Shown here: in pieces, positions 1-47,806 of the stretch
How positions within the stretch are numbered: position 1 is the first letter of the stretch
How the letters are laid out: each line of letters begins with the position of its first letter
DNA from: an uncultured SAR86 cluster bacterium
GTDB taxonomy: Bacteria > Pseudomonadota > Gammaproteobacteria > Magnimaribacterales > Magnimaribacteraceae
Length of the DNA stretch: 47,806 bases
NCBI GenBank assembly: GCA_938048695.1
Contig: CALIUO010000001.1
Span: 1-47,806 of the forward strand
Direction: 5' to 3'
Position numbers and translations under genes: made by a program
The notes under the pieces: generated by a model
Told to the model about the DNA's origin: nothing
The model's database searches: none
The model's input: the letters and a program-made list of their open reading frames with translations, nothing else

Positions 1-375
1 CCCATTCTAGAAATGATTCCTCTAAATGATGAATTAATACTTGAAGTAGAAGTTTCACCCACAGACATTGCTTACGTAATAAAAGGTCAGAAAGCTATAG
101 TTCAGCTTAGTGCTTTTGATTTTGCGGTCTATGGAAGTCTAGAGGGAGAAGTTCTAAATGTTAGTGCTGATACCGTTTCTAAAGATGACGGATCTACATG
201 GTATGTATGCTTGGTGAGCATACCTGCAGACGGAGTCACTAGCATGTCTAGGGAGCTCCAATTGCTTCCGGGTATGCAAGCAACTGTGAATATAGTGAGT
301 GGCAGTAAAACAATCTTAAAATATCTATTACAACCAGTCACTAATATCAAAAATAAAGCTTTCAGAGAAAGATGA
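1..375 (+). CDS. HlyD-family type I secretion membrane fusion protein, C-terminal part
   Basis: This is the end of a periplasmic adaptor protein that links an inner-membrane ABC exporter to an outer-membrane channel in type I secretion. The reading frame is open from base 1, so the gene starts upstream of the window. The segment IVPLND-like (here MIPLNDELILEVEVSP), then DIAYVIKGQKA, then LPGMQATVNI, and an end in KAFRER are typical of the beta-barrel and C-terminal region of the HlyD/PrtE/LapC group. The stop codon overlaps the next start (ATGA, 372-375), so the following metallo-hydrolase is probably translationally coupled. The ABC transporter partner would be expected upstream, outside the window. 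Confidence 0.88.
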   Translation, partial: PILEMIPLNDELILEVEVSPTDIAYVIKGQKAIVQLSAFDFAVYGSLEGEVLNVSADTVSKDDGSTWYVCLVSIPADGVTSMSRELQLLPGMQATVNIVSGSKTILKYLLQPVTNIKNKAFRER

Positions 376-1328
376 TTTTTAAATTCTCGAGGCTGTTAGC
401 TTTTTTTATATTCTTTTCATGCCCCATCAAGAGTGATGAATACGAAATAACTATCTTAGCTACAAATATTGCTAACTTTGGAGGAGTAGGGGAATGGAGT
501 TTTTCAGCTCTTCTAGAAAATGAAAAAGAATCTATTCTTTTTGATACGGGTTTCGATGAAGATACAGTCCTACACAATGCTCAATTATTAGGTAAAGATC
601 TTAGTAAGGTTGAAAAAGTTATTTTGAGTCATTTTCATGGTGATCATACAGGTGGATTATTAAAGTTAAGGAAAACCTATTTGGAGATAAACCCGAAATC
701 TTTTTCAACAGTTTATGTTGCTGATGGTTTTTTTGAGCAAAGATACGATATAGATGGAAATCTTAGAGGTTTCATAGGCGGTTTTGATGACGTCAATGAA
801 TTTATGAAAGAAACGGATGCTCTGGGTATTAATTTTAAAATTATCAAAGAGCCCCATGAGATATCTGAAAATTTAGTTCTTTCGGGACCGGTTGAAAGAA
901 TTTTTGAAAGCGTAGTGGTATCTCCAGGTTTTTATGTAAAGGAAGATGGAAAATTAGTTGGTGATCTTCTTAAAGATGACCAGTCCCTAGGCATTAAAAC
1001 AAAAAAAGGTTGGTATATGATGTCTGGTTGTGGACATTCTGGAATGATGAATACAGCACATAAATTTCAGCAAATAGAGAACAAGGATATTTATGGTGCG
1101 ATAGGGGGATTTCATTTATTTAGATCATCGGATGAGGTAATATCGAAAACTGCAAGTTCATTAAAATCATTTGGACTTAAACAATTAATAGGCGGACATT
1201 GCACTGGTATCCACGCTGCTAGAAAAATTGCAGATATTGCCTCTATAACTAGAAACAACCTATCCCATGGGGCGATAGGTACCGTTGTTACCAAAGATCT
1301 CAAAATATTAAGAAGCTCTGTAGAATAA
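372..1328 (+). CDS. Exported metallo-beta-lactamase-fold hydrolase (COG1237-like)
   Basis: The protein has 318 residues and a hydrophobic N-terminus ending near SCPIKS, consistent with a signal peptide. The metal-binding signature SHFHGDH lies at residues 86-92 (H87, H89, D91, H92), followed by TGGL. Later motifs GCGHSGMMNTA, GGFHLF and GGHCTG match the COG1237 subgroup, often annotated as dihydropterin-ribofuranosyl-aminobenzene-phosphate synthase-like although bacterial members are mostly uncharacterised. The fold and metal site are clear; the substrate is not. It overlaps the secretion adaptor by four bases and the next gene by one base, suggesting one operon. Whether this protein relates to the exported cargo cannot be told. 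Confidence 0.85.
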   Translation: MIFKFSRLLAFFIFFSCPIKSDEYEITILATNIANFGGVGEWSFSALLENEKESILFDTGFDEDTVLHNAQLLGKDLSKVEKVILSHFHGDHTGGLLKLRKTYLEINPKSFSTVYVADGFFEQRYDIDGNLRGFIGGFDDVNEFMKETDALGINFKIIKEPHEISENLVLSGPVERIFESVVVSPGFYVKEDGKLVGDLLKDDQSLGIKTKKGWYMMSGCGHSGMMNTAHKFQQIENKDIYGAIGGFHLFRSSDEVISKTASSLKSFGLKQLIGGHCTGIHAARKIADIASITRNNLSHGAIGTVVTKDLKILRSSVE

Positions 1329-1855
1329 TGCCTAGCCAAGATTTAATTATATTAATAGTGCAGATAATTGCGGCACTTGGTGTTGTTGTTTCAGTCGTTT
1401 ACTTAGGATTACAAATAAAGCAACAAAACGTCATTACCAAAGCCCAATTTGGACACTCTCTTACACAAAGACTTTATGAAAGGTATTTTCAAACTTCTAC
1501 TAACAAAGAATATGCAGAATTTATGGCTAAAGACTGGGATGCTGACAATCTGACACCTACAGAAGAAACGAGAGTACAAATGGCTATATTAACCTATCTG
1601 GTTGATATATTTGATGTCTACGACAAAGTGGAAAGTGGTCTAGCTGATAAGAGTCATCTTGATACTAGAATGAACACCTTAAAGTTAGGTGTTATGAAGA
1701 CTAAAAATGCTAAATTGGTTTGGTCATATTGGAAATGGAATCGTACCAAAGATTTTGTTAAATGGTTCGAAAATGAAATATACGGAGAAGAGGTAGATAA
1801 ATTATCCGTTGAAGAAATAATTAAAAAATCTACTGAACTAAATACCCTTAGATAG
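1328..1855 (+). CDS. Small single-pass membrane protein, unknown function
   Basis: This 175-residue protein was not recognised as a named family. Residues about 7-28 form one hydrophobic helix (IILIVQIIAALGVVVSVVYL) followed by GLQIKQQN, so the rest is probably cytoplasmic or periplasmic and helical, rich in charged and aromatic residues (for example WSYWKWN). Similar short proteins with an N-terminal helix followed by a Q-rich turn are common as hypotheticals in marine gammaproteobacteria. The start overlaps the previous stop by one base (TAATG), so it is probably co-translated with the metallo-hydrolase. Its 3' end overlaps the convergent TPR gene by 8 bases. Confidence 0.7.
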   Translation: MPSQDLIILIVQIIAALGVVVSVVYLGLQIKQQNVITKAQFGHSLTQRLYERYFQTSTNKEYAEFMAKDWDADNLTPTEETRVQMAILTYLVDIFDVYDKVESGLADKSHLDTRMNTLKLGVMKTKNAKLVWSYWKWNRTKDFVKWFENEIYGEEVDKLSVEEIIKKSTELNTLR

Positions 1856-3293
1856 CTCCAACAGCATCTAGTAATTCAGAATTTAATTGTTCACTATTTA
1901 AATGGAATCTATCAATTTCCATTGTCCAGTCTAGATTCAAGTAATCATTTTTTCCTTTAATGAACCATGATTCTTGTGAACAATCAACAGAGTTCAACTT
2001 GTGCAGATGAAAATTTAGAAGCCAAGTTCTTATATCTATATCAACAATATTTTTATTTATTTCCTGGCATTTAACAAAATCTTGTTTTAAATAATAACCA
2101 AGAAAAAGAGCAGCTAATCGTCTGTCACTTGTTGTCTGACCTTGAGGAACTGGATCTAATTCATAGGCCTTTTCCAAATACTCTATTCCTTGATCAAGTT
2201 CTCTTAATCTAAGCAAGGCTTCACCATAAACTGAGATCACTCTTGGGTCATTTGGATTAATGGTCGTGGCCTTACGACCACTATCTTTTGATTTTTCAAA
2301 GTCATGCATAGAGAGATATACCTCTGCCTGCATTCTATGGCACTCAAAATCATTAGGATCTACTTCCAAAGCCTTCTCTAACAAACCAAGTAGTTCACCC
2401 ATTTTTTCATCGGTCATGGGAATATATCCTCTATAAAATGCTTGCCCCAATACGCAAGCTTTCCAAGCATAAGCTTGAGCATTATTTTTATCGGCTTCTA
2501 TTGCTAAGTCTAAATTTTTTATAGCTTCAAAATTTGCTTCTTTAGTAAATTTATGATGATTTTCTTTTCCTTTAAGCAAAAATTCATACGAATTCATACT
2601 TTCAGTAGGTTTTCTATGGGCTCTTTTTAGACTTGAAATTTCAATGCCTCCAAGGAGAGCTATGGTAATTTTCCTTACAATCTCATCTTGTATATCAAAA
2701 ATATCTTCTTTGACTCGATCGTATTTATTACTCCATATGACCTTACCTTCCGGAGTTTCTGATAATTCAACTGAAATTCTAAGCCTATTTTCTACTGCTC
2801 TGATACTTCCAGAAACTATATAGTCTAATTCGTATTTATCTCTATATTCTTGATGAGATAAATTTTCATCTCTTAAATTGAAGCAAGTTTGACGAGATAC
2901 AATCTCAATTTCACTAATCATAGAAAATTCGGTAATTAGATCTTCAACTATCCCATCAACTAAAAAAGCTCCATCATCATCCTTATTCAGATTGGCGAAA
3001 GGTATTACTGCAATCTTTTGTTTGTAATCTCCGGAGGCTGTGATTTGTTTATTAATATTCTCTTTTGTACCTTCTTTAGGGGTTATAAATAAATAAGCCA
3101 AGATAATGGTTATTGGAAATCCGATAGCCACAAGAATAAAGATTACTTGCATTAATGAGTCTTCAGATATTCCAAATAGATCTTGAGGAGGGAAGGTATT
3201 AAAAAAGACTGGAGCTAGCTGAATTAAAGCTATCCCAGTCACTAAATATGCAGCAGCAGTTTTACTTGTCTTTTGAATGAATCCTTTTAACAT
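1848..3293 (-). CDS. Membrane protein with TolB-like domain and TPR repeats
   Basis: The protein has 481 residues. Two N-terminal membrane helices (about 11-31 and 47-68) are followed by FITPKEG; this two-helix module is the one found in front of many bacterial class III adenylate cyclases and kinases that end in TolB/TPR domains. Residues about 92-215 form a TolB/FlgO-like domain (IAVIPFANLN, VDGIVEDLITEFS, DYIVSGSIR, WSNKYDR). Residues about 230-400 contain TPR units (ALEVDPNDFECHRMQAEVYL, YLEKAYELDP). No cyclase or kinase catalytic domain is present, so it is probably a scaffold or sensor. The gene is transcribed alone, divergent from the lipoprotein gene at 3341. Confidence 0.8.
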   Translation of the reverse strand: MLKGFIQKTSKTAAAYLVTGIALIQLAPVFFNTFPPQDLFGISEDSLMQVIFILVAIGFPITIILAYLFITPKEGTKENINKQITASGDYKQKIAVIPFANLNKDDDGAFLVDGIVEDLITEFSMISEIEIVSRQTCFNLRDENLSHQEYRDKYELDYIVSGSIRAVENRLRISVELSETPEGKVIWSNKYDRVKEDIFDIQDEIVRKITIALLGGIEISSLKRAHRKPTESMNSYEFLLKGKENHHKFTKEANFEAIKNLDLAIEADKNNAQAYAWKACVLGQAFYRGYIPMTDEKMGELLGLLEKALEVDPNDFECHRMQAEVYLSMHDFEKSKDSGRKATTINPNDPRVISVYGEALLRLRELDQGIEYLEKAYELDPVPQGQTTSDRRLAALFLGYYLKQDFVKCQEINKNIVDIDIRTWLLNFHLHKLNSVDCSQESWFIKGKNDYLNLDWTMEIDRFHLNSEQLNSELLDAVGAI

Positions 3294-3340
3294 CTATCTT
3301 TAAAATCTTATACTAAGTAAATAGTTATTAGGAGAATTAA

Positions 3341-4921
3341 ATGAACAAATTTTTACTCAACACATTATTCATACTCTTGTTAGCAAGCTGCAGTAATGAC
3401 AATGAGTCAAATCTTGAAGTTTTTATAACAGGAGCAGAGATAGCGGGTGTTAATGGAATGCATTTTGGTCCTGATGGATATCTCTATGCAGCTTCAGTGA
3501 TTGGATCAGACATAACAGTTATTGATACTGAAGATAAGAGTATAGTCAAAAGGTATGGTCTATCTGATGGTGTAATTGGCCCAGATGATGTGGCATTTAA
3601 TTCAAAAGGAGAGTTCTTTTGGACATCGATACTAACAGGAGAAGTTGCGGGCTTTAATACGAATGGAGAAAAGGTAATTGCGGGTAATCCAGGACCAGGT
3701 GTAAATCCTATTACTTTCTCCGATGATGATAGATTGTTTGTAGCACAGTGTTTCTTTGATAATGGACTTTTTGAATTAGATTCAAATGGAAATAATGAAC
3801 CTAGAGTTATTTTTAACGAAATAGGGGAGTTTTGTGGCTTGAATGGAATGGACTGGGGGCCGGATGGAAGATTATATGGACCCAGATGGTTTAATAATGA
3901 AGTGGTAAGTGTTGATGTAGATACTGGTGATATTCGTAAAGAGGCTAGCGGTTTTACAGTACCTGCAGCTGTAAAATTTAACTCAAAAGGAGAGCTTTTT
4001 GTATTAGATACAGGGGCTGGAAAAGTTGTAAAAGTCGTGGATGGTAAGAATTCCGATTATGCTTTTATAGAAAATGGTCTAGATAATCTGGCCTTTAACA
4101 AAAAAGATGAACTTTTTGTTTCCAGTTATTCTGAAGGATATGTATTAAGAGTTTCCGAAAATACTGTAGAGCCTATTTTACCTGGTGGTATTTCCCATGC
4201 TGGTGGCATAGCGATAATAGGTAACGACATAGTGGTTGCAGATATCCAATCCGTAAAAGCTTATAACACTGAGGATGGATCAGAATCGTGGAACTACAAA
4301 AATACTTTTAGAGTATCGCCAATGGGAGCCAATACATCTGTATCAACTTATGATAATAATTTAATTCTGACAAGTTGGTTAGATGGTCACGTAAAGGTAA
4401 TGAGACCAGATAATGGAGAAATTATCGAGAGTTTGGACGCCCTTAATATTCCAGTATCAGCAACTAAGTTTAATAATCAAATTGCTATTGCTATGCATGG
4501 TGATAAATCGATAACTTTACACGATTTCAAAACAGGTATTAATACAGTTCTTGCAGATGGATTTGTTGCTCCAACTCATGTCATAAATTATCAAGATAAA
4601 TTGCTTGTTTCCGACAGAGGAACCGGTGAATTATTATCGATTGATGTAAAAGGTAATAAAAATATAGTCGTTGAAGGGCTCAATTCACCTGAGGGCATAG
4701 CTATCAAAGGTGGTTCAATATTTGTATTTGAAGGCGATACGGGAGAAGTCAAAGAAATAAGAAATAACACTATATCTGTAATTGCTAGAGTAAATTCAGG
4801 CAGTAATGCTCAATCTGAATTACAACCTCCATCAATGGTTTTTAACGGTTTAGCAATTAAAGGTGATTACTTATACATATCAGGAGAATTAGAAAAATCA
4901 CTATTTAGAATCAAAATCTGA
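3341..4921 (+). CDS. Lipoprotein with NHL/SMP-30-like beta-propeller repeats
   Basis: This 526-residue protein begins with a lipoprotein signal: a hydrophobic stretch, then LLASCSN, with the cysteine as likely lipid-attachment residue. The rest consists of repeated blade-like segments such as GMHFGPDGYLYAAS, VAFNSKGEFFWTS, GMDWGPDGRLYGP and VKFNSKGELFVLD, typical of NHL or SMP-30/gluconolactonase-like propellers. It is probably anchored at the outer or inner membrane facing the periplasm. The substrate cannot be inferred. A good ribosome-binding site (AGGAG) stands at 3331-3335. The stop codon abuts an ORF leading into the next exported protein, suggesting a two-gene operon. Confidence 0.82.
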   Translation: MNKFLLNTLFILLLASCSNDNESNLEVFITGAEIAGVNGMHFGPDGYLYAASVIGSDITVIDTEDKSIVKRYGLSDGVIGPDDVAFNSKGEFFWTSILTGEVAGFNTNGEKVIAGNPGPGVNPITFSDDDRLFVAQCFFDNGLFELDSNGNNEPRVIFNEIGEFCGLNGMDWGPDGRLYGPRWFNNEVVSVDVDTGDIRKEASGFTVPAAVKFNSKGELFVLDTGAGKVVKVVDGKNSDYAFIENGLDNLAFNKKDELFVSSYSEGYVLRVSENTVEPILPGGISHAGGIAIIGNDIVVADIQSVKAYNTEDGSESWNYKNTFRVSPMGANTSVSTYDNNLILTSWLDGHVKVMRPDNGEIIESLDALNIPVSATKFNNQIAIAMHGDKSITLHDFKTGINTVLADGFVAPTHVINYQDKLLVSDRGTGELLSIDVKGNKNIVVEGLNSPEGIAIKGGSIFVFEGDTGEVKEIRNNTISVIARVNSGSNAQSELQPPSMVFNGLAIKGDYLYISGELEKSLFRIKI

Positions 4922-4977
4922 TGAACCCTAGTCAAACTGACTCTTTTTATATAGTGTGTACCTTTTGGAGAAAATAT

Positions 4978-5676
4978 ATGAAAAATATTAAAAACTATTT
5001 ACTTGGAATGTTTCTTTTCTTCTCAACTTCATTTTATGCTGAAGTTGCAGAAGTTTACCAATGGAAAGCATTTCCCGGTAAATCTCAAGACATGTTAGTA
5101 AATATGTCTAAAGCGGCTGAAATTCATAAAGCTCAAGGAGCGGAAGTCTCAATCAATGCTCACAATATTGGATCGACTCAATTGGTTGATTATGTAGTCA
5201 GGTGGGATAATTCAAAAGCATATGCCAAAGGTAAAGATCTTCAAGCAAGCTCTGAAGCCTGGGTCCAATTTTGGTCAGAAGCGAATAATAATCCTTCTGG
5301 TGAATTAGTGGCTAGTTTTGCAGGAAATAATCTTGATCAGTCTAAGAAAGCATCTGATTTTAATGGATCTTATGTTTATTCAGTAAGTGTTTGGGAAGTA
5401 GAGACAGGTAAGGATATGCAACTCATACAAGCTTTTATGGAATCCAAGTCTATTCTTGAAGATACAGGAGCAAGAGTTGAGATTTATCAAGGAAATTGGG
5501 GAGCCCCGGGCCAGTATCACTATGTGTTACTTTATGACAACTGGGTAGATTTAGAAAATAGCTTTGCCCAACTTAATGCACCTGGAAGTGCTTGGTTAAA
5601 AATGCAACAAAGACGTATGAATGAAGCACCTTCTGGTAAACAAACTGCGTTTTTTACAGGTAGTACTTTAAATTAA
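4978..5676 (+). CDS. Exported protein with tandem alpha/beta-barrel-like repeats, unknown function
   Basis: The chosen start gives 232 residues and a classical signal peptide (MKNIKNYLLGMFLFFSTSFYA), and it is preceded by TTGGAG at 4964-4969 at suitable spacing. An in-frame ATG at 4921 overlaps the previous stop but would put 19 unrelated residues before the signal, so it is less likely. Two similar halves each begin with VYQWKAFPGK or VYSVSVWEVETGKD and end around a bulky aromatic segment, resembling repeated ferredoxin-like (dimeric alpha+beta barrel) domains. No catalytic residues are recognisable. It probably acts in the periplasm together with the upstream lipoprotein. Confidence 0.72.
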   Translation: MKNIKNYLLGMFLFFSTSFYAEVAEVYQWKAFPGKSQDMLVNMSKAAEIHKAQGAEVSINAHNIGSTQLVDYVVRWDNSKAYAKGKDLQASSEAWVQFWSEANNNPSGELVASFAGNNLDQSKKASDFNGSYVYSVSVWEVETGKDMQLIQAFMESKSILEDTGARVEIYQGNWGAPGQYHYVLLYDNWVDLENSFAQLNAPGSAWLKMQQRRMNEAPSGKQTAFFTGSTLN

Positions 5677-5694
5677 GAGATATCTGTAAAGAAA

Positions 5695-5718
5695 GGCCCC
5701 GAAAGGGGCCTTTTTTTT
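5695..5718 (+). terminator. Strong rho-independent terminator
   Basis: A six-pair GC stem GGCCCC/GGGGCC (5695-5700 and 5705-5710) closes a GAAA tetraloop and is followed by eight T residues. It lies 18 bases after the stop at 5676. On the other strand the same stem is followed by TTTCTTT, so it may also stop the convergent gene, whose stop codon lies in the T tract. Confidence 0.93.
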
Positions 5719-6262
5719 AATATACTCGATTAATTTGAGCAACGTTCTTAGTAGGCTCACCATCTAACATGACAATGTTTTCAAAAGTTACAGAGTCATC
5801 AGAATTCATTACCCATTTCATATTTGTTACAAAGCTTTCATGTTCGGCATGAAGATCAGCCTTAGATTTATCTAACTTTATAGACATTGATTGAGAAGAC
5901 AATTTATCAACCTTGAAAACAGGCTCTGTTCCCAAGCCACAATAGTGTCTTACTACAAGCTCACCGTCATCATCGCTATACGTTGTCAACATTTGTACGC
6001 CGTCCTCTATAAGAGTTTCGGTAATGGTATTTCCTCCAGATGTAAGTGCAAATTCATAGGAAACATCAATTACTGCACCATTTAGTCCTTGAACCATTGT
6101 TCCTTCCCATTTTCCAAGTTTTTTTCTAACTTGTTCAAAAGCTGCGCTCTTTTTGTCTGCAGCCATCTCAACATCACCAATCTTTACTGTTTCATCTGCA
6201 AAGACAGAAAGTGAAAGAAATAGGGAAAGAAACATAGAATATATACTTATTTTAGTTTTCAT
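5717..6262 (-). CDS. Exported small protein, lipocalin-like DUF1579-type, unknown function
   Basis: The start at 6262 gives 181 residues with a clear signal peptide (MKTKISIYSMFLSLFLSLSVFA, cut after VFA). An ATG 12 bases upstream (6274) is in frame, but its next codons read AGGAAA, which serve better as the ribosome-binding site of the start chosen here. The mature part (LGKWEGTM, YEFALTSGGNTITETLI, RHYCGLGTEP, TFENIVM) alternates strands and turns as in small lipocalin-like beta-barrels of the heme-binding-like or DUF1579 type; this family assignment is tentative. It stands alone, divergent from the VOC operon, with its stop inside the shared terminator. Confidence 0.72.
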   Translation of the reverse strand: MKTKISIYSMFLSLFLSLSVFADETVKIGDVEMAADKKSAAFEQVRKKLGKWEGTMVQGLNGAVIDVSYEFALTSGGNTITETLIEDGVQMLTTYSDDDGELVVRHYCGLGTEPVFKVDKLSSQSMSIKLDKSKADLHAEHESFVTNMKWVMNSDDSVTFENIVMLDGEPTKNVAQINRVY

Positions 6263-6307
6263 TTTTTTCCTCATTAATTAAAAAGTACTTACAATTTAAA
6301 TCATTCA

Positions 6308-6352
6308 CACTTAATTGCAATATAAGTTACATTCATTAATATAACTTAAGTG
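6308..6352. promoter_or_regulatory. Possible operator in the divergent promoter region
   Basis: The 109-base region between the divergent starts at 6262 and 6372 carries two nested inverted repeats: TAAGTTA (6323-6329) with TAACTTA (6342-6348), and CACTTAA (6308-6314) with TTAAGTG (6346-6352). A strong Shine-Dalgarno (GAGGAGG, about 6360-6366) precedes the VOC gene. In such AT-rich DNA short dyads also arise by chance, so a regulator site is only a possibility. Confidence 0.3.
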
Positions 6353-6371
6353 CTACGAAGAGGAGGGGAAA

Positions 6372-6923
6372 ATGATAAGAAATGATATACCTATAACTAA
6401 TGTGCATCATGTAGCCTTTAGATGTAGAGATGCAGAGCAAACTAGGTGGTTCTATGAGGATATATTAGGTCTCAAATTAGCAGCAGCTATGGCCTTTGAC
6501 CATTTATCTGGTACAGATAAGAAGATCGAATATATGCACATTTTTTTTGAAATGGTAGATGGTAATTACATTGCTTTCTTTGATGATCCCTACAATGCTC
6601 CTGAAGATTTCTTTGTAGATATGAATGGGTTTGATAGCCATGTTGCTGTTGAGGTTGAATCAATGAAGCATTTAAAAGCAATCGAATCTAAACTTAATTC
6701 TATAAATTGGGATTCTTTTATAATTGACCATGAGTTTGTCACTTCTCTATATATTTTCGATCCTAACGGAATCCAGCTTGAATTTACCTGTAGAGCTTTA
6801 GATCATGACAAAATTATGGCGGAAGATGCCTCTAAGGCTCATCAAGAGATAGAAGATTGGACTGAAAGAACGAAAGCATTGAAAGTAGAAAAATTTGGTG
6901 AAAAATCATTAGCCAAGAAATGA
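6372..6923 (+). CDS. VOC-family (glyoxalase/extradiol dioxygenase superfamily) protein
   Basis: This 183-residue protein carries one vicinal-oxygen-chelate domain: NVHHVAFRCRDAEQTRWFY at the start, GFDSHVAVEVES in the middle and YIFDPNGIQLEFT near the end. H13, H90 and E137 occupy the places of the usual two-His-one-Glu metal site, so a metal-dependent oxygenase, isomerase or lyase activity is plausible. The C-terminal 40 residues are a charged helical tail. A strong ribosome-binding site precedes it. It is the first gene of a coupled trio with an alpha/beta hydrolase and an HMG-CoA-lyase-like enzyme, which suggests a catabolic step on a ring or branched substrate. The substrate is unknown. 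Confidence 0.82.
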   Translation: MIRNDIPITNVHHVAFRCRDAEQTRWFYEDILGLKLAAAMAFDHLSGTDKKIEYMHIFFEMVDGNYIAFFDDPYNAPEDFFVDMNGFDSHVAVEVESMKHLKAIESKLNSINWDSFIIDHEFVTSLYIFDPNGIQLEFTCRALDHDKIMAEDASKAHQEIEDWTERTKALKVEKFGEKSLAKK

Positions 6924-8089
6924 AGAATACTCCTCCAAAATATAAACGAATACCTTTAATAATTGCCTTTCAAGAAAACTCCCAATACAAAGATACTTAT
7001 GCAGGTGAAATAGGAACAGTTGCTTTAACTGCGCATCTATTGAAACCTGAAAATTCTGAAAGTAAGAGCGTAGTTGTGTTTATGCATCCGACAGGAGGCG
7101 GAAGTTACTTACCTATGCTTAATTCATTAGCTAAGCAGGGAATCGACACAGTATGGTGTGATAGTAGATACAGAGGAACTGATTCTGCACTAATAATGGA
7201 AAAGGTTCTAATAGATCTAGGAAACTGTATTAAACATCTTAAAGAAGTGCACGGATATGAAAAGGTTGTGCTTGGTGGATGGAGCGGAGGGGGTTCATTA
7301 TCATTATTTTATCAATCACAAGCAGAAAAACCTTCAATAACTGAAACACCAGCTGGAGATCCAATTGATTTAGTATCAGAACAATTTATTCCTGCTGATG
7401 CTGTTATGTTAATTGCTGCTCATGAATCTCGACATAGAACTTTTACTGAATGGCTTGATGGCTCAGTAATAGATGAAAGCAATCCTGAAAAAAGACAACA
7501 AGATTTAGACATCTACGACATAAACAATCCAAATCAACCTAAGTACACAGATGAATTTATCAAAGTCTATAGAGAAGCACAGATTTTAAGGAACAGAAAA
7601 ATAACCAGCTGGGTTCAGGATAAATTAAATGATTTTAAGAAAAAAGGATATCAGAATAGGGAGTATGGGTTTATCGTGCATCGCACTATGGCAGATCCCA
7701 AATGGTTAGACCCTTCAATTGATCCAAATGGAAGACGGCCAAACTGGTGTTTTTTAGGTGAACCAGAGATCGTGAATAATAGTCCTATAGGTTTAGCAAG
7801 ATATTGCTCACTAAGGAGCTGGTTATCTCAATGGAGTTATGATTACTCAAGAGGTGATGGCCTAAGTTGTGCAAACGATATTACAGTTCCTTGTCTTGTA
7901 ATAGGCAATACAGATGATGATGGAATAACGCCTTCACATACTAATAATTTATACGATTCCATAGGTCATACAAATAAGCAATTAGAATGGATAGAAGGAG
8001 CAAATCATTATTATTTTGGTCAACCGGAAAAGGCAAATGAGTCTGCAAGAATTTGTAAATCATGGCTTGATGAAAAAGGATTGATCTAA
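6920..8089 (+). CDS. Alpha/beta hydrolase, probably catabolic
   Basis: The protein has 389 residues and no signal peptide, so it is cytoplasmic. FMHPTGGG (about 54-61) provides the oxyanion region, GGWSGGG carries the nucleophile S122, the acidic residue is probably in NTDDDG (332-334), and H363 in GANHYYFGQ completes the triad. About 150 residues between the serine and the acid (roughly 140-290) form a large insertion or lid, longer than in simple esterases. The start overlaps the VOC stop (ATGA) and the stop overlaps the lyase start (TAATG), so the three are expressed together. Its task could be thioester, ester or C-C bond hydrolysis; the sequence does not decide. Confidence 0.83.
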   Translation: MKNTPPKYKRIPLIIAFQENSQYKDTYAGEIGTVALTAHLLKPENSESKSVVVFMHPTGGGSYLPMLNSLAKQGIDTVWCDSRYRGTDSALIMEKVLIDLGNCIKHLKEVHGYEKVVLGGWSGGGSLSLFYQSQAEKPSITETPAGDPIDLVSEQFIPADAVMLIAAHESRHRTFTEWLDGSVIDESNPEKRQQDLDIYDINNPNQPKYTDEFIKVYREAQILRNRKITSWVQDKLNDFKKKGYQNREYGFIVHRTMADPKWLDPSIDPNGRRPNWCFLGEPEIVNNSPIGLARYCSLRSWLSQWSYDYSRGDGLSCANDITVPCLVIGNTDDDGITPSHTNNLYDSIGHTNKQLEWIEGANHYYFGQPEKANESARICKSWLDEKGLI

Positions 8090-8955
8090 TGGATATAGTT
8101 AGTATTAATGAAGTAGGTCCAAGGGACGGTCTGCAGAATATCAAGAATATTCTTTCCGTAGATGAAAGATTAAAGCTAATAAGATCTTTAGAAGAAGCGG
8201 GAATAAAGTTAATAGAAATAGGTAGTTTTGTAAGTCATAAAGCAGTTCCGGCAATGAGTGACACAGATGAATTAATATCTCAATTGGGTAATATCGAAAA
8301 TTACTCTGTTCTAATACCGAATGAGAAAGGTCTGGATAAAGCTAAAAATAATGGAGTAAAAGAGATTTGTACTGTTCTTTGTGTAACAGACAGCATGAAT
8401 AAAAAAAATATTAATCAAACAGTAAAAGAAACTCTTAGGGATTTAAAAAAAATATTTCTAGAAACAAAAGATAGCGGTATACGTTCGAAATGTTACGTAT
8501 CAGTAGCGTTTTATTGCCCATATGAAGGCAAAGTAGATTCATGTTATGTAGAGGATGTAATTGGATTGCTGTTAGATTATAAAGCTGACGAGATTGTCAT
8601 AGCGGATACTATTGGCGCAGCGAATCCTAGAGAAGTCAAAAAACTTTTATCTTCAATAATAAATAACTATAAAGATATTAATATGTCGTGCCATTTTCAT
8701 GACACTCGTGCACTTGGATTGGCGAACGTATATGCCAGTCTCGATGCCGGTATAAAAAAATTTGATTCGTGTATTGGCGGTCTAGGAGGTTGTCCATTCG
8801 CTCCAAATTCATCAGGAAATCTTGCCACCGAAGATCTTGTTAGTATGTTAGAAATGATGAATATCACAACAGGTGTTAATTTAGATAAATTAATTTCTTC
8901 CAGGGAACTGGCTTCTGAATTTACACATATGTCCCTTAAGGGACGAATGATCTAA
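8089..8955 (+). CDS. HMG-CoA lyase-like DRE-TIM metallolyase
   Basis: HMG-CoA lyase splits 3-hydroxy-3-methylglutaryl-CoA into acetyl-CoA and acetoacetate; relatives cleave other 3-hydroxy-3-alkyl acyl-CoAs. The 288-residue protein keeps the active-site set known from the human enzyme: R12-D13 in VGPRDGLQN, the metal ligands H202 and H204 in CHFHDT, the signature cysteine C235 in GLGGCPFAP, and N244. The segment after the cysteine reads NSSGN instead of the usual GATGN, a small deviation. It closes the coupled VOC-hydrolase-lyase operon. Leucine catabolism is the default role, but no methylcrotonyl-CoA carboxylase or isovaleryl-CoA dehydrogenase lies beside it, so a different branched acyl-CoA is equally possible. 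Confidence 0.88.
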   Translation: MDIVSINEVGPRDGLQNIKNILSVDERLKLIRSLEEAGIKLIEIGSFVSHKAVPAMSDTDELISQLGNIENYSVLIPNEKGLDKAKNNGVKEICTVLCVTDSMNKKNINQTVKETLRDLKKIFLETKDSGIRSKCYVSVAFYCPYEGKVDSCYVEDVIGLLLDYKADEIVIADTIGAANPREVKKLLSSIINNYKDINMSCHFHDTRALGLANVYASLDAGIKKFDSCIGGLGGCPFAPNSSGNLATEDLVSMLEMMNITTGVNLDKLISSRELASEFTHMSLKGRMI

Positions 8956-9128
8956 TACTGTCTTTTGTAACAAAAACAGGTGTTTAAAATCTTATCTTAA
9001 ATATTCTCTTATCCTAGATATAGGTGTTTTATATCTCTAAAGCACTATATTGAGTTATTATATGTTCGTATAATATATATTATGTTAAATTGTATACTTA
9101 TCAACAATTCTATACATATAGTTATAGA
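8956..9128. other. Longest intergenic stretch, between convergent genes
   Basis: This 173-base gap lies between the ends of the lyase and phoD genes. A weak hairpin (CTGTCTTTTGT with ACAAAAACAG, 8959-8979, one bulge) follows the lyase stop but lacks a proper T tract. The rest is extremely AT-rich, with runs such as TATAATATATATTATG. No convincing gene, tRNA, repeat or standard terminator is visible. Confidence 0.5.
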
Positions 9129-10712
9129 TTAAGTGCTATAAGGTTTGTTGTGCTCTACTCTGAACTGATAAGGCTCTAATAGATCATATTGTTGTGATTT
9201 CACTGTTGATATGAACTTAAACGATACGTCTATATACTCTTCCGTAATATCCATGCTTACATAACCTTTATGCCTGCCATTCATCCACATTAAGTCTTTG
9301 TTTTCATCTACAAATGCTTTTTCAACAACTTCTGTTAACTCGCCTAGACTGTCGCCGAGACTCGGTGAAGAAATAGCAGGCGCCCCTACCTCTATCCCTT
9401 TAAACTGGTTTTTTTCATCATATAGATTTGAAAACCATGCGTTGTGTGAATCTCCTGCTAGGATTACATTTGATTGAGATTGCGAAATAATCTCATAAAA
9501 TTTCTCCCTTTCTAGTGGATATCCATCCCATTGATCAGTGTTAATTGGTACTTTTTCACCCGCCAACTGTTTTGATAGATACGATCTAGAACTGTCTAAT
9601 TTATCTGATTTAAAAATTCTAGGTAAGTACTTCGGTCCAATCAAAAGTTGTTGTCCAAATATAGACCATTTGAATTCTATATCTATTTTTTTACTAACCC
9701 AATTTAGCTGCTCATTTCCTAATAAGGCCCTAGGTTTTAGTAAATCTTTTTTAAAATTTTCTTTATCCAGTATTTGGTCTTTTATATAAGAACTTATTTC
9801 TAATTGTTTATCTCTTCCATATAATCTTGTATCCAACATTACTAGGTTTATTAACTTTCCTATTGAAAATTTTCTCCATATTTTATCTTTTGCACCATTC
9901 TCTCTTATAGGCATCCATTCATAATAAGCTTTTACGGCATTATTTTTTCTATCTTCAAACGAGCCTTCACCTCTATTATGATTTTGAGCACCTGTTTTCC
10001 AAGTATCGTTAGTTATTTCGTGGTCGTCCCAGACAACTATCATGGGCTTGGATTTATGCAGTTGCTGTAAATCTTTATCACTTCTGTAAGTTGCATATCT
10101 TTGGCGATAATCATCCAGAGAAACAATCTCATTAGATGGATTTACCACTCTCCCCATTTTTTTTGCATCCGAAGATGCATATCCCTTCCTGCTATATTCA
10201 TAAAGGTAGTCCCCTAGATGAAGCACTAAATCAACTTCCTTATCGTTAGCCATTTCTTTATAAGCATTAAAGTAACCAGCTGGATAATTTGAGCAGCTGC
10301 AAAAAGCTATATTATATTTTTCAGGGTTTTGAATTGGTAATGTGGCTGTTATACCTATATCAGAATGAATATCGTGTGATTTAAATCTGTAGTAGATTTT
10401 TTTTGCATTATATTCAAGTGGTATCTTTGCATCTACTTTAACAGTGAAATCATCTATTGGTTTTGCTTTAGCAAATCCGCTTGTTATTATTTTATTAAAA
10501 GTAGTATCTGGCGAGACTTCCCAAATAACTGCTTTTTCGACACGCTCTTCGGTTGATATTTTTGTCCAAAGGATAACTTGGTGATTAGTAGGATCTCCGC
10601 TTGCTACTCCATAATCAAAAGAAAGGTTTACTTTTTTATTCGATGCTATTAATTTGAAAGATAATGAGGAGAGAAAAAACAGTAAACTTCTAATAAATAA
10701 TCTTCTATTCAT
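9129..10712 (-). CDS. phoD: PhoD-type alkaline phosphatase / phosphodiesterase
   Basis: PhoD enzymes are Tat-exported, calcium- and iron-dependent phosphatases that release phosphate from organic mono- and diesters in the periplasm. The 527-residue protein starts MNRRLFIRS followed by a hydrophobic stretch, a plausible twin-arginine signal. The N-terminal domain begins FDYGVASGDPTNHQVILWTK, typical of PhoD. Metal-binding motifs are visible: HLGDYLYEY, VVWDDHE and ILAGDSHNAW. The gene is single, with a short AT-rich promoter region (10713-10767). No recognisable Pho box was found there, so phosphate control is only assumed from the family. Length and motifs look intact. Confidence 0.93.
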   Translation of the reverse strand: MNRRLFIRSLLFFLSSLSFKLIASNKKVNLSFDYGVASGDPTNHQVILWTKISTEERVEKAVIWEVSPDTTFNKIITSGFAKAKPIDDFTVKVDAKIPLEYNAKKIYYRFKSHDIHSDIGITATLPIQNPEKYNIAFCSCSNYPAGYFNAYKEMANDKEVDLVLHLGDYLYEYSRKGYASSDAKKMGRVVNPSNEIVSLDDYRQRYATYRSDKDLQQLHKSKPMIVVWDDHEITNDTWKTGAQNHNRGEGSFEDRKNNAVKAYYEWMPIRENGAKDKIWRKFSIGKLINLVMLDTRLYGRDKQLEISSYIKDQILDKENFKKDLLKPRALLGNEQLNWVSKKIDIEFKWSIFGQQLLIGPKYLPRIFKSDKLDSSRSYLSKQLAGEKVPINTDQWDGYPLEREKFYEIISQSQSNVILAGDSHNAWFSNLYDEKNQFKGIEVGAPAISSPSLGDSLGELTEVVEKAFVDENKDLMWMNGRHKGYVSMDITEEYIDVSFKFISTVKSQQYDLLEPYQFRVEHNKPYST

Positions 10713-10767
10713 ATATAGAAATTATCATAAATAAAGTTTGATTAATTTTTTTTTAAATTTCTAGAAT

Positions 10768-10792
10768 AAAAAAAGGACTTGTATGCAAGCCC
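10768..10792 (-). terminator. Rho-independent terminator of the methyltransferase gene
   Basis: Read on the minus strand, GGGCTTG (10792-10786) pairs with CAAGTCC (10781-10775, one G-U pair) around a CATA loop and is followed by seven T residues. It lies 20 bases after the stop codon at 10813, and separates this gene from phoD. Confidence 0.82.
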
Positions 10793-10812
10793 TTTTTTTA
10801 ATCCGTACAATC

Positions 10813-11886
10813 TTAGTTGTTGGCCTGGAAAACTAAGTTACTAGTCGTTTCTGCTGCTAGATTAACACTTGAAAATCCGGCTTCAGAGAGTAATCCCATC
10901 AGTTTTTTTGGTCCCGCTTGCGGTCCCAAACCTAATCCAACAGGTTGTGCTTTGGATGCTGGAACGCATATTAAGGTTCCAAAGCCATAAAACATTGCCG
11001 CACTTGGATTATTATCGATGTTATTCTTAAGGCCATCTAAGGCCATTGGTTCAACAACCATAAAGGTTCCATCATCTGCTAATGTGTCCTTTATGGCCTT
11101 GGCTACCCCTACAGGATCTCCCATGTCATGCCATGCATCAAAAATGCAAGCCAAATCATAAGATTCTTTAGGTATTGCTTCAGCGTCAGATACAAAAAAT
11201 TCTAAATTAGACAGTCCTTTTTCTGCAGCTCTTTTTTTAGCTTCTTCGATGGAAGGTCCATGAAAATCAAAGGCGTGTATAGTTGAATTTGGATACTGTT
11301 CTGCCATTAACATTGAAGAAGTACCTAGACCACAACCAATATCAGCGACTTTAGCTCCTTTTTTAAGTTTGTCTTCAACTCCTTCCATGGCAGGAATCCA
11401 TTCATCTAAAAGATGACCTGCATATGCCGGACGAAAAAATCTTTCGGTTCCACAAAAGCAGCATTCATGATGTTCTCCCCAAGGTCTTCCGCGACCAGTT
11501 TTAAAAACCTCTACGGCAACATCCTCTTTAACAAATTGCCCCACTACACCCTGGACTAAACCTTGTATGCATGTAGGCTCATTTTCTCTAGCAAATACAG
11601 CTGCTTGTTCAGGACTTAAACTGAACTGATTTGTATCGTCATGATAAGTGACGTACCCCCTTCCGGCATTTGAAGAAAGCCACTCTAATAAATAACGCTC
11701 ATCGACATTCGATTCTTTTGCTATTTCCTCTGCAGTAGCAGGACCTAGCTTATCCATAGCCCTATAAGCACCAGTTTGGTCTCCCAGATATGACATCATG
11801 ATTGCCATAGAGCCTGCAACATCATTGAATACGTTGCCAAATAACTCCATTAGCTTTTCATGATTTACTTCTGTTGTTGAATTCAT
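10813..11886 (-). CDS. Class I SAM-dependent methyltransferase with N-terminal winged-helix-like domain
   Basis: The start at 11886 (MNSTTEVNHEK) gives 357 residues and has GGAG seven bases upstream; the frame also runs back to a TTG at 11907, which is less likely. Residues about 20-95 resemble the helix-turn-helix dimerisation domain common in O- and C-methyltransferases (YRAMDKLGPATAEEIAKES). The SAM-binding motif VADIGCGLGTSS lies near residue 180, followed by HAFDFHG and FDAWHDMGDP. A cysteine-rich segment HHECCFCG sits between the domains. Acceptor molecule unknown. The gene stands alone, divergent from the CoA-transferase and closed by its own terminator. Confidence 0.82.
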   Translation of the reverse strand: MNSTTEVNHEKLMELFGNVFNDVAGSMAIMMSYLGDQTGAYRAMDKLGPATAEEIAKESNVDERYLLEWLSSNAGRGYVTYHDDTNQFSLSPEQAAVFARENEPTCIQGLVQGVVGQFVKEDVAVEVFKTGRGRPWGEHHECCFCGTERFFRPAYAGHLLDEWIPAMEGVEDKLKKGAKVADIGCGLGTSSMLMAEQYPNSTIHAFDFHGPSIEEAKKRAAEKGLSNLEFFVSDAEAIPKESYDLACIFDAWHDMGDPVGVAKAIKDTLADDGTFMVVEPMALDGLKNNIDNNPSAAMFYGFGTLICVPASKAQPVGLGLGPQAGPKKLMGLLSEAGFSSVNLAAETTSNLVFQANN

Positions 11887-11936
11887 TTTTTCACTCCATT
11901 TATACAAAAATTAAATATAACAGAAAGAATTCAAGT

Positions 11937-12008
11937 ATTGTTAGTAAAAACAATTAGATCCAAGATAGACACGGATAAGGGCTTCGAAGTATGTAGTACA
12001 ATTACCTT
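11937..12008 (+). promoter_or_regulatory. Promoter region with dyad and -10-like box close to the start codon
   Basis: ATTGTT and AACAAT (11937-11942, 11949-11954) form a six-base dyad between the divergent genes. TACAAT (11997-12002) lies six bases before the ATG of the CoA-transferase gene, and no Shine-Dalgarno is present. If it is the true -10 box the mRNA would be leaderless. No good -35 box stands at standard spacing, so this is tentative. Confidence 0.3.
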
Positions 12009-13217
12009 ATGAAACCATTAAATGGAATTAAAGTTATAGACCTGACACATATGTTAGCAGGCCCATATGCTGGTATGGTCATAGCAGATCTTGGAGCTGA
12101 AGTTGTAAAAGTTGAACCTTTAAGAACCGGAGAAATGACCCGCGGTCTTCTTAAATCAGATCCAGATTACTCATTTAAAGACTTTGGTGCCTATTTTCTA
12201 ACGCTTAATAGAAATAAAAAAAGCGTATCTTTAGATCTTAAATCAGATGAAGGATTGAAAGTTTTTTATAATCTAGTTAAGTCTGCTGATGTAGTTTTAA
12301 ATAATTTTAGTGCTGGAGTAGTAAAAAAACTTAAAGTTGACTTTGATTCGTTGAAAGCGATAAATCCAAGAATCATTACCTGTTCTATAACTGGATTTGG
12401 TGAAACAGGCCCCCACTCCACAAGGCCAGCTTATGATCAGATTGTTCAAGCTTACAGTGGAGGCATGTCTATTACTGGTCCAGATGCAAATACCCCTACA
12501 AGAGCAGGTATACCAATTGGAGATTTAGGATCAGGTTTATATAGCGTAATTGGCATATTATCTGCACTCCTTTCTCGCGAGCAAACCAATAAAGGTCAGC
12601 ATATAGATATGTCGCTTTTAGATGTTCAAATATCTCTGTTAACTTATATGGCAACTATGCAGACACTTTCAAATATTGACCCCGAACCGATAGGAAATGC
12701 TCATTTTGTGCATGTTCCTTACAATAGTTTTACCACACAAAATGGCTTTGTTGTTATTGCTGTTATTACCGATGCTTTCTGGCAGGCGCTCTTAGATGTC
12801 GTTGATGTAGAAACTTTGAGAGATCCTAAATTTAGTAAATCAGTTGATAGATTAAAGAATCAAGAATTTATAGAGTTAGAGCTAAATAAAGTTCTTTCTA
12901 CTAAGCCTTCTGATTATTGGATAAAAGCATTAAATGAAGCAAAAGTTCCTTGCGGACCAATCAATACTTTCAGTCAAGCTTTAACAGATGAACAAGTTAT
13001 ACACAGAGATATGGTTGTAGAGGTTGAACATCCTGATGGAGGGAAAGTTAAAATGCCAGGAAATCCAGTAAAACTTTCTTATACAGATGAAGTTTCCTAC
13101 ACCCCTCCTCCTCATTTAGGAACTCATACAAGAGAGATTCTTAAAGAATGGGGGGATTACGATGATGACAGTATCCAAAATCTAATAGATAAAAATATTA
13201 TTCAATCAGTAAACTAA
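12009..13217 (+). CDS. Class III (CaiB/BaiF-type) acyl-CoA transferase
   Basis: Family III CoA-transferases move CoA between carboxylic acids through an aspartyl-CoA intermediate. The 402-residue protein shows all landmarks: the N-terminal LNGIKVIDLTHMLAGPYAGM, VVKVEP, SLDLKSDEG, SITGFGETGP, and the catalytic aspartate D172 in IPIGDLGSG. The C-terminal NPVKLS and HLGTHTREIL are also typical. Substrate cannot be read from the sequence; family members act on formyl/oxalyl-, carnitine, mesaconyl/succinyl- or steroid CoA esters. The gene appears to be monocistronic on the plus strand, and its 3' end overlaps a possible small ORF on the other strand. Confidence 0.92.
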   Translation: MKPLNGIKVIDLTHMLAGPYAGMVIADLGAEVVKVEPLRTGEMTRGLLKSDPDYSFKDFGAYFLTLNRNKKSVSLDLKSDEGLKVFYNLVKSADVVLNNFSAGVVKKLKVDFDSLKAINPRIITCSITGFGETGPHSTRPAYDQIVQAYSGGMSITGPDANTPTRAGIPIGDLGSGLYSVIGILSALLSREQTNKGQHIDMSLLDVQISLLTYMATMQTLSNIDPEPIGNAHFVHVPYNSFTTQNGFVVIAVITDAFWQALLDVVDVETLRDPKFSKSVDRLKNQEFIELELNKVLSTKPSDYWIKALNEAKVPCGPINTFSQALTDEQVIHRDMVVEVEHPDGGKVKMPGNPVKLSYTDEVSYTPPPHLGTHTREILKEWGDYDDDSIQNLIDKNIIQSVN

Positions 13218-13316
13218 TATATATTTATCTAATACATAAGCTGCTATCGCAATAAAAATAGTGACTAATGCTAAAAAAAGTAACAAGGTTTTAAATTTAA
13301 ATTCTTTTTCTTTCAT
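13206..13316 (-). CDS. Possible 36-residue single-helix membrane microprotein
   Basis: A short ORF on the minus strand encodes a basic, charged N-terminus (MKEKEFKFKT), one hydrophobic helix (LLLFLALVTIFIAIAAYVL) and a short tail DKYILVY. This N-in topology is typical of small membrane proteins. It fills the otherwise empty gap between the CoA-transferase and infA and overlaps the former by 12 bases. There is no strong ribosome-binding site, so it may be chance in AT-rich DNA. Confidence 0.35.
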   Translation of the reverse strand: MKEKEFKFKTLLLFLALVTIFIAIAAYVLDKYILVY

Positions 13317-13361
13317 GTTTTGCTTTAGTAATTGGGCTATCTGTAAGAAAATGTATTATAT

Positions 13362-13580
13362 ATGGCAAAACAAGATTTAATAGAAATGGATGGAGAGGTA
13401 ATAGAAACTCTCCCAAACACAACTTTTAGAGTTAAGTTAGACAATGATCATGTTGTTACTGCTCACATTTCCGGGAAAATGCGCAAGCATTACATAAGAA
13501 TACTTACAGGAGATAAGGTAAAAGTTGAAATCACCCCATATGATTTGTCCAAAGGAAGAATTATCTTTAGAGAAAGATAG
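13362..13580 (+). CDS. infA: Translation initiation factor IF-1
   Basis: IF-1 binds the A site of the 30S subunit and helps IF-2 and IF-3 select the start codon. The 72-residue protein has exactly the family length and the S1-like OB-fold sequence: [51 protein letters not shown]. It differs little from the Escherichia coli protein. No clear Shine-Dalgarno precedes the ATG. Only three bases separate its stop from that of the convergent serine hydrolase gene, and no terminator was found between them. Confidence 0.98.
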
Positions 13581-13583
13581 AAC

Positions 13584-14750
13584 TTATAAATTATAGAGTT
13601 TAATCATTATTGCTGTAAGCAAAGCAAATTTATGTTGGTCTGCTTCAGGAGTCCAGGCTTTATCTGAAGCGCTTTGAATCACAATAATTGTTTCTGTCGG
13701 AGGATCTATCCATATCATTTGCCCAAAAATACCTTGAGCATAATAAGATTTATAAGGAGGACCGCTTAACCACCACTGGTATCCATAATGTCTGTAAGCT
13801 TTCGAAGCTTTTGTAGAATCTCTAATCCAATTTTTTGGAAGAACTTCAGTGCCATTAAGTAATTTTCCTTGTTTCAAAGCAAAAATACCAATGCGTGCAT
13901 AATCCTTCAAAGTTGCATAAATACAGCAACCACCCAATTCATCTAAGAAAGTATTATCCAGAGCCCAATGGGCGTCAGATTCCATTCCAAAAGGTTTCCA
14001 TATCTTACTTTCAAGATAATTTGAAAGATTACTGCCAACAGCTGAGCGAACTATTCCACCAATAAGGTTGCTTTCAGCGGTGTTATAGTTGAATTTCCTT
14101 CCAGGTTTGTGCGCCGTATCTAATTTTGATAAATATTTATAAAGATCTGAAGAGTTTAAACCGGCGGCTAAGTTTACATCTGAATAAGGGTCATCATAGT
14201 CTTCATTCCACTTAATTCCAGAAGACATTTGAAGAATGTGTTTAATAGAAATTTTATCGTAATTACTTCCAGATAATTCGGGCAGATATTTAGTTACTGG
14301 GTCTTTGATATTTTTTATGAAACCATCTTTTATTGCAGCACCGAGAAGCATAGAAGTAATAGACTTTGTTACAGAAAAGGAAATCCATTTAGAGTTTTCA
14401 TCATTTCCAAAATGGTAGTGCTCATAGAGTATGTTGCCTCTTCTAACTATCATCATTCCTGCAACATTAAATTTTTTGTTGTAGTCTTCTAATGAGTAAG
14501 TCTTGCCCTTATGTTCGTAACTAATTTGTGAAAAATCTAATAATAAGTAATTTAAGGGATAAGGACTTGGGCTTTTATTAATTATTCGTGAGGGAACAAA
14601 ATTGAAACCATTCTTAAAACCATTAATCTTCTGAGTTTTGTCCCAAAAAAGAATGGACTGGTTAGGCTTCGTTGGGTTAGAAATAGAATCATCAGAAAAG
14701 TGATAAATCGAAAAAGAAAGGAGGAGACAGATTAAGGTGACTCTATTCAA
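13584..14750 (-). CDS. Exported serine hydrolase of the beta-lactamase/PBP family
   Basis: The 388-residue protein has an N-terminal hydrophobic segment (ICLLLSFSIYHF) suggesting export. The active-site SxxK is SVTK (S126-K129) in ISFSVTKSITSMLLG; the second motif is Y-N-T in FNYNTAESN. GYQWWLSG and IFGQMIWIDP near the end match class C-like esterases and 6-aminohexanoate-oligomer hydrolase relatives more than true beta-lactamases. The C-terminal KTG-like motif is not standard. The start overlaps the clpA stop (ATGA), so it ends the icd-clpS-clpA chain. Substrate unknown: peptide, ester or amide. Confidence 0.85.
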   Translation of the reverse strand: MNRVTLICLLLSFSIYHFSDDSISNPTKPNQSILFWDKTQKINGFKNGFNFVPSRIINKSPSPYPLNYLLLDFSQISYEHKGKTYSLEDYNKKFNVAGMMIVRRGNILYEHYHFGNDENSKWISFSVTKSITSMLLGAAIKDGFIKNIKDPVTKYLPELSGSNYDKISIKHILQMSSGIKWNEDYDDPYSDVNLAAGLNSSDLYKYLSKLDTAHKPGRKFNYNTAESNLIGGIVRSAVGSNLSNYLESKIWKPFGMESDAHWALDNTFLDELGGCCIYATLKDYARIGIFALKQGKLLNGTEVLPKNWIRDSTKASKAYRHYGYQWWLSGPPYKSYYAQGIFGQMIWIDPPTETIIVIQSASDKAWTPEADQHKFALLTAIMIKLYNL

Positions 14751-17005
14751 CTTTTTATCTTCTCTTTTTGCTTAAAATTTTCTTTAAATTCAATCGATAT
14801 CTTGCCGTTTTTTAACTCGACGTAAGCAGTACCCCCTGCTTTAGATAATTTACCAAAAAGAATTTCTTCAGCTAATACCGTTTTAATACTGTCTTGAATT
14901 AGTCTTTGCATAGGCCTAGCACCCATATTTTTATCATATCCGTTTTCCAACAACCATTCGCGTACTTCTTCCGAAACATCGAGTTGTACCTTTTGCGCAT
15001 CTAATTGGACTTGTAACTCAACCAAGAACTTATCTACGACTGTCTTAATAACTTCAGTTGGCAATGGATTAAATTGGATTATTCCATCTAATCTATTCCT
15101 AAATTCTGGAGAAAAGGTCTTTTTAATCATTTCAGTGGCATCACTCGAATGATCTTGAGACTGAAATCCCATACTTGCCCTACTCATATCCTGAGCTCCA
15201 GTATTCGTTGTCATTATTACAATAGTATTTCTAAAATCAGCTTTTCTACCATTGTTATCTGTTAGTGTTCCATGATCCATAACCTGTAAAAGTATGTTAA
15301 AAACTTCAGGATGTGCCTTTTCTATTTCGTCTAAAAGTATTACTGAATGTGGGTGTTTATTAACAGACTCTGTCAGCAATCCTCCCTGATCATAGCCCAC
15401 GTAGCCTGGAGGAGCTCCAATGAGTCTCGATACAGTATGTCTTTCCATATATTCAGACATATCAAATCTAACAAATTCTATTCCCATTATAGAGGCGAGT
15501 TGTTTACTGACTTCGGTTTTACCAACTCCAGTAGGTCCAGAAAAAAGAAAAGATCCGACTGGTTTTTCATCTACTCTTAGGCCAGCTCTTGCAAGTTTGA
15601 TTGAAGAAGCGAGACTTTCTACTGCTTCATCTTGACCAAATATTACTCTCTTTAAATTTTCCTCTAATTTTTCTAATGATTTCTTATCTGAAGATGAGAC
15701 TGTTTTTTCTGGAATTCTAGCAATAGATGCAACTATCTTTTCAATATCTAGTTCGTTGATAGTTTTCTTTCTTTTCGATGAAGGTACTAATTTTTGTCTT
15801 GCTCCTGCTTCATCAACAACATCAATCGCTTTATCTGGAAGAAATCTATCATTTATGTGCTTAGAAGATAAAGATGCTGCAGCTTTTAGAGAACCTTCCG
15901 TATATTTAATTTCATGATGTTCTTCAAAACGCTCTTTTAAGCCTTTTAGTATATTAAAAGTCTCATCTATAGACGGTTCACTTACTTCAACTTTTTGAAA
16001 TCTTCTTGATAGAGCCCTATCCTTTTCAAAGATACCTCTAAATTCTTTGTAGGTGGTTGATCCAACAAACTGCAAGCCTCTTTTTGCTAAAGCAGGTTTA
16101 AGAAGATTAGAAGCATCCATTACTCCCCCAGAAGTAGCCCCAGCTCCAATGATAGTGTGAATTTCGTCTATAAAAAGAATCGCAGATTTATCTTCTTCTA
16201 GTTCTTTTATAACTGCCTTCAGTCTTTCTTCAAAATCTCCTCTATATTTAGTTCCTGCTAATAAAGCCCCCATATCTAAAGAGTAAATAACGCTTTCTTT
16301 AATTAAATCTGGTACTTTATTTTCTGTAATCAACTTTGCAAGTCCTTCTGCTATGGCTGTCTTTCCAACACCTGACTCCCCAACCAATAGAGGATTGTTT
16401 TTACTTCGTCTTGCTAAAATCTGAACAACCCTTTCAATTTCGGCTGATCTTCCAATCAGAGGGTCAATTCTGCCTTCCAATGCCTCTTTATTTAAATTAG
16501 TTGCATATTGCTCCAGGGCATTATTCGAGTCTGGTTCATTAGATTCTTCGTTTTCAATGTTTGTAGAGGTTTCTGAGTCTGTTTTTCCATGACTTAAATA
16601 AGAGACGGCATCTAATCGGGTTAATCCAAGCTGTTCAAGAAGAAAAACACTCTGGGATTCTTTTTCACTAAATATAGCAACCAAAACATTGCTGCCTTTT
16701 ACTTCAGTTTTTCCTGAAGACTGGACGTGGAAAACAGCCCTCTGAATAACTCTTTGGAAACCCAAAGTTGGCTGAATATCAATCTCAGTTTCATTTGAAA
16801 TTTTAGGAGTGGTAGAACCAATGAATTCCTCTAGATCAACCTTAAGCGAATCTATGTTTACATTGTTTGATGCTAATAAATTTATTGCATCCTTATTATC
16901 TAGCAGCGCCAGAAGAAGATGTTCTACAGTAACAAATTCATGTTTTTGCTCCTGGGCCAACTTAAAGGCGCTATTTAAATTTTGCTCTAATTCTTGATTA
17001 ATCAT
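14747..17005 (-). CDS. clpA: ATP-dependent Clp protease ATPase subunit ClpA
   Basis: ClpA is the AAA+ unfoldase that feeds substrates into ClpP. The start at 17005 ([14 protein letters not shown]) aligns with the E. coli start and gives 752 residues, close to the usual 758; the frame runs 24 bases further upstream, but that extension is not conserved. The N-domain ([14 protein letters not shown]) binds ClpS. The first AAA module has Walker [14 protein letters not shown], the second [12 protein letters not shown], with FIDEIHT and [12 protein letters not shown] as Walker B. The start codon lies inside the clpS end (8-base overlap), so translation is coupled. No clpP is in the window. Confidence 0.97.
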
Positions 17006-17348
17006 CTTCTTCAACTTCCTCAATGTCACTTAGAAGCGGATGACCATTCTCTTTAGCAAAGTTGTTTACTTGTGCACTTTTAGTTTCAGCCACTTCTCTT
17101 GTAAAGATACCACAAACTCCCTTACCATGTGTATGAACCGCTAACATTATTTGTTGAGCTTTATCACCATCAAAACCAAAAAATATTTGAAGGACATAAA
17201 CCACAAACTCCATTGGAGTGTAGTCATCGTTAAGTAAAATTACTCTGTATAAGGGGGGTTTTTTTACTTTAGGCTTTTCTAAAGTAGCAACTGAAGATGT
17301 TTCTCTATTATTGTCTTCTTGGTCTTTATTCTTATTTTCTAAAAGCAT
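16998..17348 (-). CDS. clpS: Clp protease adaptor ClpS
   Basis: ClpS hands N-degron proteins to ClpA. The 116-residue protein has a flexible charged N-terminal tail and then the conserved core: [31 protein letters not shown] and TREVAETK. The acidic end (EEVEEDD) overlaps the clpA start. Its own start overlaps the icd stop by one base (TAATG), so icd, clpS, clpA and the serine hydrolase form one overlapping unit. Confidence 0.97.
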
Positions 17349-18607
17349 TAATCCATATTTGAAATTATTGCCTCTCCAAATTCAGAACATTTTAATAAAC
17401 TTGCACCGCTCATAAGTCTTTCAAAATCATAGGTCACAGTCTTTTGACTTATAGTCTTTGCCAGGCCTTCGATTATCATATCGGCGGCCTCCATCCAGCC
17501 CATATATCTCAGCATCATTTCAGCAGAAAGAATTAAAGAACCAGGGTTTACCTTGTCCAAACCAGCATACTTGGGTGCGGTTCCATGAGTGGCCTCGAAA
17601 AGAGCTATTTTATCTCCCAGATTAGCCCCCGGTGCGATGCCGATTCCTCCAACTTCTGCAGCAAGAGCATCAGATATGTAATCCCCATTTAAATTCATTG
17701 TAGCTATTACACTATATTCATCTGGCCTAGTAAGGATTTGTTGTAAAAATGCATCAGCTATTACGTCTTTTATTACAATCTCTCTACCTGTCACTGGGTT
17801 TGTCAGTTTGTGCCATGGGCCTCCATCTAATTCTACAGCACCGTACTCAGAAGCAGCAAATTGATATCCCCAATCTTTGAAAGAGCCTTCAGTAAATTTC
17901 ATAATATTACCTTTATGCACAAAGGTAATAGAATCTCTATCATTCGCTATTGCATATTGAATGGCTTTATTAACAAGCCTTTCTGTTCCTTGCTTAGATA
18001 TTGGCTTAATACCAATGCCACACTCTTCTGTGAAACGAATCTTGTTTACACCCATTTCTTCGGTAAGAAACTTAATCAATTTCTCAGCACCTTCAGATCC
18101 TGCTTCCCACTCTACTCCTGCGTATATATCTTCAGAATTTTCTCTGAAGATAACCATATCGGTTTTTTCTGGCGAAATAACAGGGCTAGGTACACCATTA
18201 AAATATCTTACAGGTCTTTGACATACGTAAAGGTCTAATTCTTGTCTCAATGCAACATTCAAGGATCTAATACCACCACCCACTGGTGTTGTTAAAGGTC
18301 CTTTAATTCCTACTAAATAAATTTCAAGAGCTCTTAAGGTTTCAGGAGGAAGCCAATTATCATCTCCGTATACGACAGTTGATTTCTCTCCGCAATATAT
18401 TTCCATCCACTCTATTTTCTTTTTACCGCCGTAAGATTTTTCTACAGCACTATCTACGACTCTAATCATGGCTGGCGTGATATCAGATCCGATGCCATCA
18501 CCTTCAATAAAAGGTATTATTGGATTATCGGGAACAATTAGTTTTCCAGAAGAGTCAATTGATATTTTTGAACCAGTATTAGGTTCTTTAATGTGCTCAA
18601 ATTCCAT
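17348..18607 (-). CDS. icd: NADP-dependent isocitrate dehydrogenase
   Basis: Converts isocitrate to 2-oxoglutarate in the citric acid cycle. The 419-residue protein has the length and motifs of the E. coli Icd type: [14 protein letters not shown], the substrate and regulatory serine region [43 protein letters not shown] and [13 protein letters not shown]. In E. coli the serine in this segment is phosphorylated by AceK to send isocitrate to the glyoxylate shunt; isocitrate lyase is also in this window (23520), but no aceK is. First gene of the icd-clpS-clpA-hydrolase chain, divergent from mnmA. Confidence 0.97.
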
Positions 18608-18648
18608 GATTGCTTTGTATAATTAATTTCGGTGGTGCATTATATATT

Positions 18649-18669
18649 AATTAACCAATAAGGTTAATT
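18649..18669. promoter_or_regulatory. Perfect 8-base dyad between icd and mnmA
   Basis: AATTAACC (18649-18656) and GGTTAATT (18662-18669) form a perfect inverted repeat with a five-base spacer AATAA. It lies in the 70-base divergent promoter region, ending eight bases before the mnmA ATG. It could be an operator or a leader hairpin. The regulator is unknown. Confidence 0.4.
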
Positions 18670-18677
18670 CGATAGAA

Positions 18678-19745
18678 ATGAGTAAAAAAAAGGTTTTAGT
18701 AGGATTGTCGGGTGGCGTTGATTCATCTGTTTCAGCGTTATTGCTCAAAGAACAGGGGTATGAAGTACATGCTCTATTCATGAAAAATTGGGATGACGAT
18801 GATGGGTCGCCTTATTGCAGTGCAAAAGAAGACTTTATGGATGCAGTATTTATTTCAGAACAACTTAATATTCCATTGGAGCAAGTAAGCTTTTCTAAGG
18901 AATACAAAGAAAATGTTTTCACTTATTTTCTTGAAGAGTTAGAAGCTGGTAGAACTCCTAATCCTGATATCTTATGCAACAAAGAAATAAAATTTAAAGA
19001 ATTTTATAAATATGCAATGAGATACGAATATGACTACATAGCTACAGGTCATTATGTGCAGACGGACAATATCAGCCTCTACAAAGGAATAGACTCTTCC
19101 AAAGATCAATCTTATTTTCTTCATGCCATAGATAAAGAGGTTTTGGCTCATACTTTATTTCCTCTGGGTAAATTAGAAAAAGATGAAGTTAGAGAGATAG
19201 CTAGGGACAACAAATTAATAACTAGTGAAAAAAAGGATAGCACCGGTATATGTTTTATAGGAGAGAGACCTTTTCCTGAATTTATAAGTAATTATTTAGC
19301 AGGAGAAGAAGGAAATATAATTAATGAACAGAATGATGTTATTGGCAGACATGCAGGACTGGTTTTTTATACTTTAGGACAAAGACAAGGTTTGGGCATT
19401 GGTGGAGTTAAAGGGGCTTCTGATTTGCCTTGGTATGTCGCTAAAAAAGATCTGCAAACTAATGAACTTACTTGCGTACAAGGCAATAACCATCCTCTCC
19501 TTTTTTCTCAAGAACTCACAACTAGAAACCAATTTCTGCTAGTTGATTCTTTACCCCAAAAGTTTGAAGGAACAGCAAAAGTTAGATACAGGCAAAAAGA
19601 TCAAGAGTGTGAAATTCATATACTTGATAATAGGTTGAATATTAAATTTGCTTCACCCCAGAGGTCTGTAACTCCCGGTCAATCTGTTGTTATCTACAAA
19701 GACAACAAGTGTTTAGGTGGTGGTGAGATTAATACTATTAATTAA
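18678..19745 (+). CDS. mnmA: tRNA-uridine 2-sulfurtransferase MnmA
   Basis: MnmA thiolates U34 of tRNAs for Lys, Glu and Gln. The 355-residue protein has the PP-loop GLSGGVDSS (residues 9-17), the nucleophilic cysteine C100 in TPNPDILCNKEIKF, and the second catalytic cysteine in DSTGICFIGER. GHYVQ, QSYFL and LGQRQGLGIGG are also conserved. Its last 33 bases overlap the convergent GIY-YIG gene. No clear ribosome-binding site is visible, though a dyad lies directly upstream. Confidence 0.97.
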   Translation: MSKKKVLVGLSGGVDSSVSALLLKEQGYEVHALFMKNWDDDDGSPYCSAKEDFMDAVFISEQLNIPLEQVSFSKEYKENVFTYFLEELEAGRTPNPDILCNKEIKFKEFYKYAMRYEYDYIATGHYVQTDNISLYKGIDSSKDQSYFLHAIDKEVLAHTLFPLGKLEKDEVREIARDNKLITSEKKDSTGICFIGERPFPEFISNYLAGEEGNIINEQNDVIGRHAGLVFYTLGQRQGLGIGGVKGASDLPWYVAKKDLQTNELTCVQGNNHPLLFSQELTTRNQFLLVDSLPQKFEGTAKVRYRQKDQECEIHILDNRLNIKFASPQRSVTPGQSVVIYKDNKCLGGGEINTIN

Positions 19746-19973
19746 ACTCTTCTTTTGAGACCTATTTAATTTTTTTATTTCCCTTTCTCTTCTTAATGCA
19801 TGACTCTTATCGTCTGCTTGCTCCTGATAAACTAAAACAACTGGCAATCTATTTTTAGTATACTTTGCCCCTCTCCCACTATTATGGGTAGCTACTCTTG
19901 ACTGCACATTGTTAGTTATCCCTGTATAGAGAGTTTCGTCAGCACATTGAACGATATATACCTTCCAATTCAT
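19713..19973 (-). CDS. GIY-YIG domain protein (UPF0213/YhbQ-like)
   Basis: The 86-residue protein is a stand-alone GIY-YIG nuclease-like domain: VYIVQCADETLYTGITNNV carries the Y-I-V and Y-T-G elements, followed by RVATHNSGRGAKYTKNR and ALRREREIKKL with the conserved acidic residue. Small proteins of this type are widespread and poorly characterised; a DNA-repair role has been suggested for YhbQ. Its start follows directly on the stop of a 29-residue ORF, and its end overlaps mnmA on the opposite strand by 33 bases. Confidence 0.9.
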   Translation of the reverse strand: MNWKVYIVQCADETLYTGITNNVQSRVATHNSGRGAKYTKNRLPVVLVYQEQADDKSHALRREREIKKLNRSQKKSLINSINLTTT

Positions 19974-20063
19974 TTATAAGAAAGCTGATAAGAGCCAAAG
20001 AGACATGACTATTAGCACAACAAGAGTGCAAAGCCATGCTCTTATTCGTTCTTCTTTATCCAT
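19974..20063 (-). CDS. 29-residue membrane microprotein between GST and GIY-YIG genes
   Basis: This short ORF codes for a charged N-terminus (MDKEERIRA) followed by one hydrophobic helix (WLCTLVVLIVMSLWLLSAFL). Its ATG overlaps the GST stop by one base (TAATG), and its TAA touches the ATG of the GIY-YIG gene, so it fills the gap between the two exactly. Such perfect packing, together with the N-in single-helix pattern, supports a real coupled gene. The function is unknown. Confidence 0.55.
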   Translation of the reverse strand: MDKEERIRAWLCTLVVLIVMSLWLLSAFL

Positions 20064-20674
20064 TAAGCGGAAGCGCTTTCAAGAGAATCGATTCTAGAAT
20101 ATAAGTCAAATATATTTTTATTAGCAGGATCAATTGCCTGCCCTACTGTTGCACCAAAGTTCAAAAAACAATAAAGGTGAATATCTGCAAGAGTTAATCT
20201 ATCACCGCAAATGTATTGTTTACCTTCTAGTTGCTCATCAAGCCATTTGAGTCTTTCCTGGGCTATTGCCTTAAGATCATCTGAAGCCTGCGGAATTAAA
20301 TGAAGTCTATCCTTGAAGAGATCGTAGCCCTCAGAAAACCTAAAACCATTGGTTAAAGGTTCTACAATTTGTAGATCTATTCTGCGTACCCACATTTTTG
20401 TCTCTGCTCTTTGTTCAGCTGTTTTGCCTATCAAGTCACTATGGCCATTGATTTCATCGAGATACTCACAAATGACCGTTATCTCAGCTAAAAAATCACC
20501 ATTATCAAGCTCTAAAGCTGGCATTTGACCAGAAGGATTTCTTTTTAGATGTTCATCACGTCTATTTTCTCCCCCCATCAAGTCAACTTCTTCAGTTTCT
20601 ATTTCTAAACCTAATTCAGCAATAAACATTCTTACTACATGTGGATTAGGGCCTATTGAGTTATAAAGTTTCAT
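20063..20674 (-). CDS. Glutathione S-transferase family protein
   Basis: This 203-residue protein has the two-domain GST layout. The thioredoxin-like N-domain begins MKLYNSIGPNPHVVRMFIAE; the conserved cis-proline lies in GQMPALEL and the glutathione-contacting acidic residue in LAEITVICEYLDE. The helical C-domain has the N-capping motif LTLADIHLYCFLNF. The likely activating residue (S6 or N5) fits the bacterial GSTs with serine or cysteine at this place. The substrate is unknown. It lies nine bases after the amidohydrolase gene, probably in the same operon. Confidence 0.9.
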   Translation of the reverse strand: MKLYNSIGPNPHVVRMFIAELGLEIETEEVDLMGGENRRDEHLKRNPSGQMPALELDNGDFLAEITVICEYLDEINGHSDLIGKTAEQRAETKMWVRRIDLQIVEPLTNGFRFSEGYDLFKDRLHLIPQASDDLKAIAQERLKWLDEQLEGKQYICGDRLTLADIHLYCFLNFGATVGQAIDPANKNIFDLYSRIDSLESASA

Positions 20675-20683
20675 ATTTCAAAT

Positions 20684-21964
20684 TTAAGGTTGTTTTACAA
20701 CCATACCTCCTTTCATTACAAAATCTACAGTTTCAAGGACTTTGATATCTGTCAAAGGATCCTTGGAAACTCCAATTAAATCAGCAAATTTCCCTTTGGA
20801 AATGCTACCAAGATCATTTTCCTCCCCTAATAATTCAGCGGCATTAATTGTTGCACTTAAAATAGAATCTTTTTCTGACATCCCTGCCTCTATCATTAAA
20901 GAAAATTCCTTTGCATTTTCTCCATGCGGAGAAACACCACTGTCTGTCCCAAAAGCAATTCTAACTCCAGACTGATGTGCCATGGAAAATGTCGATTGAA
21001 GTTTAGGACCAATTTCCAATGCTTTCTTTTCCACAAAAGGCGGGTAGTAATCTTTGATCAAAGCTTTATCTGCTACCCATTTTCCTGCCAACAGAGTTGG
21101 AACATAATAGGTACCATTTTCTCTCATGAGCTGAGCTCCCTCTTTGTCCATCAAAGTACCATGTTCTATTGAATCCACTCCAGCTAAAACTGCCCTTTTA
21201 ATACCTTCTGACCCATGCGCATGGGCAGCGACTTTAAATCCATAGTCTTTAGCTGCACTTACAACTGCTTTAATTTCATTAATAGTCATTTGTGGGTTCT
21301 GACCATCTTTTGCATTGCTCAGAACACCACCGGTAGCAGTGATTTTGATTAGGTCTGCATTTTCTTTATATCTATATCTAACTGACTTCAAGGCATCTAA
21401 TTCACCATTCATTACTCCATCTTTAGGGCCTAAATCAGATGTAAATTTCTGATTAAGTGAATTTGTAGAATCTCCGTGACCTCCTGTTGAGGAAATAGTT
21501 TTTCCGGAAGAAAATATTCTTGGACCTATCACAATGCCGTTGTTTATCGCATTTCTTAGTGAAATAGTAATTGAATCAGAATCTCCAAGATTCCTGACTG
21601 TAGTAAATCCTGCCATGAGAGTTTTTTCAGCATTTTTTGTAGCCCTGATTGCATAGTCAGCAGCATTCAATGTAATCCTCTCCAGATAAGCTTTGTTAGA
21701 ACTTTGATTAGTTAAATGCACATGCATATCAATGAGTCCAGGAAGGACATAATATCCAGTTAGATCAATATAATCATCATCCGGATTAGGATTTACGTAC
21801 CCTTCTACCACCTCTGTGAAACGATCATTTTCAATTATGATCGACATTTCTGGCTCTACTGAACCATTGCTGGTATTGAAAAGATAACCTGCATGAATAA
21901 TGGTTTTTGTATTAATACCAAAGCATATAAGGGATATTAATAATGATAGAATTATCTTATTCAT
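20684..21964 (-). CDS. Exported metal-dependent amidohydrolase (imidazolonepropionase/Xaa-Pro dipeptidase-like)
   Basis: The 426-residue protein has a signal peptide (MNKIILSLLISLICFGINTK). The amidohydrolase metal motifs are complete: H81-V-H83 in GLIDMHVHL, a lysine in LIKITATGGV likely to be carboxylated, HAHG, SIEHGTLM and the aspartate in FGTDSGV. SPHGENAKEF near the end is typical of the secreted Xaa-Pro or Xaa-Arg dipeptidase and ochratoxinase-like group. A role in periplasmic peptide or amide hydrolysis is plausible. It is divergent from purB and probably co-transcribed with the GST, microprotein and GIY-YIG genes. Confidence 0.9.
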   Translation of the reverse strand: MNKIILSLLISLICFGINTKTIIHAGYLFNTSNGSVEPEMSIIIENDRFTEVVEGYVNPNPDDDYIDLTGYYVLPGLIDMHVHLTNQSSNKAYLERITLNAADYAIRATKNAEKTLMAGFTTVRNLGDSDSITISLRNAINNGIVIGPRIFSSGKTISSTGGHGDSTNSLNQKFTSDLGPKDGVMNGELDALKSVRYRYKENADLIKITATGGVLSNAKDGQNPQMTINEIKAVVSAAKDYGFKVAAHAHGSEGIKRAVLAGVDSIEHGTLMDKEGAQLMRENGTYYVPTLLAGKWVADKALIKDYYPPFVEKKALEIGPKLQSTFSMAHQSGVRIAFGTDSGVSPHGENAKEFSLMIEAGMSEKDSILSATINAAELLGEENDLGSISKGKFADLIGVSKDPLTDIKVLETVDFVMKGGMVVKQP

Positions 21965-22018
21965 TTTTACTAGTTTGAATCTAGTTTATCACCAAGGCAA
22001 GTATTAAAAGCATTAAGT

Positions 22019-22024
22019 TATAAT
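22019..22024 (+). promoter_or_regulatory. Consensus -10 box close to the purB start
   Basis: TATAAT occurs six bases before the purB ATG. Transcription starting about seven bases downstream would begin at or next to the start codon. AAGGGA touches the ATG with no spacer, so it would not work as a normal Shine-Dalgarno. No good -35 box is present. Confidence 0.4.
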
Positions 22025-22030
22025 AAGGGA

Positions 22031-23392
22031 ATGAAAACAGAAAATCTTTTATCCGTTTCTCCGTTAGATGGTAGATACAACCAAGCTATTAAAGAATTAA
22101 GAGAAATCACTAGCGAATACGGTCTCATAAAATACAGAGTCATTGTTGAGATAAAATGGTTTATACATCTTTCCAATATCTCAAAAATACATCAATTACC
22201 AAAGTTAAGTATTAAAGATAGAAAATATCTTATTGATTTAATTGATAATTTTTCATTAAAAGATGCTCAAAGAGTTAAGAAGATTGAGAGTAAGACAAAT
22301 CACGATGTGAAAGCGGTTGAATATTTTTTAAAAGAAAAATTTAAGACTTCCAATCAACTTAATAAATACGCAGAGTTTATTCACTTTGCCTGTACTTCCG
22401 AAGATATTAATAATTTGTCTTATGCCTTAATGATCAAAGATGCATCTGCTGTAACTCAGTTAAAAGTCAAACAAGTTGAGAAGAAAATCAAAAGCTTTTC
22501 AAGAAAATATTCAAAAAATTCAATGCTTTCAAGGACGCATGGACAAAATGCCTCTCCTACAACAATGGGTAAAGAATTTTCTAATTTTTATCATAGGATC
22601 AAGAAACTGCAAATTGAAATTGATAAACATAAGATGGTAGGCAAAATCAATGGAGCTGTAGGTAATTACAATGCTCATGATGTAGCTTTTCCAGACATAA
22701 ATTGGGAAAAAGTAGCAAAAGATTTTATTAAAGGCCTTAAACTCGACTTTAATTCTCATACCACTCAGATAGAGCCCAAGGATACTATTGCATTGTTGCT
22801 GAGTGATTATGTAAAACTAAATAACATACTAATAGATCTGAGTAGAGATATATGGGGATATATATCTTTAGGTTACTTTAAACAGAGTCTCAAAGAAGGA
22901 GAAGTGGGCTCCTCAACCATGCCGCACAAGGTAAATCCAATTGATTTCGAAAATGCTGAAGGCAATCTAGGAATGGCAAACACAACCCTAAATCATATTA
23001 GTAATACTGTAACCATTTCTAGGTGGCAAAGAGATCTTACTGATTCAACCGTTATGAGAAATATAGGTATATGTTTTGGATACATGAATGTTGCTTTGAG
23101 TTCATTAGAAAAGGGATTGAATAAACTCGAATTAAATAATGAAAAGCTTGAAGAAGATTTGGATAATTCTTGGGAAGTTCTTACAGAAGCTATTCAAACA
23201 ATAATCAGAAAAAATAATATACCTAACGGCTATGAACTAATGAAGAAACTATCTAGAGGTAAAGATATTAACAAAGAAAATCTTACTGAGTTTATTAATT
23301 TAATGGATGTACCTTCTGAAGATAAAAAGCGACTTCTAAAACTCACACCTAAATCATATATTGGGTATGCAGAAAAACTTGCTAGAGACTAA
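22031..23392 (+). CDS. purB: Adenylosuccinate lyase
   Basis: PurB catalyses two fumarate-releasing steps in purine synthesis: SAICAR to AICAR and adenylosuccinate to AMP. The 453-residue protein matches the E. coli-type enzyme in length and sequence: SPLDGRYNQ at the start, the histidine regions TNHDVKAVEYFL and SRTHGQNASPTTMGKE, and the flexible catalytic loop GSSTMPHKVNPIDFENAEGN with its serine. It lies near mnmA as in many gammaproteobacteria, though hflD, which often sits between them, is absent here. Confidence 0.97.
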   Translation: MKTENLLSVSPLDGRYNQAIKELREITSEYGLIKYRVIVEIKWFIHLSNISKIHQLPKLSIKDRKYLIDLIDNFSLKDAQRVKKIESKTNHDVKAVEYFLKEKFKTSNQLNKYAEFIHFACTSEDINNLSYALMIKDASAVTQLKVKQVEKKIKSFSRKYSKNSMLSRTHGQNASPTTMGKEFSNFYHRIKKLQIEIDKHKMVGKINGAVGNYNAHDVAFPDINWEKVAKDFIKGLKLDFNSHTTQIEPKDTIALLLSDYVKLNNILIDLSRDIWGYISLGYFKQSLKEGEVGSSTMPHKVNPIDFENAEGNLGMANTTLNHISNTVTISRWQRDLTDSTVMRNIGICFGYMNVALSSLEKGLNKLELNNEKLEEDLDNSWEVLTEAIQTIIRKNNIPNGYELMKKLSRGKDINKENLTEFINLMDVPSEDKKRLLKLTPKSYIGYAEKLARD

Positions 23393-23439
23393 AAGGCAGT
23401 TGATTTATAGCTATTTCTCGTTAAACTGACGCCTTTTTT
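23391..23439 (+). terminator. Possible rho-independent terminator after purB
   Basis: AAAAGGC-AGTT (23391-23401) can pair with AACT-GAC-GCCTTTT (23424-23437) with a three-base bulge and a 22-base loop, followed by T residues. The stem is imperfect and the loop long, so it is only a candidate. Confidence 0.4.
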
Positions 23440-23477
23440 AAAACTACTAAATTCTATAACAGGTACAGGGTAGTTTT
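23440..23477 (+). promoter_or_regulatory. 8-base inverted repeat upstream of isocitrate lyase
   Basis: AAAACTAC (23440-23447) and GTAGTTTT (23470-23477) are perfect complements separated by 22 bases, inside the leader or promoter of the isocitrate lyase gene. It may be an operator or a leader hairpin. The gene has a good ribosome-binding site, AAGGA, at about 23509-23513. Confidence 0.35.
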
Positions 23478-23519
23478 TAACAAGAATAAATGTAACTTCA
23501 ATTAAAATAAGGAAGAAAT

Positions 23520-25100
23520 ATGGCATCTTATAAAGAACTGATACAAGAACTCACTGACCTGAAAAATCAGGGTAGCGGATCAAATGTAAACATCCAGCCA
23601 GAAAGTGCAGCAAGAATGAGACTACAAAATCAATTTCAATCTGGTCTTGATATCGCAAGATATACTGCAGCGATAATGAGAAAAGACATGGAAGAATATG
23701 ATGCCAATCCGGAATCATATACCCAATCTCTAGGATGCTGGCATGGATTCATAGGTCAACAAAAATTAATATCCATTAAAAAGCACTTTGGAAGCACAGA
23801 TAAAAAATACCTTTATCTGTCGGGATGGATGGTAGCAGCTTTGAGGTCTGAGTTTGGCCCTCTTCCGGATCAATCAATGCACGAAAAAACGACAGTTGCA
23901 TCCTTGATCGATGAACTTTACACATTCTTAAAGCAGGCTGATGCGAGAGAATTGGGCGATCTATTTAGGCAGCTTGATTCAGCTGAAGGAAAAGAAAAGG
24001 AAGAAATACAATCTAAAATTGATAACTTCCAAACTCATATAGTGCCCATAATTGCCGATATTGATGCTGGCTTTGGAAATGAAGAAGCAACTTACTTAAT
24101 GGCAAAGCAAATGATTGAAGCTGGTGCTTGTTGCATACAAATAGAAAATCAAGTTTCTGACGAAAAGCAATGCGGACACCAAGACGGAAAAGTGACTGTT
24201 CCTCATTCTGATTTCTTAGCCAAGATCAATGCTGTTCGATATGCATTCTTAGAACTAGGTGTAGACGATGGTGTGATTGTTGCAAGAACTGATTCCCTTG
24301 GAGCTGGCCTGACTAAGCAAATTGCTATAACTCACGAAGTTGGTGATATGGGTGACCAATATAATTCTTTTCTAGATCTTGAAGAAGTCCCAACAGATCA
24401 AATGAATCATGGTGATGTTTTGATTAATCATCACGGTAAAGTCGTAAGACCCAAAAGATTACCTAGTAATCTATATAGATTTAAGGAAGGCACAGGAGAG
24501 GCTAGATGTATTTTAGACTCTATTACAAGCCTACAAAATGGAGCTGACCTTATATGGATAGAAACTGAAAAACCCCATATTGGTCAAATTGGTGGAATGA
24601 TGGATGAAATCCGTAAGGTAATTCCAAATGCTAAGCTTGTCTACAACAACAGCCCTTCTTTCAATTGGACTTTAAACTTCAGGCAACAGGTTTTTGATTC
24701 TATGGAAGAAGAAGGAAAAGATACATCTGACTATGACAGAAATAATCTTATGGATGAAAAATATGATGAGAGTGATCTAGGAAAGGAAGCCGATGAGAGA
24801 ATCAGAACATTTCAGGCTGATGCGGCTAAGCAAGCTGGTATATTCCATCATCTAATCACCCTTCCGACTTACCACACTGCTGCTCTTTCTACTGACAATC
24901 TAGCAAAAGAATATTTTGGAGATAAGGGTATGCTGGGATATGTTGAAGGTGTGCAAAGAAAGGAAATAAGAGAAGGCATAGCGTGTGTTAAGCACCAAAA
25001 TATGGCAGGGTCTGACATGGGAGACGACCATAAAGAATATTTTGCAGGAGATGCTGCCCTAAAAGCTTCCGGTGAAGACAATACTATGAATCAATTCTAA
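23520..25100 (+). CDS. aceA: Isocitrate lyase (long, Pseudomonas-type)
   Basis: Splits isocitrate into glyoxylate and succinate, letting the cell grow on acetate or fatty acids. At 526 residues it belongs to the longer subgroup found in Pseudomonas and related bacteria, not the 434-residue E. coli form. The catalytic signature is KQCGHQDGK with C218; the metal-binding region IIADIDAGFGNEEATYLM and the segments IVARTDSLGA and WIETEKP are present. The C-terminus ends MNQF. No malate synthase is in the window. Monocistronic, between a dyad and a strong terminator. Confidence 0.96.
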   Translation: MASYKELIQELTDLKNQGSGSNVNIQPESAARMRLQNQFQSGLDIARYTAAIMRKDMEEYDANPESYTQSLGCWHGFIGQQKLISIKKHFGSTDKKYLYLSGWMVAALRSEFGPLPDQSMHEKTTVASLIDELYTFLKQADARELGDLFRQLDSAEGKEKEEIQSKIDNFQTHIVPIIADIDAGFGNEEATYLMAKQMIEAGACCIQIENQVSDEKQCGHQDGKVTVPHSDFLAKINAVRYAFLELGVDDGVIVARTDSLGAGLTKQIAITHEVGDMGDQYNSFLDLEEVPTDQMNHGDVLINHHGKVVRPKRLPSNLYRFKEGTGEARCILDSITSLQNGADLIWIETEKPHIGQIGGMMDEIRKVIPNAKLVYNNSPSFNWTLNFRQQVFDSMEEEGKDTSDYDRNNLMDEKYDESDLGKEADERIRTFQADAAKQAGIFHHLITLPTYHTAALSTDNLAKEYFGDKGMLGYVEGVQRKEIREGIACVKHQNMAGSDMGDDHKEYFAGDAALKASGEDNTMNQF

Positions 25101-25114
25101 GATTATAGATAGAG

Positions 25115-25141
25115 AAAAGGGAGCTGATTGCTCCCTTTTTT
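25115..25141. terminator. Bidirectional terminator between aceA and nqrM
   Basis: GGGAGC (25119-25124) pairs with GCTCCC (25130-25135) around TGATT; AAAA before the stem and TTTTTT after it extend the pairing. It follows the isocitrate lyase stop by 14 bases on the plus strand and overlaps the nqrM stop on the minus strand, where TTTTCTCT follows the stem. Confidence 0.92.
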
Positions 25142-25316
25142 ATTGCTCAATGCATTGAGAGGCGTTACCTCCGCATAATTCACATTCTCTTCCAGGTTCG
25201 AGATTAGCCAAACCTCCGCAACTGCCACTAATAGGTTTTTTTCCAAACAAAACTCCAACTGACATCGCTGTAATTATCAGCATGAGAACTAAGAATATGA
25301 TTAACATTTCAAACAT
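25140..25316 (-). CDS. nqrM: Na+-NQR maturation factor NqrM
   Basis: NqrM (DUF539) is a small membrane protein needed to assemble the iron centre between NqrD and NqrE. This 58-residue ORF has one N-terminal membrane helix (MLIIFLVLMLIITAMSVGVL) and then the family's cysteine pattern: GSCGGLANL, ECELCGGNASQC. It starts two bases after the apbE stop, in the usual position at the end of nqr operons. An ATG nine bases downstream (25307) is an alternative start. It is too short for ordinary ORF cut-offs, so it is easily missed. Confidence 0.93.
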   Translation of the reverse strand: MFEMLIIFLVLMLIITAMSVGVLFGKKPISGSCGGLANLEPGRECELCGGNASQCIEQ

Positions 25317-25318
25317 TG

Positions 25319-26338
25319 CTACATTTTAACTCTTTGCAGTTCATCAGAGAATAATAATTTAGGAGAATTTTCTTCTTCAGTAATGAACAGTACATATAAT
25401 CTATTTCTATTAGAATATTCAATAGCTTCATCTAACTGCATTGCATTAAGTGCGGTTGCCAAGGCATCGGCCATCATTGCATTTTCTGCTATAACTGAAA
25501 CTGATTTTTGGGAATAATTAGATGGGACTCCTGAGATGGTATCTATCGTATGACTTAATTTTTGATTCTCAAATACTCTTACGTTTCTGTAGTCACCCGA
25601 AGTTGCCAATGCAAATGAATTAAAATCAGATGATGAGAAAGCATACACAATTTTTTGTTGCTCCAAGGGATCTATAATTCCAGCTTTCCATGGTTGCTTT
25701 TTATATTTGAAGGTAGTGGCTCTAATTTCTCCGCCTATTTCAATAAAAAAACTCTTTAATTGTTTTTGTGTTACTAGAAAATCATAAGCTTTATCAATGG
25801 CAAACCCTTTTGCAATTGACGAGAAATCTAATGACACATCTCTAACTTTTTTTATAGATAAATTATTATCATCTAATATGATTGAGTCACATCCCACTTG
25901 AGAGGATAGATAATTTAACTCATCTTCAGTTGGTTTATTATCAACAGTATCAGGACCAAAACCCCATATGTTAACTAACTTTCCTATTGAAACATCATAC
26001 ACTCCGTTTGATTGATAGCACAAATCAATGGCGTAAGTTAAAACATCTAAAAAATCTCTAGAGACGGTTATCCATTTATCTATTTCAGCTTGATTAATTT
26101 GTGATATAGATGAATTAACTATGTAGGTAGACATCTCTTGATTTACATTTTCTAAAATATTTGAAACTTTAGAAAATGTATTTTGAGTATCTTCATCTGA
26201 ATACACAGCAAGACTATAGGAGGTTCCCATAATACTACCCTTGTATATTTGGACCTCTGATATTTCTTTATTCGAAAAGAAAATAAAGAAAATAATAAGA
26301 ATTATTGCTATAGAGAAAAGAAAGAACTTCTGATTCAA
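25319..26338 (-). CDS. apbE: FAD:protein FMN transferase ApbE
   Basis: ApbE attaches FMN by a phosphoester bond to threonines of NqrB and NqrC. The 339-residue protein has an N-terminal membrane anchor (FFLFSIAIILIIFFIFF) placing it outside the cytoplasm. Conserved segments are GTSYSLAVYS, YDVSIGKLVNIWGFGP, LDFSSIAKGFAIDKA, FIEIGGEIRA, and the metal-binding HTIDTISGVPS near the end. It follows nqrF directly and precedes nqrM, so the whole sodium pump and its maturation enzymes form one operon. Confidence 0.95.
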   Translation of the reverse strand: MNQKFFLFSIAIILIIFFIFFSNKEISEVQIYKGSIMGTSYSLAVYSDEDTQNTFSKVSNILENVNQEMSTYIVNSSISQINQAEIDKWITVSRDFLDVLTYAIDLCYQSNGVYDVSIGKLVNIWGFGPDTVDNKPTEDELNYLSSQVGCDSIILDDNNLSIKKVRDVSLDFSSIAKGFAIDKAYDFLVTQKQLKSFFIEIGGEIRATTFKYKKQPWKAGIIDPLEQQKIVYAFSSSDFNSFALATSGDYRNVRVFENQKLSHTIDTISGVPSNYSQKSVSVIAENAMMADALATALNAMQLDEAIEYSNRNRLYVLFITEEENSPKLLFSDELQRVKM

Positions 26339-27571
26339 CTAGCTTCCGAAGTCGTCAAATTTTATAGCTTCAGGTTCAACTCCTAGACTATCAAGCATAT
26401 CAAAGCAAGCACTCATCATTGGAGGTGGTCCGCACATATAATATTCACAATCTTCAGGTGCTGGATGATCTTTGAGATACTCATCATGAATTACTTGGTG
26501 AATAAATCCTGTATGCCCTTCCCAATTATCTTCTGGCAATGGATCAGACAAAGCCACATGCCATTCAAAGTTTTCATGTTCCTCGGCTAATTTGTCATAT
26601 TCATCTGTATAAAACATTTCTGTCAAGCTTCTGGCGCCATAGAAAAAAGTAATTTTTCTCTTAGAATTAAGTCTAAGTAATTGATCAAATATGTGAGATC
26701 TCATTGGAGCCATGCCTGCTCCGCCTCCAATGAATATCATCTCTGCATCTGTATCCTCTGCAAAAAATTCTCCAAACGGGCCAAATATTTTTAATTTATC
26801 TCCTGGCTTGAGATTAAATATATAAGAAGACATTTCGCCAGCTGGGAAATCGGTTCCTGGAGGAGGAGAAGCAATCCTGATATTAAATTTCATAATACCT
26901 TTCTCATTAGGGTAATTAGCCATCGAGTAAGCACGTATAACTGGCTCAAGTGTTTTAGAAGAATTTTCCCACACGCCAAATCTATCCCAGTCAGAATGAT
27001 ATTTTTCTTCTATATCGAAAGACTTATAACTTAATTCATAGGGAGGTATTTCCATTTGAACATAGCCACCTGCCTTAAATGCAACTTCTTCACCTTCTGG
27101 TAGCTTAAGAACTAATTCTTTAATAAATGTTGCGACATTTTCATTAGAAATAACCTCACATTCCCATTTTCTAGCTCCAAATACTTCATCTGGAACAACG
27201 ATTTCCATATTGTCTTTCACAGGAACTTGGCATGATAGTCTCCAACCTTCCTTTTTTTCTTTATTTGTAAAATGTGATTCTTCTGTGGGTAGGATTGATC
27301 CACCGCCGCTTATAACTTTGCATTTACATTGTGCGCAAGTACCACCGCCCCCACAAGCTGAAGATAGAAATAAGTTTTGAGCAGCTAACGTTTGAAGTAA
27401 TTTACCACCAGCCTCTACTTCTATGGATTTAGATTCTTCATTCATAGATATATTTACATTGCCGGAAGAGACCAAAAGCTTCCTAGCTCCCAAAATAACG
27501 AAAACCATCATATTTACAGCGATTGTAAATACGAGAACGCCAAGTACTATTTCATTCTGTAAAAAGCTCAT
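26339..27571 (-). CDS. nqrF: Na+-NQR subunit F (NADH dehydrogenase subunit)
   Basis: NqrF takes electrons from NADH to FAD and a 2Fe-2S centre. The start at 27571 ([11 protein letters not shown]) gives 410 residues, the family length; the frame extends further back but that part overlaps nqrE and is not conserved. After one membrane helix (about 7-28) comes the ferredoxin domain with C73, C79, C82 and C114 ([12 protein letters not shown]). RAYSMANYP binds [20 protein letters not shown] and CGPPPMM belong to the NADH domain. The last residues DDFGS are typical. One base separates it from nqrE. Confidence 0.97.
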
Positions 27572-27572
27572 T

Positions 27573-28172
27573 TTATAAAGAAATACCTCCAAATGATAAA
27601 AAGCCAAAACACATAAGACCAACTGTTATAAAAGTAATACCAAGCCCCTGAAGTCCTTCAGGGATATCAGCATATTTCAATCGTTCGGTTATACCAGCTA
27701 AGGCGACTATAGCTAGAGCCCAGCCAGTTCCTGCTCCTAATCCATACACTATACTTTCTGAAAATATTAGATTTCTCTCGATAGAGAATAGAACTCCCCC
27801 TAAAATTGCGCAATTTACTGTTATTAGAGGAAGAAACACGCCCAAAGCATTGTACAAAGCAGGTATGTAGCGATCCAGAAACATCTCTAATATTTGAACT
27901 AGAGCAGCAATTATTCCTATGTAACAAATCAGACCTACGAAATGAAGATCAGATCCAGGGAAGAGTGCATCTTCTTTTAGAAAGTAATTAAAAATTAAAT
28001 TATTAATAGGTACGGCAAGACCAAGAACTACTATTACTGCAATTCCTAATCCAATGGCTGGTTGTATCCGTTTAGAAATAGCGAGAAAAGTACACATTCC
28101 TAGGAAGAAATTTATAGCAATATTCTCGATGAATACTGCTTTTATGAACATGCTTAAGTATGCTTCTAACAT
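27573..28172 (-). CDS. nqrE: Na+-NQR subunit E
   Basis: Integral membrane subunit with six helices. The ATG at 28172 ([17 protein letters not shown]) overlaps the nqrD stop by one base and has GAGG about eight bases upstream; a GTG one codon earlier is an alternative. The 199-residue protein keeps C27 ([10 protein letters not shown]) and C121 ([10 protein letters not shown]), which with two cysteines of NqrD hold the intramembrane iron centre. Confidence 0.96.
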
Positions 28173-28840
28173 CACACAGCCCTCTTTTCGGCTTCCATAC
28201 TATTTTTTGAGATTTTAAATTCAGGCTCTTCTATCTGATCAGTTTTCCATTGCCTTAAAGCCCAGATTGTAAATCCAATTATAAAAAATGAACTTGCAGG
28301 AGTCAGGAAGAAATTATTAGCCATATACCAACCGCCGTTTGTGGTCAGTGGCATTATTTCTATGCCATAAAAAGTTCCTGCTCCGATAAATTCTCTTATT
28401 ACGGCAATAATAATGAGTATCACGGAATAGCCCAATCCATTTCCAAAACCATCTATTGCGCTCATAAGAGGTCCATTTTTCATAGCAAATGCCTCAGCTC
28501 TACCCATTACAATACAATTAGTTACGATTAGACCAACAAACACCGAAAGGGTCTTACTACTCTCATAATCGAATGCCTGAAGAACTTCATCTACAAGCAT
28601 TACCAAAGTGGCAATAATAGAGATCTGCACAATAATCCTTATATTTGTGGGTATGTGATTTCTAATCAGAGAAACAGAGAGGTTTGATAAAGTTACTACA
28701 GTTGTCAAAGCGACACACATAATTAACGTTATATAGAGGTTACCCGTTACGGCTAATGCAGAGCATATTCCCAAGATTTGCAGAGCAATAGGATTATCAT
28801 TAAAAATAGGATTTAAAAGTACTTCTTTTGCTTTAGACAT
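28172..28840 (-). CDS. nqrD: Na+-NQR subunit D
   Basis: Membrane subunit, inverted structural partner of NqrE. The 222-residue protein contains the family segments [25 protein letters not shown] and [19 protein letters not shown] with the iron-binding cysteines C26 and C109. The C-terminal cytoplasmic tail is charged. The start overlaps the end of nqrC by eight bases. Confidence 0.96.
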
Positions 28841-29615
28841 CTTTTAACTCCTTATTTTTCAATTGAGAAATTAGCGGTCCATAACCCATATCTCCCAACC
28901 AAAAAGAAAGTAAATTAGTAACACCGTTACTAGTGATAGTTGCACCAGATAATCCATCAACCTGGTACTTAGAATTAATGGAAGATTTATCTACTGATCC
29001 CTTAATAACAGATATTAGCACTTCACCGGACTCAGAAAAGATTTCTTTACCTTTCCATATAGCTTTCCATCTGGGATTAACGATTTCTCCACCGAGTCCA
29101 GGAGTTTCTATATGTTCAAAAAATTCTAATCCAATAATTGTCTGAAAATCTGGTTCGAGAGCTAAGTAGCCTTTCATTGTTCCCCAAAGGCCGTATCCTC
29201 TTACAGGAAGAATAATGGCATTAAGTTTATCCTGTTCATAATGCAGGAAAACTGTTTGAAAGTTCTCTCTTCTCTTGATTAAAGCAACATCATTTTCTGA
29301 AGAGAGCTCAATGGAGGTTGATGGATTTCTAGAGAAAGCTCCTTCATCATAGTCTTCAAGTTTAATACTGGAATCAAATAAACCAGTATCAAGATCAACT
29401 ATACGAGCATCTATGGATTTAAATTGTTCCGTAACATTAGTCGATTCATTAAGTAGTCCAGCTGCTGACAAGATTTTACTCTGTTGATCCAATGTTTTAT
29501 TTGCTTCTTGCAAGTCTCTTAGTTCAACCGCAGAAAAAGAAATTAAAGCTGAGCAAACAAGGCAGAGAGAGACTGCAACTATAAGTGTTTTTTTGATGGT
29601 ATCGTTATTATTCAT
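28833..29615 (-). CDS. nqrC: Na+-NQR subunit C (covalent FMN)
   Basis: NqrC has one N-terminal membrane helix (about 8-30) and an external FMN-binding domain. The 260-residue protein carries the standard flavinylation motif DGLSGATIT, where T226 is the expected FMN-bearing residue, and the conserved ETPGLGGEI-like segment ([15 protein letters not shown]). Start overlaps the nqrB stop (ATGA). Confidence 0.97.
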
Positions 29616-30820
29616 TGAGCCACCCTCTTTAATCTTTGTTTAATATTTCTTTCTTGAACGAAATGATCAATTAAAGGAGCAAATAGATTTGCGAACAAAA
29701 TTGCCAACATCATTCCTTCCGGATAAGCAGGATTAACTACTCTAATCAATACAACCATCACACCAATTAAAATACCGTAATACCATCTGCCTAAATTTGT
29801 ATGAGAACCTGAAACAGGCTCAACTGCCATGAAGGTTAATCCAAATGCAAAACCACCAATTACCAAGTGCCAGTGAAAAGGCAATGAAAACATCGGATTA
29901 GTCTCTGAGCCTATGAAATTGAATAGTTCAGAGGTTAAGAAAGTACCCAATAAAACTCCTGCAATAATCCTCCAAGAAGCTACACGGGTGTACAGCAAAA
30001 TTGCAAGACCAAGAAGAATAAATAAGGTGGAGGTTTCACCAATAGACCCAGGTATTGATCCAAAGAAAGCTTCACTCCAGCTATATTGAGACTGAATACC
30101 TTCAAGCCCCTCTTGCGCTCCAATTCCTAAGATGGTCGGTGAACTGTAGCCATCGACAGCAACCCAAACCGAATCTCCTGACCAGTTTACTGGGTAAGCA
30201 AAATACAAAAATGCACGACCAGCTAGAGCAGGGTTTAAGAAATTTTTACCTGTTCCGCCAAATATTTCTTTGGCCACAACGATACCGAAACTTATACCTA
30301 ATGCAACCTGCCAGAGAGGTGCATCGGGAGGACAACATAAAGCGAATAGTACAGTTGTAACGAACGCACCTTCATTAATTTCATGACCTCTAACAACAGC
30401 AAAAACGACTTCCCATAATATGCCAACAATAAAAGTAACTAAATATATCGGTATAAAATAACAAGCACCAAACCATAGACAATCGAGGATACTCTTAGAA
30501 TCATAATTACAAAGTAAATCTATGAAGAAAAAATGCCAATCATCTTTATCAATAGATCCAATTTGCTCAAATGCTACCAGAGACTGATAACCTAAGTTGT
30601 ACATTCCGTAGAACATAGCTGGAAAGGTTGCCATCCAAACGACAACCATAACCTTTTGAAGATCTATGCTATCTCTTATATGGACTGAACCAAAAGTTCT
30701 TTTATCTGATGAATAAAATAGATTTTCAAATACATCATAAATAGGAAAGTACTTCTCTAACGAGCCTCCGGAGGTGAATTTTGGCTTTAGGGAGTCTAAA
30801 TATTTTCTTAAAGGCTTCAT
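29612..30820 (-). CDS. nqrB: Na+-NQR subunit B (covalent FMN)
   Basis: NqrB is the main membrane subunit; it carries covalent FMN, riboflavin and the quinone and sodium paths. The 402-residue protein has the family motifs [46 protein letters not shown] and [12 protein letters not shown]. The flavinylation site reads DGYSSPT (223-229) instead of the usual DG-x-SGAT; threonine T229 is kept. The start follows directly on the nqrA stop. Roughly ten hydrophobic segments are present, as expected. Confidence 0.96.
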
Positions 30821-32173
30821 CTACCCCTCCACCTCTATTTTATTTAGACCTGCTCTTAATAAAGATCCAAAGTCATATTTTCCAGGACATACATAACTAC
30901 AGAGTGAAAGGTCTTCTTCGTCCAACTCCAACCCACCAAGATCTTGTATTTTTTCAGTATCCATAAGAACAACGTTTCGAAGTAGCATTGCCGGAAGCAT
31001 ATTTAAAGGAAGAACTTCTTCATAAACCCCTATGGGTACAATTGGACGATCTGAACCATTCATCAAGGCCTTAAATTTAAAAATCTTTTTGGGGAATAAG
31101 GAAGATAAAAACAAAGGGATTTTTGAGAATTTTCTTGGACCAGGTGTCAACCAATTCATAAATTCTCTATCTTTTGAGTTTGGTTCAGCAATTACAGATA
31201 TTTGATTGTGATATCTTCCAAGATAAGCATACGAGCCGATTGCTTCTCTTCCAGATATTACAGAGCCAGAAATAATTCTATTTTCTCTTTGAGTCAACTC
31301 ACCTGCAGTAAGTTCATCTGTGCAAGCACCGAGCCTAGTTTTGATATATCTTGGTTCGTTTACTTGCGGACCAGAAAGAGCAATGACTCTTTCCGTAGAC
31401 ACGTACCCGGTTTTGAACAAAGAGCCTATTGCCATCAAATCTTGATAACCGATGGTCCAGTTCACGTTAGTTAATGAGGCAGGAGAAATATAGTGCATAT
31501 GTGTTCCTACCAAACCAGCAGGATGAGGACCCGAGAATCTGTGTTTTTTTACTTGTTCGTCTTCAATTATTTCAAGGGATGAATTTTCCGATACCGATAT
31601 ATGTATGGGACAATCAATTAATCGTTTTAAAACTGAAATACCAAAATTAAAATCTTCTAGACGAAGATTTACTATTTTTTCAGGATCAGGGCTTAAGGGT
31701 TCAGTATCCAAAACTGAAATAAAAACATTTGAAGGTGATGAATCTACAGTGGGTATCTTACTATAAGGTCTTGTTCTAAAAGCAGCCCACATACCTGAAG
31801 TGATTAATTGATGTCTTACAGACTCCGAGGTACCTGATACAAGCTCTTCAGCAGTAAAGCTTTTAAATTCTTCTGCTTTTTCTTCTGCTTCAACTTCTAT
31901 AACAATAGATTGTAAAGCTCTTCTATCACCTCTATTGATGGCCTCGATCTTTCCGCCTGCGGGTGAAGTGATTAACACGCCTGGATTTTTTTTGTCCTCA
32001 AACAGAGGTTGACCTAATGAAACCGAGTCGCCCTCTTCAACTAGCATGGTTGGTTTCATGCCTACGTAGTCGTTACCGAGAACAGCAACTGATCTACTTT
32101 TTTTAGAGTCAACTATGTCTTCGGCAGGTGTGCCGTATATGGGTATATCTAAACCTTTTTTTATTCTAATCAT
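30821..32173 (-). CDS. nqrA: Na+-NQR subunit A
   Basis: NqrA is the peripheral cytoplasmic subunit linked to quinone reduction. The 450-residue protein begins MIRIKKGLDIPIYG and has VAVLGNDYVGMKPTM, SPAGGKIEAINRGDRRALQS and MWAAFRTRPYSKIP, all typical. The C-terminal CSYVCPGKYDFG is conserved. First gene of the operon; a strong AGGGA touches its ATG. Confidence 0.97.
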   Translation of the reverse strand: MIRIKKGLDIPIYGTPAEDIVDSKKSRSVAVLGNDYVGMKPTMLVEEGDSVSLGQPLFEDKKNPGVLITSPAGGKIEAINRGDRRALQSIVIEVEAEEKAEEFKSFTAEELVSGTSESVRHQLITSGMWAAFRTRPYSKIPTVDSSPSNVFISVLDTEPLSPDPEKIVNLRLEDFNFGISVLKRLIDCPIHISVSENSSLEIIEDEQVKKHRFSGPHPAGLVGTHMHYISPASLTNVNWTIGYQDLMAIGSLFKTGYVSTERVIALSGPQVNEPRYIKTRLGACTDELTAGELTQRENRIISGSVISGREAIGSYAYLGRYHNQISVIAEPNSKDREFMNWLTPGPRKFSKIPLFLSSLFPKKIFKFKALMNGSDRPIVPIGVYEEVLPLNMLPAMLLRNVVLMDTEKIQDLGGLELDEEDLSLCSYVCPGKYDFGSLLRAGLNKIEVEG

Positions 32174-32223
32174 TCCCTATCTGATATATGGGAAAAGTAC
32201 CCCGTGAGCGCGTGGGTATTATA
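32174..32223 (-). promoter_or_regulatory. nqr operon promoter and leader with hairpins
   Basis: On the minus strand, TATAAT (32223-32218) is followed by a GC-rich hairpin, TACCC with GGGTA (32217-32197), unusual in this AT-rich DNA, and then CTTTTCCC. Next to the nqrA ATG, TTCCC (32194-32190) can pair with GGGAA (32178-32174), which contains the ribosome-binding site. The first hairpin may also help end the gap transcript. No clear -35 box was found. Confidence 0.4.
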
Positions 32224-32243
32224 ATGATCTGTGTGTTATTTTG

Positions 32244-33725
32244 CTAGGAAGTTTCACTAAAATTTGGATATCTTTGGTATGTCAAACCAACCATCTCTTT
32301 TGCTAATCCTAGCAATTGTGCAGTGTATCCATATTCATTGTCATACCAAACATACAGAACGCATTTATCTCCGTTAACAATTGTTGCTGCCGAATCAATT
32401 ATCCCAGCATGTCTATCGCCAACGAAGTCTGTAGAAACAACTTCAGGAGAGTTGGTGAAGCCTATTTGTTCTTTGAGATCTGAATGAAAAGCTTTCTGTC
32501 GTAGGAAATCATTGAGTTCTTCAACAGTGATGTCACGCCCTAACTGTAAATTCATTATTGCGAGAGAGACATTAGGTGTTGGGACTCTAACTGCATTTGC
32601 TGTAAGTTTGCCTATAAGCTCAGGTAATACCTGACCTACTGCTTTACCGGCCCCTGTTTCAGTTATAACCATATTCAAAGCAGCACTTCTGCCTCTTCTT
32701 TCTTTCTTATGAAAATTATCAATGAGGTTTTGATCGTTTGTATAGGAATGAACACTCTCTATATGACCAGCAAGAATATTAAATTCATCATTGAGAACTT
32801 TGAGAGTTGGAACAATCGCATTTGTTGTGCAAGAGGCTGCCCCTAGAATATCGTCATTATCAATAATTTCGTTATTTATTCCATGAACGATATTTTTAAT
32901 ACCGTCTTTAGTAGGAGCCGTTAGAAGTACCTTAGACACACCTTTACAAGCAAGGTGAGTGCCTAATCCTTCTTCATTTCTCCAAACACCGGTATTATCA
33001 ATTAATAGAGCATTATTTATTCCGTAATCTGTGTAATCTATATCAGATGGATTGCTTGCATAAATAACCTTTACTTCGTTTCCGTTGATAATGAGTTTAT
33101 CTTCTTCTTCTATTACTCGGACTGTTCCTTTAAATGGACCGTGAACAGAATCTGTTCTCATAAGATTAGCTCTTTTTATCAAATCACCTTCTACTGCTTT
33201 TCTGACTACTATGGCTCGAAGCCTTAAATTGTCTCCTCCACCTGAATCTTCAATCAACATTCTAGTAAGAAGACGTCCTATACGACCAAATCCATATAGA
33301 ACAACATCCTGTGCAGTTTCAAGTATTGATCCCTTGGTGCCAATAAGATCATTTACTGCTTCTTTAACAAAATCATCGATTGATAGTCCTTTATCCTCGA
33401 ACAGATAGGCTGCAGCGATAATACCTATATCTACTTCAGCAGGACCTAACTCGAGTTCACTTAATGCCACAATTACTTGATAGGTCTCAAACTCACTCAA
33501 TTCATTATTTTCTGTCTCTCTAACAAACCTATGTGCGTTCATTATTTCTGAGACCGAAAGATTAACTAAGGGTTTTCCGTATAGAAGAAGATGAACATTA
33601 TCTCTGTAAATACGACCGATCATCGGAAGCATTTCTTCTGCTAAAGCTTGTCTATATTGAAAGTCACCAAAAGGATCTTTCGGAAGTTCTGGTCGAATCC
33701 TTTTATCGGGTTGTTCTTTTTTCAT
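32244..33725 (-). CDS. gap: Long-form glyceraldehyde-3-phosphate dehydrogenase
   Basis: The 493-residue protein has a standard GAPDH from about residue 140 on: NAD motif VVLYGFGRIGRLL (145-150), TGVWRN, and the catalytic cysteine C299 in GAASCTTNAIVPTLKVL, ending with WYDNEYGYTAQLLGL. It carries an N-terminal extension of about 140 mostly helical residues without recognisable motif. This long type occurs in Pseudomonas and other gammaproteobacteria, beside nqr and mfd. VRTPNVSLAIMNLQL and SVHSYTNDQNL are in place. It directly abuts an acyl-CoA dehydrogenase gene upstream. Whether it works in the glycolytic or gluconeogenic direction is not shown. Confidence 0.93.
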   Translation of the reverse strand: MKKEQPDKRIRPELPKDPFGDFQYRQALAEEMLPMIGRIYRDNVHLLLYGKPLVNLSVSEIMNAHRFVRETENNELSEFETYQVIVALSELELGPAEVDIGIIAAAYLFEDKGLSIDDFVKEAVNDLIGTKGSILETAQDVVLYGFGRIGRLLTRMLIEDSGGGDNLRLRAIVVRKAVEGDLIKRANLMRTDSVHGPFKGTVRVIEEEDKLIINGNEVKVIYASNPSDIDYTDYGINNALLIDNTGVWRNEEGLGTHLACKGVSKVLLTAPTKDGIKNIVHGINNEIIDNDDILGAASCTTNAIVPTLKVLNDEFNILAGHIESVHSYTNDQNLIDNFHKKERRGRSAALNMVITETGAGKAVGQVLPELIGKLTANAVRVPTPNVSLAIMNLQLGRDITVEELNDFLRQKAFHSDLKEQIGFTNSPEVVSTDFVGDRHAGIIDSAATIVNGDKCVLYVWYDNEYGYTAQLLGLAKEMVGLTYQRYPNFSETS

Positions 33726-34853
33726 TTATAAGGATGTGTATTTTTTTAAATGGTAATCCGTATTACCGAATATCGTTCCAACTGTTGTTAGCCTTTTGAA
33801 GTAATGACCTACATTCAATTCATCAGTTACACCCATACCACCATGAAGCTGAACGGCTTGTTGACCGATAAATTTGCCTGCCTTACCAACTTGATATTTA
33901 AGACCTGATATGGCTTTTTTTGCATCTTCAGCTCCTTCTTCGTGTTTCATGGTTGCCATGTACAAGAGAGACTTGCATTGTTCATATTCCATGAACATAT
34001 CTACCATTCTGTGTTGAAGAACTTGGAATTTACCTATGGCAGTTCCAAATTGTTCTCTGGTTTTTGTATATTCAACAGTAGTTTTGTATAGAACCTCCAT
34101 GGCACCAACAGCCTCCGCAGATATAGCTAATATTGCTTTATCAATCGCTGAATCAAGGATTGCAAAACCTTTATCTTGATCTCCTATCAAGCTACTTTTT
34201 GATACAGATACATTTTCTAATGTAAGGTCAGACGCCCTTCTTCCATCAACTGTTTTATAATTTGTTTTATTCAGGCCGTCACTATTTGCATCAACAATAA
34301 ATAGGGATATTCCACTTTCATCTAGCTGTGCGCCTGAGGTTCTTGCTGAAATTATAATCTTATCTGCAGAAGGTCCGTTCATAACAACTGACTTATAACC
34401 GTTTAAAATGAAGCTATCACCATCTGATTTTGCTTCCGTAACTACATCAGAAAGATTGAATCTACTTTGAGGTTCTGCATAAGCTAGAGCTAAATGCATC
34501 TCACCTGATATTGCAGGTTCTAGAACAGAAGATTTTTGCTCATCAGAGCCATGATCATCTATTAACCCTCCTGACATAATGACAGTCTCAAGAAATGGTT
34601 CAACTACCAATCCTTTACCAAAAGCCTCCATGATTAACATTGATTCGATTGAAGAACCACCAAATCCTCCGCTATCCTCAGATACACAGATGCCTAGCCA
34701 GCCAAGATCAGCAAATTTCTTCCAATTGTCTTCACCAAAACCTAAATCAGAATTAGACAAAGCTTGTCTGGTCTCCCAGTCATATTCCTTTTGTACGAAC
34801 TGATCGACTTGATCTTGAATGAGAGACTGCTCTTCGTTGAATGTAAAATCCAT
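33726..34853 (-). CDS. Acyl-CoA dehydrogenase, small-subunit type (PimD-like)
   Basis: The 375-residue protein belongs to the acyl-CoA dehydrogenase superfamily: MDFTFNEEQSLIQDQVDQF, DLGWLGICVSEDSGGFGG, TREQFGTAIGKFQVLQHRMVDM and QLHGGMGVTDELNVGHYFKRL. The FAD-proximal segment, usually like TEPxxGSD, reads AYAEPQSRFNLSDV here, so flavin contacts are probably altered. It resembles the small subunit of pimeloyl-CoA-type heteromeric dehydrogenases. The larger partner lies two bases upstream in the same operon. Likely works with ETF (etfAB at the window end). Confidence 0.88.
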   Translation of the reverse strand: MDFTFNEEQSLIQDQVDQFVQKEYDWETRQALSNSDLGFGEDNWKKFADLGWLGICVSEDSGGFGGSSIESMLIMEAFGKGLVVEPFLETVIMSGGLIDDHGSDEQKSSVLEPAISGEMHLALAYAEPQSRFNLSDVVTEAKSDGDSFILNGYKSVVMNGPSADKIIISARTSGAQLDESGISLFIVDANSDGLNKTNYKTVDGRRASDLTLENVSVSKSSLIGDQDKGFAILDSAIDKAILAISAEAVGAMEVLYKTTVEYTKTREQFGTAIGKFQVLQHRMVDMFMEYEQCKSLLYMATMKHEEGAEDAKKAISGLKYQVGKAGKFIGQQAVQLHGGMGVTDELNVGHYFKRLTTVGTIFGNTDYHLKKYTSL

Positions 34854-34855
34854 AT

Positions 34856-36049
34856 TTATAACCCCAATATTGCTTTTGAAATAACGTTTCTTTGAATTTC
34901 ATTACTACCACCATAGATACTAACTTTTCTATAGTTTAAATAATGAGGCATCACAGGTGCAGCATAGTCTGGTCCAACTGTTTCGTTTGAGCCAATTTCA
35001 TTTTCTAAATAAAACGGATGCGCATAGTAAGCTAGCATCTCGACAAATAACTCTGAAATTGTCTGTTGTAATTCAGTGCCTTTGATTTTAAGAATAGATG
35101 ATTCAGCGCCTGGAGATCCACCTTGTGACATTGCTGCTAAAGTTCTAAGTTCAGTAAATTCTGTAGCTGTAAGTTCTATTTCTGTCTCTTCTATTTTGTT
35201 TCTAAACTGGGTGTCATTTAACAAATTACTTTCACCTAAAGGTATATCAGCTGATAGTTCTTTTAATCTTTTGAGCTCCCTTTTTAAAGCTGCAATACCT
35301 GCTATACCACTTCTTTCATGAGCTAATAAAAATTTAGCTATATTCCAGCCTTGACCCTCTTCACCTACCAAATTTTCTGCAGGAACTTCGACGTTATCAA
35401 AGTAGACCATATTAACTTCATGAGAACCATCAATCGTTATGATTGGTTTAACTTCAATTCCTGGAGTGTTCATATCGATTAATAAGAAGCTTATACCTTC
35501 TTGTTTAATAGGAGTTGTTTCTGTTCTAACAAGACAAAAAATCCAGTCTGCATGTTGAGCCAAAGTTGTCCAAGTTTTTGTGCCGTTGACTATGTATTTA
35601 TCTCCTTTTAGCTCGGCTTTAGTTTTCAATGAAGCTAAGTCAGATCCAGATCCAGGCTCTGAATATCCCTGGCACCACCAAACATCACTATTCAAGATTG
35701 AAGGTAAAAATTTCTGCTTTTGCTCTTCTGTACCAAATGTATAAATTACAGGTGCGCACATACCCATGCCAAAAGGTATTGTTGTTGGAGTATTTGCCTT
35801 AGCGAGCTCTTCTTGAAGAATATATTTCTGTGTTACAGAAAGTTCATCTTGATTTGTGTATTCTGTTGGCCAATTTATAGCGAACCAGCCTTTTTGGTTG
35901 AGGATTTTTTGCCACCTAACTATCTCTTCCTTCTCCAGGGGGATTCTTTTGTCCTGCTTTTCTTTGATATCTTCCGGATACTCAGTTTCTAAAAAACTGA
36001 CGACCTCTTGTCTGAATGTTACATCTGCTTCTGAAAATTTTAAGTCCAT
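34856..36049 (-). CDS. Acyl-CoA dehydrogenase, large-subunit type (PimC-like)
   Basis: The start at 36049 (MDLKFSEADVTFRQEV) has AGGA six bases upstream and gives 397 residues; the frame runs back 42 bases to a less likely start. Motifs are canonical for the FAD-binding partner: GYSEPGSGSDLASLKTKAE, GTKTWTTLAQHADWIF, and YGGSNEIQRNVISKAILGL at the end. Sequence style and pairing with the next gene match PimC/PimD-type heteromeric dehydrogenases that act on dicarboxylyl-, branched or side-chain acyl-CoAs. It heads the ACAD-ACAD-gap unit and is divergent from mfd. Confidence 0.9.
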   Translation of the reverse strand: MDLKFSEADVTFRQEVVSFLETEYPEDIKEKQDKRIPLEKEEIVRWQKILNQKGWFAINWPTEYTNQDELSVTQKYILQEELAKANTPTTIPFGMGMCAPVIYTFGTEEQKQKFLPSILNSDVWWCQGYSEPGSGSDLASLKTKAELKGDKYIVNGTKTWTTLAQHADWIFCLVRTETTPIKQEGISFLLIDMNTPGIEVKPIITIDGSHEVNMVYFDNVEVPAENLVGEEGQGWNIAKFLLAHERSGIAGIAALKRELKRLKELSADIPLGESNLLNDTQFRNKIEETEIELTATEFTELRTLAAMSQGGSPGAESSILKIKGTELQQTISELFVEMLAYYAHPFYLENEIGSNETVGPDYAAPVMPHYLNYRKVSIYGGSNEIQRNVISKAILGL

Positions 36050-36131
36050 TTCGTTCCTGTTTAATAAAAAAAAATAATTATACACTTCCATATATAATTT
36101 GCTTTTTTTTTACAAAAAAACAGACATTTAA

Positions 36132-39092
36132 GTGGTAAAAATAATCACATCTTCCGCGGATGTTTTAGATCTGGGGATAAATTCGTCTCAAAATAATTTA
36201 CTAGTTACAAAAGACGCTCAATCTGCGGTCAAACTATTTAGTTATTTTGAAGATAATGCTGATTTTATTTTGCTAGAAAACTCTGAATTATTGCCTTATG
36301 ACTTTTTTTCAATGTCGCCGATTGTTAGAGCCAAACGGATTGATGCTCTATCCTCTTTGCTTAAGAGAAAAGGAATTACACTCATTGCATCCATAAATAC
36401 AATTTTATCTCCCGTACCGCATCCCAGTCATATTTCTCCCCTTAATAGCTTATCTGTAAATGATTATTTCAAAGTAGAAAGCGTAATTGACGAAATTATT
36501 AACTACGGATATGTAAAAAAAGATTTTGTAACAGAACCTGGACACTTTGCGCTTAGAGGTTCAGTTATGGATATATTTCTTACCAGTAGTAAGAAACCCA
36601 TAAGAATAGAATTTTTTGATAACAAGATAGAGAGTCTAAGGACATTTAATACAGAATCTCAAATAACTGATGAAAAAATTGATTCCCTTAACTTTCTTCC
36701 TTCTTATGAATATCCTTCTCACAAAGAAGCGGCTGAAATTTTTAAAAAAGAATGGAGGAAAAACTTTGATACTTTCGAAAATGATTCTGAAATCTTCTCT
36801 AGAGTTATGAATCTAAAATCAGCAGAGGGTGTTGAAATTTACTTACCTCTATTCTACGAAGGAAAAGTTACTATCCTCTCTTATTTGAATAATGTTGATC
36901 AGATATACATTCAAAAAAATACTGATGTTAAGGCATCCGAGTTTGAAGAACTTATAAATGAAAGGTATGAAGAATATAGATATGACCAAAAAAGACCTTT
37001 ACTTAAGCCGAATGATCTTTTTTTGAGTTATTCAGATTTCATTAAGCATGTACAAAAAAATAATTCTTTTGATTTTGATCAACTAGAGGTATCCGAAAAT
37101 TTTGAAACTTTAAAAGAGTCTACAAGAAATGAAAAAGCAGATGTCTCTACTTCAAAAATGCCAGATAAGGGTGACTTGGTTGTTCATCTATCACATGGAA
37201 TTGGCAGATTCTCAGGCCTCAAACAACTAAATACCTTTGTTGGTACAAGTGATTGTTTAGAAATACTTTATAAAGACAACAGTAAAGTGTTTGTTCCCAT
37301 TGAAAATATGAATCTTGTCTCAAAATACTTTGGGCCAGAAGATAGAGATGTAGATTCTCTTAATTCAAAGAAATGGAAAAAAAGAAAAGATAAGGCTTTA
37401 AAACAAACATTCGATACAGCTGCTGAACTTCTTGAGGTTCAAGCCAAAAGAAACAAAGCTCGCGGATTTGCATTCAAGATATACGAGGAAGAATTCTTGG
37501 ACTTTGTTAAAAAATTTCCTTACGAAGAGACCTATGATCAAAAAAGAACGATTGAAGAAGTCACTTTTGATATGCAATCAATTAGACCTATGGATAGGTT
37601 GATATGTGGTGAAGTGGGTTTTGGAAAAACTGAAGTTGCTATGAGAGCTGCTTTTATTGCTGCTCTCAACAATAAACAGACTTGTATACTTGTACCGACT
37701 ACATTGCTTGCCTCACAACACTTCGCAAGTTTTGTAGAGAGATTTACAGATAGTGGAATTAGTATTTCTATTTTATCCAGAAATATCAGCAATAAAGAGA
37801 AAGATGCTCTCCTTTTAGGACTAGAGTCAGGCGAAATAGATATAGTCATTGGTACACACGCATTGATACAAGGAAATATAAAATTTAAGGATCTTGGTTT
37901 ATTGATTATTGATGAAGAGCATCGTTTTGGAGTTAGGCAAAAAGAAAAAATTAAAACTCTAAAAGAAGAAGTAGAAATTTTAAGCCTTTCAGCAACCCCA
38001 ATTCCAAGATCATTAAATTTTGCACTATCTGAGTTGAAAGATTTATCAATTATAGCTACAGCTCCTGATGATAGATTACCTGTTAAAACATTTACTTACT
38101 CTTTCAATGAAAATTTAATTCATGAAGCTATCCAAAGAGAAAACTTAAGAGGAGGACAGACATACTATCTTTGTAATGACCTAACTCTTATTGAAGACAG
38201 GAGAATAAGACTCAAAGATAAATTTCAAGATTTAGAGATAGAAGTTGTTCACGGACAATTAAAGCCTAAAGATATTGAAGCAATAATGTTGAAATTCAAT
38301 GCTGGTCAAATTGATATATTAGTTTGCTCTTCAATTATTGAAAGCGGTATTGATGTTTCAAATGCCAATACATTGATTGTGGAAGATGCAGATAAATTTG
38401 GTTTATCTCAATTACATCAACTCAGAGGGAGAGTTGGAAGATCAGAAAAACAGGCTTATGCATATTTCTTAAGATCGAGGAATATAATCAATAAAAAAAA
38501 TGCAGACAAAAGGTTTGATGCCTTAATGAGTGCAGATTCATTATCTGCAGGATTTCTTTTGGCACTAAAAGATCTCGAAATAAGAGGTGCAGGAGAAATT
38601 CTTGGATCAAGTCAAAGTGGTGTATTTGAGTCAATTGGTCTAGAGCTCTATACAAGAATGATAAAAAAAGCTTCTGAATTCATTAAAAGCGGAGAGCTAG
38701 ATTTTCAATCCTTGGATGAGTCTCCTGAAATTAATATTAATGAAAATTGCTTTATACCTGAAGATTATCTACCAGATATAAACGTCAGGCTTCTTATGTA
38801 CAACAAAGTAGCTTTGGCGGAGACAAATGAAGACCTAAAGAATATTCAAATTGAAATGATCAATAGATTTGGTTTATTGCCAGATGAACTTAAAAATTTC
38901 TTCCATCAGGCTGAATTAAAGATTGTTGCAGAGAATTTCTCAGTCAAGAAAATCAATTTTAATGCAAATAAAATAAGTATTTTTTATAAGAACAATGAAT
39001 TAGATACATCCTTTTTTAATGATGGTAGATTAGAGGATAAAGTAAAAATGACTTCTGATGTGATAAAGGCTATTAGTAAAAATGTCTCTTAA
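36132..39092 (+). CDS. mfd: Transcription-repair coupling factor Mfd, lacking domain D3
   Basis: Mfd pushes stalled RNA polymerase off damaged DNA and recruits UvrA. With a GTG start it has 986 residues against 1148 in E. coli. Domains in order: UvrB-like D1a-D2-D1b (1 to about 325; LPYDFFS, GHFALRGSVMDIF, IRIEFFD), RNA-polymerase-interacting domain from about 343 (KGDLVVHLSHGIGRFSG), helicase modules (Walker A CGEVGFGKTE, box IDEEHRFG, HQLRGRVGRS, TRG-like EIRGAGEILG) and D7 (YLPDINVRLLMY to the end). The D3 domain, about 110 residues in E. coli, is missing; only some 20 residues join D1b to the polymerase-binding domain. The 3' end overlaps the next gene by 11 bases. Confidence 0.96.
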   Translation: MVKIITSSADVLDLGINSSQNNLLVTKDAQSAVKLFSYFEDNADFILLENSELLPYDFFSMSPIVRAKRIDALSSLLKRKGITLIASINTILSPVPHPSHISPLNSLSVNDYFKVESVIDEIINYGYVKKDFVTEPGHFALRGSVMDIFLTSSKKPIRIEFFDNKIESLRTFNTESQITDEKIDSLNFLPSYEYPSHKEAAEIFKKEWRKNFDTFENDSEIFSRVMNLKSAEGVEIYLPLFYEGKVTILSYLNNVDQIYIQKNTDVKASEFEELINERYEEYRYDQKRPLLKPNDLFLSYSDFIKHVQKNNSFDFDQLEVSENFETLKESTRNEKADVSTSKMPDKGDLVVHLSHGIGRFSGLKQLNTFVGTSDCLEILYKDNSKVFVPIENMNLVSKYFGPEDRDVDSLNSKKWKKRKDKALKQTFDTAAELLEVQAKRNKARGFAFKIYEEEFLDFVKKFPYEETYDQKRTIEEVTFDMQSIRPMDRLICGEVGFGKTEVAMRAAFIAALNNKQTCILVPTTLLASQHFASFVERFTDSGISISILSRNISNKEKDALLLGLESGEIDIVIGTHALIQGNIKFKDLGLLIIDEEHRFGVRQKEKIKTLKEEVEILSLSATPIPRSLNFALSELKDLSIIATAPDDRLPVKTFTYSFNENLIHEAIQRENLRGGQTYYLCNDLTLIEDRRIRLKDKFQDLEIEVVHGQLKPKDIEAIMLKFNAGQIDILVCSSIIESGIDVSNANTLIVEDADKFGLSQLHQLRGRVGRSEKQAYAYFLRSRNIINKKNADKRFDALMSADSLSAGFLLALKDLEIRGAGEILGSSQSGVFESIGLELYTRMIKKASEFIKSGELDFQSLDESPEININENCFIPEDYLPDINVRLLMYNKVALAETNEDLKNIQIEMINRFGLLPDELKNFFHQAELKIVAENFSVKKINFNANKISIFYKNNELDTSFFNDGRLEDKVKMTSDVIKAISKNVS

Positions 39093-40017
39093 ATTAACTC
39101 TAATATTTGCTTTTGTGGTCCAAAATATTTACGCGAAAAGCTCCGACGAATATGTTCAACTATTTCTGAATGAAGAAATTGAAAGTAATCTAATCAAGGT
39201 CGATTTCTTAATAATCCAAAATCTTAATTTGGAAGAAGTTGATCTAAAGGAAAAATGGGAAGATTTAGATGAATTTATATTCTCTGAGGAGCTAATTTAT
39301 CTCAAAGAAGAACCAACGACATTGGTTACTTTAATTCAAAATGAAACGAATGCATTAACATTACCTGATATAAGGATCGAGTCTTCAATCGATTATCCAG
39401 TCATTAATGAGGAAAAAACTCAGGTTAAAGCTCCTGAACCATTTCTTTTTGAAAGAATACCCTTTCAAAATAAGATGATGGCTATTGAAGCGAACCTAAA
39501 CAGAAGTCGAGATTATAGGGTTGTTTATTATAATTCTTGGTACCAACCTGCAGTTCAGCAAGAAAGATCTTTACCAGTATTTATAGAAGCAGTTAAACAA
39601 GATAAAAAGGTTTATGGTGAAATAAATATCTATAAAGAACGTTTTATACACCTAGATTCTAGAATTAGATTTTCACAACAAACGGAAGTAATAGATACCA
39701 GTAAGTTGGTTCCTAATTTAATTAATATTCAAGAACTTGTTGAAAATAAGAAAAGAAAAAATTCTGAAGTAGAAATTGAAGATAACTATTGGATGGAAAC
39801 TATCTTTAATACTGTTAAATTGAATTTCAAATACTTAGAAGATTTTATCACGTCAGATGATTCAATTATTTCGCCTGTTTTAATAGAAGAACCTAATTAC
39901 AAATATCAAGATTTATACGAAATAAAGAAAGACATAAAACTTGATCCAGAAACTTTAAATTTCGTAGATCATCCATATTTTTCAATCTTAATTAGAGTTG
40001 AAGAAATTTCTAATTAA
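39082..40017 (+). CDS. CsiV-like exported protein
   Basis: The 311-residue protein has a signal peptide (LTLIFAFVVQNIYA). The central part, LNRSRDYRVVYYNSWYQPAV followed by VYGEINIYKERFIHLDSRI, matches the CsiV (DUF2803) family, whose Vibrio member is a periplasmic factor for cell shape in the presence of D-amino acids. HPYFSILIRVEEI closes the protein as usual. The N-terminal half has low similarity. It lies directly after mfd, as in Pseudomonas, and overlaps it by 11 bases; the 3' end overlaps the convergent sbcB by eight. Confidence 0.8.
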   Translation: MSLKLTLIFAFVVQNIYAKSSDEYVQLFLNEEIESNLIKVDFLIIQNLNLEEVDLKEKWEDLDEFIFSEELIYLKEEPTTLVTLIQNETNALTLPDIRIESSIDYPVINEEKTQVKAPEPFLFERIPFQNKMMAIEANLNRSRDYRVVYYNSWYQPAVQQERSLPVFIEAVKQDKKVYGEINIYKERFIHLDSRIRFSQQTEVIDTSKLVPNLINIQELVENKKRKNSEVEIEDNYWMETIFNTVKLNFKYLEDFITSDDSIISPVLIEEPNYKYQDLYEIKKDIKLDPETLNFVDHPYFSILIRVEEISN

Positions 40018-41416
40018 ATTCTGATTTTTTAACCAAATTCCTTTCTAGCTGTTCCAAAATTTCTTTCTTTTCTCCGGTTGCTTCCATGAGCATAGAGCGA
40101 GTTTTATCTAGAGTTTTTTCAAGTGAAGGCCAAGGCCCTTTGTCGTATAGTCTTTGGTTAAGAAAATTTTGGTATCTATCAAAAGTTTCTGCTGAGACTG
40201 ATTCGGGGTTATTAACGCATACTAGTCTCTCTGCAAGTTCTTTGTATCTGGCATCTTCAAATCCATCAAGTACTTTAGATCGTTCATCCCAAGGAAGTGT
40301 GTGGAACCTTTCCATCCATAGATCATCAGCATCTGATGGAAAACCAGAGTATACGGTTTGCTCAAGATGCTTCGGAGCTGGATAGTTTATTTGATTACTG
40401 GCTAATAATTCACTAACTCTACTTTGAAGTTTTATATTTTCTCTTACTTTATGTGCTCTTTCGATAAGCTGCTCGTGAGGTATATCCAGATAATTTTCGA
40501 TAGCAGGTATCTGATCAGAAGGCATTACTGGTAAACTTTTGTTGATTCTTACCTTCCTAATGGCAGTGCCACTATTACCTATTTGCTCTAGAAGTTCAGC
40601 ATCCGTCAAATCATCCAACTGATCCGGATCAAAATATAGGTCTGCTACAGCGACTTCGTTATTCATCTTAGGGTTTTGGCCACAGAATGTGACGGGATAT
40701 GTAAATTTTTTCCTCCTTACAACCTCACCTATCATTGCAAAAGGTTCAGATTGAAGAATTTCAAGGTTGCCTATTTTAGATGAACCTTTAATGGATGCGC
40801 GCCAAACAGGACTAGCCTTTTCCAATATCAGCTTAGCTAACTCGTGCATTTGAACACAATCTGCAAGAGCATCATGAGCATTCTCAATTTCAATTGAATT
40901 AGCATCTGACCAATCTGTGAGTTTCATGCTTATATTGCCTTCATCGAAAATGGGTAAATTTAAACTATCAGGAAAAAAGTTAGCAACAAGCTGTAAAGTG
41001 CTGAGCATGTCTAAACGAGATGCTCCTAATGTATTGGTTATGTATAGAGGAAGTAAATTCCAGAAGAATTGTCTTCTGAAAAGCTCTTCATCAAATCTAT
41101 GACCATTATAAGTAATATAAACTGGGTTTCGCCCTTTCGACCATTCCAACCATGTAGACCTTAAAAGTCGCATCATCTCGTAATGGGACATGGAATCATC
41201 TCCCAAAGACTCAACTTTTTTATGAACCAAATATGCCTCTGGAGAAGGCACTATCCAAGGCAATAATTTACAACCTATGTCTTGGGAGTTTTCTTCTTTT
41301 AAAGATTCATCAGTTAATAAAGATCCAATTTGGATAATCTGAGAGAAATTTATATCGAGGCCTGTGGTTTCAGTATCGGTAAAGATATAGCAAGAATCTG
41401 CATTTAATTGCGACAT
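40010..41416 (-). CDS. sbcB: Exodeoxyribonuclease I
   Basis: ExoI degrades single-stranded DNA 3' to 5' and takes part in mismatch repair and recombination. The 468-residue protein has the DEDD exonuclease residues: D14 and E16 in FTDTETTGLD, TYNGHRFDEELFRRQFFWNL, and the histidine/aspartate in NAHDALADCV. The SH3-like and C-terminal helical domains of E. coli ExoI (475 residues) are represented by VTFCGQNP, RINKSLPVM and LPWDERSK. Three bases separate it from nfuA upstream. Confidence 0.95.
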   Translation of the reverse strand: MSQLNADSCYIFTDTETTGLDINFSQIIQIGSLLTDESLKEENSQDIGCKLLPWIVPSPEAYLVHKKVESLGDDSMSHYEMMRLLRSTWLEWSKGRNPVYITYNGHRFDEELFRRQFFWNLLPLYITNTLGASRLDMLSTLQLVANFFPDSLNLPIFDEGNISMKLTDWSDANSIEIENAHDALADCVQMHELAKLILEKASPVWRASIKGSSKIGNLEILQSEPFAMIGEVVRRKKFTYPVTFCGQNPKMNNEVAVADLYFDPDQLDDLTDAELLEQIGNSGTAIRKVRINKSLPVMPSDQIPAIENYLDIPHEQLIERAHKVRENIKLQSRVSELLASNQINYPAPKHLEQTVYSGFPSDADDLWMERFHTLPWDERSKVLDGFEDARYKELAERLVCVNNPESVSAETFDRYQNFLNQRLYDKGPWPSLEKTLDKTRSMLMEATGEKKEILEQLERNLVKKSEFN

Positions 41417-41419
41417 ATA

Positions 41420-41998
41420 CTACTTGTAGTATGCGTTTTCTCTGTAACTATGATCAGTTACATCCTTAACACTTTTTAATCCTTCAACCTGCTCTAGTAA
41501 AGTTTTTTCAACACCATCTTTGAGAGTCAAATCTACCATGCCACAACCTTGACACCCTCCTCCAAACTGAAGGATTGCAGTTTCTTCATTAAGAACCTCA
41601 ATCAAAGATACTTCACCTCCATGAGAAGCAAGTCCCGGATTAATTTCAGAATAGAGAACATAGTTTATTTTATCTTCAATAGAAGCGTTTTTACTAATTT
41701 GTGGCAGTTTTGCATTGGGAGCCTTGATTGTTAAAGTTCCACCAAATTTATCAGGTGAATAGTCAACTTCAGCATCTTTCAAAAAATCTATAGATTTTTC
41801 TTCGAGGTACAAACTAAAATCAAATTCTTCAATGAGACGAAATTCTGAGAAGTTTTCATCTTGTTTGGCGTAAGCAATACAAGTTTCAGCTCTAGGAGTT
41901 CCTGGTTCGGAAACAAATATCTTAATTCCTGTTGTATTTTCTTCTTGGTTAGATAAAAGGTCTGCAAGATACTCTTGTGCTGATGGGGTTATATTCAT
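41420..41998 (-). CDS. nfuA: Fe/S biogenesis protein NfuA
   Basis: NfuA carries and delivers Fe-S clusters. The start at 41998 (MNITPSAQEYLADLL) aligns with the E. coli start and is preceded by GGATGAA; an ATG nine bases upstream is possible. The 192-residue protein has a degenerate A-type N-domain lacking the ligand cysteines and a C-terminal Nfu domain with the cluster-binding CxxC in FGGGCQGCGMVDLTL. NPGLASHGGEVSL is also conserved. It forms an operon with sbcB. Confidence 0.95.
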   Translation of the reverse strand: MNITPSAQEYLADLLSNQEENTTGIKIFVSEPGTPRAETCIAYAKQDENFSEFRLIEEFDFSLYLEEKSIDFLKDAEVDYSPDKFGGTLTIKAPNAKLPQISKNASIEDKINYVLYSEINPGLASHGGEVSLIEVLNEETAILQFGGGCQGCGMVDLTLKDGVEKTLLEQVEGLKSVKDVTDHSYRENAYYK

Positions 41999-42046
41999 TT
42001 CATCCATAGTTATATTCTATCAAATTTATTGAGTCTTGATTAGCTA

Positions 42047-42055
42047 TGTTAAAAT
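42047..42055 (+). promoter_or_regulatory. Extended -10 promoter of metH
   Basis: TGTTAAAAT (42047-42055) fits an extended -10 element (TG-N-TAAAAT). TTGAGT at 42029-42034 could act as -35, with a short 15-base spacer. Transcription would begin two or three bases before the GTG start at 42065, so the leader would be almost absent. There is no room for a cobalamin or SAM riboswitch. Confidence 0.45.
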
Positions 42056-42064
42056 CGCACAAAA

Positions 42065-45000
42065 GTGTTTACCAAGACTGAATTCAAAAAACTTATGTCT
42101 GAGAGGATTCTTATTCTCGACGGTGCTATGGGTACAGAAATTCAAAAACACAAACTATCGGAAGAGGATTTTAGGGGCAAACTCTTTCAAGAATACGATA
42201 TAGAGCTGAAAGGTAATAATGATTTACTAACCCTCACTAAACCAGATTTAATTAAGAATATTCATCAGGAATTTGTGGAAGCTGGTTCTGATATTATTGA
42301 GACAAATACTTTTAATTCTAATAGTACTTCTCAGTCAGATTACGGTTTAGAAGAGTTAACCTACAAACTGAATTTTGAAGGCGCAAAATTGGCAAAAGAT
42401 GTTGCCTCAAAAGCTGGAAAAAAGATATTAGTTGCTGGCGTCATAGGTCCTACAAATAGGACCGCATCTCTTTCACCGGACGTTACCGATCCAGCCGCAA
42501 GAAATACTTCTTTTGATGAATTGAAACAAGATTATAAAGAGTGCCTTGATGGATTGATGGACGGAGGATCAGATATCATCTTAATTGAGACCATTTTTGA
42601 TACGCTCAACGCAAAAGCAGCAATCTTTGCCTATCTAGAAAAATGTGACGAACTGAACTTTGAAATTCCTCTCATGATATCCGGGACAATTACTGATGCT
42701 TCAGGAAGAACTCTGTCAGGACAAACAGTTGATGCATTTTGGACATCTGTAGCGCATGCTAAACCAGACTCTATTGGCTTCAACTGTGCGTTAGGTGCTG
42801 AGCAACTGAGACCGCATCTGAAAAGAATTAATGAGATAGCGGATGTTGCTGTGAGCGTTCATCCAAATGCAGGACTCCCTAATGAAATGGGAGGTTATGA
42901 TCAATCGCCAGGTCAAATGGCAAATTTTGCGGAAGAATTTTGCGACAATCAATTCATTAATATTGTAGGTGGTTGTTGTGGAACAACAATAGATCATTTG
43001 AAATCTATATGTTCAAAAGTTGCAGGTAAGGCTCCAAGAGAGATTCCGCAAAGTACTGGTCAAACATTTCTCAGCGGACTTGAAGCCTTAAGCATCGATA
43101 AAAATAGTCTTTTTGTAAATGTTGGTGAAAGAACTAATGTTACAGGATCGAAGAAATTTGCACGTTTGATCAGAGAAAAAGAGTATGACGAAGCTCTTGA
43201 GGTTGCTCGCGAACAAGTTGAATTTGGTGCTCAAGTGATAGATATCAATATGGATGAAGGTATGTTGGATGCGAAATCTGAGATGGAACATTTTCTTAAA
43301 CTACTAGCGACAGAGCCCTCTATAAGTAAAGTCCCCGTAATGATTGATTCTTCTAAATGGGAGGTAATTGAAGAAGGCTTAAAGATACTGCAGGGAAAAT
43401 GTATTGTTAATTCAATCAGTCTAAAGGAAGGTGAAGAGGACTTTATTTCTAAAGCTAGACTTTGTAAAAAATATGGAGCTGCCGTAATAGTTATGCTTTT
43501 TGATGAGAATGGACAGGCCGATACTCTTGAGCGAAAAAATGAAATTGCAAAACGTTCTTACATTGCGCTTACAGAGCAAGCAAGTTTCAATCCTCATGAC
43601 ATAATCATAGATCCTAATGTATTTGCAGTTGCTACAGGATTAGAGGAACACAATAATTATGCAGTTGACTTTATAGATGCTTGTAAATATATAACCGAAA
43701 ATCTTCCTGGAGCTAAAATTTCTGGTGGTATTAGTAATGTATCCTTTTCATTTAGAGGAAATGATACTGTCCGAGAAGCAATGCATTCGGTATTTCTTTA
43801 TCACGCCATAAAGAATGGTCTTTCCATGGGAATAGTCAATGCGGGGCAACTTGTGGTCTACGAAGAAATAGATCCTGACTTAAAAGAGCTGGTTGAAGAT
43901 GTAATTCTTAATCGTAGCGAGAATGCCACAGAACTTCTCGTAGAAAAGGCCTCAGACTATCTCTCTAAGGAGAGTACATCATCAATTAATAACCAAGAAT
44001 GGAGAGACGGTTCTGTCGAAGAAAGAATCTCTCATGCCTTAATCAATGGAATCAATAAATTTATTGTTGATGACGCCGAAGAGGCCAGATTAAAACTGCC
44101 CTCCCCTGTATCTGTGATTGAAGGTCCTTTGATGGATGGAATGAACATTGTTGGTGACTTGTTTGGTGAAGGAAAAATGTTTCTACCTCAAGTGGTTAAA
44201 AGTGCGAGAGTAATGAAAGAGGCTGTGGCGTATTTAGTACCTTACATAGAAGAATCTAAAGATCAAAAATCATCATCAAATGGTAAGGTTGTTATGGCAA
44301 CTGTTAAGGGAGATGTTCACGATATAGGCAAAAATATAGTGGGCGTCATTATGCAATGTAATAATTTTGAAGTAATAGACTTGGGTGTCATGGTTCCTGC
44401 TGAAACTATTATACAAACGGCAATTGATGAAAAAGCTGATTTTATAGGGCTAAGCGGCCTTATAACTCCCTCTCTAGATGAAATGATAAACATAGCCGAA
44501 GAAATGACCAGAAAAGGTCTCGATATACCCATACTTATTGGAGGAGCCACTACCTCAAAAGCCCATACAGCCCTAAAAATAGAACCTGCTTACACTTCAG
44601 GTCAAACTGTGCATGTAACTGACGCGTCTAGAAGTGTTGGTGTCTTACAAAACTTAGTTACTGAAAGTGAAAGAGATAGATACATAGAAGATATTAAAGA
44701 AGATTATAGAAAGACTCGAGAAAGACTGGCTAACAAAGACTCCAAACCATTATTATCGTTGCAAGAGGCAATTGATAACAAATTTCTTTTTGACTGGACA
44801 AATTATCAGCCGCCCAGACCTAGCTTCAATGGCGAAAAACAAATTAAAGGATTAAAAATAAAAGATATAAGAGAATATATTGATTGGACAATATTCTTTC
44901 GATCCTGGGATCTTGCTGGTCAATTCCCCAAAATTCTTGAGGACGAAGTTGTTGGTGAAGCAGCTTCTAGTCTTTACGAGGATGCCTTGGTTATGCTTGA

Positions 45001-45718
45001 TAGACTCGAAAAAGAAGATTCTATCCAATTGGAGGCTGTAATAGGTTTTTGGCCAGCTCATCAAGAAAATGACAATGAAATATGTTTGTTTGATGAAAAA
45101 AAAGAAAATCTATTGGCTAGGCTCAATTGTCTTAGACAACAGAAACCACAAGGAATAAGGCCCAACTTTTGTCTGGCTGATTTTATTAAGCCTGCTTCCG
45201 AATTAATGGAAGACCATATCGGTGCCTTCGCAGTTTCTGCAGGTAAAGGCGTTGAAGAAATGTGTCTTGAATATGAAAATAATAATGATGATTACTCATC
45301 GATAATGTTAAAAGCAATTGCAGATAGACTTGCTGAAGCTCTTGCAGAATACGTGCACGAGAGAGTCAGAAAGGAATTTTGGGGTTATGCAAAAGATGAA
45401 AATTTAACTAATGAAGAATTGATCAAAGAAAAATACATAGGCATTAGACCTGCTCCTGGATATCCTGCTTGCCCTGATCACTCTGAAAAAGTAAAATTAT
45501 TCTCTCTCCTTAATTCAGAAAATATCGTTGATATATCTCTTACTGAAAATTTTGCCATGTACCCCGCAGCATCAGTGAGTGGATGGTATTTTTCACACCC
45601 AGATAGTAAATACTTTGGTGTCGGAAAAATAGGACAAGATCAAGTTAAAGCTATTTCAGACTCAAGGGGAGAGCCAATTGAGCTGACCAAAAAATTCCTA
45701 CGACCTAATCTTGATTGA
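42065..45718 (+). CDS. metH: Cobalamin-dependent methionine synthase MetH
   Basis: MetH moves a methyl group from methyltetrahydrofolate to homocysteine through cobalamin. The 1217-residue protein has all four modules: homocysteine domain ([11 protein letters not shown]; zinc cysteines in GFNCALG and VGGCCGTT), pterin domain ([27 protein letters not shown]), B12 domain with H752 in [13 protein letters not shown], and the AdoMet reactivation domain ([28 protein letters not shown]). The GTG start places ERILILDG where E. coli has ERILVLDG. The protein implies a need for B12. The 3' end overlaps trmA by eight bases. Confidence 0.97.
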
Positions 45719-46787
45719 TACTTCAAAAAAAAGCTACGAAAAAAACTTCGAAGAAAAAAAGGAACTTTTTAGAGAAGCTTTCTCAGATATTTCGGAGATT
45801 GAATATTTTGCTTCTCCACCAAAAAATTTTAGATATAGAGCGGAATTTAATCTATTGAAATTAGAGAAAGATTACTCATTTGGAATGACTTTGGAAGGTA
45901 ATAAAGAACCTGTTGGATCCTTTCCAATAGCCAGTAAAAGAATTCAGGAACTAATGCCTTGCCTTTTGAATCATATTAAGAAACATCCTCTTATTTCTAA
46001 AAAATTATTCCAGGTAGAATTTCAATCGACTCGTAATAGTGAGATCATGGTAAGTCTTATCTATCACAAAAAACTTGATGAAATTTGGTATGAGAAAGCA
46101 TCAGAGATTAGTTCAGAATTAGGAATATCACTTATAGGAAGAAGTAGAAAGCAAAGATTGATTGTTGGTAACAATTACGTGACTGAAATTTATAACTACA
46201 ACAATAAAAAATTTTCTTTAAAACTCTATGAACAGTGCTTCAGTCAAACAAACCCGTATATATGTGATGATATGTTGGATTGGGTCGCTAGAAACTCGGC
46301 AGATTCTAAGAAAGATATTGTGGAACTTCATTGTGGTCTCGGTACCTTTACCATTCTATTAAGTAATTTATATCGGAAGGTATTAGCGACGGAAAATAGT
46401 AGACCCAGTATCAAAGCTCTTGAAGAAAATATACGCTTAAACAATAAGCAGAATATCTACTATGGCAGATTGTCTGGAAAAGAAACTATTGAAGCATTAA
46501 GGGAAATTAGGCCCTACCAAAGATTATCTTCGGTAAATCTTAACGAGTTTGAGATTAATTCAATCTTCCTTGATCCGCCTAGAGAAGGATTGGATCAATA
46601 TACAAGAGACAATATTATCGAGGTGGAAAATATTATTTATATCTCATGCGGTTTTGAATCGTTTAGGAGAGATATAACTGAATTACAAAAGACTCATCAA
46701 GTCGTGAACTTAGCCATGTTCGATCAATTTCCCTACACGGAGCACATAGAGTCTGGTGCTATCCTTAAAAGGAAAGCACCAGAATAA
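45711..46787 (+). CDS. trmA: tRNA (uracil-5-)-methyltransferase TrmA
   Basis: TrmA makes 5-methyluridine 54 in tRNA. The 358-residue protein, read from a TTG start inside the metH end, matches the E. coli enzyme: [45 protein letters not shown] motif [21 protein letters not shown], and the catalytic cysteine C313 in IYISCGFES, where E. coli has [17 protein letters not shown] is a family hallmark. A long perfect hairpin lies in the last codons. Confidence 0.95.
46753..46782. terminator. Strong 13-pair hairpin at the end of trmA
   Basis: CTGGTGCT-A-TCCTT (46753-46766) pairs with AAGGA-A-AGCACCAG (46769-46782), with one A-A mismatch and a loop of two to four bases. It ends three bases before the trmA stop codon. 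The nearest T run (46796-46800) is 13 bases further on, so it is not a classical terminator; it may still end or protect the trmA mRNA or the convergent etfA mRNA. Confidence 0.5.
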
Positions 46788-46790
46788 TTG

Positions 46791-47720
46791 CTATATTTTT
46801 GCTTCCAGCTCAGGAAGAGCATCGAATAGATCTGCAACTAAACCATAATCGGCTACTTGAAAAATTGGCGCCTCTTCATCTTTATTAATTGCTACTATTA
46901 CTTTGCTATCTTTCATGCCTGCAAGATGCTGGATAGCTCCAGAAATGCCTACAGCTATATATAAATCAGGTGCGACTATTTTACCAGTCTGACCGACTTG
47001 CATGTCATTTGGAACAAATCCAGAATCAACTGCTGCCCTAGAAGCACCAATAGCGGCTCCCAATTTATCAGCTATTCCGTTTAAGAGACTAAAGTTATCT
47101 CCATTTTGCATCCCTCTTCCGCCGGAAATAACTACATCTGCAGCCGTTAACTCAGGTCTATCAGATTCTGCTATTTCTTCTTTAACAAATGAAGAAACAC
47201 CTGCATTTGTATCATTATCAATATTCGTAATTTCAGCCGATCCGCCACTTGCTTCGCAAGCATCAAACCCCGTTGTCCTTACTGTAATCACTTTCACAGA
47301 ATCAGTGCTCTGGACAGTTGCAATACAGTTTCCTGCATAAATAGGTCTCTCAAAAGTATCTTCTGATACTACAGCGCTGATATCAGAGATTTGAGAAACA
47401 TCTAACTTAGCTGCAACTCTAGGCATATAGTTTTTTCCATTTGTTGTAGCTGGTGCAAGAATATGAGAATAGCCTTCAGCTAGCTCTACGACTAGATTAC
47501 CAACATTTTCGGCCAAGCTATTTTTGTAAGTCTCTTTATTTGCTAACAGTACTTTACCAATGCCTGGAACTTGTGCTGCAGATTCGGCAACTGTGTCACA
47601 ATCAGATCCAGCGACTAGTATGTCTATATCTCCACCAATTGCCATTCCGGCTGCAACTGTATTAAGTGTAGCTGTTTTTAATTCTGTATTATCGTGCTCT
47701 GCTATTACTAATATACTCAT
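46791..47720 (-). CDS. etfA: Electron transfer flavoprotein alpha subunit
   Basis: ETF collects electrons from acyl-CoA dehydrogenases and passes them to ETF:quinone oxidoreductase. The 309-residue protein shows the alpha-subunit FAD domain: [57 protein letters not shown] (in parts), and [21 protein letters not shown]. Its start overlaps the etfB stop (ATGA). It convergently faces trmA with a gap of three bases. Confidence 0.97.
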
Positions 47721-47806
47721 GAAATCACCTTTGCTTCATTTTTTAATTTATCTACTAATTGATCAATACTCTCGACCATTATTCCTGCTGCCCTTTCAGG
47801 TGGTGG
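47717..47806 (-). CDS. etfB: Electron transfer flavoprotein beta subunit, C-terminal end
   Basis: The last 29 codons are visible and read PPPERAAGIMVESIDQLVDK followed by LKNEAKVIS and a stop. The ending LKNEAKVI is typical of EtfB. The gene continues beyond the window and is coupled to etfA by a four-base overlap. Confidence 0.9.
   Translation of the reverse strand, partial: PPPERAAGIMVESIDQLVDKLKNEAKVIS

Follow-up and report, generated by a model that had tools for sequence, protein, structure and literature searches.

A losable trio of VOC, alpha/beta-hydrolase and HMG-CoA-lyase-like genes in SAR86 bacteria, tentatively read as a cassette for para-diol ring catabolism

The window analysed here, a whole stretch of 47,806 nucleotides from a SAR86-like genome that is 85% complete, carries three coupled genes for a VOC protein, an alpha/beta hydrolase (ABH) and a protein of the HMG-CoA lyase family (HMGL), which recur together in relatives and can be lost as one block. 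We tentatively read the trio as a cassette, open to loss, for the breakdown of a para-diol aromatic ring of the hydroquinone or homogentisate type, a possible rather than a probable assignment, in which a VOC–ABH–CaiB–HMGL route would also draw on a CaiB-type CoA-transferase encoded nearby. SAR86 bacteria are among the most abundant of the surface ocean and, according to PMC11582366, the chemical identity of their aromatic food is not known. A cassette that is variably present and leaves a clean empty site offers a direct genetic handle on this question.

All three genes lie on the forward strand. The VOC gene (6372..6923) encodes a one-domain protein of 183 aa, the ABH gene (6920..8089) a protein of 389 aa and the HMGL gene (8089..8955) a protein of 288 aa that falls in a CaiB-paired clade. 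Their coordinates bear out the overlaps of four and one bases described in the first-pass annotation, with ATGA at the VOC/ABH junction and TAATG at the ABH/HMGL junction. Where it had placed a ribosome-binding site before the first gene, a Shine-Dalgarno-like stretch on the same strand (6356..6371) has AGGAGG just upstream of the VOC start. The divergent promoter region that it had suggested was abandoned, as the scan gave 9 consensus sites, fewer than the 14.6 expected in shuffles.

Across 35 genomes of the SAR86 family, VOC and ABH are found in an identical set of 17, and HMGL stands directly behind ABH in 11 of these 17. The trio with very similar junctions occurs in 11 genomes of the family, the source genome counted, a recurrence that is beyond chance. 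For these counts, HMGL matches weaker than E 1e-20 were dropped (G004, G009 and G029, with second weak ones in G000, G006, G016 and G017), as were VOC matches weaker than E 1e-16 (G008 and G012) and second weak VOC matches (G000, G005, G013, G017 and G019); an HMGL fragment at a contig end (G010) and the partial VOC of G007 and ABH of G001 were scored as present. The loci L001–L011 overlap largely with the trio genomes of the G000–G034 set, and no locus was counted twice. In G030, a 95%-complete relative without the trio, both flanks are retained at the same spot: the short interval that it has in place of the trio matches 6206-6337 and 9011-9190 of the window, which delimits the absent block as 6338..9010 (no strand assigned). 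Since the trio is missing there with its flanks intact, it constitutes one losable block. The conservation of the three-gene order in relatives, which the first-pass annotation had proposed to look for, is thus seen in 11 genomes with the source included, but the conserved core is VOC–ABH only. HMGL accompanies this pair in one section of SAR86 and is elsewhere coupled to CaiB.

HMGL belongs to PF00682 and passes the NCBIfam HMG-CoA lyase model NF004283 (307 bits, for a cut-off of 246). It resembles the TIM-barrel HMG-CoA lyases 1ydo, 2cw6 and 2ftp in sequence (E 1e-54 to 1e-64) and in its catalytic residues R12-D13, H202, H204 and C235, but differs from them in being coupled to VOC–ABH and CaiB and in its position in the tree, where a split with support 100/99 sets the trio lyases, together with CaiB-paired ones of the same kind, apart from the liu-type lyases, of which three were sampled. 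It could still be an ordinary HMG-CoA lyase, ending a Liu/Atu (leucine/acyclic-terpene-type) route encoded elsewhere and simply sharing its operon with VOC–ABH, an explanation that we regard as unlikely while granting it appreciable weight. Besides the NCBIfam match, it is the sole strong HMGL of the 85%-complete source genome, which contains an AtuA-carboxylase-enoyl-CoA hydratase cluster without an HMGL of its own. However, HMGL does not lie beside MCC/liu genes, and the carboxyltransferase of the AtuA cluster, which shares 40-42% identity with each of two liu MCC subunits, is found in 26 of the 35 genomes, including G030 and G024, both without a strong HMGL match; its presence is not associated with that of HMGL (p 1.0). 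The standard leucine-pathway lyase that the first-pass annotation had considered was rejected as first choice on these two grounds, the lack of association with the carboxylase cluster and the tree position outside the three liu-type lyases. The search for a CoA-transferase of the PF01144 kind gave 0 matches in the genome, which speaks neither for nor against the HMG-CoA reading.

The proposed, non-obligate partner of HMGL in the cassette reading is a CaiB/BaiF class III CoA-transferase (12009..13217, forward strand), about 3 kb downstream of the trio, which had not been connected to it earlier. Its five closest plasmid relatives (52-54% identity, the next one at 42%) each have an HMGL directly after them, and the same five plasmid loci top the search with the Cupriavidus HMGL. 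Within SAR86 the two genes look unlinked: CaiB of the window type, for which a minimum of 67% identity was required (25 genomes, including one with a fragment; the matches at 56-59% were kept separate), is present in many genomes without HMGL, and over the 35 genomes no association was observed (p 0.72). Linkage within SAR86 was therefore discarded as proof, and its absence weighs against the main reading. CaiB, HMGL, leuC, leuD, VOC and ABH do occur together in Sphingobium TKS and MI1205; identity to the window proteins is only 28-35% for the CaiB and HMGL of Sphingobium, which also lie elsewhere in the tree, a distance that counts on the same side. Only one LeuCD set was found in the source genome, so that no dedicated citraconate hydratase is evident, another point on that side.

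The VOC protein (PF00903) has as its top structural match 9u42 (Z 17.9, rmsd 2.1, 163 residues aligned, 30% identity), an Acinetobacter VOC-type protein whose title reads homogentisate 1,2-dioxygenase; the phmmer match is at E 4.2e-22, with 30% sequence identity across 171 residues. H13, H90 and E137 are invariant in the 24 aligned VOCs and are the same residues in 9u42. H56, H120 and Y127 are likewise common to the 24 VOCs and 9u42; we take them to be the further His and Tyr of ring-cleaving VOCs, by analogy with extradiol enzymes. The similarity to the Acinetobacter enzyme thus covers the one-domain VOC fold and six key His/Tyr/Glu positions, whereas the setting differs, the partner here being ABH; four other ABH-partnered VOCs reach 50-53% identity to 9u42. 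Position 71 is acidic in all 24 VOCs (D71 here, E in 9u42) and could supply the metal with a fourth ligand, as happens in glyoxalase I. This possible ligand and the 30% identity both weigh against the main reading. The tyrosine/homogentisate route as in Acinetobacter was rejected: no Hpd above the model cut-off and no HmgA were found in any of the 35 SAR86-family genomes, so tyrosine-derived homogentisate is not the VOC substrate by the usual route. The lack of Hpd in the family is again unfavourable to the main reading.

In ABH (PF12146), S122, D333 and H363 form a triad in the order nucleophile-acid-His that is kept without exception in the 45 ABHs aligned; with it, the catalytic residues that the first-pass annotation had listed for the three proteins were confirmed by alignments and residue checks. 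Its predicted structure (pLDDT 93.6) has a best fold match at Z 23.4 (rmsd 3.0, 247 residues aligned), the matches including esterases, lipases and a PETase. No characterised ring-fission hydrolase is among the best 50 fold matches listed, which is not evidence against such a role. ABH shows no significant sequence match to three fumarylacetoacetate hydrolases (FAHs), and its likeness to FAH is proposed as one of role only. The family, of about 390 aa, spans several classes and catabolic plasmids; no characterised member was found, and no published work on the trio or on this family was recognised in the literature searched, which omits most subscription journals.

VOC–ABH pairs are also found in other classes. 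A VOC gene lies on the fetched stretch at only 24 of 51 ABH loci, with none on the stretches fetched around the Parvibaculum ABH loci, a proportion that does not favour the main reading. Starting from VOC, relatives adjoin either this ABH or an FAH: among 11 hand-picked plasmid loci, ABH lies within about 3 kb in 7, FAH adjoins in 3 and a maleylacetoacetate isomerase (MaiA) is present in 1. VOC relatives occur in aromatic-degradation clusters, next to FAHs or a MaiA, and their further neighbours include a Rieske oxygenase, FAD-dependent oxygenases and hydroxycinnamoyl-CoA hydratases. The Zhongshania GST is nearest to disulfide-bond oxidoreductases and is not MaiA-like, which also tells against the main reading.

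A different explanation, which we hold to be quite unlikely, is that VOC is a glyoxalase-like isomerase/epimerase or detoxifying enzyme and that ABH works on what VOC produces as an esterase or lactonase, with no ring cleavage. The best curated models for VOC are generic glyoxalase-like ones, the acidic position 71 is as expected for a fourth ligand, and the esterase, lipase and PETase folds fit this scheme; yet the nearest protein by either measure, sequence or structure, bears the name of a dioxygenase and shares these residues, and the neighbours of the VOC relatives include FAH, MaiA and the oxygenases and hydratases listed above. A catechol-type extradiol (meta-cleavage) dioxygenase with its hydrolase, as in the generic catechol/steroid ring degradation already proposed for SAR86, seems improbable: near-universal catechol 2,3-dioxygenase annotations reported in SAR86 (PMC11582366) and weak VOC matches to NCBIfam catechol_2_3 and HsaC point that way, but these scores are far under the cut-offs (21.1 of 320 and 19.2 of 450 bits), ABH matches neither the HsaD nor the BphD model at E 0.001, and the FAH partners of VOC relatives indicate a para-diol product.

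The residues, the folds, the order of the genes, their joint inheritance and their surroundings are established, whereas all the activities, the substrate and the hydration step of the cassette reading are inferred. VOC would be an Fe(II)-dependent dioxygenase cleaving the para-diol ring, and ABH would carry out direct C–C hydrolysis of the ring-fission diketone, filling the role held elsewhere by fumarylacetoacetate or maleylpyruvate hydrolases and releasing a cis (maleate-type, probably methyl-branched) diacid and a keto acid. The diacid might then be hydrated to an (R)-hydroxy-diacid, perhaps via a LeuCD-type hydratase, and CaiB would convert this citramalate- or HMG-type acid into its CoA thioester. 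HMGL would finally split this thioester, for example citramalyl-CoA into acetyl-CoA and pyruvate, or HMG-CoA into acetyl-CoA and acetoacetate. The oxidise-hydrolyse-split route suggested by the first-pass annotation fits in outline, but its last enzyme is not part of the conserved core and does not look like a lyase of the leucine pathway. Of the two carbon sources then considered, the aromatic one is favoured because the nearest solved VOC relative is named as a ring-cleaving dioxygenase and because VOC relatives lie in aromatic clusters; an isoprenoid variant is less favoured but conceivable, because the genome carries the AtuA-carboxylase cluster.

The closest parallels in known systems are partial ones. 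Chloroflexus uses a class III succinyl-CoA:citramalate CoA-transferase and an HMGL-family (R)-citramalyl-CoA lyase, to our knowledge with no aromatic partners. The gentisate pathway with HbzF, in Pseudomonas alcaligenes and Sagittula MA-2, resembles the proposed route in its ring cleavage followed by direct hydrolysis of the cis product. The Sagittula MA-2 cluster further has, like the SAR86 case, both an HMGL and an acyl-CoA transferase, located between NagKL and the maleylpyruvate hydrolase HbzF; the cleaving enzyme is gentisate 1,2-dioxygenase and the hydrolase HbzF, in contrast to SAR86, and no VOC–ABH pair of the SAR86 kind is named in the table of that source (PMC11705938).

A more specific proposal, unlikely as it stands, is that the 2.7-kb cassette serves an undescribed aerobic surface-ocean route for methylated para-diols, in which VOC would open the ring, ABH, as a member of a new hydrolase family, would cut the cis product directly to a methylmaleate-type acid, and the CoA-transferase would complete the route together with HMGL, the latter as an (R)-citramalyl-CoA lyase. 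The substrates would perhaps be methylated hydroquinones from algae, such as plastoquinone or tocopherol. If ABH is a ring-fission hydrolase, a function could be given to many entries that now carry no more specific name than 'alpha/beta hydrolase', and the CaiB–HMGL pair would account for 'HMG-CoA lyases' unrelated to leucine.

The VOC, alpha/beta-hydrolase (ABH) and HMG-CoA-lyase-like (HMGL) genes form a real, conserved cassette. All three are intact and lie on the same strand, VOC at 6372–6923, ABH at 6920–8089 and HMGL at 8089–8955, in a genome of 1.33 Mb (59 contigs, 85% complete) with SAR86 cluster bacteria as its nearest named relatives. The overlaps of four bases (VOC/ABH) and one base (ABH/HMGL) described in the first-pass annotation were confirmed. 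The catalytic residues it named were all found as well, the VOC set being invariant in 24 of 24 aligned VOCs and the ABH set in 45 of 45 ABHs, and D333 completes the hydrolase triad. Its proposed promoter upstream of VOC found no support.

All 35 genomes of a SAR86-family survey were examined for the three genes. Strong ABH and VOC matches coincide in 17 and are both missing in the other 18 (p 2e-10, uncorrected for kinship). Strong HMGL matches occur in 16 genomes, 14 with ABH and two without (p 3e-5, also uncorrected), and three ABH genomes have no HMGL. In the window's own genus, ABH is present in 6 of 19 genomes and HMGL in the same six. HMGL lies directly behind ABH in 11 of the 17 ABH genomes. 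These genomes are incomplete, so that absence from one MAG is weak evidence, but this does not affect the site in G030, a family genome in one contig (95% complete), which carries genes that flank the trio in the window (57–80% identity) and lacks the trio itself. The left side of the short gap in G030 aligns to window 6206–6337 and the right side to 9011–9190, which makes the block between 6337 and 9011 the unit of gain or loss. A beta-propeller protein gene (3341–4921; weak ScyD/ScyE and NHL matches) is conserved next to this site, also in the absence of the cassette. At four related loci (L008, L009, L010 and L011; e.g., L009:4398–5402), the position directly upstream of VOC is taken not by the 185-residue divergent gene but by another alpha/beta hydrolase, about 334 residues long and perhaps an esterase feeding the route. 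In one SAR86-type genome the trio is followed downstream by another HMGL copy, shortened at its 5' end (L009:8777–9457, on the same contig as L093:5014–5694).

The PDB entry 9u42 is the nearest solved chain to VOC by sequence (E 4.2e-22) and also ranks first among the structural matches (Z 17.9, rmsd 2.1, 163 aligned, 30% identity). The function of 9u42 is taken from the title of the entry, which names an Acinetobacter homogentisate 1,2-dioxygenase with Zn; our literature search found no paper on it. Positions H13, H56, H90, H120, Y127 and E137 are all common to VOC and 9u42, and four ABH-partnered VOCs (L043, L044, L045, L048) are 50–53% identical to 9u42. H120 and Y127 stand at what we take to be the places of the catalytic His and Tyr in extradiol dioxygenases. 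Each of the 24 VOCs, like 9u42, has an acidic residue at position 71, so the metal site may be a four-ligand, glyoxalase-like one.

The AlphaFold model of ABH (pLDDT 93.6) has the alpha/beta-hydrolase fold, with esterases and lipases as closest matches (7qjn: Z 23.4, rmsd 3.0, 247 aligned). No matching solved structure or curated family names a function, and the literature search found no paper on the trio or the ABH family. The proposed role of ABH is read from the other partners of VOC. Eleven plasmid VOC loci were chosen by hand from a listing of 61 records or via ABH matches, a non-random sample; seven have ABH within about 3 kb, three have an adjoining fumarylacetoacetate-hydrolase-family gene, and one has a maleylacetoacetate isomerase (MaiA, over the cut-off) with a different hydrolase. 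Their surroundings include FAD-dependent oxygenases/oxidoreductases, a Rieske oxygenase, hydroxycinnamoyl-CoA hydratases and CoA ligases. Of the 51 stretches fetched around ABH relatives, several of which are truncated, 24 have a VOC relative on the ABH strand and upstream of it (SAR86, Halieaceae, Zhongshania, Rhizobiales, Sphingomonadales, Betaproteobacteria and, with a weak 23% relative, Acidimicrobiales); the Parvibaculum stretches fetched have none. HMGL of the window kind is found at 11 of the 51, ten SAR86-type and Zhongshania, which suggests that VOC–ABH is the older pair and that HMGL joined it later. Two Halieaceae-type loci (L015:5983–13011, L018:3342–10959) have a single run of genes encoding ABH, SDR, GST, an unknown protein of 440–483 residues, a member of the PF12261 family, an AMP-binding enzyme and an iron enzyme resembling haem oxygenase; in L018 the run includes VOC.

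HMGL passes the HMG-CoA lyase model and matches solved lyases. A leucine- or terpene-type route elsewhere in the genome could be what it serves, and this stays alive because it is the genome's only strong HMGL. Genes for AtuA, biotin carboxylase, a carboxyltransferase and enoyl-CoA hydratase are clustered in the genome (L105:4894–14866, contig C48), with no HMGL among them. However, the AtuA-cluster carboxyltransferase occurs in 26 of the 35 family genomes, among them G030 and G024, where there is no strong HMGL, and its presence does not track HMGL (p 1.0).

Para-diol ring cleavage by VOC, hydrolysis by ABH and an ending through HMGL and the class III CoA-transferase CaiB (12009–13217) is the most likely whole reading, held with a little less than even confidence; the ring-cleavage part, VOC–ABH alone, is somewhat better than evenly likely. 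A 2024 study proposed wide aromatic degradation in SAR86, with near-universal catechol 2,3-dioxygenase annotations and compounds not yet known; "hydroxymethylglutaryl" is absent from its main text (PMC11582366).

In an unrooted tree of 31 lyases, with some long branches and a partial Zhongshania row, the trio lyases fall on one side of a split (support 100/99), together with the lyases that adjoin CaiB in other SAR86 genera, Zhongshania and Cupriavidus. On the other side are three lyases of the liu type, four of the Sphingobium CaiB-LeuCD type and several more CaiB-adjacent ones, so that by this tree CaiB pairing alone does not define the clade. Plasmid searches with the window CaiB and the Cupriavidus HMGL (best 30 of 1214 and best 40 of 712 records) share their top five; these are the closest CaiB records (52–54%, the next 42%), and in all five the lyase is directly behind the transferase. 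In Comamonas and Variovorax the pair is accompanied by a gene of the isocitrate lyase/PEP mutase family, parts of a tricarboxylate transporter and PrpR, and in Tistrella by an arylmalonate-decarboxylase-type gene and an isochorismatase; these neighbours suggest branched hydroxy-di- or tricarboxylates and not leucine. In the first two the operon runs CaiB, HMGL, tricarboxylate binding protein, isocitrate lyase/PEP mutase, beside a divergent PrpR (L108:7784–11798, L109:7787–11794). Four genomes of other SAR86 genera (G002, G006, G007, G016) have a second CaiB directly before HMGL. Against a CaiB–HMGL partnership, 25 of 35 genomes carry a CaiB of the window type, which shows no association with HMGL (p 0.72).

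The route would end in citramalate or HMG; a citramalate-type ending is somewhat less likely than not. (R)-Citramalate or (R)-malate is the product of LeuCD-type enzymes, and in Chloroflexus a CaiB-type transferase occurs together with an (R)-citramalyl-CoA lyase of the HMGL family. One LeuCD set is present in the window's genome. Maleylpyruvate hydrolase converts the gentisate product to maleate (PMC5658364), dimethylphenol degradation is described as passing through methyl-substituted gentisates (PMC6127914), and the S configuration of citramalyl-CoA is noted to be the counterpart of R in HMG-CoA (PMC6689899). In the published phenanthrene/gentisate cluster of Sagittula MA-2, an HMGL and an acyl-CoA transferase are listed with NagL on one side and the maleylpyruvate hydrolase HbzF on the other, and the table ties neither to a known aromatic-degrading enzyme (PMC11705938). 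The plasmids of Sphingobium TKS and MI1205 carry CaiB-HMGL-leuC-leuD-VOC-ABH as one run, in which a divergent LuxR-type regulator separates VOC from ABH, but identity of the CaiB and HMGL to those of the window is only 28–35%. CaiB, HMGL and leuCD also stand together in AntQ-1 and TomTYG65, an unassigned module carried by all four Sphingobium plasmids (L073, L074, L080, L103).
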